Of a stretch of 40,596 bases of DNA, positions 1-40,596 are shown piece after piece (positions within the stretch are counted from its first letter, which is position 1; every line of letters starts with the position of its first letter). The stretch comes from Acidobacteria bacterium RIFCSPLOWO2_12_FULL_66_21. GTDB taxonomy: Bacteria; Acidobacteriota; Vicinamibacteria; Vicinamibacterales; 2-12-FULL-66-21. The DNA lies in contig MELC01000016.1 of assembly GCA_001767455.1 (NCBI GenBank), forward strand, positions 1 through 40,596. The letters run 5' to 3'. The notes under the pieces are model-generated. The model ran no database searches and was not told the origin of the DNA. It was given only the letters and a program-made list of their open reading frames with translations. Position numbers and translations under genes: made by a program.

Positions 1-1594
1 CGCGCACCGCGGTGGCCCGCCGCTCGCCGAGCGCCAGGTTGTATTCCGCCGTGCCGATGTTGCACGTGTGCCCTTCGAGCTCGAGCCGCAGGTCCGGGTT
101 CGCCTGCAGCGTCCGGATCGCTTCGTCGAGCGCCCGCGTCGCTTCCGGCCGCAGCGAGTAGCGGTCGAAGTCGAAGTGCACGTCCTCGAACACGAACTCC
201 TTCACCACCGGCTTGACGACCTGGATGTTCACCGTGTCGCTCGCCGTCTTGCCGTCCTGCGGACAGGTGACCGTGACCGTCACGGGGACCGTGCCCTCCT
301 GCATCGGCGCCGTCCACGGCGTCTGCCGCGCGGTCCGGTCGGTGAACGTGCCGGTCGGCGCGCTCCAGCTATACGTCACCGCGCAGCCGATCGAATCGAG
401 CACCGTCGCCGTGACCGTCGACGGCTTGCCGACGTCCACCGTGCACGGGTCGCACGCCGCCTTCACGCTGAGCGTGTGCTCGGGCGCGGGCGGCGGCGGC
501 GGGGGCGGCGGCGGGGGCGACGGCGCGACGTAGATGCGCACGCCGGGGTGATACCCGACCCGGAACACCAGGTCCATCGTGTCGTTGATGCCGTTGGTGT
601 ACTGGCTCAGGAACGCCTCGCGCTTGTCCATGTTCAGGCGCCACGTCCACGCGGCGCCCGCGAAGATCCCCTTGGCGCCCTGCCACGTGAGGCCGATATT
701 CACATCGACGGGGGACTTCACCGTCTCCACGAAGCCCGCCGGCAGGGTGGACCCGTCCGTCGCGGTCAGCTCCGTCTTGGTCGCCAGTGAATCCTTGGTG
801 TAGGCTTCACCGTACAGTTCGGCCGTCAGGCGCAGTGACTTGCGCGAGGGCATCCCCACGCCCAGGCCCCACTTGAACCCGTTGGTCTGCTCGACTTCGT
901 CGGGCGTGCCGCGGAAGAGGAACCCGCCGTAGCCCGAGAACTCGACGCGCTCGTTGACTTCCTTGCTGACAATCGCGTCAATCTCGACGTCGGCTTTCCC
1001 CGTGCTCGCGCCGCTGTCCGTGTCGCCGGTCGGCAGCTTGATCATCCCGCGCAGGGCGAACGCCGCCGGCTGCTGCCGCCACTGCGACGTCAGATTCACC
1101 TTCGCGCCGACCCAGAAGTCGCCCAGGTTGTTGCCCGACCACCCGTCCCGGGCGAGGGGGTTCTGCGGCACCCAGCCGCCTGCGGCCGGCAGCGTCGGGA
1201 CGAACAGCGGCCGGATGTCCCGGTCGATCCGATTGACGAGCGTCCACGCGCCGAAGATCTCCGCGCGGTCCCCGACGCCAATCCCGAAGGTCACCGGCCA
1301 GTTCGACACGTCGGTGAACCCCTGGTTGTCGTCGAAGTTGACGCGATACGCGCTGATCGACCCTTTCCTTGCCGGCAGGACCTCGCCGGTCGGCACCATC
1401 CACAACCCCGTGTCTCCCCTGAACGTGGTCGTAGCGGGCCGCGTCGCGACTTCCCCCGACGACTGCGGCGACATCGTCGCCGGCGCCGTCTGCTCGGTCG
1501 TCGTCTGCCTGCTTGTCGTCGTTGTCGTCTGGGCGGACGCCGCCGCGGCACACCACAGCGCCGCGACTGTCACCGCCGCTATCCGTTTCCACAT
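1..1594 (-). CDS. OmpA-family outer-membrane protein, C-terminus cut by window edge
   Basis: Outer-membrane protein thought to tie the outer membrane to peptidoglycan. The frame opens at ATG 1594, with GGAGG nine bases upstream, and runs off the left edge after about 531 residues. It has a signal peptide (ends near SAQ, residue 22), a Thr/Gln-rich stretch and a long segment of alternating polar/aromatic residues resembling a beta-barrel. A Pro-rich hinge follows, then a PKD/Ig-like domain with a Cys-x-x-Cys, then an OmpA C-terminal domain (VHFDFDRYSLRPEA, later GTAEYNLALGERRA). The Asp normally found in the GHxD motif of the peptidoglycan-binding loop is Cys here (GHTCNIGT). The remaining end of the OmpA domain lies outside the window. 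The family call is firm; the barrel is inferred from pattern only. Confidence 0.85.
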   Translation of the reverse strand, partial: MWKRIAAVTVAALWCAAAASAQTTTTTSRQTTTEQTAPATMSPQSSGEVATRPATTTFRGDTGLWMVPTGEVLPARKGSISAYRVNFDDNQGFTDVSNWPVTFGIGVGDRAEIFGAWTLVNRIDRDIRPLFVPTLPAAGGWVPQNPLARDGWSGNNLGDFWVGAKVNLTSQWRQQPAAFALRGMIKLPTGDTDSGASTGKADVEIDAIVSKEVNERVEFSGYGGFLFRGTPDEVEQTNGFKWGLGVGMPSRKSLRLTAELYGEAYTKDSLATKTELTATDGSTLPAGFVETVKSPVDVNIGLTWQGAKGIFAGAAWTWRLNMDKREAFLSQYTNGINDTMDLVFRVGYHPGVRIYVAPSPPPPPPPPPPAPEHTLSVKAACDPCTVDVGKPSTVTATVLDSIGCAVTYSWSAPTGTFTDRTARQTPWTAPMQEGTVPVTVTVTCPQDGKTASDTVNIQVVKPVVKEFVFEDVHFDFDRYSLRPEATRALDEAIRTLQANPDLRLELEGHTCNIGTAEYNLALGERRATAVR

Positions 1595-1617
1595 ACGCAC
1601 ACGCCTCCGTCTCCGCA

Positions 1618-2070
1618 CTACTGCTGCCGGTCGGTGGCCCCGCTATCGGCGCCCATGCCGCCCATACCGACCACCGCGTCCGCCGGCGGCCCATCGATCA
1701 GACGGCCGCGTCCGCCGCGGCTGATTTGGCCGCCCTTGCGGCCTGCCGACCGTGCCTCGTCCGAGGTCCACTCGTGCGCGGTCCCTTTCTGGTGCGCCGC
1801 CCGCCCACCCTTGCTCGCGATTTCGCGCTGTTTTTCTGGCGACATCGACGCGAACCCGCGACGCTCTTTGCGTTCTCCTGTCATACGTCCCCTCATAGCT
1901 TTTCGACTCTCGGTGTAGTCCGCCGCGTGGCTCCGCACGACGTAGGGAGCCTGACCTGGTTCCGCGGGCGGATCCTGGACGGGCGATGGTTTCGGTTCAT
2001 CCGGCGGGGTCTCGGGCGCCTCGCGGTCTGGATTGTCGTCCGGCCGTTGGCGCTCGTCGTCGTGCGACAT
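1618..2070 (-). CDS. KGG-motif (YciG/Con-10-like) stress-type protein
   Basis: Small, very hydrophilic protein of about 150 residues. The first half is Pro/Asp/Glu-rich and looks disordered. The second half holds two KGG repeats (SPEKQREIASKGGRAAH and TSDEARSAGRKGGQIS), the hallmark of the stress-induced YciG/Con-10-like family, whose biochemical role is unknown. A short Gly/Met-rich tail follows. The start at 2070 is preferred because a GGAGGGG ribosome-binding sequence lies about a dozen bases upstream; a start at 2121 in the same frame is possible. It lies just upstream of the OmpA-like gene on the same strand (23-bp gap), so the two may be co-transcribed. Confidence 0.7.
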   Translation of the reverse strand: MSHDDERQRPDDNPDREAPETPPDEPKPSPVQDPPAEPGQAPYVVRSHAADYTESRKAMRGRMTGERKERRGFASMSPEKQREIASKGGRAAHQKGTAHEWTSDEARSAGRKGGQISRGGRGRLIDGPPADAVVGMGGMGADSGATDRQQ

Positions 2071-2289
2071 TGGTCCTGTCCACCCCCCTCCGGACACTAC
2101 TACCGACGGGCTGTTAATCAAACCCTATGCCACGGCTGAAGCGCCGTTGGACGGCAGAGTTGGCGTGTAACTGGCTGTAATTTGCGGGGATAAACCAGGC
2201 AGCGTCCATCTGATGATTGTGGCTGGAGCGATTCGCTACACCACGCCGAAGGATGTGGGACGCCGCGGGAACCTTGGTAATATGGGCGC

Positions 2290-2619
2290 ATGAGCGCATG
2301 TGGAGGCCCCCCGCAGCCGCAGTCCCCAGCCGGCAACGCCAGTGGACGGTTGGTGTTCTGCAGGAAGTTCCAGAAGGAGATGCCCGGACTCGACGCCCCG
2401 CCCTGGCCGGGGGAGCTCGGACAGCGCATCTACGAGAACATCTCCGCCGAAGCCTGGAAGATGTGGGAAGAGCGGATGAAGATGATCCTCAACGAGTACC
2501 GCCTGATGCCCTGGCAGAAAGAGGCGCAGGAAATCGTGAAGAAGCACATGGAGGATTTCTTCTTCGGCGAAGGGGCCGCGTTGCCCCCCGGTTATGTTCC
2601 GGAACAGGGGAAGGGCTGA
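2290..2619 (+). CDS. yggX: YggX-like probable Fe(II)-trafficking protein
   Basis: Small cytoplasmic protein of the YggX family, linked in enterobacteria to Fe(II) handling and protection of Fe-S clusters from oxidative damage. The family core is clear: a Cys near the start of the domain (RLVFCRKFQ), then PWPGELGQRIYENISAEAW, the helix KMILNEYRL and the C-terminal HMEDFFFGEG. At 109 residues it is longer than the usual ~90 because of an N-terminal extension; a start at a TTG or GTG just before VFC (around 2350) would give the standard length, and no strong ribosome-binding site separates the options. It is divergent from the KGG gene. A heptamer repeat array starts four bases after its stop. 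Confidence 0.85.
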   Translation: MSACGGPPQPQSPAGNASGRLVFCRKFQKEMPGLDAPPWPGELGQRIYENISAEAWKMWEERMKMILNEYRLMPWQKEAQEIVKKHMEDFFFGEGAALPPGYVPEQGKG

Positions 2620-2622
2620 AAT

Positions 2623-2678
2623 CAGCTTCCAGTTTCCAGCTTCCTGCTTCCAGCTCTCACGCTGATAGCTGATAGCTA
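2623..2678. repeat. Degenerate heptamer array (CAGCTTC type)
   Basis: Eight consecutive 7-nt steps: CAGCTTC, CAGTTTC, CAGCTTC, CTGCTTC, CAGCTCT, CACGCTG, ATAGCTG, ATAGCTA. It fills the gap between the convergent yggX and ATP-grasp genes, and its last unit contains the ATP-grasp stop codon (2676-2678). Confidence 0.8.
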
Positions 2679-3947
2679 CATGGCGGCGACGGTAAGGGCC
2701 GGATCGATTACGAAAGCCAGCCGCGCGTGCGCGCTTCGCAGGGCGCCGATCACGTCATCGCGCGAGTCGCCACGCGCGAAGATGAATCCCAGATAGCCCG
2801 CGGCCTCCGGCAGCGGCTCGATCAGCTGATCGGGCTTTGCCGTGATGCGCACCTCCTCCACCAGCGGCACGGCCGCGGCGTCCGCGATCCCCTCGACGCG
2901 TTTGAAGAACCCGCGTTTCGGGATCGGAATCATCATGACGCCGGCCGCCCGCGGTTCCCGGGCGTACGAGCTGACGTCTTCGCCGCACGCATGACGCAGG
3001 AGTACCTCCTCCAGCGCCACGAGCCCGGATTCACCGCCGCGAGCCAGCCGGAGCACCTTCGAGCACAACCCGCCGATCGGACGCGCGGCCACTTCGAGGA
3101 CGAACACCCCGCGCGGACCGACGCGGCACTCCGCGTGAACGGGTCCGTCGGTCAGGCCCAGCGCCGATGCCCCGCGTTGGATGTGCGAGACGATCGAATC
3201 CTGGACGGCCCGTGTTTCCGCCGATGGCGTCACATAGATCGTCTCCTCGAAGAACGGGCCATCGAGGGGATCGGGCTTGTCGAAGGTGGCAAAGACCCGC
3301 AGCGAGCCTGCGGTCAGCACCCCCTCGACGGCGAACTCACGCCCGTCGATGTATCCCTCGACGAGCGCGCGATCTTCGAGGCCGCTCCTGATCACACGTA
3401 CGTCCCTGCGCGCGAGCAGCGCACGCACGCGTCCGAATGCGCGCGACAGTTCCTCCGGCGAATCGGCGCGCACGACGCCGCGGCTGCCGGACAGGCCGAT
3501 CGGCTTCACGACGCACGGAAACGACACGCCGTCGAGCAACGCGGGGTCGATCTCGGAGGTCAGCGGAAGCTCGCGGAACCAGGGCGTCAGCAGCCCGGCG
3601 GCGCCAAAGCGCTCGCGCGCGAGTGTCTTGTTGGCGCTCGCCCAGGCCGCGTCGGGAGGGTTGCCGCGGAGACCGAGTGCCTGCGCCACGCGCGCCGCAA
3701 GGACGACGGGGCGGTCACCCACGGCGATGACGCCGTCAATCGGCCGTTGCTGGTGGGCCGCGACGAGCGCGGTCAGCGAGGCGTCCGCGTCATGAAAGCG
3801 CACCGCCACCGCGCCATCGCGCCACGGGTCGTCGAGGTTGCGGCAGCGATCGGTGCCAAAGACAAGATCGATCCCCAGCCGCTCGGCCGAGTCGCCGAAG
3901 GAGCGCAGCTGATATCCCGTGGTGGTCGATAAGAGGAGAATCCGCAA
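2676..3947 (-). CDS. ATP-grasp ligase with LAL-type C-terminal domain
   Basis: ATP-grasp enzyme of 423 residues, likely joining a carboxylate to an amine with ATP hydrolysis via an acyl phosphate. The N-terminal ~110 residues resemble the pre-ATP-grasp Rossmann domain (ILLLSTTTGYQLRSFGDSAERLG). The grasp domain follows, with KPIGLSGSRGVV as the nucleotide-binding loop and HAECRV...VLEVAARPIGG as the metal-binding Glu/Arg segment. The last ~100 residues (GVMMIPIPKRGFFKRVEG to the end) resemble the C-terminal domain of L-amino-acid ligases; the substrate cannot be told. The start is a TTG with no visible Shine-Dalgarno, directly bordered by a simple repeat array. It lies downstream of the radical SAM gene on the same strand (142-bp gap), so a shared pathway is possible. 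Confidence 0.85.
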   Translation of the reverse strand: MRILLLSTTTGYQLRSFGDSAERLGIDLVFGTDRCRNLDDPWRDGAVAVRFHDADASLTALVAAHQQRPIDGVIAVGDRPVVLAARVAQALGLRGNPPDAAWASANKTLARERFGAAGLLTPWFRELPLTSEIDPALLDGVSFPCVVKPIGLSGSRGVVRADSPEELSRAFGRVRALLARRDVRVIRSGLEDRALVEGYIDGREFAVEGVLTAGSLRVFATFDKPDPLDGPFFEETIYVTPSAETRAVQDSIVSHIQRGASALGLTDGPVHAECRVGPRGVFVLEVAARPIGGLCSKVLRLARGGESGLVALEEVLLRHACGEDVSSYAREPRAAGVMMIPIPKRGFFKRVEGIADAAAVPLVEEVRITAKPDQLIEPLPEAAGYLGFIFARGDSRDDVIGALRSAHARLAFVIDPALTVAAM

Positions 3948-4084
3948 GTCAGTCGTTAGTCGTCAGTCGATAGTCAAGGTCAAAGTCAAAGTCCAAGTCC
4001 AAGTCAAAGTCCGGCCGAGCTGCGAGCCGCGAGCCGCGAGCCGCGAGCCGCGAGCCGCGAGCCACGAGCCACGAGCCACGAGCC
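3946..4084. repeat. AGTC-type hexamer/heptamer array followed by (G/A)CGAGCC heptamers
   Basis: From 3946 to about 4011 there are degenerate AGTC-containing repeats with mixed 6- and 7-nt period. From 4022 to 4084 there are nine clean heptamers, six GCGAGCC then three ACGAGCC. The array separates the radical SAM and ATP-grasp genes and ends five bases before the TAA at 4090-4092. At its other end it overlaps the TTG start of the ATP-grasp gene. Confidence 0.85.
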
Positions 4085-4089
4085 ACGGA

Positions 4090-5499
4090 TTAGATCAGAG
4101 CCACCTGCTCCGATGTCGGCTCCGCTCAACAGTACCAAGGTTCGTCGAGGTACGGCACCGTCGCGCGCGGCATCGCTCCCATGTCGCGCCGCGGCGGCGG
4201 CGCTGCGCTCGCCGCGCGATGGGCTGCGTTCCAGATCCGGCAGAACACGGCGCTCCGCGACGCGTCGAGCCGCATGCCGACCACGTGCGAGATCGTCTCC
4301 TGCAGCGCGTCGACTCGCGGGTCGGGATGCGTCCATGGGTGCGTGAGCCAGGTCGCATCGAACGGCCCGGCGAGTGCGCGGATATCCGGGAGCTCCAGCA
4401 TCCGCGAACCCTGCGGGATGAGCAGCCGGATCGCAAACTGGATCGGCGCGACGTGCTCCACGAGATCCAGACGATCGATGGTGTGAAGCAGGTCGAGATA
4501 CGTCCCGATCGTCGTCCACGGCGTGAAGGCGACGAACGTGGGCGCGAGCGTGAGGCCGGCTTCACGGAACCGGGTGACGACCTCCTCGAAGTCCGCGCGT
4601 GTGTGTCCCTTCTCCAGCTTCGCCAGCACCTCGTCGTCCAGCGATTCGACCGCGCTCGTCACGAACGCGCACCCGGTGTCGCGCAGCACCGGGAGCGCGG
4701 CGGCGTGCTTCAGCAGGTGCTCGACCTTGATGGTGACGTCGTAGGTGACGCCGGGACACTCGCGCGCGAGCCGCTGAACGATTTCGAGCGCGGTGCGCGG
4801 GCCGTTGAAAAAGTCCGGATCGCCGAACGTGATGTGCCGCGCCCCCGACTCGACCTGCGCGCGAATGTCGGCGAGCACGGTGTTGACGGCGACGATACGG
4901 AAGCGGCCGTCGTAGACCGGCACGATGGGACAGTGGCGGCACCGGTGCTTGCAGCCGCGGCTGGCCTCCGTGTATCCCACGATCCGCCGGTTGTCGCCGG
5001 TGTGCAGCGTGGCGTATCGGGTGAGCGGCGGAAGGGTATCGCGCGCGGGAACACGGAACTCGAGCCGTGGCAATTCCTGCGAACCCGGGGTCTGACCCCG
5101 AAATGCAGCCGCAGGCGACATTTCGGGGTCAGACCCCGAACCGAAGCGTGCCAAGTCCACGAGCGCCTGCTCGAACTCGCCGCCCAGAATCGTACCGACA
5201 CCGCCCGCGCGCAACAACGCGTCGTTGAGCGGCGCGTAAAGCCCGTACGCGACGAGGCGCGCGGACGGGTTCCACTCGCGCACGCGGTCGATGACGGGAA
5301 GCGCAAGCCGCGTGGCGGTGTGCATCGGAAGATAGAACCCCACCAGCTCGGCTGCCTTGACGGCCTCTTCCGGCAAACGCTCCTTCGCAAGATCGACGCA
5401 CGTCACGCCGATGCCCGCCTCGCGCAGCCACGCCGCCGGCGATGCCAGCCCGAAGGGCTGCCGGCCGAGGTCGTACGTGGAGATTAAAAGGACAGACAC
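4090..5499 (-). CDS. CUAEP-tail B12-type radical SAM selenoprotein (UGA = Sec at 4126-4128)
   Basis: Radical SAM enzyme of 469 residues if the in-frame TGA at 4126-4128 is selenocysteine (residue 458); otherwise 457. The N-terminal ~115 residues resemble a cobalamin-binding fold. The radical SAM core holds the 4Fe-4S motif Cys183-x3-Cys187-x2-Cys190 (SRGCKHRCRHC) and GDPDFFNG. The frame reads LDEPWYC, then TGA, then AEP and TSEQVALI before TAA (4090-4092). This matches the C-terminal CUAEP/CCAEP motif of a named radical SAM (seleno)protein family (recalled, not searched). A SECIS-like hairpin follows the UGA. Adjacent Cys457-Sec458 could form a selenenylsulfide; the substrate is unknown. Residues ~121-140 are encoded by a 53-bp palindrome that looks inserted. 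An ATP-grasp gene follows on the same strand. Confidence 0.88.
4094..4114 (-). promoter_or_regulatory. Bacterial SECIS-like hairpin downstream of the UGA
   Basis: In the mRNA sense, AUCGGAGC pairs with GCUCUGAU (8 bp, one G-U) around the loop AGGUG. The stem begins 11 nt after the UGA at 4128-4126, and the apical GGU falls about 20 nt downstream of it. The E. coli fdhF element has its apical hairpin at nearly the same distance and also exposes a GGU in the loop, which SelB recognises. The element lies inside the coding sequence, as is normal for bacterial SECIS, and ends one base before the TAA. Assignment rests on structure read by eye. Confidence 0.75.
5086..5138. repeat. 53-bp perfect palindrome inside the radical SAM gene
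   Basis: Two perfectly complementary 20-bp arms (5086-5105 and 5119-5138) surround a 13-bp loop. Each arm carries the near-palindrome GGGGTCTGACCCC. The element lies in the coding region between the cobalamin-like and radical SAM domains, where it encodes roughly SGSDPEMSPAAAFRGQTPGS without breaking the frame. It resembles mobile REP/MITE-like palindromes; I saw no second copy in this window. Confidence 0.85.
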
Positions 5500-5513
5500 A
5501 AGGCGATTGTACA

Positions 5514-5593
5514 GGGTGCTGGGTGCGCGCAGCTTGCCCGCCGTAGCGCGATGAGTTCGTGCGCGCGAAGGCGGGTGCCGGGTGCCCGGTAGC
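5514..5593. repeat. Heptamer pairs (GGGTGCC) flanking a CCCGCC/GGCGGG inverted repeat
   Basis: The gap between the divergent radical SAM and peptide transporter genes holds GGGTGCT-GGGTGCG at 5514-5527 and GGGTGCC-GGGTGCC-CGGTAGC at 5573-5593. Between them CCCGCC (5537-5542) is complementary to GGCGGG (5570-5575). Both promoters must lie in this ~120-bp region; no convincing -35/-10 pair is visible. Confidence 0.6.
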
Positions 5594-5623
5594 CGTCACT
5601 CCTAATGTATGCTGTAGGGCGCC

Positions 5624-7117
<1,494 letters not shown>

Positions 7118-7370
7118 GCAGCCCTGAAGGGCTGCGCTACCGGGACTCCGAGGCAGCCCTGAAAGGCTGCGCTACCGCGACCACGGACCCAGCCCTAGAA
7201 AGGGCTGCGCTACCGGGACTCCGAGGCAGCCCTGAAGGGCTGCGCTACCGCGACCACGGACCCAGCCCTAGAAAGGGCTGCGCTACCGGGACCACGGAGC
7301 AGCCCTCAAGCTGCTCAACCCGGCTTTGGTTTCGCACCCGTTTCCCTGTAGCGCAGCCCTTCAGGGCTGC
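7118..7370. repeat. Array of GCAGCCC(T..A)GGGCTGC palindromes
   Basis: At least seven hairpin units of 16-18 bp lie at 7118-7135, 7153-7170, 7191-7206, 7226-7243, 7264-7279, 7299-7314 (degenerate) and 7353-7370. They are spaced by GCTACCG(G/C)GAC-type linkers. A ~73-bp block containing two hairpins is repeated directly. The last unit has the opposite flank orientation (GTAGC before rather than GCTAC after). The array begins on the base after the peptide transporter stop and ends 12 bp before the start of the phosphoesterase gene. The same hairpin core recurs at 22.66 and 25.3 kb. Confidence 0.9.
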
Positions 7371-7382
7371 CGGGACATCGTC

Positions 7383-8213
7383 ATGGTTCTCGAGAAATAC
7401 AAGCAGAAGCGAAACTTCAAGACGACGCCGGAACCGGCGGGCGATCCGAAGCTCGCCGCGGCGCGCGCGAAGAAGGAGCAGCCTGAGAAGGGGCTGTTCT
7501 TCTGCGTCCAGAAGCACCTCGCGAGCCACCTGCACTACGACTTCCGGCTCGAATACAAAGGCGTGCTGCTCTCGTGGGCGGTACCGAAGGGGCCGTCCCT
7601 CGATCCGAAGACGAAGCGGCTGGCGATGCACGTCGAGGATCATCCGATCGAATACGGCACGTTCGAAGGGGTGATCCCCGAGGGCTACGGCGCCGGCATC
7701 GTGATGCTCTGGGATCAGGGCACGTGGAAGCCGGCGGTGGACGACGTCGACGCCGCGCTGAAGAAAGGGGACCTGAAGTTCACGCTCGACGGCTACAAAC
7801 TGAAGGGATCGTGGGTGCTCGTGCGGACCGGCGGCCAGTGGGGATCGCGGTCGGCGCCCGGCGACGCCAGGAGCTGGCTGCTCATCAAGCACAAGGACGA
7901 GTGGGCCGGCGACGTGGACATCATCGAGTTCGCGCCGCGCAGCGTCAAGAGTGACGGCGACTTCGAGGACATCCTCGCGCAGGATCGGCCCGACGTGTGG
8001 GAGTCGAATCGCAGCGGCGGTCGTCCCGCGACCGGCGGCGAGGCCGGCGCGATGCTCGCGACGATCATCGAGCGCGCGGCGGCGCTGAAGGCCGGCGCCG
8101 CTTCCCCGCTCGCTGCGCGGGGCCGCGTTTCGCGCAGGACGACCGCGAAGCCCTCAACGCCCGCGAAGACGAGAATCAAGAGGAAGCCCGCCGCGAAGCG
8201 GCGCACCCGATAA
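7383..8213 (+). CDS. Stand-alone LigD-type DNA 3'-phosphoesterase
   Basis: Protein of 276 residues whose residues ~35-190 match the 3'-phosphoesterase module of DNA ligase D, which trims 3'-phosphate or ribonucleotide ends during non-homologous end joining. The catalytic set aligns one-for-one with Pseudomonas LigD (H42, H48, D50, R52, H84, Y88) as H45, H51, D53, R55, H87 and Y91 (KHLASHLHYDFR and VEDHPIEY). The usual EGxYGxG loop is one residue shorter (PEGYGAG). The tail from ~230 is Lys/Arg/Ala/Pro-rich and probably binds DNA. The start at 7383 is preferred over in-frame upstream codons because those lie inside a palindromic repeat. No Ku, ligase or polymerase gene is nearby. Confidence 0.87.
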   Translation: MVLEKYKQKRNFKTTPEPAGDPKLAAARAKKEQPEKGLFFCVQKHLASHLHYDFRLEYKGVLLSWAVPKGPSLDPKTKRLAMHVEDHPIEYGTFEGVIPEGYGAGIVMLWDQGTWKPAVDDVDAALKKGDLKFTLDGYKLKGSWVLVRTGGQWGSRSAPGDARSWLLIKHKDEWAGDVDIIEFAPRSVKSDGDFEDILAQDRPDVWESNRSGGRPATGGEAGAMLATIIERAAALKAGAASPLAARGRVSRRTTAKPSTPAKTRIKRKPAAKRRTR

Positions 8214-8248
8214 GCTGGAACCTGGCAGCTGGAAGCTGGCGACTGACA
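8214..8248. repeat. Five heptamers filling the gap between two genes
   Basis: GCTGGAA, CCTGGCA, GCTGGAA, GCTGGCG and ACTGACA, starting on the base after the TAA of the phosphoesterase gene and ending one base before the next ATG (8250). The whole intergenic gap is therefore repeat, and any ribosome-binding site must be drawn from it (GGAAG). Confidence 0.75.
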
Positions 8249-8249
8249 T

Positions 8250-8804
8250 ATGACCAAATCCGAGTACATTCTTTTCAGCGGCGGCGCGCCGGGAGCGGAA
8301 GCGGAATTCGGCGCGTGCGCGGAACGCCACGGCATCGAGGAGGTCAATTTCACGTTCGATGGCCACCCCATCGCGAGGCGCCGCGGCATCCGCATGCTCA
8401 ACCACGAGGAGCTGCAGGCGGGCGACGTCAGCCTTGAATACGTGTCGCGCCTGATGCACCGCCGCTACACGGACAGCCCGATGCTCCGCCGCGTGCTGCA
8501 GTCGCTCTGGTACCAGGTCAACAGCGGCCAGGAAATCTACGTGATCGGCGTCATCCAGGAGGACGCGACCGTCCGCGGCGGAACCGGCTGGGGCGCGGAG
8601 TTCGCCAAGCTCTGTAACAAGCCGCTGTTCGTCTTCGACCAGGAGAAGGACGCGTGGTTCCAGTGGACGGGCGTCGAGTGGAAGCCGCGCGGCACGGAGA
8701 CGCCGGTCATCACGCATCCGCACTTCACCGGCACCGGCACGCGATCGATGCACGACAACGGCAGGCGCGCGATCGAAGAGCTGTTCACGAAGTCATTCGA
8801 ATAG
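8250..8804 (+). CDS. SLOG/Rossmann-like protein of unknown function
   Basis: Protein of 184 residues with an opening strand and nucleotide-binding-type loop (YILFSGGAPGAEAEFG) resembling the GGxxGAD loop of SLOG and molybdenum-carrier-like proteins. A second glycine-rich segment follows (VRGGTGWGAEFAKLCNKPLFVFDQ) and then the aromatic EKDAWFQWTGVEW. Proteins of this fold bind nucleotides or their derivatives, but I do not recognise the exact family. It starts 36 bp after the phosphoesterase gene on the same strand and may be co-transcribed with it. The assignment rests on loop pattern and predicted alternation of strands and helices only. Confidence 0.65.
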   Translation: MTKSEYILFSGGAPGAEAEFGACAERHGIEEVNFTFDGHPIARRRGIRMLNHEELQAGDVSLEYVSRLMHRRYTDSPMLRRVLQSLWYQVNSGQEIYVIGVIQEDATVRGGTGWGAEFAKLCNKPLFVFDQEKDAWFQWTGVEWKPRGTETPVITHPHFTGTGTRSMHDNGRRAIEELFTKSFE

Positions 8805-8823
8805 CGCGACCTGAAGGCCGGGC

Positions 8824-10809
<1,986 letters not shown>

Positions 10810-10824
10810 TGTTATGAATTAGAT

Positions 10825-10897
10825 CGTTGCTCGTTGCCCGTTGTCCGTTGCTCGCCACGATAAGATCTTACGAGCCACGAGCCACGAGCCACGACAC
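10825..10897. repeat. Heptamer arrays CGTTGCY and ACGAGCC
   Basis: CGTTGCT, CGTTGCC, CGTTGTC and CGTTGCT at 10825-10852, then three ACGAGCC and one ACGACAC at 10870-10897. They occupy most of the gap between the divergent uup and DUF4920 genes, so both promoters must lie in or beside them. Confidence 0.8.
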
Positions 10898-10927
10898 TGA
10901 TATGATTCAAGAATACAGGAGGTTTCG

Positions 10928-11356
10928 ATGACGTCATTATTCGCGGCGGTGCTGCTGGCCCTCGCAGTGCCGGGCTCCGCTCAGGAGACGAAGCTCGGCA
11001 CGGACCTGACAATAAAGGACGCGACACCGATTGCCGCGCTGGTCCAGCGCCCGAAGGAATTCGTCGGCAAGACGATCCGCATCGATGGCATCGCCACCGC
11101 CGTCTGCGAGGAGATGGGCTGCTGGATGGCCGTCGCGGCGGAAGACGACCCGAAAGGCCCCAGCGTGCGCCTCAAGGTCGAAGATGGCGTGATTGTCTTC
11201 CCCGTCAGCGCGAAGGGGAAGAAAGTCTCGGCACAGGGGACGTTCGAGGCTGTCGCCTCGCCCGATGCGAAGGAAGCGGCCGGGGAGCACGCCAAACAGG
11301 ATCCAAAGGCATCCGCCGCGTATCAGATCAAAGCGACCGGCGCGGTCATCCGCTGA
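10928..11356 (+). CDS. Exported DUF4920 protein
   Basis: Exported protein of 142 residues. A signal peptide (MTSLFAAVLLALAVPGSAQ) ends near residue 19. The rest matches DUF4920 small OB-like proteins: IAALVQRPKEFVGKTIRIDGIATAVCEEMGCWM, with Cys60 and Cys65 as the conserved CxxMGC pair, followed by VRLKVEDG and a strand-rich end. The cysteine pair may bind metal or be redox active; the function is not established. A strong AGGAGG lies a few bases upstream of the ATG. It heads a same-strand run with the nucleotidyltransferase-like gene 14 bp downstream. Confidence 0.82.
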   Translation: MTSLFAAVLLALAVPGSAQETKLGTDLTIKDATPIAALVQRPKEFVGKTIRIDGIATAVCEEMGCWMAVAAEDDPKGPSVRLKVEDGVIVFPVSAKGKKVSAQGTFEAVASPDAKEAAGEHAKQDPKASAAYQIKATGAVIR

Positions 11357-11370
11357 TCGGCCCTCTTCCA

Positions 11371-12084
11371 ATGACAGCAGGTGCCTCCTCTCTCACCGCG
11401 GAAGAGCGCGCGGCCCTCGACACGCTCGCGTCGGATCTCCGGCGCGTCTTCGGCGGACGGCTGCATTCGGTTGCGGCGTACGGCCTCGACGATCGCCCGG
11501 CCGCATCGCGCGGCGTCCACTCGCTGGCGATGGTCGAGCGGCTGACGTTCGCGGATCTGGCGGCGTGCGTGCCGCTGGCGGCCGGATGGACGCGCCGCGG
11601 CCTGGCTGTTCCCTTGATTCTCGAGCGCCGCGAATTCGAGCGAACACTCGACGTGTTCCCGCTCGAGTACGGCGAGATCATCGCCCGTCACGTGATCATC
11701 GCGGGCACGGATCCTTTTGCGGGTGCGGCCGTCTCCTCCGCCGACGTCCGCCGCGCGTGTGAGCTGGCGGCCAAGAGCCACCTCATCCACCTGCGGGAGG
11801 GTTACCTCGAGAGCCGCGGCGACGCGCGCGCCGTCGCGCAGCTCATCAGCGCGTCCGCTCCGGCGTTCGGAGCGCTGCTCCGCAACATCGCCCGCCTCGA
11901 GGACCACCACGGAGACGACCTCGCCACGGCGGCGGAAACGCAAATCGGCGTTCCCGGCGCGTTGGTGCGGGAAGTGCTGGCCGCGAGCGACAGCGCAATT
12001 GCGGAACCCACGGCCCTGCTCGCGAGGTACATCGCGGCCACCGAACGCGTCTGGGAGTACGTTGACAGCTGGGGCCGCCGATGA
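11371..12084 (+). CDS. Nucleotidyltransferase-fold-like protein, catalytic motif degenerate
   Basis: Cytoplasmic, largely helical protein of 237 residues. The segment RRVFGGRLHSVAAYGLDDRP resembles the GGxLxSVxLYGSxARG entry of minimal nucleotidyltransferases. However, the catalytic Gly-Ser is Gly-Leu and no D-x-D follows, so activity is doubtful. The C-terminal half (from ~120) resembles a HEPN- or KNTase-C-like helical bundle. It lies between DUF4920 and the TPM/LemA genes on the same strand, so a shared transcript is plausible. Family assignment is by motif resemblance only. Confidence 0.6.
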   Translation: MTAGASSLTAEERAALDTLASDLRRVFGGRLHSVAAYGLDDRPAASRGVHSLAMVERLTFADLAACVPLAAGWTRRGLAVPLILERREFERTLDVFPLEYGEIIARHVIIAGTDPFAGAAVSSADVRRACELAAKSHLIHLREGYLESRGDARAVAQLISASAPAFGALLRNIARLEDHHGDDLATAAETQIGVPGALVREVLAASDSAIAEPTALLARYIAATERVWEYVDSWGRR

Positions 12085-12107
12085 TGTCCACGAAGGGGAC
12101 GAAAGTA

Positions 12108-12266
12108 ATCACCACGGAAAAACACGGCAAAACACGGAAATCTCCGTGTTCTTCTGTGTTCGTCCGTGGTTTCTGAAAACAGTGTGCGTCTGTGCCCTTC
12201 CGTGGTTTCTGAAAACAGTGCGCGTCTGTGTCCTTCCGTGGTGGATTCTTCCGTGTTTTTCCGTGG
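12108..12266. repeat. CCGTGG/CCACGG repeat cluster
   Basis: CCACGGAAAAACACGG near 12110 is matched in inverted orientation by CCGTGTTTTTCCGTGG near 12251-12266. Between them a ~36-bp block (CCGTGGTTTCTGAAAACAGTG...) occurs twice in tandem. The cluster occupies the gap before the TPM-domain gene and extends into its likely signal peptide region. Confidence 0.8.
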
Positions 12267-13024
12267 GGATCTCCGCCGCGGCGTTACAGCCGTCGCCGCC
12301 TCGGCTCACCGCACCGGTGAACGATTTCGCCGGCGTCATCGATACAGAGCATTCCGCGGAACTCGATCGCCGGATTCGTGCGTTGCAGACGGCGACGGGC
12401 GACGTGGTTGTCGTCGCCACCGTCCCCACCTTCAAGCCGTACGGCGACATCAACGAATACGCCGTCAAGATGTTCGAGAACGGCGGCCAGGGGATCGGCC
12501 AGCGCGGCAAGGACAACGGCGCGCTCATCGTCGTCGCCGTCGAGGATCATGCGATCCGGATCGAGGTCGGGTACGACCTCGAGCAGTTCATCACCGACGG
12601 GTTCGCGGGAGAGACCATCCGCACGGTCGTCACGCCGGCGTTCAGGAGCGGCGACTACGCTGAAGGGCTGCTGGCCGGCGCCACGCGGGTGATCAACCGG
12701 ATCGCGGAGTCAAGAGGGGTCACGCTCCAGGATGTGCCGGCCGAGCCTTCCCGCGCTACGCAGCCGTCCTCGTCGTTTCCCTGGGGCACGCTGATCTTCT
12801 TCATCGTCCTGATGCTCATCCTGAGCCGCCGGCGTCCACGCCGGCGGCGCGACTGGGGCGGCGGGCCGTGGAGCGGCTGGAGCAGCGGTGTCGGGCCGTT
12901 CGGGGGCGGTGGCGGCGGGTTTGGCGGCGGCTTTGGCGGATTCGGTGGCGGGGGCGGCGGCGGCGGATTCGGGGGTTTTGGCGGGGGACGCAGCGGCGGC
13001 GGAGGGGCTTCAGGAAGTTGGTAG
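12218..13024 (+). CDS. TPM-domain (YgcG-like) membrane protein
   Basis: TPM-domain protein, usually exported and membrane-anchored and commonly paired with LemA; its role is unclear. The domain is clear from LTAPVNDFAGVIDTEHSAELDRR through TGDVVVVATVP, RGKDNGALIVVAVEDHAIRIEVGYDLE and FRSGDYAEGLLAGATRVI. One transmembrane helix follows (WGTLIFFIVLMLILS), then an Arg-rich stretch and a long Gly/Phe-rich tail ending SGGGGASGSW. The start is uncertain: the frame is open far upstream but contains only repeat-derived sequence. GTG 12218 would give a hydrophobic leader (VCVLPWWILPCFSVGISAAA) partly encoded by the CCGTGG repeats. About 268 residues from that start. lemA follows on the same strand. 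Confidence 0.85.
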   Translation: MRVCVLPWWILPCFSVGISAAALQPSPPRLTAPVNDFAGVIDTEHSAELDRRIRALQTATGDVVVVATVPTFKPYGDINEYAVKMFENGGQGIGQRGKDNGALIVVAVEDHAIRIEVGYDLEQFITDGFAGETIRTVVTPAFRSGDYAEGLLAGATRVINRIAESRGVTLQDVPAEPSRATQPSSSFPWGTLIFFIVLMLILSRRRPRRRRDWGGGPWSGWSSGVGPFGGGGGGFGGGFGGFGGGGGGGGFGGFGGGRSGGGGASGSW

Positions 13025-13034
13025 TACCATTGCC

Positions 13035-13121
13035 GATTGACGGATTGGCGATTGACGAGTGGCGATCGACGGATTGGCGATTGACGAGTGGGAATCGACG
13101 GATTGGCGATTGACGAGTGGG
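13035..13121. repeat. 29-bp repeats built of heptamers (GATTGGC GATTGAC GAGTGGS RATCGAC G)
   Basis: Two full 29-bp units and a third partial one (13043-13071, 13072-13100, 13101-13121), each made of four heptamers plus one base, preceded by a partial unit. They fill the gap between the TPM gene and lemA up to the likely ribosome-binding site of lemA. Confidence 0.8.
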
Positions 13122-13138
13122 AGGCCTATGAGTGGCCT

Positions 13139-13717
13139 ATGAGCAGCATTCGGGTTCAAACGGCGCTGGTAATCAAGTCGGTGGCCCTGGTAGCAGTCGC
13201 TCTCACCTTGTCCGGATGTTCGTACAACAAGTTCACCACCGAGGAAGAGGCCATCAAGGCGCAGTGGGCGCAGGTCCAGAACCAGTTGCAGCGCCGGAAC
13301 GATCTCATCCCCAACCTGGTGGAGTCGGTGAAGGGCTACGCCGCGCACGAATCGGGCGTGTTCAAGGACATCGCCGACGCGCGGTCGCGGCTGCTCGCGG
13401 CCAAGTCGCCCGAGGAGACCATCCAGGCAGCCAACCAGCAGACCTCCGCCCTCGGACGCCTGCTTGCGATCGCCGAGAACTACCCGCAGCTCAAGGCCAA
13501 CGAACAATTCAATCGATTGATGGACGAGCTTTCGGGCACGGAAAACCGCCTGGCAACCGAGCGCATGCGCTACAACGAGAAGGTCCAGGCATATAACACG
13601 CACCGCCGCAAGTTTCCCTCGAACGTCACCGCGAAGATGTTCGGCTTCGAGCAATACCCCTACTGGGAGGTTCCACCCGAAGCCCGCACCGTTCCAAAGG
13701 TCGATTTTTCGAAGTAA
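13139..13717 (+). CDS. lemA: LemA-family lipoprotein
   Basis: LemA protein of 192 residues, an extracytoplasmic helical-bundle protein of unknown function. It opens with a lipoprotein-type signal (ALVAVALTLSGC, lipid Cys27). The core is typical: SYNKFTTEEEAIKAQWAQVQNQLQRRNDLIPNLVESVKGYA, later ENYPQLKANEQFNRLMDELSGTENRLATERMRYNEKVQAYN, and the ending FPSNVTAKMFGF. ATG 13139 is chosen because GGAGG lies upstream and the signal peptide starts there; an in-frame start at 13088 would translate the 29-bp repeats. It follows the TPM gene on the same strand, the pairing seen in many genomes. Confidence 0.92.
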   Translation: MSSIRVQTALVIKSVALVAVALTLSGCSYNKFTTEEEAIKAQWAQVQNQLQRRNDLIPNLVESVKGYAAHESGVFKDIADARSRLLAAKSPEETIQAANQQTSALGRLLAIAENYPQLKANEQFNRLMDELSGTENRLATERMRYNEKVQAYNTHRRKFPSNVTAKMFGFEQYPYWEVPPEARTVPKVDFSK

Positions 13718-13894
13718 GCGTTTACCGGCGCTCCGTCGTAAACGCCCGCCGAAGCTCCATTCCTCATCCTTCTCGGACGCTAGGCGCGCACGGCGCGCCT
13801 GACCCCGGGGCCCCCGACGCGCGTCCCTCAGCGCGTTGGGGTGGGACGGAGCGGCGCGGGGCGCAGGGGTCCCCGCTAGCGACCGAGCCGGGGT

Positions 13895-13911
13895 CCGGGG
13901 CGGAGCCCCGG
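13895..13911. repeat. Stable GC hairpin upstream of the first propeller gene
   Basis: CCGGGGC and GCCCCGG pair perfectly across a GGA loop, ten bases upstream of the GGAGAG ribosome-binding sequence. The preceding ~110 bp (from 13780) is very GC-rich with further GGGGTC/GACCCC complementarity. It could be a lemA terminator or a repeat; there is no T-run. Confidence 0.55.
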
Positions 13912-13930
13912 TCAAGTAAAGGAGAGTCCG

Positions 13931-16900
13931 GTGAACAGATATCTACGTGTACGCCTGCTGGCGTGGGCAGGGATCGGCCTGTGCGCCCTGGCCGGACGCG
14001 CGATCCTGGCGCAGGGCCAGGCGCCGGCGGCGCCGCTCCCGCCGCCAGTCAATCAGACGGATGACCCGATCCTGAAGCCGTTCGTATGGCGCTCGATCGG
14101 TCCCGCGAACATGGGCGGGCGCATCGACGACATCGCGGTCGTCGAAAACAACCCCGCCGTCATTTACATCGGGTTCGCGACCGGCGGCATCTGGAAATCG
14201 GTCAACAACGGCACGACCTGGACGCCGATCTTCGATACCCACCCGGTGTCGTCGATTGGCGACATCGCGATCGCCCAGTCGAATCCCGACGTCATCTACG
14301 TCGGCACGGGCGAGCCGAACAACCGGCAGAGCTCGTCGTTCGGCGCGGGCGTCTACAAGTCGACCGATGCCGGCAAGACGTTCACGTACGTCGGCCTGAA
14401 GGAGACGCAGAGCATCGGCCGCATCGTGGTGCACCCGAAGGACCCGAACATCGCCTACGTGGCGGCGGTCGGGCACCTGTTCGGACCGAACGCGGAGCGC
14501 GGCCTCTACAAGACGACCGACGGGGGCAAGACCTGGACGAACACGAAAGCCATCGACAACGACACCGGCTTCACCGATGTCGTCATGGATCCGAACAATC
14601 CCAACACGCTCATCGCCGCGTCGTACCAGCGGCGCCGCATGCCGTGGGGCTTCAACGGCGGAGGTCCGGGCAGCGGGCTCTGGAAGACGACCGACGCCGG
14701 GAAGACCTGGACGCGTCTGACGGGCAACGGTCTGCCCGACAATCCGATCATCGGCCGCATCGGCATCGACATGGCGCGCTCGAAGCCGGGCGTCATCTAC
14801 GCATCGATTGAAGTCGGACCGAGCGGCGGCACCGGCGCCGGCGTGAACGCGGACGGCACGCTCGTCCCGCCGGGACCGCGCGGTGGAGGCGGGGGCGGCG
14901 GCGGCCGCGGCAATCAGCCTCCTCCTCCTCCGGATCCGAAGAAGAGCGGGATCTGGAGATCTGACGACAGCGGCAAGACGTGGAAGTTCCTGTCGAACTC
15001 GGGGGACCGCTGGATGTACTACAGCCAGATACGCGTGGACCCGACCAACTCGGAGATCGCGTATCAGGGCGGCGCGCCGTTCTTCAAGACGGTTGACGGC
15101 GGCAAGACGTGGCGCCAGGTGCCGGGGCTGGCGCACAGCGATCACCATGCCATCTGGATCGACCCGAAGAACGGCAATCACCTGATGGTCGGCAACGACG
15201 GCGGCCTCGACGTCAGCTACGACCAGACGGCCACGTGGGAGTTCGTCAACACGGTGGCGGCCGGGCAGTTCTATGCGGTCAGCGCGGACATGCGCAAGCC
15301 GTACTACGTGTGCGGCGGGCTGCAGGACAACGGGAGCTGGTGCGGCCCGAGCGCCACGCGCAGCGGAAACGGCATCCTCAACTCCGACTGGTTCCGCGTG
15401 GGCGGCGGCGACGGCTTCTACACGCAGAACGATCCGACCGACTGGACCATCCTCTACGCCGAATCGCAGGACGGCGCGACCAACCGCATCGAGATGAAGT
15501 CGGCGCGCACCGTGAGCATCCGGCCGGCCGGCCCGCGACCGCCGCAGGCGGCTGGCGGTGGACGTGGCGGCGCGGCCGCGGCGCCGGTCGGTGCGGCGAA
15601 TCCCGACGCGGCGGCGATCCAGGCGCTTGCCGCGCAGTTCGGATTCGGCGGTGGCAACCCGAACGGCAACGTCGTGCCGACGCCCCCGGCAGGCACGAAC
15701 TTCCGCTTCTACTGGAACACGCCCTTCATGCTCTCGCCGCACAATCCGCGGACGGTGTATCTCGGCGGCGATCGCCTGTTCCGATCGTACGACCGCGGCG
15801 ACACGTGGATGGCGTCGCCCGACCTGACGAAGAACGTCGGCAGGAACGACCGGCCGATCATGGGCGTGGACGGCAAGGCGCCGATGGCGTCGAAGCACGA
15901 CGGCGCCGCGTCGTACAGCAACATCGTCACGGTCTCGGAGTCGGCGTTCGTTCCCGGCATCATCTGGGTGGGCACGAACGACGGCAACCTGCAGGTCAGC
16001 CGCGACAGCGGCAACACCTGGAAGAACGTCGTCGACAAGGTGCCGGGCGTGCCGAAGGAGACGCACGTGTCGCGGGTCGAGGCGTCGCACTTCGACGCGG
16101 GCACCGCGTACGCGACGTTCGACGGCCATCGAACCGACGACCACAAGCCGTACGTGTTCAAGACGACCGACTTCGGCGAGGCCTGGACCTCGCTGTCCAG
16201 TAACCTCCCGGAAGGCAATGTCAACGTGATCCGCGAGGATCCGAAGAACCGCAACCTGCTCTATCTCGGCACCGAGTACGCCTTCTACGTGTCGCTCAAC
16301 GGCGGCAAGGAGTGGAAGCGGTTCATGAACGGTCTGCCGACCGTCCGCATCGACGACATCCTCGTCCACCCGCGCGACAACGATCTGATCCTCGGCACGC
16401 ACGGGCGCAGCATCTACATCCTGGACGACATCTCGGCGCTCCAGCAGATGACCGACGATGCGGTGAAGGGTGATTCGTATGTGTTCGACATCCGGCCGGC
16501 GGTCGCGTGGCTGAACGACATCCAGCGGGCGATTACGGTTGGCGGCGCGAAACACTTCCGCGCGCAGAACCAGGCGCGCGGCGCGGCGATCAGCTACTGG
16601 CTGAAGAGCGCACCGGCGGGCGACGTGCGGATCTCGATCAGCGACTACACGGGCCGGGAAATCCGGTCGATCGCCGGCACGAAGAACGCGGGCTTGAACC
16701 GCGTGCAGTGGGACCTGTCGCCGACGCTCGGCGCGGCGGGCCGCGGACGCGGCGGCCAGGGCGGGGTCCAGATCGAGGGGGCGACGGTGATCACTGGCGG
16801 CTTGCCGGCCGCCGCGGGTGCGCAACCTCCCGCGGGTGCGCAGCCGCCAGCCGGCGCGCAGCAGGCAGGACGCGGCGGCGGCCGCGGGGAGGGCCAGGCA

Positions 16901-17080
16901 GCCGGAGCTGCCGCGCCGGCCGCCCAGGCTCAGCGCGGCGGCGGCGGTGGCGGGGGTGGACGCGGCGGCTTCGCTCCCGCGGTACCCGCCGGCAGCTACA
17001 TCGTCAAGGTGATGGTCGGCGACACGGTCATTGGGACGAAGACGGTGACTGTCGAGGCTGACAGTACTTTCATGCAGTAA
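13931..17080 (+). CDS. Secreted Asp-box/VPS10-like beta-propeller protein (paralog 1)
   Basis: Exported protein of 1,049 residues starting at GTG with GGAGAG upstream. A signal peptide (ends near ILAQ, residue 28) leads into a propeller region with about nine Asp-box (S/T-x-D-x-G-x-T-W) repeats, for example TTDGGKTWTNT, TTDAGKTWTRL, SDDSGKTWKFL, TVDGGKTWRQV and SRDSGNTWKNV. This is the sortilin/VPS10, BNR type often labelled glycosyl hydrolase without proof of activity. Low-complexity Gly/Pro/Ala segments interrupt the propeller (around residues 315-335 and 540-560). A long Gly/Ala/Gln/Pro-rich stretch precedes a final strand-rich module (AGSYIVKVMVGDTVIGTKTVTVEAD). Paralogous to the gene at 32.4 kb. 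Probably periplasmic or outer-surface; substrate unknown. Confidence 0.88.
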   Translation: MNRYLRVRLLAWAGIGLCALAGRAILAQGQAPAAPLPPPVNQTDDPILKPFVWRSIGPANMGGRIDDIAVVENNPAVIYIGFATGGIWKSVNNGTTWTPIFDTHPVSSIGDIAIAQSNPDVIYVGTGEPNNRQSSSFGAGVYKSTDAGKTFTYVGLKETQSIGRIVVHPKDPNIAYVAAVGHLFGPNAERGLYKTTDGGKTWTNTKAIDNDTGFTDVVMDPNNPNTLIAASYQRRRMPWGFNGGGPGSGLWKTTDAGKTWTRLTGNGLPDNPIIGRIGIDMARSKPGVIYASIEVGPSGGTGAGVNADGTLVPPGPRGGGGGGGGRGNQPPPPPDPKKSGIWRSDDSGKTWKFLSNSGDRWMYYSQIRVDPTNSEIAYQGGAPFFKTVDGGKTWRQVPGLAHSDHHAIWIDPKNGNHLMVGNDGGLDVSYDQTATWEFVNTVAAGQFYAVSADMRKPYYVCGGLQDNGSWCGPSATRSGNGILNSDWFRVGGGDGFYTQNDPTDWTILYAESQDGATNRIEMKSARTVSIRPAGPRPPQAAGGGRGGAAAAPVGAANPDAAAIQALAAQFGFGGGNPNGNVVPTPPAGTNFRFYWNTPFMLSPHNPRTVYLGGDRLFRSYDRGDTWMASPDLTKNVGRNDRPIMGVDGKAPMASKHDGAASYSNIVTVSESAFVPGIIWVGTNDGNLQVSRDSGNTWKNVVDKVPGVPKETHVSRVEASHFDAGTAYATFDGHRTDDHKPYVFKTTDFGEAWTSLSSNLPEGNVNVIREDPKNRNLLYLGTEYAFYVSLNGGKEWKRFMNGLPTVRIDDILVHPRDNDLILGTHGRSIYILDDISALQQMTDDAVKGDSYVFDIRPAVAWLNDIQRAITVGGAKHFRAQNQARGAAISYWLKSAPAGDVRISISDYTGREIRSIAGTKNAGLNRVQWDLSPTLGAAGRGRGGQGGVQIEGATVITGGLPAAAGAQPPAGAQPPAGAQQAGRGGGRGEGQAAGAAAPAAQAQRGGGGGGGGRGGFAPAVPAGSYIVKVMVGDTVIGTKTVTVEADSTFMQ

Positions 17081-17083
17081 AAA

Positions 17084-17288
17084 GCAGGCAGCAGGCAGCG
17101 GGCAGTGAGTCGAGCTGTCGAACGTAGCAGGCGGCAGGCAGCAGGCAGTGGATCACGCCGTCGAACGTCGCGGGCAGCTGGCAGCAGGCGGCGGGCAGTG
17201 AGTCGAGCTGTCAGGCTGTTTCAGCGTGACAGTGTGATTCACTGCCTGCTGCCGGCTGCATGCTGCCTGCTACTCTGCCAGCTGCCAG
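17084..17288. repeat. GCAGGCA heptamer arrays in both orientations
   Basis: GCAGGCA/GCGGGCA heptamers recur at 17084-17104, about 17126-17146 and about 17175-17200, separated by GAGTCGAGCTGTCGAACG-type spacers. From about 17240 the complementary form appears (CTGCCTG, CTGCCGG, CTGCATG, CTGCCTG, GCCAGCT). The two halves could fold back on each other between these convergent genes. The array runs up to the stop codon at 17289-17291. Confidence 0.8.
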
Positions 17289-17876
17289 CTACTTCAACAC
17301 GTTCAACGTCACGTCCAGCTTCAACACCTCGCCGGTGATCGGATCGGTCGCCGACAGATACTGGCCGCTCTGGCCGTCGCGCAGCAGCACGTAGAAGTTG
17401 GACGTGAAGTTGCGGAAGGCCGGGACTGCCACGTTCGTGGACCCTGTCGCTGGCCGTTCGTTGCGACCCGGAAAGTACACCGATGTATCGGTGACGGTCA
17501 GGCTGACTCGGTAGCCGGCCTCCGGCGTAGTCGAGGCTCTGCAGTCGATATTCGTGCCGACGTCCTGGTAGTTGTAGCTGGTGGTCGGAGCGCCACCCGA
17601 GGTAAACACCGTGCTCGTGACCGGGATCTTGTTTCCCATCCTTACATTGGTTCCCCGGTTGTCCGGGTCGTTGGCGATCACCCAGAGCGCGTACGGCACG
17701 CTGCTGATCTTCTTCTCGCCCTGATACCGCGACAGCACGAGCTGGACCTTCAGCGGCACCATGGCCGGCTTGGGGGGAGCTTCCTTTGCCGGAGCCGGCT
17801 TGGCCTCCTGCGCGCCGAGCGCGACGGCCGCGGCAAGAACGAACGCTGCAGTCAACATGCGAGTAATCCTGGTCAC
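17289..17876 (-). CDS. Exported protein of unknown function
   Basis: Exported protein of 195 residues with a signal peptide ending near residue 22 (AAAVALGAQ) and a short Pro/Lys/Ala linker. A strand-rich body follows (VPLKVQLVLSRYQGEKKISSVPYALWV ... GYRVSLTVTDTSVYFPG ... SNFYVLLRDGQSGQYL) and the end is DVTLNVLK. No family was recognised, though the layout looks like a small beta-sandwich. The GTG start at 17876 has AAGGAGCC just upstream; an ATG six codons in is the alternative. It is the last gene of a minus-strand run with the anti-sigma and sigma factor genes. Its stop codon abuts a heptamer array. Confidence 0.75.
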   Translation of the reverse strand: MTRITRMLTAAFVLAAAVALGAQEAKPAPAKEAPPKPAMVPLKVQLVLSRYQGEKKISSVPYALWVIANDPDNRGTNVRMGNKIPVTSTVFTSGGAPTTSYNYQDVGTNIDCRASTTPEAGYRVSLTVTDTSVYFPGRNERPATGSTNVAVPAFRNFTSNFYVLLRDGQSGQYLSATDPITGEVLKLDVTLNVLK

Positions 17877-17893
17877 ACCTGGCTCCTTTTTTT

Positions 17894-17945
17894 GCTCTCA
17901 GCTCTCAGCTGGAAGCTGGAAGCTGGAAGCTGGCAACTGGAAGCT
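17894..17945. repeat. GCTGGAA heptamer array covering the end of the anti-sigma gene
   Basis: GCTCTCA x2, GCTGGAA x3, GCTGGCA, ACTGGAA. The array includes the TGA of the anti-sigma gene (17898-17900) and encodes its last ~15 residues as a 7-residue repeat (SFQLPAS, SFQLPAE). It is the complement of the motif at 2623-2678. Confidence 0.85.
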
Positions 17946-18563
17946 CTTCTTATCCGATCCGGGACCCTGCTCCGCCGTAATCGCCGGTACCTGCAACGGC
18001 TCGACGACGAGGGGCGACACCAGCAACTCGCCGGCCACGACGATCTCCTTGCCCGCGCCTTCGGGCAGTTTGATGCCGCGCTGCGTCATCGCGAACAGCC
18101 GCCTGACCGCCGCCGCCTGTGCGGGATCGATCAGCACCTCGGGTGTGACACCGTCATGCAGCGCGGCCACCGCTCCGTCACGATGACGAACCGGTTGCGG
18201 GCGTCCCGCCGGCAGGGGCGGCGCGACTTCCGGCGGTTGTGTCGCGGCGATCACCTGCGGTGCGTGTGGCGGCTCCGCCGGCGAAGGTCGCGGCGCGGTC
18301 GCGACGATCGGCGCTGTCGGCGTGCCGGGCCGCAGCTCGAACATCATCAGCGCCGCGAGCGCGACGACCATCGATGCGGCGGCCGCGAGCGCGAACCACG
18401 GATGCGAACCGAACGTGCGCCGTGGCTGCGCCGTGATGCGCGCGCGTACTTTCGCCTGAAACTCGAGGGACGGCTCGACCAAAAGCGCCCGCCGGATCTC
18501 GGCTTCGGCCATCGCGACGACGCGCTCGTCCGCCTCGCTCAACGGGTCGTGTCGTTCATCCAT
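17898..18563 (-). CDS. Probable membrane anti-sigma factor
   Basis: Protein of 221 residues with one transmembrane helix (FALAAAASMVVALAALMMF, ~56-75). The N-terminal cytoplasmic part is acidic then basic (DPLSEADERVVAMAEAEIRRALLVEPSLEFQAKVRARI), and a Pro-rich periplasmic linker leads to a C-terminal module. The start overlaps the end of the ECF sigma gene by 25 bp, the classic sigma/anti-sigma arrangement. The usual zinc-binding HxxxCxxC is absent, so this would be a non-ZAS type; the role rests on context and topology. The C-terminus is repeat-derived, so the native end may have been lost. Confidence 0.65.
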   Translation of the reverse strand: MDERHDPLSEADERVVAMAEAEIRRALLVEPSLEFQAKVRARITAQPRRTFGSHPWFALAAAASMVVALAALMMFELRPGTPTAPIVATAPRPSPAEPPHAPQVIAATQPPEVAPPLPAGRPQPVRHRDGAVAALHDGVTPEVLIDPAQAAAVRRLFAMTQRGIKLPEGAGKEIVVAGELLVSPLVVEPLQVPAITAEQGPGSDKKSFQLPASSFQLPAES

Positions 18564-19090
18564 CGCAGTTTCTCCGCAAGTGCCTTCCGTCCCAGGAACA
18601 GCCTGGATTTCACCGTTCCTTCAGGGACGTCCAGCAACCGTGACACCTCGCGTATGTCGTGCCCTTCAATCGCCGCCAGCACGATTGCGACCCTGAGCTT
18701 CTCCGGCAGCTCATCGATCGCGCGCCAGAGATGCGCGGAGCGCTCCCGCGCTTCGGGCGACTGCTCCGTCGTCGCCGCGTCCTCGAAGATGTCCTGCTCG
18801 CGGCCGGTGCGACGGCGGTTGGCCCGCCATCGATCGATGGCCAGCCTCCACGTCGTCCGCACGAGCCAGGCGCGGAAGCGATCCCGGTCGCGCAGCCGGC
18901 TGAAGTGCTGAAACGCCCTGGCGAGGGCATCCTGCGCGACGTCCTCCGCATCCTGCCGGTGGCGCAGGACGCCGTAAGCCACTCGGAATGCAAGGGTTCC
19001 GGAGTCGCGCAGCCGCTGGTTGAAGTCCTGGTCGATGGCGTCGGAGGCTGTCACGAGCGCCCCAGCATAGCTCCCGGCCCACTCATTCAT
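18539..19090 (-). CDS. ECF-type sigma-70 factor
   Basis: Extracytoplasmic-function sigma factor of 183 residues that directs RNA polymerase to a small regulon. Region 2 is RVAYGVLRHRQDAEDVAQDALARAFQHF ... FRAWLVRTTWRLAIDRWRANRR. Region 4 is AIDELPEKLRVAIVLAAIEGHDIREVSRLLDVPEGTVKSRLFLGRKAL, with an intact helix-turn-helix. ATG 19090 is chosen because GGAG lies five bases upstream. It follows the GH47 mannosidase gene by 41 bp on the same strand and overlaps the probable anti-sigma gene, suggesting one operon. Whether the sigma factor controls the mannosidase is inference. Confidence 0.9.
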   Translation of the reverse strand: MNEWAGSYAGALVTASDAIDQDFNQRLRDSGTLAFRVAYGVLRHRQDAEDVAQDALARAFQHFSRLRDRDRFRAWLVRTTWRLAIDRWRANRRRTGREQDIFEDAATTEQSPEARERSAHLWRAIDELPEKLRVAIVLAAIEGHDIREVSRLLDVPEGTVKSRLFLGRKALAEKLRWMNDTTR

Positions 19091-19131
19091 CGAGGCTCCG
19101 CAAAGCAAGACGCCGCCGGGCGGCGGCCGGT

Positions 19132-20460
19132 TCAGTGCGTGAGAGGGTGGGCTTCGGTGTTGAAGACGACTTTTTTCAGGTCGATGGCGTCCGGTGCGAG
19201 GAGCAGGTAGGCGTACTTCAGCGTCTCGGCCAGGAAGAAGCTGTGCATGCGGTCCCCCTGCTTCTTCGTGGCGACATCCTGGAGGACGGTGTAGCCGGCT
19301 TCAGTACGGCAGTACTTCTTCAGATCGGCGAACATCGCGCGGCCCATCTCGACGTACCGCGGATCGTGGGTCAACTGCGAAAGGTAGTAGGCGGACTCGA
19401 TGATCTCGGGGCGGAGCTGATAGCCCGGACTCGTCACGCGCAGCGACTTGTAGTCGAGCTCCTCCGGCTCAATCCCGTGGAGCCTCCACATCTTGTAGCC
19501 GGATTCCTGCAGCCGCTTCGCGCGATCGAGATCGCCGCCAAGTGCGAGCACCGCCGGGAAGAACGCCTGGAGGGATCCGTACGTCGTCGCGCCGCGCCGG
19601 CCGGAATCCATGTCGGCCTCGCCGTACCACAGCCCGCCAGGGCCGTCATCGGCCAGGTGCGTGTTGATGGCCGTTAGGCTTCCCCGCCACATGTCGCCGC
19701 AGTCTTTGTCGCCGAACAGCTTCTCGCACTTGATCAGGTATTCGTAGAAGGAGTCGATCGCGCCGCCGATGTGCGTGCGTTTGTTCGTCCACTCGCCTGT
19801 CTCGACGTTGATCCCCTCCCCCACCAGTCCCGTGCGGCCGCGCCGTTTGTACAGCTCGACGATCGCGCGTTTCGCCTTGTCGAAATAGACGGGTTTGCCC
19901 GTCAACTTCGACAACGTGCCGAACTCGAGGATCAGCGTGCCGATTTCCGCCGGGTTCGACACGGCCTGCCGCGTCTTGCCGGTCTTGAGATTGACGAACA
20001 TGTACGGCATGCCGGTCGGCGAGCTGAATACCGGCAGCAGCCGGTTACCCAGATCCTCGGCCAGCGTCAGCAGGCGCTTGTCGCCGGTCATCTCGTGCGC
20101 CGACAGCAATCCCCCAAGGATGCGAATCGTGATCTCGAAGTTCTTGACCTCGATGTCCTTGTCGAAGCGCAGGTGTTCGGCGATGTAGTCGCGCGTCTTT
20201 GCCGCTTCGCCGTCGAGCCCCATCACGAGCATTGTGTCGAGCGCATCGACGGGTGTCATGTAGAGCGTGTCCGCATGCCAGTCGTGCGCAGTCTTGCTGA
20301 GCGGCTGCAGCTCGTCGTGCCCCCACGCGTACTGCTTGTAGCCGTTCCACGCGTGCAGGAACTCCTGCTTCACGTCCTCAGCGGTGACGTCGACGGCCGC
20401 CTGCCGCGGCGCCGCGCCGATAAGACTGGCCGCGATCACAAGAAAAAGCGAGGATCTCAT
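19132..20460 (-). CDS. Exported GH47 alpha-mannosidase
   Basis: Family 47 glycoside hydrolase of 442 residues: an inverting, Ca2+-dependent alpha-1,2-mannosidase of (alpha/alpha)7 fold, best known from eukaryotic N-glycan trimming and uncommon in bacteria. A signal peptide (to about residue 19) exports it. The opening AWNGYKQYAWGHDELQPLS is the family signature. The three catalytic acids of human ER mannosidase I (E330, D463, E599) appear as E109 (NFEITIR), D236 (GGAIDSFYEYLIK) and E352 (LRPEIIESAYYL). The Ca2+-coordinating Thr is T435 in the terminal VVFNTEAHPL. Everything needed for activity seems present. It heads a minus-strand run with the sigma and anti-sigma genes. Confidence 0.93.
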   Translation of the reverse strand: MRSSLFLVIAASLIGAAPRQAAVDVTAEDVKQEFLHAWNGYKQYAWGHDELQPLSKTAHDWHADTLYMTPVDALDTMLVMGLDGEAAKTRDYIAEHLRFDKDIEVKNFEITIRILGGLLSAHEMTGDKRLLTLAEDLGNRLLPVFSSPTGMPYMFVNLKTGKTRQAVSNPAEIGTLILEFGTLSKLTGKPVYFDKAKRAIVELYKRRGRTGLVGEGINVETGEWTNKRTHIGGAIDSFYEYLIKCEKLFGDKDCGDMWRGSLTAINTHLADDGPGGLWYGEADMDSGRRGATTYGSLQAFFPAVLALGGDLDRAKRLQESGYKMWRLHGIEPEELDYKSLRVTSPGYQLRPEIIESAYYLSQLTHDPRYVEMGRAMFADLKKYCRTEAGYTVLQDVATKKQGDRMHSFFLAETLKYAYLLLAPDAIDLKKVVFNTEAHPLTH

Positions 20461-20489
20461 GGCACCCCTTCAGCGGGACGGCGCGACAC

Positions 20490-20602
20490 ACGAGCCGCGA
20501 GCAACGAGCCGCCCGCCTTCGCGCCTGCGGCGCTTCGGCGCGGCAAGCCGTGCGCACCCGACACCCGGCACCCGGCACCCGGCACCCGGCACCCGGCACC
20601 CG
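20490..20602. repeat. ACGAGCC and GCACCCG heptamer arrays
   Basis: ACGAGCC, GCGAGCA, ACGAGCC at 20490-20510. Seven GCACCCG-type heptamers run from 20554 to 20602, between the divergent GH47 and DinB-like genes. Between the two sub-arrays is a GCGCC-rich block with local complementarity. Confidence 0.85.
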
Positions 20603-20621
20603 GTTAGGATATCCTCTTCCC

Positions 20622-21122
20622 ATGGCCATCAAAGACGCTTTATTACCCGAGTTCGATCATGAGATGGGGACGACGCGGCGGCTGCTGGAGCGGGTGCCCG
20701 AGCAGGACTTCGGATGGAAACCGCACAGCAAATCGATGGCCCTCGGTGAACTGACGGCGCATCTCGCGAACATTCCGACCTGGTGCACCACGATCCTGGG
20801 CGACCCGGTCTTCGACATTGCGAGTGTGCCCGACGACGCGCGGCCGAAGCCGGCCACGTCGCGCGCGGCGCTGCTCGCGGCGTTCGACGAGAAGATCGCG
20901 GCCGCCCGCGCGCGCCTGGCCGCCACCGGCGACGCCGAGATGATGTCGACGTGGACGCTGAAACACGGCGGGCAGGAGATCTTCACGATGCCGCGCGCCG
21001 CCGCCATCCGCTCGTTCGTCATGAGCCACATCATTCATCATCGAGGGCAACTGAGCGTGTACTTGCGCCTCAAGGACGTGCCGCTGCCTCCGATTTACGG
21101 CCCCACGGCGGACGAGGCGTAG
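20622..21122 (+). CDS. DinB-superfamily putative metal-dependent protein
   Basis: DinB/YfiT-like four-helix-bundle protein of 166 residues. The metal-binding His triad is present: H47 (ELTAHLANIP), H136 and H140 (SHIIHHRGQLSVYL). Members include thiol-dependent transferases and stress proteins; the reaction here is unknown. The ATG at 20622 is chosen because an in-frame upstream start would translate the GCACCCG repeats. Its TAG shares a base with the GTG start of the next gene, so the two are probably translationally coupled. Confidence 0.85.
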   Translation: MAIKDALLPEFDHEMGTTRRLLERVPEQDFGWKPHSKSMALGELTAHLANIPTWCTTILGDPVFDIASVPDDARPKPATSRAALLAAFDEKIAAARARLAATGDAEMMSTWTLKHGGQEIFTMPRAAAIRSFVMSHIIHHRGQLSVYLRLKDVPLPPIYGPTADEA

Positions 21123-22624
21123 TGAGCCGGCAGGAGACACGAGCGGCATTGCTGTTCGCGTTGTCGCTCGTCCCGTTCATCCTCCTGTGCGCCGTGAATT
21201 CCGCGGGCTACCGTTACGGCGCCTCTGACCAGGCGTTCTACGTTCCCGCCGTCCTCGCGCGGCTTGACCCGTCGTTGTTCCCTCGTGACGGCGCGCTCAT
21301 CGCCTCCCAGGCGCACCTCACGCTGATCGACGAGACGGTTGCCGCGCTGGCGCGCGCGACCGGCGCGACGCTCCCGGTTCTGCTCGCGTGGCTGTATGCG
21401 GGATCGCTGGCGCTGCTGGCCGGCGCCGCATGGCTCATCGCCCGCAGCCTGTACCGTTCGCGGTGGACGGCGCTCGCGCTGCTCGCCGCGCTGACGCTGC
21501 GTCACGCGATCTGGCGCACGGGCACCAACTCGCTCGAAGGCTACTTCCACCCGCGTCAGCTCGCGTTCGGGTTCGGCGCGCTGGCGATCGCGGCTCTCCT
21601 CCGCGGCCGGCTCCTGGGGGCCGCGGCGCTGGTGGCGGTCGCCGCCATGCTCCACCCGACCACGGCCCTCTGGTTCGCCGTGTGGATTGCAGTGGCGGCC
21701 TCGATCAACTGGGCACGCGGCGGTCGGTCGAGACGATGGTGGAGGGTGGCGACGGCAGCGGCGCTCGCGGCTGTGGCCGTTCTGTGGCTCGTCGTCGCGG
21801 GTCCGCTCGCGGGCCGGCTGGTGCGGATGGACCCGGAATGGCTCGCGACGCTCGTCACCAAGGACTATCTCTTTCCGCTCGACTGGCCGATCCTCGTGTG
21901 GGCGATCAACCTCGCGTATATCCCCATCATCCTGTTCGTCTATCGCTACCGTGTCATGGCCGGCGCCGTGACGGAACCTGAGCCCGCATTGGTCGCCGGC
22001 TGTCTGTCGCTGGCGATCATCTTCGGGGCGGCGCTGCCGTTCAACGCCGCGCGGCTCGCGCTCGCCGTGCAGCTTCAGATCCCGCGCGTGTTCTGGATGC
22101 TCGATCTCCTCGCCACTGTGTACGTCGTCTGGGCGCTCGCCGAGGGCGCTCGTCCGACGACGAGGCGCGCGCAGTGGGTCGCGGCGATTGTGGTGGTCGC
22201 GTCGATCGCCCGCGGGGGCTTCGTGATGCTGGTGGGTTTCCCGGAGCGCGCCGTCGCGCGCATCGACGTCCGCGACGACGACTGGGGGCGCACGATGGCC
22301 TGGGCACGGACCACGCGCGCGCACTCGGGCTGGATCGCCGACCCGCTGCACGCGATCAAGTACGGCACCAGCGTTCGCGTCGCCGGCGCCCGCGACGTCC
22401 TCGTCGAAGGCGTCAAGGACGCGGCGATCGGCATGTACGATCGCGCCGTCGCGATGCGCACGCGGGACCGGCTGCTCGCGCTGGGCGATTTCGATCGGCT
22501 CACCGCCGATCGCGCACGGCAGCTCGGCGCGGATTACGATCTCGACTTTCTCGTCACCGAAGCGCCGCTCGATCTGCCGCTGGCGTTCGAGTCAGGCACG
22601 CTTCGCGTCTATCGCCTGCGATAA
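21122..22624 (+). CDS. Polytopic membrane protein, possibly GT-C-like
   Basis: Integral membrane protein of 500 residues with roughly ten hydrophobic segments in its first 380 residues and a soluble C-terminal domain of ~120 residues. After the first helix, the loop YRYGASDQAFYVPAVLARLDPSLFPRD carries a conserved-looking Asp, and a later loop reads GYFHPRQLAFGF. This layout (acidic residue in the first extracytoplasmic loop, many helices, soluble tail) recalls GT-C glycosyltransferases or DUF-type mannosyltransferase-like proteins, but no family is certain. The GTG start overlaps the TAG of the DinB-like gene by one base. The end (TLRVYRLR) is followed by a GCAGCCC palindrome. Confidence 0.7.
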   Translation: MSRQETRAALLFALSLVPFILLCAVNSAGYRYGASDQAFYVPAVLARLDPSLFPRDGALIASQAHLTLIDETVAALARATGATLPVLLAWLYAGSLALLAGAAWLIARSLYRSRWTALALLAALTLRHAIWRTGTNSLEGYFHPRQLAFGFGALAIAALLRGRLLGAAALVAVAAMLHPTTALWFAVWIAVAASINWARGGRSRRWWRVATAAALAAVAVLWLVVAGPLAGRLVRMDPEWLATLVTKDYLFPLDWPILVWAINLAYIPIILFVYRYRVMAGAVTEPEPALVAGCLSLAIIFGAALPFNAARLALAVQLQIPRVFWMLDLLATVYVVWALAEGARPTTRRAQWVAAIVVVASIARGGFVMLVGFPERAVARIDVRDDDWGRTMAWARTTRAHSGWIADPLHAIKYGTSVRVAGARDVLVEGVKDAAIGMYDRAVAMRTRDRLLALGDFDRLTADRARQLGADYDLDFLVTEAPLDLPLAFESGTLRVYRLR

Positions 22625-22656
22625 TGGCTGCAACCAGTTTCAAAACCCCTTGTAGC

Positions 22657-22674
22657 GCAGCCCTTCGGGGCTGC
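22657..22674. repeat. Single GCAGCCC...GGGCTGC palindrome
   Basis: One hairpin unit (GCAGCCCTTCGGGGCTGC) preceded by GTAGC, the same flank as the last unit of the 7.1-kb array. It sits between the membrane protein gene and the YheT-like hydrolase gene. Confidence 0.8.
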
Positions 22675-22696
22675 CTTGCGGGTCGATAATCCATCC

Positions 22697-23680
22697 ATGT
22701 CCGAGTTCGTGCCCAGACGCGGCCTTCGAAGCGGCCACCTCATGACGCTGTATGCATGGGCCCGTCCGCGCCGTTTTCCGCGTCTCCCGCCAGCCGAGGA
22801 TCGCTTCTTCGATGTGGAGCCACGCACGCGCGTGCTCGCGCAGTGCCACTGGCACGCGGATCGCGCTGCGCATCCGGCGCTGCTTGCGCTGCACGGGCTC
22901 GAGGGGTCGAGCGCGGCGCACTACATGCGCGGGCTCGCCGACAAGGCGTACGCGCGCGGGTTCAGCGTGGTGCTGCTCAACCAGCGCAACTGCGGCGGCA
23001 CGGAGGAGCTGGCCGAGGGCTTGTACCACTCCGGACTCACCGCAGATGCCGACCACGTGATCCGGGAGATTGCGTCGGTCGATGGGATCCGGCGCGTCGT
23101 GGTCGCCGGGTATTCGCTCGGCGGTAATCTTGCGCTGAAGCTCGCCGGCGACTATGGCGACGCTCCGCCGCCGGAGCTGCGCGCGGTCTGCGCCGTCTCT
23201 CCCGTGGTGGAGCTGGCGGCGTGTGTCGACGCGCTCGAGCGCCGCCAGAATGTCGCCTACGAATGGAATTTCGTCCGCGGGCTCAAGGCGCGGATGCGCC
23301 GGAAATCCAGGTCCCACCCGGGCCGTTTTCCCGTCGAGCGTCTCGCCGCCGTACGCACCGTGCGCCAGTTCGACGAGGCGTTTACCGCGCCGTACTTCGG
23401 ATTCAACGGGGCCTCCGACTACTACCACCGCGCGAGCGCGATGCGCGTGATCGATCGGATCCGCATCCCCGCCCTGATCATCACGGCGGAGGACGACCCG
23501 TTCGTGCCGATCGCGCCGTTTCACGAGCCGGCGCTGTCCGGCAATCCCGATATCACGCTCGTGGTGACTCGGCACGGCGGACACTGCGGCTTCATCGCCG
23601 CTGCCGAAGACGGTGACGACGGGTACTGGGCCGAGCGGGAGATTATCGACTTTGCGGCGCGGGCGGCAGCGCCGCGATGA
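22697..23680 (+). CDS. YheT-like alpha/beta hydrolase
   Basis: Alpha/beta-hydrolase of 327 residues resembling the YheT/ABHD1-3 group, usually esterase- or lipase-like with unknown physiological substrate. The typical opening is RRGLRSGHLMTLYAWARPRR. The oxyanion-side loop is LLALHGLEGSSAAHY. The nucleophile is S140 in GYSLGGN, with acid D267 (ITAEDDPFVP) and H296 (RHGGHCGF). ATG 22697 is used; a TTG upstream lies in the palindrome region. It converges with the DUF72 gene, the two coding ends overlapping by 38 bp. Confidence 0.88.
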   Translation: MSEFVPRRGLRSGHLMTLYAWARPRRFPRLPPAEDRFFDVEPRTRVLAQCHWHADRAAHPALLALHGLEGSSAAHYMRGLADKAYARGFSVVLLNQRNCGGTEELAEGLYHSGLTADADHVIREIASVDGIRRVVVAGYSLGGNLALKLAGDYGDAPPPELRAVCAVSPVVELAACVDALERRQNVAYEWNFVRGLKARMRRKSRSHPGRFPVERLAAVRTVRQFDEAFTAPYFGFNGASDYYHRASAMRVIDRIRIPALIITAEDDPFVPIAPFHEPALSGNPDITLVVTRHGGHCGFIAAAEDGDDGYWAEREIIDFAARAAAPR

Positions 23681-24356
23681 GCCGTCGCGCGAAGTCCGGC
23701 CCGAGTCCCTGCTCTTCGTGCTTGAAGTACACGAAGGTGTCCACGTCGCCAAGGCCGCCAATCGTCTGCGCCCAGCGGTCGATGTCCGCCTGCTGGTATC
23801 CCTCGTCGCGCAGCCGGAAGTAAGCGTAGGCGGCCGTGAGCTCCACGGGCGTGTGCAGCTTTTCGCTGTCGGCAACGCAGAGCGCGAGGTCCCGCGCGCG
23901 CAGCGTGTCGTAGACGGACGCGTCGAACCACGTGGGATGGCGGAACTCGAAAGCCGCGCGCATCCCTTCCGGGATCAGCTCCACGAACGCGCGGAGCACA
24001 TCGACGTCCTTCTTGAAGGCCGGAGGAAGCTGGAAGAGGAGGACGGCGAGTTTCGGGCCGAGCGTCCGCGCCGTGCGGCAGAAGGCGAGCGTCAGATCCT
24101 CGCAGCGCTGCAGCTTCGCGTCGTGGGTGATGCGGCGCGGCGCCTTCAACGTGAAGGAGAACGACGGGGGCGTCCCGTCCGCCCAGCCGGCCAGCAGCTT
24201 CTCGGTCGGCATGCGGTAGAACGTGTAGTTGATCTCAACCGTCGAGAACCGCTCGGCGTAGTACGCGAGCATCTTGCTGGCGGGCAGCTTCTCGGGATAG
24301 AAGCTGCCGCGCCATTCGGGGTAGTTGTAGCCGGACGTCCCGACATGGATGGCCAT
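23643..24356 (-). CDS. DUF72 (YecE-like) protein
   Basis: TIM-barrel-like DUF72 protein of 237 residues and unknown function. Family hallmarks are the opening VGTSGYNYPEWRGSFYPEKLP, then YYAERFSTVEINYTFYRMP, FSFTLKAPRRITH, LLFQLPPAFKKD and the C-terminal DTFVYFKHEEQGLGPDFARRL. The start at ATG 24356 matches the usual N-terminus. The 3' end overlaps the convergent hydrolase gene by 38 bp. No partner gene suggests a function. Confidence 0.9.
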   Translation of the reverse strand: MAIHVGTSGYNYPEWRGSFYPEKLPASKMLAYYAERFSTVEINYTFYRMPTEKLLAGWADGTPPSFSFTLKAPRRITHDAKLQRCEDLTLAFCRTARTLGPKLAVLLFQLPPAFKKDVDVLRAFVELIPEGMRAAFEFRHPTWFDASVYDTLRARDLALCVADSEKLHTPVELTAAYAYFRLRDEGYQQADIDRWAQTIGGLGDVDTFVYFKHEEQGLGPDFARRLIAALPPAPQSR

Positions 24357-24382
24357 AGAAGAAATGATACAGGCGTCTTCGC

Positions 24383-25186
24383 TCAGAACCGCGTGCCGAT
24401 GCGAAAGCCGTAGCTGACGAGGGCCCCCTTCTCCACCTCCGCCGATAGGATGAGCGCCCGCCACCGGTACGAAACCCCCGCATAGGCGAGTGAGTCCTGG
24501 GCTGTGGCCGGCTCGAGGTCGACATCCTTCGACCGTTCGGCCGCAATCGACGTGCTTGCCGCGACGCCGACATATGGCGACAGGGGACCAAGGGTTCGAC
24601 TGACGGACACGTCGAAGCCCGCGTTGGCGACCACGACCTCGGATGGCCCGATCAACGCCGAGATGCTCGGCCTGATCGAGACGGACACCGGTCGCGCGGG
24701 CCCCTGCCGCAGCAGGGCAATCGTGGTGTCGACGCCAGCCGCCCCGTAGTTGGAGTAAGGGTTCAGCCCGCCCCACGCGCCCACGTCGACCCGATCGCTC
24801 ACCCCGAACCGGGCGACGATTCGCGGCAACGAGATGGACTCGCCCAGCCAGTGGTCCGCTGCAGGATGCGACATCGTGTTGTTCCACGCCCCTTTCGCAT
24901 CGCCCACCGGCGTACTGGTGAACTGCACACTGATGTCGACGTTGCCTTTTCCCAGGGTTGTGGTGTCGCCAAGCTGACGGAACCGCAGGACCGAACCGAG
25001 TTCGGCGGCGAACTCCTTGAACTCATCCTTCGTGAGCTCCGGATGCAGATCGAAGAAGCAACTGCGATAGGCGTCGCTGACGTGCAGGGTCGGCCTGCCA
25101 GTGCCCGGCTGCTGCGCGCTGGCGGGGGCCGGGGCGAGGATCGCCACGAGCCCCAGGGTACTGATCACGATCGATAACGGTCTCAT
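24383..25186 (-). CDS. Exported outer-membrane-type protein of unknown function
   Basis: Exported protein of about 267 residues. A signal peptide (MRPLSIVISTLGLVAILAPAPASAQ) is followed by a short conserved-looking segment with a Cys (DAYRSCFFDLHPELTKDEFKEFAAELG). The rest is strand-rich (VARFGVSDRVDVGAWGGLNPYSNYG ... RPVSVSIRPSISALIG ... LSPYVGVAASTSIAAER) and ends in an aromatic residue (SYGFRIGTRF), typical of outer-membrane beta-barrels. ATG 25186 is favoured because GGAGGTG lies just upstream; two in-frame upstream ATGs exist. It starts 27 bp upstream of the DUF72 gene on the same strand. No specific family recognised. Confidence 0.75.
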   Translation of the reverse strand: MRPLSIVISTLGLVAILAPAPASAQQPGTGRPTLHVSDAYRSCFFDLHPELTKDEFKEFAAELGSVLRFRQLGDTTTLGKGNVDISVQFTSTPVGDAKGAWNNTMSHPAADHWLGESISLPRIVARFGVSDRVDVGAWGGLNPYSNYGAAGVDTTIALLRQGPARPVSVSIRPSISALIGPSEVVVANAGFDVSVSRTLGPLSPYVGVAASTSIAAERSKDVDLEPATAQDSLAYAGVSYRWRALILSAEVEKGALVSYGFRIGTRF

Positions 25187-25293
25187 AAACACCTCCATGG
25201 CCGTATGGCCAGTCATGAGGTGAGTTACGAGACCTCCCGGCGTGTGTACTTGTCAGGAGACGACAGCGCCTTGACATTCGGCGACAATCCGCA

Positions 25294-25525
25294 CCGGCCG
25301 GCAGCCCTAAAGGGCTGCGCAACAGGGAATTTCGCTGCGCCGGCCGGCAGCCCTAAAGGGCGGCGCAACAGGGAATTTCGCTGCGCCGCCGGCAGCCCTA
25401 AAGGGCGGCGCAACAGGGAATTTCGCTGCGCCGGCCGGCAGCCCTAAAGGGCGGCGCAACAGGGAATTTCGCTGCGCGGTCTAAAGGGCTGCGCAACAGG
25501 GAATTTCGCTGCGCGGTCTAAAGGA
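25294..25525. repeat. ~46-bp tandem repeats with GCAGCCC(T/C)AAAGGGC core
   Basis: Four near-complete units of 45-46 bp (starting about 25294, 25340, 25386 and 25431) and two shorter ones carry CCGGCCGGCAGCCCTAAAGG, GC(T/G)GCGCAACAGGGAATTTC and GCTGCG. The shared core links them to the 7.1- and 22.7-kb palindromes. The last unit overlaps the stop codon of the AraC gene. The rest of the 25187-25517 gap holds no gene that I can support. Confidence 0.88.
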
Positions 25526-26537
25526 CGGCGGTCCGGCGGCGATACTCGGTGGGCGTCTGGCCGGACCAGCGCTTGAACGCGCGGTTGAACGAGCTCTGTT
25601 CGGCGAACCCCAGGAGATACGCGACCTCCGTGCCGGCGATGTCTCCCGGTGCCAGGTAGGACTTCGCCGCCCGAAAGCGCATCTCCTCCAGCACGTCGTT
25701 GAAGAGGACGCCCTGATCCCTGAGGCGCCGCTGCAGGGTCCGAGGGCTCATGGCCAGTCGCCTGGCGATCGATTCGAGCTTTGGGTTGCCACCACGCAGC
25801 TCGGCCTCGATCGCCTCCCGCACGCGGCCGACGATGTCGGCGGGGCTGGGAAGCTGGTCGAGGAGCATCCTGGCGTGGGTGTCGAGGACGGAGAACAAGG
25901 CTAGATCACTGCCCGTGCATGGCGTGTCCCAGACGTCTCGGGCGATCACCATCTGGCACGTCTCCGCGCCGAACCTGACCGGGCACTCGAAGATGCGCTC
26001 GTGCTCGCTGATGTCCGCCGGTCGCGGGTGGCTGAACTCCACGCGCATCAGCGGAAACCGCTGGTTGGTGGCTATGCGCGTGCGCAGGAACACGGCGGCC
26101 AGCACGTACTCCGCATAGGGCCGCGTGATCGTGGAGGGACGCGAGGGCGCCTCGGCGGCGAACGTGACGTGGCGGTCGCCCACCGCGTACGGCAACCGGA
26201 CCACCTCATGGATGATCGGGAAGTAGTCCGAGACCTTGGCGAGCGCCGCGCCGATTGTCGGCGCACTCGACGCCAGGAAATCGATGACGCGATAGGCCCC
26301 GAACGGCAGCACCTCGATGGCGTGGAGGGCCAGGTTGGGGTCCTTGGACAACTCGTAGGCCTTCTGCCAGACGGCATCGACCTGCTCGATGGGAATCCGG
26401 GCGTCGGGGTCCTGGAGAGTGACGGGGTCGAGCCTCGCGGCCCGGAGGATCTGCTCCGTGTCGAGGCCGAGCCGAGCGCACGCATCGATCATGGCCCGGC
26501 TGGACACGGTGAGGACTGAGACGCTCACGCCCCGCAT
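25518..26537 (-). CDS. AraC-family transcriptional regulator (Arabinose_bd type)
   Basis: DNA-binding regulator of 339 residues. The N-terminal ~190 residues match the ligand-sensing domain of the OruR/ArgR-like AraC subgroup (DACARLGLDTEQILRAARLDPVTLQDPDARIPIEQVDAVWQKAYEL). The C-terminal ~100 residues carry the double helix-turn-helix (LESIARRLAMSPRTLQRRLRDQG and TEVAYLLGFAEQSSFNRAFKRWSGQTPTEYRRR). ATG 26537 gives the standard length; upstream in-frame codons would add an implausible extension. It is divergent from the orphan permease pair (226-bp gap) and may control it. The stop codon lies within the last copy of the neighbouring repeat, so the final residues (TAVL) may be secondary. Confidence 0.9.
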   Translation of the reverse strand: MRGVSVSVLTVSSRAMIDACARLGLDTEQILRAARLDPVTLQDPDARIPIEQVDAVWQKAYELSKDPNLALHAIEVLPFGAYRVIDFLASSAPTIGAALAKVSDYFPIIHEVVRLPYAVGDRHVTFAAEAPSRPSTITRPYAEYVLAAVFLRTRIATNQRFPLMRVEFSHPRPADISEHERIFECPVRFGAETCQMVIARDVWDTPCTGSDLALFSVLDTHARMLLDQLPSPADIVGRVREAIEAELRGGNPKLESIARRLAMSPRTLQRRLRDQGVLFNDVLEEMRFRAAKSYLAPGDIAGTEVAYLLGFAEQSSFNRAFKRWSGQTPTEYRRRTAVL

Positions 26538-26763
26538 GGTATCCCACACGGCCCGGGAGGACCGGCAAGGCGACAACGAGGATTCCGTCCACCAGCACGT
26601 CTCGCAAGCGGCCGCCGAATTTGGGACGCGCTCGTCCCATCGCCGGACATTCCCCACGGCCGCCGCGCCGGAGCCGCGCCGCAACCGACGGATTCAAAAG
26701 CACTTGCGAAAGTTCGCCGCGCTGGCAGCCGATCCGCAATAGAGCCCGGACGGGGGGAATCCC

Positions 26764-29205
26764 ATGCTGAACGACCTGGAATATGCCCTTCGCGGCCTCC
26801 GGCGCGATCCGGGATTCACGACGGTGGCCGTGCTGACCCTGGCACTCGGGATTGGCGCCAACACCGCCGTCTTCAATCTCGTGCGCGCGGTCTTTCTCGC
26901 GCCGCTGCCGTTCGCGGACGCCGATCGTCTCGTCTCGATCGCCGAGCGGCGGCCGACGAGCCGCGACGCGAATCTGCCGATCTCGGGCCACGAGTATGCC
27001 GCGTGGCGTGAACAGAACACGGCCTTCGAATCGCTGGCGCTGCACCGCCCCGAGCGGCTGACCTTGACCGGCGCCGGCGATCCGGAGATGGTCGAGGTCC
27101 TCCGCGCATCGACCGAGTACCTGCCCCTCCTTCGCATGCGCCCTGGACTGGGGCGCATCTTCGCCGCCGGAGAGGACCGCGACGGCGCGCACGTGGCGAT
27201 CCTGAGCGATGCGTTCTGGCGGACGCGCTTCGGCGCGGACCCGGCCGCGCTGGGCAGGGCCATCACGCTCGACAACCAGTCGTACATGGTCATCGGCATC
27301 CTCAGCCCCCTCCCGCCATCGCTCACGCCGGACGTCGTGCTGCCCATCAATCTGACCGACGAACTGCGCGCGGCCGGGCGGCATCGGCTCAGTGTCATCG
27401 GCCGGCTGAAACCTGGCGCCACTCTGCGGCAGGCGCAATCCAACCTCGACCAAATCGCGGCGCGGCTGGCGGCCGAGTACCCCGACACGAACACGGGGCA
27501 TGAGGTCATCCTGACACCGCTCCGGGAGGACCTGGTCGGCGGGTATCGCCGCGCGCTCGTGCTCCTGATGGGCGCCGTGGGATGCGTTCTTCTCATCGGC
27601 TGTGTGAACGTGGCCAATCTGCTGCTCGCCCGCGGCGCCTCGCGACACAAGGAGATCGCGATTCGTGTCGCGCTCGGCGCGACCCGCGCGCGCGTCACGC
27701 GCCAGTTGATTGCCGACGGTCTGGCGCTGGCCGCGCTCGGCGGCGCGGCCGGATTGCTCCTGTCGGCGTGGATCATGGACCTCGTGCCCGCCATCACCGC
27801 GGTTGACATCCCGTTGATCGAAACGGCCAGGCTCGACTGGACGGCATTTGCGCTCTGCGCCGCCATCTCGGTGGCGGCGGGCCTCGCGGCCGGTGTCGCA
27901 CCGGCGCTGGCGTCCTCGCGCATTCGTCCTGCCGGGCTGGGTGGGGGCCGCCGCGCCTCGGACGATGCGAGCCGGCAGCGGCTGCGATCGATGCTGGTCG
28001 CCTCAGAGGTCGCCTTGACTCTGGTCCTGCTGGTCGGCGCCGGACTGATGATCGCAAGCTTCGCGAAGCTGGTCTCGACCGATCCGGGCTTTCGCACGAA
28101 GGGCGTGCTGGTGGTGCCCGTGGATCTTCCTGCCGCCAGGTACGCCGGCGCGGCAGATCGGCGCACGTTCTACGACCGACTGCTCGAGCGGCTGCGGGCG
28201 ATCCCGGGCGTCGAGGCAGCCGGCGCCGTATCGAACCTGCCGCTCGGCGGCAGCGACAACTGGATGCAGTTCACCCTCGCGGGACGTCCGGCGCCCGAAC
28301 CCGGCCACGAGAACTTCGCCGCATTCCGGATGACGACGCCCGACTACTTCCGCGCGCTCGGCATCCCATTGACGCGCGGGCGATTCTTCACTCCAGGCGA
28401 CGCGCGCATGGCGGTGCCGCTGATCCGCTGGTTCCCGCAGCAGCCTCAACCGCCCGGATTCGACAGGCCGCAGGCCGCGCCGGTCGCGATTGTCAGCGAG
28501 ACGGCGGCCCGTCGGTTCTGGCCGGGCGAGGATCCGATCGGCCGGCAGATCCGCGTCCTCTTCAGCCCGGACATCACGATTGTCGGCACCGTCGGCGACA
28601 TCAAGCACAACGGGCTGGATGCCCCGGCGTCGCCGCACATCTACCTCGCGCACAGCCAGGAACCCTGGGGCTCGGTGTCGGTCGTTGTCAGGACATCCGG
28701 CGCGGATCTGGCGCTCGCTCCGGCCCTGCGCGCCGAGGTGCATGCGCTCGATCCGGGCCTGCCTGTCACGGTCAGGACGATGGACGACGTGGTCGGCGCG
28801 TCTGTGGGACAGCCCCGGTTCTACGCGCTGCTGATCGGGCTGTTCGGCGCGGTCGCACTGGCGCTCGCCGTCGTTGGAATATTCGGCGTGGTCAGCTACG
28901 TGACGGCGGGACGGACGAGGGAAATCGGCGTCCGCGTTGCGCTCGGCGCGCGGCCGCGCGAGATCCTCCGGCTGGTCATCGGCCAGGGCATGCGGCCGAT
29001 TGCCGCGGGGATTGCGGCCGGCATCGGTGCGGCCCTTCTGGCCACGCGGCAGATCTCCAGTCTCCTGTTCGGTGTGACGCCGGCCGATCCGCTGACCTTC
29101 GCGACGGTCGTGCTGCTGCTGACCGCGGTCGGTCTGGGGGCGTGCTGGCTGCCCGCGCGCCGTGCCTCACGAGTCGATCCGGTCACAGCCCTTCGGGCGG
29201 AGTGA
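26764..29205 (+). CDS. MacB/FtsX-type orphan ABC permease (ADOP), copy 1
   Basis: Inner-membrane protein of 813 residues in which the MacB-type unit (helix, periplasmic MacB core, three-helix FtsX core) is duplicated. The typical start is MLNDLEYALRGLRRDPGFTTVAVLTLALGIGANTAVF. The first FtsX core begins LVLLMGAVGCVLLIGCVNVANLLLARGASRHKEIAIRVALGA. The second periplasmic region follows ~440-640, then GLFGAVALALAVVGIFGVVSYVTAGRTREIGVRVALGARP and the hallmark end PARRASRVDPVTALRAE. No ATPase gene is adjacent, as is normal for this acidobacterial family. GGGGGGAA precedes the ATG. The second copy starts 8 bp after the stop. Confidence 0.92.
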   Translation: MLNDLEYALRGLRRDPGFTTVAVLTLALGIGANTAVFNLVRAVFLAPLPFADADRLVSIAERRPTSRDANLPISGHEYAAWREQNTAFESLALHRPERLTLTGAGDPEMVEVLRASTEYLPLLRMRPGLGRIFAAGEDRDGAHVAILSDAFWRTRFGADPAALGRAITLDNQSYMVIGILSPLPPSLTPDVVLPINLTDELRAAGRHRLSVIGRLKPGATLRQAQSNLDQIAARLAAEYPDTNTGHEVILTPLREDLVGGYRRALVLLMGAVGCVLLIGCVNVANLLLARGASRHKEIAIRVALGATRARVTRQLIADGLALAALGGAAGLLLSAWIMDLVPAITAVDIPLIETARLDWTAFALCAAISVAAGLAAGVAPALASSRIRPAGLGGGRRASDDASRQRLRSMLVASEVALTLVLLVGAGLMIASFAKLVSTDPGFRTKGVLVVPVDLPAARYAGAADRRTFYDRLLERLRAIPGVEAAGAVSNLPLGGSDNWMQFTLAGRPAPEPGHENFAAFRMTTPDYFRALGIPLTRGRFFTPGDARMAVPLIRWFPQQPQPPGFDRPQAAPVAIVSETAARRFWPGEDPIGRQIRVLFSPDITIVGTVGDIKHNGLDAPASPHIYLAHSQEPWGSVSVVVRTSGADLALAPALRAEVHALDPGLPVTVRTMDDVVGASVGQPRFYALLIGLFGAVALALAVVGIFGVVSYVTAGRTREIGVRVALGARPREILRLVIGQGMRPIAAGIAAGIGAALLATRQISSLLFGVTPADPLTFATVVLLLTAVGLGACWLPARRASRVDPVTALRAE

Positions 29206-29213
29206 AGCACAGC

Positions 29214-31649
29214 ATGTCCATCTTCAACGATGCCCGCTACGCCGTCCGCACACTGCTGCGCGCGCCCGGCTTTTCCGCCGTGGCCATCGTCACGCTCGCG
29301 CTGGGGATCGGCGCGAACACGGCGATCTTCAGCGTGGTGAACGGCGTGCTGCTGCGCAGGCTGCCGTACCTGCACGCCGAGCGAATCGTGCAGCTCTGGA
29401 GCGCCACGCCCGACGAGCCGCGCGGCGGGTACTCGGCCGCCGACTTCCTCGACGTGCAGCGGCGCAACCAGACGCTGGCCGCGATTGCCGGGTATCGCGA
29501 GGACGCGCTCACGATTTCCATGCCGGGCGGCGAGCCCGTGCGCGTCCTGGCTACGGTCGTGACCGCCGACTATTTCGACATATTCGGAACGCCGGCGGAC
29601 CTCGGCCGGACGTTCAGCGGCGCGGCGGACGGGACGGCGCACGAGCCGCTCATCGTCCTCAGCCGCGAGACGTGGCTGCACCAGTTGAGCGGCGACCCGC
29701 ACGCGGCAGGCCGGCGCATCCGCGTCAACGGGGTGCCGCACATGGTTGTCGGCATCATGCCCGCCAGTTTCGATTACCCGGCGGGCACAAAGGCGTGGGT
29801 GCTCTCGCCGCTCGCCGTGCCGACACCACAGATCGACATCGCGGGCGATCTCCTCGAGACACGCGACGTGCACTATTTCAAGGCGGTGGGCCTCCTCGCG
29901 CCGGGTGTCACGACCGACGCGGCGCAGGTGGACCTGACGGCGGTTGCGGCCGGCCTCGCCCGCGAGTACCCGCAATCCAACAGCCGCCGAACCATCCGGC
30001 TGCTGCCGCTCCACGATGAGGTGGTCGGAGACGTGCGCGACGCGCTCCTGCTCCTCCTCGGCGCGGTCGGCGTCGTGCTGCTCATCGCCTGCGCGAACGT
30101 GGCGAGCCTGCTGCTCGCGCGAGCCTCGGGCCGGCGGCGCGAGATCGCGGTGCGCGCCGCGCTCGGCGCTTCGCGCGGCCATCTGGTCCGACAACTCGTG
30201 GTCGAGAGCCTCGTGCTCGGCGTCGCCGGCGGCGTCGCTGGTTTGATCACCGGCACGTGGGCGGTCGCGCTTCTGGTACGGGTCCTGCCGGCGGGCATTC
30301 CCCGCGTCGAGCAGATCGGCATCGACACGCGCGTCGCGGCGGTGGCCGTCCTGCTCTCGCTGGCAAGCGCGCTGCTCTTCGGACTCGCGCCGGCGTGGCA
30401 GGCCTCGCGCGCCGACGCGTCGGCGGTGCTGCACGAGGCCGGCGAGCGCGGATCGACGGCGGGGCGCGGACGCGCGCGCACACGCGCTGTCCTGGTCGTG
30501 GGTGAGATCGCGCTGACGCTGGTGCTGCTCGTGGCGGCCGGGCTGCTCGTGAACAGCTTCGTACGGCTCCAGCGCGTGGAGCCTGGCTTCCGCATCGCCG
30601 GGGTGACGCTCGTCTCGCTGCCGCTGCCCCAGGCCCAGTATCCGGACGGCAAGCGGCAGGCGGCCTTCTATCAGCGGGTGCTCGACGCGGTCCGCCAGCA
30701 CGGCGGCGTGCAGTCGGCGGCGCTCCTGTTCCCGACGCCGCTCGAGGGAGACAACGCGCGCGGTTCATTCACGATCGAGGGGCGGCCACCAGCCAGCCGG
30801 GGCGATTCGCCGTTCGGCGCGATCGCGTCGGTCTCTCCCGGCTACTTTCACACGATGGGCATTCCGCTGGTCAAAGGACGGGATTTCACCGCACAGGATC
30901 GCGAACCGGCGCCCGCCGTGGTCATCGTGAACCAGTCGCTCGCGCGCAAGTACTGGGCTGACGACGAACCCGTCGGCAGGCATATTCGCTTTGGGGACAC
31001 CAACGAGGACTGGGTGACGGTTGTGGGCATCGCGGCCGACGCGGAAAACGTCGGACTGGGCAAGGATCCGGTGCCGATGATGTACCTGCCTTACCAGTTC
31101 TTCACGCTGCCGTTCATGAGCGCGGCCGTCCTCAGCGATGGGGGCACGGCCATCGCGGCGAGCGCCGTGCGCGACGCGGTGCGCGCCATCGACCCGGAGA
31201 TGCCGCTCGACAAGGTCGAGCCGCTCAGCGACCTGATCGCCGGCGAGGTCGCCGAGCCGCGGTTCAGGGCGATGGTCATTGCCGCATTCGCGCTGATGGC
31301 GACGCTCCTGGCGGCCATCGGGGTGTACGGGTTGATCAGCTACTCGGTCGCGCAGCGCACGCGCGAGATCGGCATTCGCGTCGCCCTCGGCGCGCAGCCG
31401 GGACAGGTGATGGGGCCGGTGCTCACTGAAGGACTGACGCTCGCGCTCGCCGGGATCGGCATCGGGCTCGTGGCGGCCGCGGCGGCGACGCGCCTGTTCG
31501 CGGGGTTTCTGTTCGACGTGCGCGCGCTCGATCCAGTGACATTCGGCGCCGTCGCCGTCCTGCTCCTCGCCGTCGCGCTCCTGGCCAGCTACATTCCGTC
31601 CAGACGCGCGCTGCGAATCGATCCCATCGACGCGCTGCGAGGCGAATAA
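29214..31649 (+). CDS. MacB/FtsX-type orphan ABC permease (ADOP), copy 2
   Basis: Tandem paralog of 811 residues with the same duplicated architecture. It opens MSIFNDARYAVRTLLRAPGFSAVAIVTLALGIGANTAIFSVVNGVLLRRLPY; the first FtsX core contains GVVLLIACANVASLLLARASGRRREIAVRAALGAS. A second periplasmic core follows, then TLLAAIGVYGLISYSVAQRTREIGIRVALGAQP and IPSRRALRIDPIDALRGE. The ATG at 29214 is the standard family start. The gene is only moderately similar to copy 1, so the duplication is old. It converges with the coiled-coil membrane protein gene, with three bases between the stop codons. Role: probably a mechanotransmitter or efflux permease using an ATPase encoded elsewhere. Confidence 0.92.
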   Translation: MSIFNDARYAVRTLLRAPGFSAVAIVTLALGIGANTAIFSVVNGVLLRRLPYLHAERIVQLWSATPDEPRGGYSAADFLDVQRRNQTLAAIAGYREDALTISMPGGEPVRVLATVVTADYFDIFGTPADLGRTFSGAADGTAHEPLIVLSRETWLHQLSGDPHAAGRRIRVNGVPHMVVGIMPASFDYPAGTKAWVLSPLAVPTPQIDIAGDLLETRDVHYFKAVGLLAPGVTTDAAQVDLTAVAAGLAREYPQSNSRRTIRLLPLHDEVVGDVRDALLLLLGAVGVVLLIACANVASLLLARASGRRREIAVRAALGASRGHLVRQLVVESLVLGVAGGVAGLITGTWAVALLVRVLPAGIPRVEQIGIDTRVAAVAVLLSLASALLFGLAPAWQASRADASAVLHEAGERGSTAGRGRARTRAVLVVGEIALTLVLLVAAGLLVNSFVRLQRVEPGFRIAGVTLVSLPLPQAQYPDGKRQAAFYQRVLDAVRQHGGVQSAALLFPTPLEGDNARGSFTIEGRPPASRGDSPFGAIASVSPGYFHTMGIPLVKGRDFTAQDREPAPAVVIVNQSLARKYWADDEPVGRHIRFGDTNEDWVTVVGIAADAENVGLGKDPVPMMYLPYQFFTLPFMSAAVLSDGGTAIAASAVRDAVRAIDPEMPLDKVEPLSDLIAGEVAEPRFRAMVIAAFALMATLLAAIGVYGLISYSVAQRTREIGIRVALGAQPGQVMGPVLTEGLTLALAGIGIGLVAAAAATRLFAGFLFDVRALDPVTFGAVAVLLLAVALLASYIPSRRALRIDPIDALRGE

Positions 31650-31652
31650 GCC

Positions 31653-32282
31653 TCAGTGGCCCGGACCGACGGACACCTCGTAGGCGGCGATATCGATCGA
31701 CGGCCCGGCGCCGGCCGTTGCGGTCAGGAGAATCTCGTACGATCCCACCGCCAGCACATCGCCGGTCGTCCGCGCGACGACGGCCGGGCGGCCATCGACC
31801 GTCGTCAGCGGCAATCCGCCCCGCGTCCAGACGACTTCACCCGTCGACCACCTGCGCACCGTGACGGTGCACGTCTTCGCGCGCGCCGCGGCCCCGCGCG
31901 GCAGGACCAGCCGCAGGTCGATAACCTCGCCGGCTGACGGCGGTTCGACGGAAGGCGCCGGCGGAGTCGCGGCTCGAGTGGTCAGCGGCGTCAGCGTCAG
32001 CGTCAGCGTCGGCGGCGCGGCTGCCGGCGCGGCCGCGCTGCCACGCAGCCGCGCCACTTCCATCGACAGCGCCTCCCGCGCCGACTGCTCGCGGGCGAAC
32101 CGGATCTCGAGCTGCTGGCGCTCCAGCCGTGCGTTCAGATTGTCGGCGCGCAGCGCGTTGAGCTCCGCACGCTGGCGCCGGACGACGACCGCCTCGCCGG
32201 CCACGAGCACGATCAGGACCACGGCAAGCGCGATGAAGATCCACTGCACGGCCGGACGCTCGAACCCGCTCACGCGACGCAT
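31653..32282 (-). CDS. Single-pass membrane protein with coiled coil, unknown function
   Basis: Protein of 209 residues with one N-terminal transmembrane helix (WIFIALAVVLIVLVAGEAVVV). A coiled coil follows (RRQRAELNALRADNLNARLERQQLEIRFAREQSAREALSMEVARL), then an Ala/Pro/Thr linker containing TLTLTLT encoded by a six-base GCGTCA-type microsatellite. The C-terminal ~95-residue strand-rich domain (VIDLRLVLPRGAAARAKTCTVTVRR ... GSYEILLTA) looks like a small beta-sandwich, probably outside the cytoplasm. Similar proteins sit in acidobacterial anti-sigma or CHAT-type loci, but no family is certain. ATG 32282 is preferred over GTG one codon upstream. It is divergent from the second propeller gene. 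Confidence 0.72.
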   Translation of the reverse strand: MRRVSGFERPAVQWIFIALAVVLIVLVAGEAVVVRRQRAELNALRADNLNARLERQQLEIRFAREQSAREALSMEVARLRGSAAAPAAAPPTLTLTLTPLTTRAATPPAPSVEPPSAGEVIDLRLVLPRGAAARAKTCTVTVRRWSTGEVVWTRGGLPLTTVDGRPAVVARTTGDVLAVGSYEILLTATAGAGPSIDIAAYEVSVGPGH

Positions 32283-32366
32283 CACTGCGACACGTTATAC
32301 TGTTCCGCGCTTTTGTGCGCCCCTTTTTGACGGGCGACTCCCACCGTGTTCGAGGCGGAACATCCT

Positions 32367-35300
32367 ATGTGCATCGCTCGCCGGCTGCTCATCGTCCCCA
32401 TCGCCCTGCTCCTCCTCGGCCCCGCGCTGACCGCCCAGGATGCCCAGAAGCCCACCGACCCGCCCGAGTTCAAGGCGCTCAAGTACCGTCCGATAGGCCC
32501 CGCCGCCGGCGGACGAGTCGCCCGGGTGGCGGGCATCGCCGGCGATCCGACGACTTACTACGCCGCGGCGGCGTCGGGGGGCGTGTGGAAGTCGAGCGAC
32601 GGCGGCGCGACGTGGAAGAGCGTGTTCGACGACCAGCCCGTTTCGTCGACCGGCTCGATCGCCGTCGCACCCTCCGATCCCAACGTCGTCTACGTCGGGT
32701 CGGGTGAAGCGAATATCCGCGGCAACGTCGCCGCGGGGAACGGCATCTACAAATCCGTCGACGCGGGAAAGACCTGGAAGCACGTCTGGAAGCAGGAGGG
32801 GCAGATCGGCACGATGGTCGTCCACCCCTCGAATCCCGACATCGCGTTCGCCGCGGTGCTCGGCCACGCCTTCGGGCCGAACCCCGAGCGGGGCGTCTAT
32901 CGCACCACCGACGGCGGCGCGACGTGGCAGCAGGTGCTGAAGAAGGACGCCGACACGGGCGCGTCGAGCGTCTCCATGGACCCGTCCAACCCGTCGATTC
33001 TCTTCGCGGGGTTCTGGCAGGCACGGCGCCTGCCGTGGGATCTCGTCAGCGGGGGCCCCGGCAGCGGTCTCTACGTGTCGCGCGACGGAGGCTCCACGTG
33101 GAAGCCGCTCACGGGCAACGGGCTGCCCGAGGGAATCTGGGGCAAGGTCGCCGTCGCGGTCGCGCCATCGGACGGCCGCCGCGTGTACGCGCTGATCGAA
33201 GCCGACAAGGGCGGGCTGTACCGGTCGGACGACGGCGGCGAGAACTGGGAACGCACCAACGCGTCGCGCGCGCTCAGCCAACGCGCGTGGTACTACACGA
33301 CGATCACCGTCAACCCCGTGAACCGTGAGGATGTCTGGTTCCCGCAGGTGCCGATGCTGCATTCGATCGACGGCGGGAAGACGCTCGACTACGTCAAGGG
33401 CATCCACCACGGCGACCATCACGATATCTGGATCGATCCGAAGAACCCGCGCCGGATGATCTCGGCGAACGACGGCGGCGTGGACATCACGACCAACGGC
33501 GGCGAGACGTGGTTCGCGCCGCCGCTGCCGATCAACCAGTTCTATCACGTGGCCACCGACACGCACGTGCCGTACCGCGTCGAGGGGGCGATGCAGGATC
33601 TCGGCACCGCGCAGGGCCCGAGCCGGAGCCTGCGGGGCGCGATTGCGCTGACCGACTGGCATCGGGTCGGCGGCGGCGAAGCCGGATACGTCGTGTCGGA
33701 CGCCGGCGATCCGAACATCGTCTACGCGGGCGAGTACCTCGGCATCATCACGAGGTTCGACGAGCGCACCGGCGAGTCGCGCAACGTGAGCGCGTGGCCG
33801 GAGAATCCGTCCGGCCACGGCGGTGAAGACATGCGGTACCGCTTCCAGTGGACGGCGCCGATCGCCTTGTCACCCCACGACCCGAAAGTGATCTATCACG
33901 GCGCGCAGGTGATCCTCCGCACGATCGACGGCGGGCAGTCGTGGGAGACGATCAGCCCGGATCTCACGCGCAACGACAAGACGAAACAGAAATGGGCGGG
34001 CGGGCCGATTACCGGCGACAACACGGGGGTGGAAACCTACGGCACCGTGTTCGCCATCGCTGAATCGCCGAAACAGAAAGGCGTCATCTGGGCGGGCAGC
34101 GACGACGGGCTCGTGCACGTGACGCGCGACGCGGGGGCGCACTGGGCCGACGTCACCGCCGCGATGCCGGGCGTGCCCGAATGGGGCACCGTCAGCATGA
34201 TCGAGCCGTCGCCGTTCGACGCGGCCGCCGCCTATGTCGTCGTCGACGCGCACCGGCTCGACAACATGCATCCCTATGTGTACAAGACCGCTGACTTCGG
34301 CCGATCCTGGACGAGGCTCGATGGTGCGCTCCCCCAGGATGTGTACCTGCATGCCGTGCGGGAAGATCCGGCGAAGGCGGGATTGCTCTACCTCGGAACG
34401 GAGCGTGGCGTCATGTTCTCAGCGGACGAAGGGCGAACCTGGCGTCCGCTGAAGCTGAATCTGCCGACGGTCGCGGTCCACGATCTCGTGGTCAAGGGAC
34501 ACGATCTGATCGTCGGGACGCACGGCCGATCCGTGTGGATCCTCGACGACCTCCAGCCGGTGCGCGAGATGAGCGGCAAGGTCGCGGGCGAAGACGTCCA
34601 CCTGTTCCCCGTCGCCGACGCGATCCGCTGGCGGTACGGCAGCCGTCCCTGGGGCACCGCGGCCACCTTCGAGAACCCGCCGCGCGGCGCGTCGATCTAC
34701 TACTTCCTGAAAGAGAAGCCAAAGGGCGAGCTCAAGATCGAGATTCTCGCGGGCGACGGCCGCCTCGTGCGGACCCTCAGCAGCGTGCCGCGCGAACCGG
34801 ATTACAGCAGCGAGGAGGACAAGCCGGAGGATTTCAAGAAGCGCGCGCTTCCCGCCGACGCCGGGGTGCAGCGTGCCGTATGGGATCTCGCGTGGGAGGG
34901 CGCGAAGAAGATCAAGGGAGGGAAGATCGACACCGGCGATCCCACGGAAGGACCGCGCGCCGTGCCGGGCACGTACACGGTCCGGCTGAGTGTCGACGGC
35001 AGGACGGCCACCTCGCCGTTGCGCGTCGCGCCAGACCCGCGCGGCAGCCTGCCGCCGTCCGACCTCGAGGCGCAGCTCCAGTTCGCGCTGCGCGTCCGTG
35101 ACGACATCAGCCGCCTGACTGGTCTCGTCAACCAGGTACGGTCCGTGCGCGATCAACTCCAGGCGCGCGCACGGGCGCTCGACAGCCGGAAGGGTGAAGC
35201 GCCCGTCGCGCGGCTCCTGGCCACGTCCGACGCGGTGGTGAAGAAGGCGGATGGCCTCGAAGACCGGTTGCACAATCCCACGGCGGAAGTCGTCTACGAC

Positions 35301-35531
35301 ATTCTCGCGATGCGCGGCGGCACGCGCCTCTACTCGCGTCTCGCGCCGCTTCAGATGTGGGCCGTCGAAGCCGACGGGCCGCCCACCACGGGGATGCGCC
35401 AGGTGCTGGAGATTCAGGAGAAAGAGCTGTCGGACCTCGAACGAGAAACCACGACGTTCATCATGCAGGACGTCGCGGAGCTCAACCAGGCTGCCGCCCA
35501 GCTGGGGCTCCCGTTCGTCATCGTGCGCTAG
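32367..35531 (+). CDS. Secreted Asp-box/VPS10-like beta-propeller protein (paralog 2)
   Basis: Exported protein of 1,054 residues. A signal peptide (RRLLIVPIALLLLGPALTAQ) is followed by a propeller with about ten Asp-box repeats: SSDGGATWKSVF, SVDAGKTWKHVW, TTDGGATWQQVL, SRDGGSTWKPL, SDDGGENWERT, TIDGGQSWETI, TRDAGAHWADV, TADFGRSWTRL and others. Histidine-rich stretches such as GIHHGDHHDIWIDPKN occur as in paralog 1 (HSDHHAIWIDPKN). The C-terminal ~250 residues contain a strand-rich module and then long helices (FALRVRDDISRLTGLVNQVRSVRDQLQARARAL), absent from paralog 1. It lacks paralog 1's Gly-rich inserts. GTG 32346 is an alternative start. Often annotated glycosyl hydrolase; activity is unproven. 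Confidence 0.88.
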   Translation: MCIARRLLIVPIALLLLGPALTAQDAQKPTDPPEFKALKYRPIGPAAGGRVARVAGIAGDPTTYYAAAASGGVWKSSDGGATWKSVFDDQPVSSTGSIAVAPSDPNVVYVGSGEANIRGNVAAGNGIYKSVDAGKTWKHVWKQEGQIGTMVVHPSNPDIAFAAVLGHAFGPNPERGVYRTTDGGATWQQVLKKDADTGASSVSMDPSNPSILFAGFWQARRLPWDLVSGGPGSGLYVSRDGGSTWKPLTGNGLPEGIWGKVAVAVAPSDGRRVYALIEADKGGLYRSDDGGENWERTNASRALSQRAWYYTTITVNPVNREDVWFPQVPMLHSIDGGKTLDYVKGIHHGDHHDIWIDPKNPRRMISANDGGVDITTNGGETWFAPPLPINQFYHVATDTHVPYRVEGAMQDLGTAQGPSRSLRGAIALTDWHRVGGGEAGYVVSDAGDPNIVYAGEYLGIITRFDERTGESRNVSAWPENPSGHGGEDMRYRFQWTAPIALSPHDPKVIYHGAQVILRTIDGGQSWETISPDLTRNDKTKQKWAGGPITGDNTGVETYGTVFAIAESPKQKGVIWAGSDDGLVHVTRDAGAHWADVTAAMPGVPEWGTVSMIEPSPFDAAAAYVVVDAHRLDNMHPYVYKTADFGRSWTRLDGALPQDVYLHAVREDPAKAGLLYLGTERGVMFSADEGRTWRPLKLNLPTVAVHDLVVKGHDLIVGTHGRSVWILDDLQPVREMSGKVAGEDVHLFPVADAIRWRYGSRPWGTAATFENPPRGASIYYFLKEKPKGELKIEILAGDGRLVRTLSSVPREPDYSSEEDKPEDFKKRALPADAGVQRAVWDLAWEGAKKIKGGKIDTGDPTEGPRAVPGTYTVRLSVDGRTATSPLRVAPDPRGSLPPSDLEAQLQFALRVRDDISRLTGLVNQVRSVRDQLQARARALDSRKGEAPVARLLATSDAVVKKADGLEDRLHNPTAEVVYDILAMRGGTRLYSRLAPLQMWAVEADGPPTTGMRQVLEIQEKELSDLERETTTFIMQDVAELNQAAAQLGLPFVIVR

Positions 35532-35667
35532 CCCGCGCCCGGGCTAGTCCTGAGCGAAGGCCCGAGAATCGGGCCTGAGTCGAAGCCCGCCCTTCGACGC
35601 TGCTCAGGGCGCAGTGAGCGTAGTCGAACTGCGAAGGGCGGACCATTCGGGCCCTCACGAATGGTCC
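35532..35667. repeat. Nested intergenic inverted repeats
   Basis: CCGCCCTTCG (35587-35596) pairs with CGAAGGGCGG (35632-35641), enclosing CTCAGGGC and TGAGCG-type motifs. GGACCATTCG (35640-35649) pairs perfectly with CGAATGGTCC (35658-35667) over an 8-base loop. It resembles an interspersed REP-like element and may also terminate the propeller transcript. The remaining ~130 bp before the BON gene shows nothing else that I can name. Confidence 0.7.
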
Positions 35668-35805
35668 GGGCTAGCGTCGCGGTTCGCTACGGCTCGGGCG
35701 GCGCGCCGTCGAAATCGCACGGAATCGGCCCACGAATCGCGGCGCCGCGCTGGTGCGATTGTTGCTCCTCCCCGAGGGTTGTGTTCCTACACAGGGGAGG
35801 TACAG

Positions 35806-36504
35806 ATGAGTTACAGAAGCTGCATTCGCGCTCTGGCGCTTGCAGGCGTCATTCTCACGCCCACGCTGGCCGCGGCGCAGACGGCCGGCAAGGCGCCGCC
35901 GCCACCGGCCCCGCAGAAGGTTGACGACGCGACGCTCGACTCGCGCGTCGAGGCCCGGCTCAAAGCCGATGCGGCGCTGAAGAAGGACACCATCGACGTC
36001 GCCGTCAACGACGGCGTGGTGACGCTCACCGGCACCGTGCACTCACGCGGCCTGCGGACGCGCGCCGAGCGCCTCGCGAAGATCGCGGGCGTGAGCCGCG
36101 TCGACAACAAGCTGGAAGTGGAGACCGCGGCAACCGCCGGCGTCGGCGAAAAGACCGGCAAGGCCGTCGACAAGGCCGCGGCAAAGACCGAGAAGACGAT
36201 GGAGAAGGCCGGCGAGAAGTCCGAGAAGGTGTTGGACAAGGCCGCCGACAAGACGAAGAGCGGCGCGTCCGCTGTTGGCGAGGCCGTGACCGATGCGTGG
36301 ATCACCACGGCGTTGCACACGAAGTTCGTGGATGAGGACACGCTCAAAGGCAGCGACATCAACGTCGACACGAACAATCACGTCGTGACCCTGAAGGGAA
36401 CGGTCACGTCGGCGGCCGGCCGCGCGCGCGCCGTGGCGATCGCGAAGACGACCAAGGGCGTCTCCCGCGTGGTGGACGAGTTGACGATCTCGCCAAAGAA
36501 GTAG
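35806..36504 (+). CDS. Exported protein with two BON domains
   Basis: Exported protein of 232 residues. Signal peptide (IRALALAGVILTPTLAAAQ), Pro-rich linker, BON domain 1 (~45-105: DSRVEARLKADAALKKDTIDVAVNDGVVTLTG), a Lys/Glu/Ala helix-forming repeat linker (EKTGKAVDKAAAKTEKTMEKAGEKSEKVLDKAADK) and BON domain 2 (~165-232: DAWITTALHTKFVDEDTLKGSDINVDTNNHVVTLKGTV). BON domains bind phospholipid or other envelope partners; OsmY-like periplasmic stress roles are typical. A strong GGGGAGG lies five bases upstream of ATG 35806. A terminator-like hairpin follows the stop. Confidence 0.9.
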   Translation: MSYRSCIRALALAGVILTPTLAAAQTAGKAPPPPAPQKVDDATLDSRVEARLKADAALKKDTIDVAVNDGVVTLTGTVHSRGLRTRAERLAKIAGVSRVDNKLEVETAATAGVGEKTGKAVDKAAAKTEKTMEKAGEKSEKVLDKAADKTKSGASAVGEAVTDAWITTALHTKFVDEDTLKGSDINVDTNNHVVTLKGTVTSAAGRARAVAIAKTTKGVSRVVDELTISPKK

Positions 36505-36512
36505 TCGGCCAA

Positions 36513-36544
36513 GAGCGCCGGTTCCTGCACGGGAGCCGGCGCTC
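36513..36544. terminator. Terminator-like hairpin after the BON gene
   Basis: GAGCGCCGG pairs with CCGGCGCTC and the inner TTCC/GGGA nearly pairs, around TGCAC. It lies nine bases after the stop codon. The following sequence is TCTCGTT rather than a clean T-run, so it is an imperfect intrinsic terminator. Confidence 0.6.
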
Positions 36545-36731
36545 TCTCGTTGCTCAACCGCGCCCCTTCGTCAAATGTAAGAACTACAACGATTCGGATA
36601 CGGGTCGGCCCCCCTCGATCTCGGTGCTATCCCACAACTTCTTTGATCGCCGCACTTACCGCATCGGCCCAACCGGGCACGGTCGTTGCTCCTGCGGGGC
36701 CGGGCCGGAACAAACCTGCGTGGAGCCATCG

Positions 36732-37895
36732 ATGATCACGAAGACAAGGGAGTCGAAAGGTCTGCCGCTTCTCGCGGCTGTCTATATGATCGCGCTCGGC
36801 GCCGCTGCCTGCGGTGGCGCCTCGAAATCACCGGTCTCACCGACGGACAGCGCAACGAGCGCCACATCGGGTCCTGCGCCGTCGCCCGGGACCGCGACGA
36901 TCGCGGGCACGGCGCAGGGCGCATCGTCGGCCTCGGTTGCCGTCGTCGGCACGCAGGTCGCCTCGGGAATCGACGGCGCCGGCCGCTTTACGCTTCAAGG
37001 GGTGCCGGCCGGAGACGTGCAGTTGCAGTTCACGGGACCAGGCGTGAACGCCGTGGTGGCCGTGCCTCAGGTACGGCCCACGCAGAACATCACGCTCGTC
37101 GTGAACGTGTCGGGCGGAACCGCAAATGTCGAGGTCGAGGTGCGCACCGGCGCCGGCGAGAGCGAGATCGAGGGGCGGGTGGATGCCCTTCCGCCGTCAA
37201 CCGCGGCAGGGACGTTCCGAGTCTCGGGGCACACCGTGCTGACCAACGCCGCCACGCGCTTCGAGCAGGAGAACGCCGCGCGCACCTTCGCGGATCTGAA
37301 AACCGGCCAGCGGGTCCATGTCAAAGGCAGCCCCTCCGGGGCGGACGTCCTCGCGTCGCTCGTCCGGATCCAGGACGCCGGCGCGCCCGTCCCCGACAAT
37401 GACGGGAACGATCCCGACGACGGCGACGACGGCGGAGAGCAGCAGGAGTCCGCGTCCATCCAGGGCACGCTCACGTCGATAGCCGGTACCACGCCGAACC
37501 TGACGCTGATGGTCGGCGGAACGACCGTGACCACCACGAGCGGGACGGAGGTGAAGCGGCGCGGCGACCGGCAGACCCTCGACCAGCTCAAGACAGGTCA
37601 GACGCTGCACGTGATCGGCGCCCGGCAGGCCGACCATTCGATCGTCGCACGCGAGATCGAGCTCGAAGACGACGCGCCCGGAGGAGAATTCGAAATCGAG
37701 GGACCGATCGGCGGGCTGTCGGGAAGCTGTCCGTCCGTCACCTTCAGCGTGAACGCGTTCGTGATTCATACGAGCGGCGCGACCACGTTCGAGAATGGCG
37801 CCTGCTCGACGCTGAAGAACGGCGTGAAGGTGCAGGTGAAGGGCACGCGCAACGCGGACGGCTCCGCCGCTGCGACACGCGTGAAGACGAAGTAG
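36732..37895 (+). CDS. DUF5666 lipoprotein
   Basis: Exported lipoprotein-like protein of 387 residues. The signal segment (LPLLAAVYMIALGAAAC) ends at Cys27, followed by a Ser/Thr/Pro-rich linker. A carboxypeptidase-regulatory-like strand module (GTATIAGTAQGASSASVAVVGTQ ... VQLQFTGPGVNAVV) precedes about three DUF5666 units, each with the pattern 'G.v..l....f.v.g..v.t...T.fe' and 'l..G..v.vkG' (LKTGQRVHVKGSPS, LKTGQTLHVIGARQ, LKNGVKVQVKGTRN). An acidic linker (DNDGNDPDDGDDGGEQ) separates the first and second units. GGAG precedes ATG 36732. Function unknown. A terminator-like hairpin follows. Confidence 0.85.
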   Translation: MITKTRESKGLPLLAAVYMIALGAAACGGASKSPVSPTDSATSATSGPAPSPGTATIAGTAQGASSASVAVVGTQVASGIDGAGRFTLQGVPAGDVQLQFTGPGVNAVVAVPQVRPTQNITLVVNVSGGTANVEVEVRTGAGESEIEGRVDALPPSTAAGTFRVSGHTVLTNAATRFEQENAARTFADLKTGQRVHVKGSPSGADVLASLVRIQDAGAPVPDNDGNDPDDGDDGGEQQESASIQGTLTSIAGTTPNLTLMVGGTTVTTTSGTEVKRRGDRQTLDQLKTGQTLHVIGARQADHSIVAREIELEDDAPGGEFEIEGPIGGLSGSCPSVTFSVNAFVIHTSGATTFENGACSTLKNGVKVQVKGTRNADGSAAATRVKTK

Positions 37896-37946
37896 CGACG
37901 CCGCGCGCTTCCGGTTGTGCGCCACGTCCAGCGCCCGCACGACGAT

Positions 37947-37977
37947 GCCCCAGGCGGCACGCGCCACCGCCTGGGGC
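37947..37977. terminator. Terminator-like hairpin after the DUF5666 gene
   Basis: GCCCCAGGCGG pairs perfectly (11 bp) with CCGCCTGGGGC over a nine-base loop, 51 bases after the stop codon. No T-run follows, so the role is likely but not certain. Confidence 0.6.
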
Positions 37978-38026
37978 CGTAACAGGTCCAGCCCAAATCC
38001 CCTTCAGGAAGATCCCCACCACTTGA

Positions 38027-38290
38027 CAGCTGAATTGCGAGATCGTCTTCTCGCTCAGCAAGGACGAGCTGCTCGATAACTGGGCCGTGGTCAAGGGCGA
38101 CGAGACGGTGGCGCGGGCGCTGGCGCCTTCGGCGTGCCGGGGCACGCGCCGCGGCCCCTACGGCGTCGAAATCCTCACCTCCGACGCGCGCGCCGCGCGC
38201 GAGCGCCTCGGGGCGGACGCCGTGATCGACAAGGCCACGCTCGAGGACGTGATGATCCTGATGGCCAAGGGAGAGCGCCATGCTGCGTAA
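38027..38290 (+). pseudogene. Remnant of an ABC ATPase gene (C-terminal end only)
   Basis: The frame encodes IVFSLSKDELLDNWAVVKGDE ... YGVEILTSDARAARERLGADAVIDKATLEDVMILMAKGERHAA. This matches the C-terminal ~80 residues of the ABC ATPase encoded at 38967-39818 (PKDTLQERWAVVKGG ... VVIEQASFEDVMVHL). Walker A, signature and Walker B are absent, and a TGA stands in frame at 38024-38026 before homology begins near 38042. The 3' end is intact and overlaps the permease start by 11 bp, as in a working operon. The gene therefore appears to have lost its first ~200 codons by deletion. Confidence 0.8.
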
Positions 38291-38957
38291 CCTCGTTCGC
38301 AAGGACCTCATCCTGAGCCGCAACGCGTTCCTGTGGACGGGCGTGCCGTTCCTGGTCTATTTCGCGATCGTGGCCAGCGAGCCGGTCGTCTCGCTTCGGG
38401 AATTCCTGATCCTCAGCGCCATCCTGTGCGCGCTGATGCCCGTCTCGGTCTTCGGCCGCGAAGACAAGTTCAAGGCGGCCGCGCTGACCTACAGCCTGCC
38501 GGTCACGCGCCGGGCGGCGGTGCAGGCCCGATACGCGCTGGCGGGCGGCTGCGGGCTGCTCGGCACCGCGAGCGCGCTCATCCTGGGGGTGCTCTGGCCC
38601 TGGGGGCACTTCGCCGCAAGCGACCTTCTGAACCTCGGGACGATCCTGTTCACCCTCACGGCCGTCGTCGCGATCGCCGCTCTGCTGCTGCCGTTTGTGT
38701 TTCGTTTCGGCCTCTTCGGCCTGATCTGGTTCATCGTCGGCCTTCAGATCCTGGGGATCGCCGCCTTGCTCGCGAAGACCGTGGTGGGCCGGGACGCGGT
38801 GAGACCGGTCTTTCGAAGCCTGGGGCGGATGGTGGCGGGCCTGCACACACGGCTTGGCGATCCCGCGATCGCGGTCGTGGTCCTGGTGGCCCTCGGCGTT
38901 CTTGCTGCCGTGTCCATGCGCGTGTCGGTGTTCCTCAGCGAACGCCGGGATCTGTAG
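38280..38957 (+). CDS. ABC-2 type permease
   Basis: Inner-membrane subunit of 225 residues with six hydrophobic segments. The typical entry is MLRNLVRKDLILSRNAFLWTGVPFLVYFAIVA, with the motif FGREDKFKAAALTYSLPVTRRAAVQARY, as in ABC2-type permeases of the YtrC/ABC2_membrane_5 sort. These form homodimers or heterodimers with an ABC ATPase to export lipids, peptides or antibiotics. The start overlaps the ATPase remnant; the intact ATPase gene follows 9 bp after the stop. It probably works with that ATPase and the permease at 39.8 kb. Confidence 0.88.
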   Translation: MLRNLVRKDLILSRNAFLWTGVPFLVYFAIVASEPVVSLREFLILSAILCALMPVSVFGREDKFKAAALTYSLPVTRRAAVQARYALAGGCGLLGTASALILGVLWPWGHFAASDLLNLGTILFTLTAVVAIAALLLPFVFRFGLFGLIWFIVGLQILGIAALLAKTVVGRDAVRPVFRSLGRMVAGLHTRLGDPAIAVVVLVALGVLAAVSMRVSVFLSERRDL

Positions 38958-38966
38958 GAGTCGCCC

Positions 38967-39818
38967 ATGGACACGACCCTCGAGCTGAAGGGCGTATCGA
39001 AGCGCTACGAGGACTTCTCGCTCAGCGACGTCTCCTTCTCCCTGCCCCGCGGCTACATCATGGGCCTCATCGGGCCCAACGGCGCGGGAAAGACGACGCT
39101 CGTCAAACTGATCCTCAACCTCGTCCGGCGGGACGGAGGCGAGATCCTCGCCTTCGGCAAGGACGTCCGCGACGACGAGATCGCGGTCCGCTCGCGGATC
39201 GGATTCGTGCACGAGGCCCCGACCTTCTACGATCACCTGAGCGTCGAGCGCCTCGCGTCGGTGGTCGCGCCGTTCTATGCGAGCTGGGACGCCGCCTTGT
39301 TCCATCGCCTCGCCAGGCAGTTCGAGCTGCCGCTGAAGAAGGTCGCGTGGAGGCTTTCACGCGGCACGCGCACCAAGCTGGCGCTGGCGCTCGCCCTGGC
39401 CCATCGGGCGGAGCTGCTCGTGCTCGACGAACCCACTTCAGGGCTGGATCCGGTGTTCAGGCGCGAGCTCCTCGATCATCTGCTGGCCTGCATCGAGGAC
39501 GGCCGGACGTCGGTGCTCTTCTCGACGCACATCACGAGCGACCTCGACCGGGTTGCCGACTACGTGACCTTCATTCAAAAGGGGCGCATCCTGTTCTCGT
39601 CGCCGAAAGACACGCTCCAGGAGCGCTGGGCCGTCGTCAAGGGCGGCCCCGAGCTGCTCACTGACGAGTTGCGCCGGTTGCTTCGAGGCGTCGAGGTCGG
39701 AGAATTCGGGTTCACGGCGCTCACCGACGATGTGGATGCCGTGCGGCGACGGCTCGGCCGGTTGCCGGTCGTCATCGAGCAGGCGTCGTTCGAGGACGTC
39801 ATGGTGCATTTGCGGTGA
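38967..39818 (+). CDS. ABC transporter ATPase (ABC-2 export type)
   Basis: Cytoplasmic ATPase of 283 residues. Walker A is GPNGAGKTT, the Q-loop region reads IGFVHEAPTFYDHLSVE, and the signature is LSRGTRTKLALALALAH rather than LSGGQ, as seen in YtrB-like ATPases of GntR-regulated exporters. Walker B is LLVLDEPTSGLDP and the switch His is in LFSTHITSDLDR. The C-terminal accessory segment (RILFSSPKDTLQERWAVVKGG to the end) is the part shared with the remnant at 38.0 kb. It lies between two permease genes, 9 bp after one and 4 bp before the other. It probably energises both. No GntR regulator is visible. Confidence 0.93.
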   Translation: MDTTLELKGVSKRYEDFSLSDVSFSLPRGYIMGLIGPNGAGKTTLVKLILNLVRRDGGEILAFGKDVRDDEIAVRSRIGFVHEAPTFYDHLSVERLASVVAPFYASWDAALFHRLARQFELPLKKVAWRLSRGTRTKLALALALAHRAELLVLDEPTSGLDPVFRRELLDHLLACIEDGRTSVLFSTHITSDLDRVADYVTFIQKGRILFSSPKDTLQERWAVVKGGPELLTDELRRLLRGVEVGEFGFTALTDDVDAVRRRLGRLPVVIEQASFEDVMVHLR

Positions 39819-39822
39819 TGCC

Positions 39823-40473
39823 ATGCTGAAGTTGCTGGTTCGGGATTTCAGGGTCGTCAGGTGGGACCTGTGGCTGCACGCCGTGATGGCCATCCCCGCG
39901 TCACGGCACGCCCAGGCGCTCTTCGTCGTGGGCGTCGCGCTCGCGATCGTCCTCGTCGTCGCGGTGCCCGGCCTGGAGTGGATGTTCGACACCGATCGGT
40001 TCGTGTGCAGCCTGCCGGTGTCGCGGGCGACGCTCGTGCTGGGGCGCTACCTGTCGGCGTTCGTAGCAGTCGCTCTCAGCCTGGCGGTGTGGATGGGCAG
40101 CGCGGCGCTGCTGTCGCGCCGCTTTGCCGGCGCCGACCCGAACCTGTCTCAGTGGGTGTCGCTCGACGGCGCCGTCGCGTACTGCGTGATCCTGACCCTG
40201 GTCGTCGCGCTCTTTCTGCCGTGCTACTTCCGATACGGACTCGGCAAGGGCGCGGCGGTCTTCGCGGTGGGCGTGATGGCGCTGGGCGGCGTCCTGGCCG
40301 GACTGCGTTGGATCGTTCGGGCCGCGCTGGGCAACGTGGCGCCCGACCTGACCGCCGTCGATCTCGACGCCGCCCGCACCCTCGCCCGTTTTATCTGGAT
40401 CGCCATCGTCGCCGCGATCGCGACGGGTTCCGCCGCCCTGTCGGTCCGGTTCCACCGGCGGCGGGAGTTCTGA
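39823..40473 (+). CDS. ABC-2 type permease
   Basis: Second permease of 216 residues with six hydrophobic segments (ALFVVGVALAIVLVVAV, LSAFVAVALSLAVWMGSAALL, AYCVILTLVVALFLPC, and others). It shares the cytoplasmic motif of the first permease (MFDTDRFVCSLPVSRATLVLGRYL versus the FKAAALTYSLPVTRRAAVQARY segment). It ends SVRFHRRREF. ATG 39823 lies 4 bp after the ATPase stop, so it is in the same operon, and it probably pairs with the permease at 38.3 kb in a heteromeric exporter. Confidence 0.87.
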   Translation: MLKLLVRDFRVVRWDLWLHAVMAIPASRHAQALFVVGVALAIVLVVAVPGLEWMFDTDRFVCSLPVSRATLVLGRYLSAFVAVALSLAVWMGSAALLSRRFAGADPNLSQWVSLDGAVAYCVILTLVVALFLPCYFRYGLGKGAAVFAVGVMALGGVLAGLRWIVRAALGNVAPDLTAVDLDAARTLARFIWIAIVAAIATGSAALSVRFHRRREF

Positions 40474-40521
40474 GACGCCAGAACGTTCGCGCCTTCGATC
40501 CATCGGCGAGTAACAGCGCGG

Positions 40522-40596
40522 TCAGGCCCCAGTCTTAGCCGCGTCGAACCGCTTCGCGAGCGGCGCGAACCGTGCGGTCGGTCCCTTCCAGCGCAG
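40522..40596 (-). CDS. Possible C-terminus of a minus-strand gene cut by the right edge
   Basis: From the right edge, one minus-strand frame reads LRWKGPTARFAPLAKRFDAAKTGA and stops at TGA (40522-40524). It would converge with the permease gene. Only 24 codons are visible, another frame is also open to the edge, and no family can be named. Confidence 0.3.
   Translation of the reverse strand: MRWKGPTARFAPLAKRFDAAKTGA

Follow-up and report, generated by a model that had tools for sequence, protein, structure and literature searches.

A predicted CUAEP-tail radical SAM selenoprotein of Acidobacteriota and its ATP-grasp ligase partner

Does the radical SAM gene on the minus strand at positions 4090-5499 end at its in-frame UGA codon, or is this codon read as selenocysteine (Sec), and with which partner might the encoded protein work? 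The gene lies in a stretch of 40,596 nucleotides, contig MELC01000016.1 of Acidobacteria bacterium RIFCSPLOWO2_12_FULL_66_21, the whole of which is called the window here. Based on comparative sequence analysis, we conclude with a probability of roughly 95% that the gene encodes a selenoprotein of family NF040546, in which the UGA at 4128-4126 stands for Sec within a conserved W-[YF]-C-U-A-E-P tail, and that an ATP-grasp ligase is its partner; the substrate lies outside this joint claim.

Reading frame, tail and family

From a GTG start codon at 5499 on the minus strand, the frame runs to the TGA at 4128-4126, which is preceded by the TGT codon of Cys457 (4129-4131) and directly followed by the codons GCG-GAG-CCG for Ala-Glu-Pro (4125-4117). 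The terminal TAA is found at 4092-4090, with 11 residues between it and the TGA-encoded residue. With the TGA written as U, the tail reads DEPWYC-U-AEPTSEQVALI and the product comprises 469 residues including Sec458; translation with table 11 gives a protein of 457 residues, 12 fewer than the read-through product. An earlier note on this DNA had given the arrangement of Cys, TGA and Ala-Glu-Pro at 4090-4131, a product of 469 residues with the TGA as Sec and the loss of 12 residues in ordinary gene calling, all of which proved exact. A Pfam scan of the protein returned the radical SAM domain alone (PF04055, 53 bits), and the CX3CX2C motif for the radical SAM cluster (Cys183, Cys187 and Cys190, encoded at 4930-4953) is invariant in the alignments of homologues.

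The read-through protein matches the NCBIfam family NF040546, 'CUAEP/CCAEP-tail radical SAM (seleno)protein', with 636.5 bits over positions 1-467 of the 468 positions of the profile, which has a curated equivalog cut-off of 500 bits. The next-best family is ArsL (NF040542) with 276 bits at a cut-off of 450, and the other 16 listed families remain below 50 bits; the match to NF033070 (AprD4) has 28.9 bits. The CUAEP/CCAEP family that the earlier note had brought up is real, and the gene, with its full-length match above the cut-off, belongs to it; its kind was thus already known under an NCBI name, as a database family. The window protein has the same tail, and nothing sets it apart from the family. 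The family name foresees Sec and Cys forms of the tail, but the Sec-Sec (UU) and Sec-Cys (UC) forms of some Anaerolineae described below fall outside it. Literature searches for 'CUAEP' or 'CCAEP' and for 'RCCLKC', the tail motif of the ArsL family, returned no paper in the collection searched, and NF040546 is absent from the main text of a selenoprotein review (PMC13188914). Neither the family name nor the earlier note covers the ATP-grasp partner, the forms with UU or UC, or the relationship to ArsL, which are the additions made here, although an earlier treatment in the two Haft papers cited by that review is possible.

The radical SAM gene also contains an in-frame 25-nt inverted repeat (CGGGGTCTGACCCCG...) at 5086-5138, which falls in a low-confidence loop of the predicted protein model at about residues 121-138. 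The genome holds eight such sites at no more than one mismatch, six of which form three close pairs, and the reversed control gave none.

Selenocysteine at the UGA codon

The host had been predicted to possess the machinery for Sec insertion, and selA, selB, selC and selD were all found in the window's genome (6.48 Mb in 91 contigs, given as 100% complete). SelA, SelB and SelD score 534.2, 347.8 and 359.6 bits, respectively, each above its own cut-off, and the tRNA-Sec scores 59.5 bits and has the anticodon tca according to ARAGORN; a second match to RF01852 above the cut-off is a tRNA-Ser according to the same program. In addition, selD (G000:C42:51949-52878, L044) is a second UGA-containing gene in this genome, with a frame that reads ...tgc-gcc-ggt-TGA-gcg-agc-aag....

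Within the phylum, 61 of 396 genomes have a protein above the NF040546 cut-off. The tails of the 63 phylum loci, the window included, read C-TGA-AEP or C-TGA-SEP in 47 cases and CC-AEP in ten; six are unclassed, namely three in which the gene runs off the contig (L029, L040 and L102), one with an upstream in-frame TAG, yet with the tail C-TGA-AEP (L028), and two with C-TGA-AEP in the DNA behind a broken frame (L098 and L101). Eighty named loci of other genomes, taken from at least 569 relatives, have TGA (57), TGC (16) or TGT (4) at the Sec site or belong to the three UU/UC forms from Anaerolineae, in which TGA replaces the codon of Cys457: L135 and L154 read W-Y-TGA-TGA-AEP and L166 reads W-Y-TGA-TGC-AEP. 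In a set of 298 Anaerolineae genomes, 34 are above the cut-off, and the 30 loci obtained comprise 28 CU, one UU and one UC form; five of the 35 matching genomes yielded no locus, so that the tail counts cover the remaining 30, and the UU locus (L205) represents the genome of L135 again, the UC locus being L208. Across the 173 loci (63, 80 and 30), every readable tail has TGA or a Cys codon at the Sec site, and the vicinal pair, as predicted from the codons, exists as CU, CC, UU and UC. Among the matches listed, the record names of the family span Acidobacteriota, Methylomirabilota, Chloroflexota, Latescibacterota, Gemmatimonadota, Calditrichota, Pseudomonadota and others. One metagenome-assembled record is named Bifidobacterium breve (L123), but its CCAEP gene groups with genes of the Vicinamibacterales type and the name is probably wrong.

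The codons that follow the UGA point in the same direction. In 137 loci with TGA as the second codon of the pair, a count that includes near-copies and repeat records, the next codon encodes Ala (GCG, GCC, GCA or GCT) in 132 and Ser in five, the Glu codon is GAG in 100 and GAA in 37, and a CCN codon for Pro is present in all. As the AEP codons vary almost only synonymously after the TGA, the read-through tail is conserved beyond chance. On all three points that the earlier note had named as possible grounds against Sec, the outcome favours its proposal: selA, selB and selC are present in the genome, AEP is conserved after the TGA, and the homologues continue past the Cys. The Cys forms for which it had suggested looking exist as well (10 of the 63 and 20 of the 80 loci).

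Sec forms and Cys forms also differ in the company of selA, which is above the cut-off in 47 of 47 Sec-form genomes versus five of ten Cys-form genomes of the phylum set (Fisher 6e-5), and in 27 of 30 Sec-type versus 11 of 20 Cys-type genomes of a second set (Fisher 0.007), with repeat records kept in both counts and neither value corrected for common descent. The second set covers 50 of the 80 named loci, that is, all 20 Cys forms, the three UU/UC forms and 27 of the 57 CU forms. Incomplete genomes are a possible reason for the three Sec-type genomes in which no selA above the cut-off was found (G422, 3.2 Mb; G424, 1.3 Mb; G435, 6.9 Mb). On a tree of 157 proteins cut before the tail, 13 switches between Sec and Cys are needed, nine of them forced by well-supported branches, and the pair has therefore been exchanged repeatedly. 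The tree was calculated with FastTree only and covers 157 of the 173 loci; six repeats of phylum-set records, the repeat L205 and all rows with an incomplete tail were left out. In this tree, the clades of the UU and UC forms are sisters, and UU may have been an intermediate between CU and UC. The consecutive UGA codons of L135, L154 and L205 predict a Sec-Sec pair in genomes that have selA, and the pair of L166 and L208 is swapped (W-Y-TGA-TG[CT]-AEP), with Sec preceding Cys. This natural series of CU, CC, UU and UC forms provides ready variants with which the role of a vicinal selenothiol in radical SAM chemistry could be studied.

A SECIS-like hairpin of bacterial type lies within the coding tail at 4094-4114 on the minus strand. 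It consists of the stem arms AUCGGAGC (4114-4107) and GCUCUGAU (4101-4094), which form eight pairs including one G-U pair, and the loop AGGUG (4106-4102). In a fixed register after the UGA, at least five of six stem pairs are formed in 103 of 132 distinct Sec-type sequences, but only in four of 27 distinct Cys-type sequences (Fisher 8e-10). The mean pairing of the Sec types is 5.18 of 6, compared with 3.99 when the 3' arms were reshuffled (sd 0.06, maximum 4.20 in 2000 shuffles), and stem positions switch among GC, AT, CG and TA in a compensatory manner. The shuffles ignore relatedness and the register was chosen from the same sequences, for which the Cys types, being under a like coding constraint, serve as the control; their own pairing is marginally above that of the shuffles (0.0555 of shuffles as high). 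Forty registers were tried on the Sec types, of which (21,5) gave 103 sequences, (22,3) gave 101 and (20,7) gave 87, the latter two containing most of the pairs of (21,5), and the rest gave 30 or fewer. We consider it shown at the level of the alignments that the hairpin serves as a predicted SECIS element, which is kept by compensatory changes in the Sec forms and mostly lost in the Cys forms. Folding of single sequences was set aside as evidence: 48-nt folds contain the hairpin in the window (z -1.56) and in many homologues with mixed z-scores (L051 +0.46, L100 +0.4), a 41-nt fold of the window favours a competing structure (z -1.14), and the window hairpin alone is not unusually stable. An Rfam scan of 3950-4300 gave nothing above the gathering score and two chance matches below it. 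The Cys-form genes L119 and L156 still have a SECIS-like hairpin, as expected of recent changes from Sec to Cys.

Because the family match, the sel genes, the restriction to TGA or Cys codons and the compensatory hairpin agree, the proposal that the TGA is read as Sec, giving a vicinal Cys-Sec pair, is supported. With Sec at this position, a gene that ordinary gene calling truncates regains 12 residues, the probable reactive one among them. The same truncation affects the record of a named isolate, Thermomicrobium roseum DSM 5159 (L213, 7938-9374), in which WP_012643191.1 is annotated as ending at the TGA; as the frame goes on with AEPLEDPSG..., the public record lacks the Sec tail.

An ATP-grasp ligase as genomic partner

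An ATP-grasp amino-acid ligase is encoded on the same strand at 2676-3947, directly downstream of the radical SAM gene, from whose TAA it is separated by 142 bases. Its Pfam domains ATPgrasp_N, ATP-grasp_4 and LAL_C2 (PF18130, PF13535 and PF18603) are all above the cut-off. Two tandem arrays with units of 6 nt and 7 nt occupy positions 3972-4084 between the two genes.

In 43 of the 63 phylum loci, a relative of the ligase is encoded no more than 1.2 kb away from the radical SAM gene, and all but one of the 20 other phylum loci come from genomes with a ligase elsewhere. Among the 80 named loci, 58 have the relative, in 57 of these within 1.2 kb, and its order and orientation differ. When the same 396 phylum genomes were searched with a ligase profile (A2, E <= 1e-60), 68 were found to have the ligase: 63 genomes have both genes, two the radical SAM gene only, five the ligase only and 326 neither. 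The ligase is thus present in 63 of the 65 genomes with a radical SAM gene (61 above the NF040546 cut-off plus four with fragments), compared with five of the 331 without (Fisher 1.7e-64, uncorrected for descent). The two genomes with the radical SAM gene only are 74% (G335) and 71% (G099) complete, and the match in one of the five ligase-only genomes (G017, G057, G226, G278 and G325) is clearly weaker (G325, 277 bits). Genomes with both genes and genomes with neither stand side by side in 11 taxonomic families (f3, f4, f7, f8, f9, f15, f19, f35, f37, f38 and f85), and the link between the genes is therefore not one old shared inheritance. Co-occurrence across these genomes shows the ATP-grasp amino-acid ligase to be the near-obligate predicted partner of the radical SAM gene. 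No ligase record from T. roseum was among the matches listed (12 of 253 plasmid records) in a search that covered plasmids. With this near-perfect co-occurrence, a family without a stated function becomes a testable two-step pathway, and it points to a small molecule that can be sought.

Other neighbours are less constant. A divergent peptide transporter gene of the POT/PTR2 family (5624-7117, plus strand; PF00854, 216.2 bits) is at most a candidate member of the system, and ORFs of the transporter cluster, some of them antisense, occur in 23 of the 63 loci. In 21 of the 63 phylum loci, the radical SAM gene has a gene for a NifU-type Fe-S carrier on its own strand nearby, in 19 of them within 320 bases (examples are L047, L048, L058 and L094; Pfam was run on four of the 21). 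Several loci have DUF169 genes close to the radical SAM gene; in L122, L139 and L159, the CUAEP gene and the ATP-grasp gene are separated by a DUF169-type gene. In L126 (6603-9279) and L141 (6518-9249), the CUAEP gene is followed by genes for a DUF169 protein, the corrinoid protein-associated methyltransferase CpaM and an HgcAB-like fusion protein, of which the HgcAB-like protein is above the cut-off in both loci and CpaM in L126; a relative of the ATP-grasp ligase was not found in these two stretches.

Possible chemistry and relation to known systems

The closest other family, ArsL, offers a possible mechanism. ArsL has been proposed to transfer the 3-amino-3-carboxypropyl (ACP) group of SAM to arsenic, As(III), by a non-canonical cleavage of SAM (PMC8552651), and ACP transfer to arsenic is likewise stated in a second paper (PMC12159101). 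The CUAEP profile A1 matches three ArsL-type plasmid proteins with the chain end KRCCLKC at 333-367 bits; sequence identity to the RCCLKC relatives is only 28-34%. In an alignment that used 30 of the 51 A3 rows, 60 positions are constant in the three ArsL-type proteins and in at least 95% of the 30 CUAEP rows, and 58 of these, CX3CX2C among them, lie outside the tail pair. That the CC pair of ArsL is aligned with C457/C458, across a long gap, may be opportunism of the aligner, and this part was set aside as doubtful. Plasmids of Priestia and Alicyclobacillus (one each) carry the RCCLKC gene near an ATP-grasp gene, with arsinothricin-related genes around them; the arsL stretch of Pseudomonas amygdali has no annotated ATP-grasp gene. 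The predicted model of the window protein (mean pLDDT 90.3, pTM 0.90, Sec treated as Cys) has the fold of AprD4, OxsB and MgmA. From the ArsL kinship, the shared constant residues, the RCCLKC clusters with ATP-grasp genes and the model fold, we infer an ArsL-like route, in which the radical SAM enzyme would use ACP chemistry from SAM, the vicinal Cys-Sec pair of the tail would hold or present a metalloid or chalcogen species as the soft acceptor, the product would be a new amino acid, and the ATP-grasp ligase would join it to another amino acid. As a whole, this mechanism is tentative, and we give it somewhat less than even odds.

A strong rival, which is only slightly less probable to us, is that the protein is a selenoprotein in which the Cys-Sec tail acts as a redox arm or as a ligand of an Fe-S cluster and not as a substrate holder, with a chemistry that may be that of an ordinary 5'-deoxyadenosyl radical. 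The C-terminal Cys-Sec pair of thioredoxin reductase is a redox arm of this kind. The confidence of the model rises again around the motif, with a mean pLDDT of 67 at residues 441-450, 78 at 451-460 and 54 at 461-469. The closest folds are those of AprD4 and other radical SAM enzymes that are not known for ACP transfer. The nearby NifU-type carrier genes fit this reading as well, and PMC11048331 discusses, for the ACP-forming Dph1-Dph2, tandem cysteines next to the ligands of a cluster. On the other hand, the best other family by sequence is ArsL and not AprD4 (276 versus 28.9 bits), and ArsL-type proteins have a vicinal Cys pair of their own at the chain end.

It is unlikely, in our view, that the product has nothing to do with soft elements and that the enzyme instead performs, for example, an AprD4-like change of a carbon substrate followed by ATP-grasp ligation. 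In its fold, the model is most similar to the radical SAM diol dehydratase AprD4 (PDB 6fd2), with Z 28.1 and an rmsd of 3.7 over 409 residues, although the sequence match is weak and the structural alignment stops at residue 434, short of the CUAEP tail. The wide spread of the family over phyla and the neighbours scanned, in which no conserved ars context was seen, also suit a carbon substrate. Arsenic context was sought by clustering of neighbour ORFs and by family scans. The 25 commonest families in a scan of 97 neighbour ORFs included no ars family, and neither did the scanned neighbours of the radical SAM gene within the window; the 97 belong to 225 ORFs collected at 30 of the 80 loci, with length and GC3 as the basis of selection, and are hence in part spurious. 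However, the retention of Sec and the exchange among CU, CC, UU and UC point to soft-atom chemistry, as do the DUF169, CpaM and HgcAB-like genes after the CUAEP gene in L126 and L141, the families of which are named for corrinoid and metal methylation. That the UGA is a true stop with untranslated codons behind it, as automatic annotation has it (e.g. WP_012643191.1) and as the unremarkable single-sequence fold of the window would allow, is hardly credible, and read-through as an artefact is rejected at the sequence level, given the conserved AEP with its synonymous variation, the Cys homologues that read through, the compensatory hairpin, the complete Sec machinery and the second UGA gene selD.

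Returning to the ArsL-like route, several features relate the two predicted enzymes to known systems and set them apart. The nearest solved relative of the ligase is the L-amino acid ligase BL00235 (PDB 3vot; 243.5 bits, profile positions 20-412 of 418), with which it shares the ATP-grasp fold and the LAL_C2 domain; the partner ligase forms a separate family tied to the CUAEP gene, and dipeptide formation by it is a prediction. The ATP-grasp proteins beside the RCCLKC enzymes of Priestia and Alicyclobacillus are only distant kin of the window ligase (109-138 bits), and their genes are not orthologous to it. The window protein shares CX3CX2C with the ArsL/RCCLKC-tail family of arsinothricin biosynthesis, but it fails the curated cut-off of that family, ends in a CUAEP instead of an RCCLKC tail, and no arsinothricin genes were seen beside its gene; each of the two chains nevertheless has a vicinal pair at or near its end. 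One might speculate, and we hold this fullest version to be improbable though a little less so than a product without a soft element, that the CUAEP enzyme and the ligase make up a pathway of two genes that is common among uncultured Acidobacteriota, Chloroflexota and members of other phyla. On this view, a vicinal Cys-Sec or Sec-Sec pair would hold arsenic, selenium or another chalcogen as the soft element on which an ACP-derived amino acid is built, this amino acid would next be sealed into a dipeptide, and the pathway would be a selenium-dependent cousin of arsinothricin biosynthesis.
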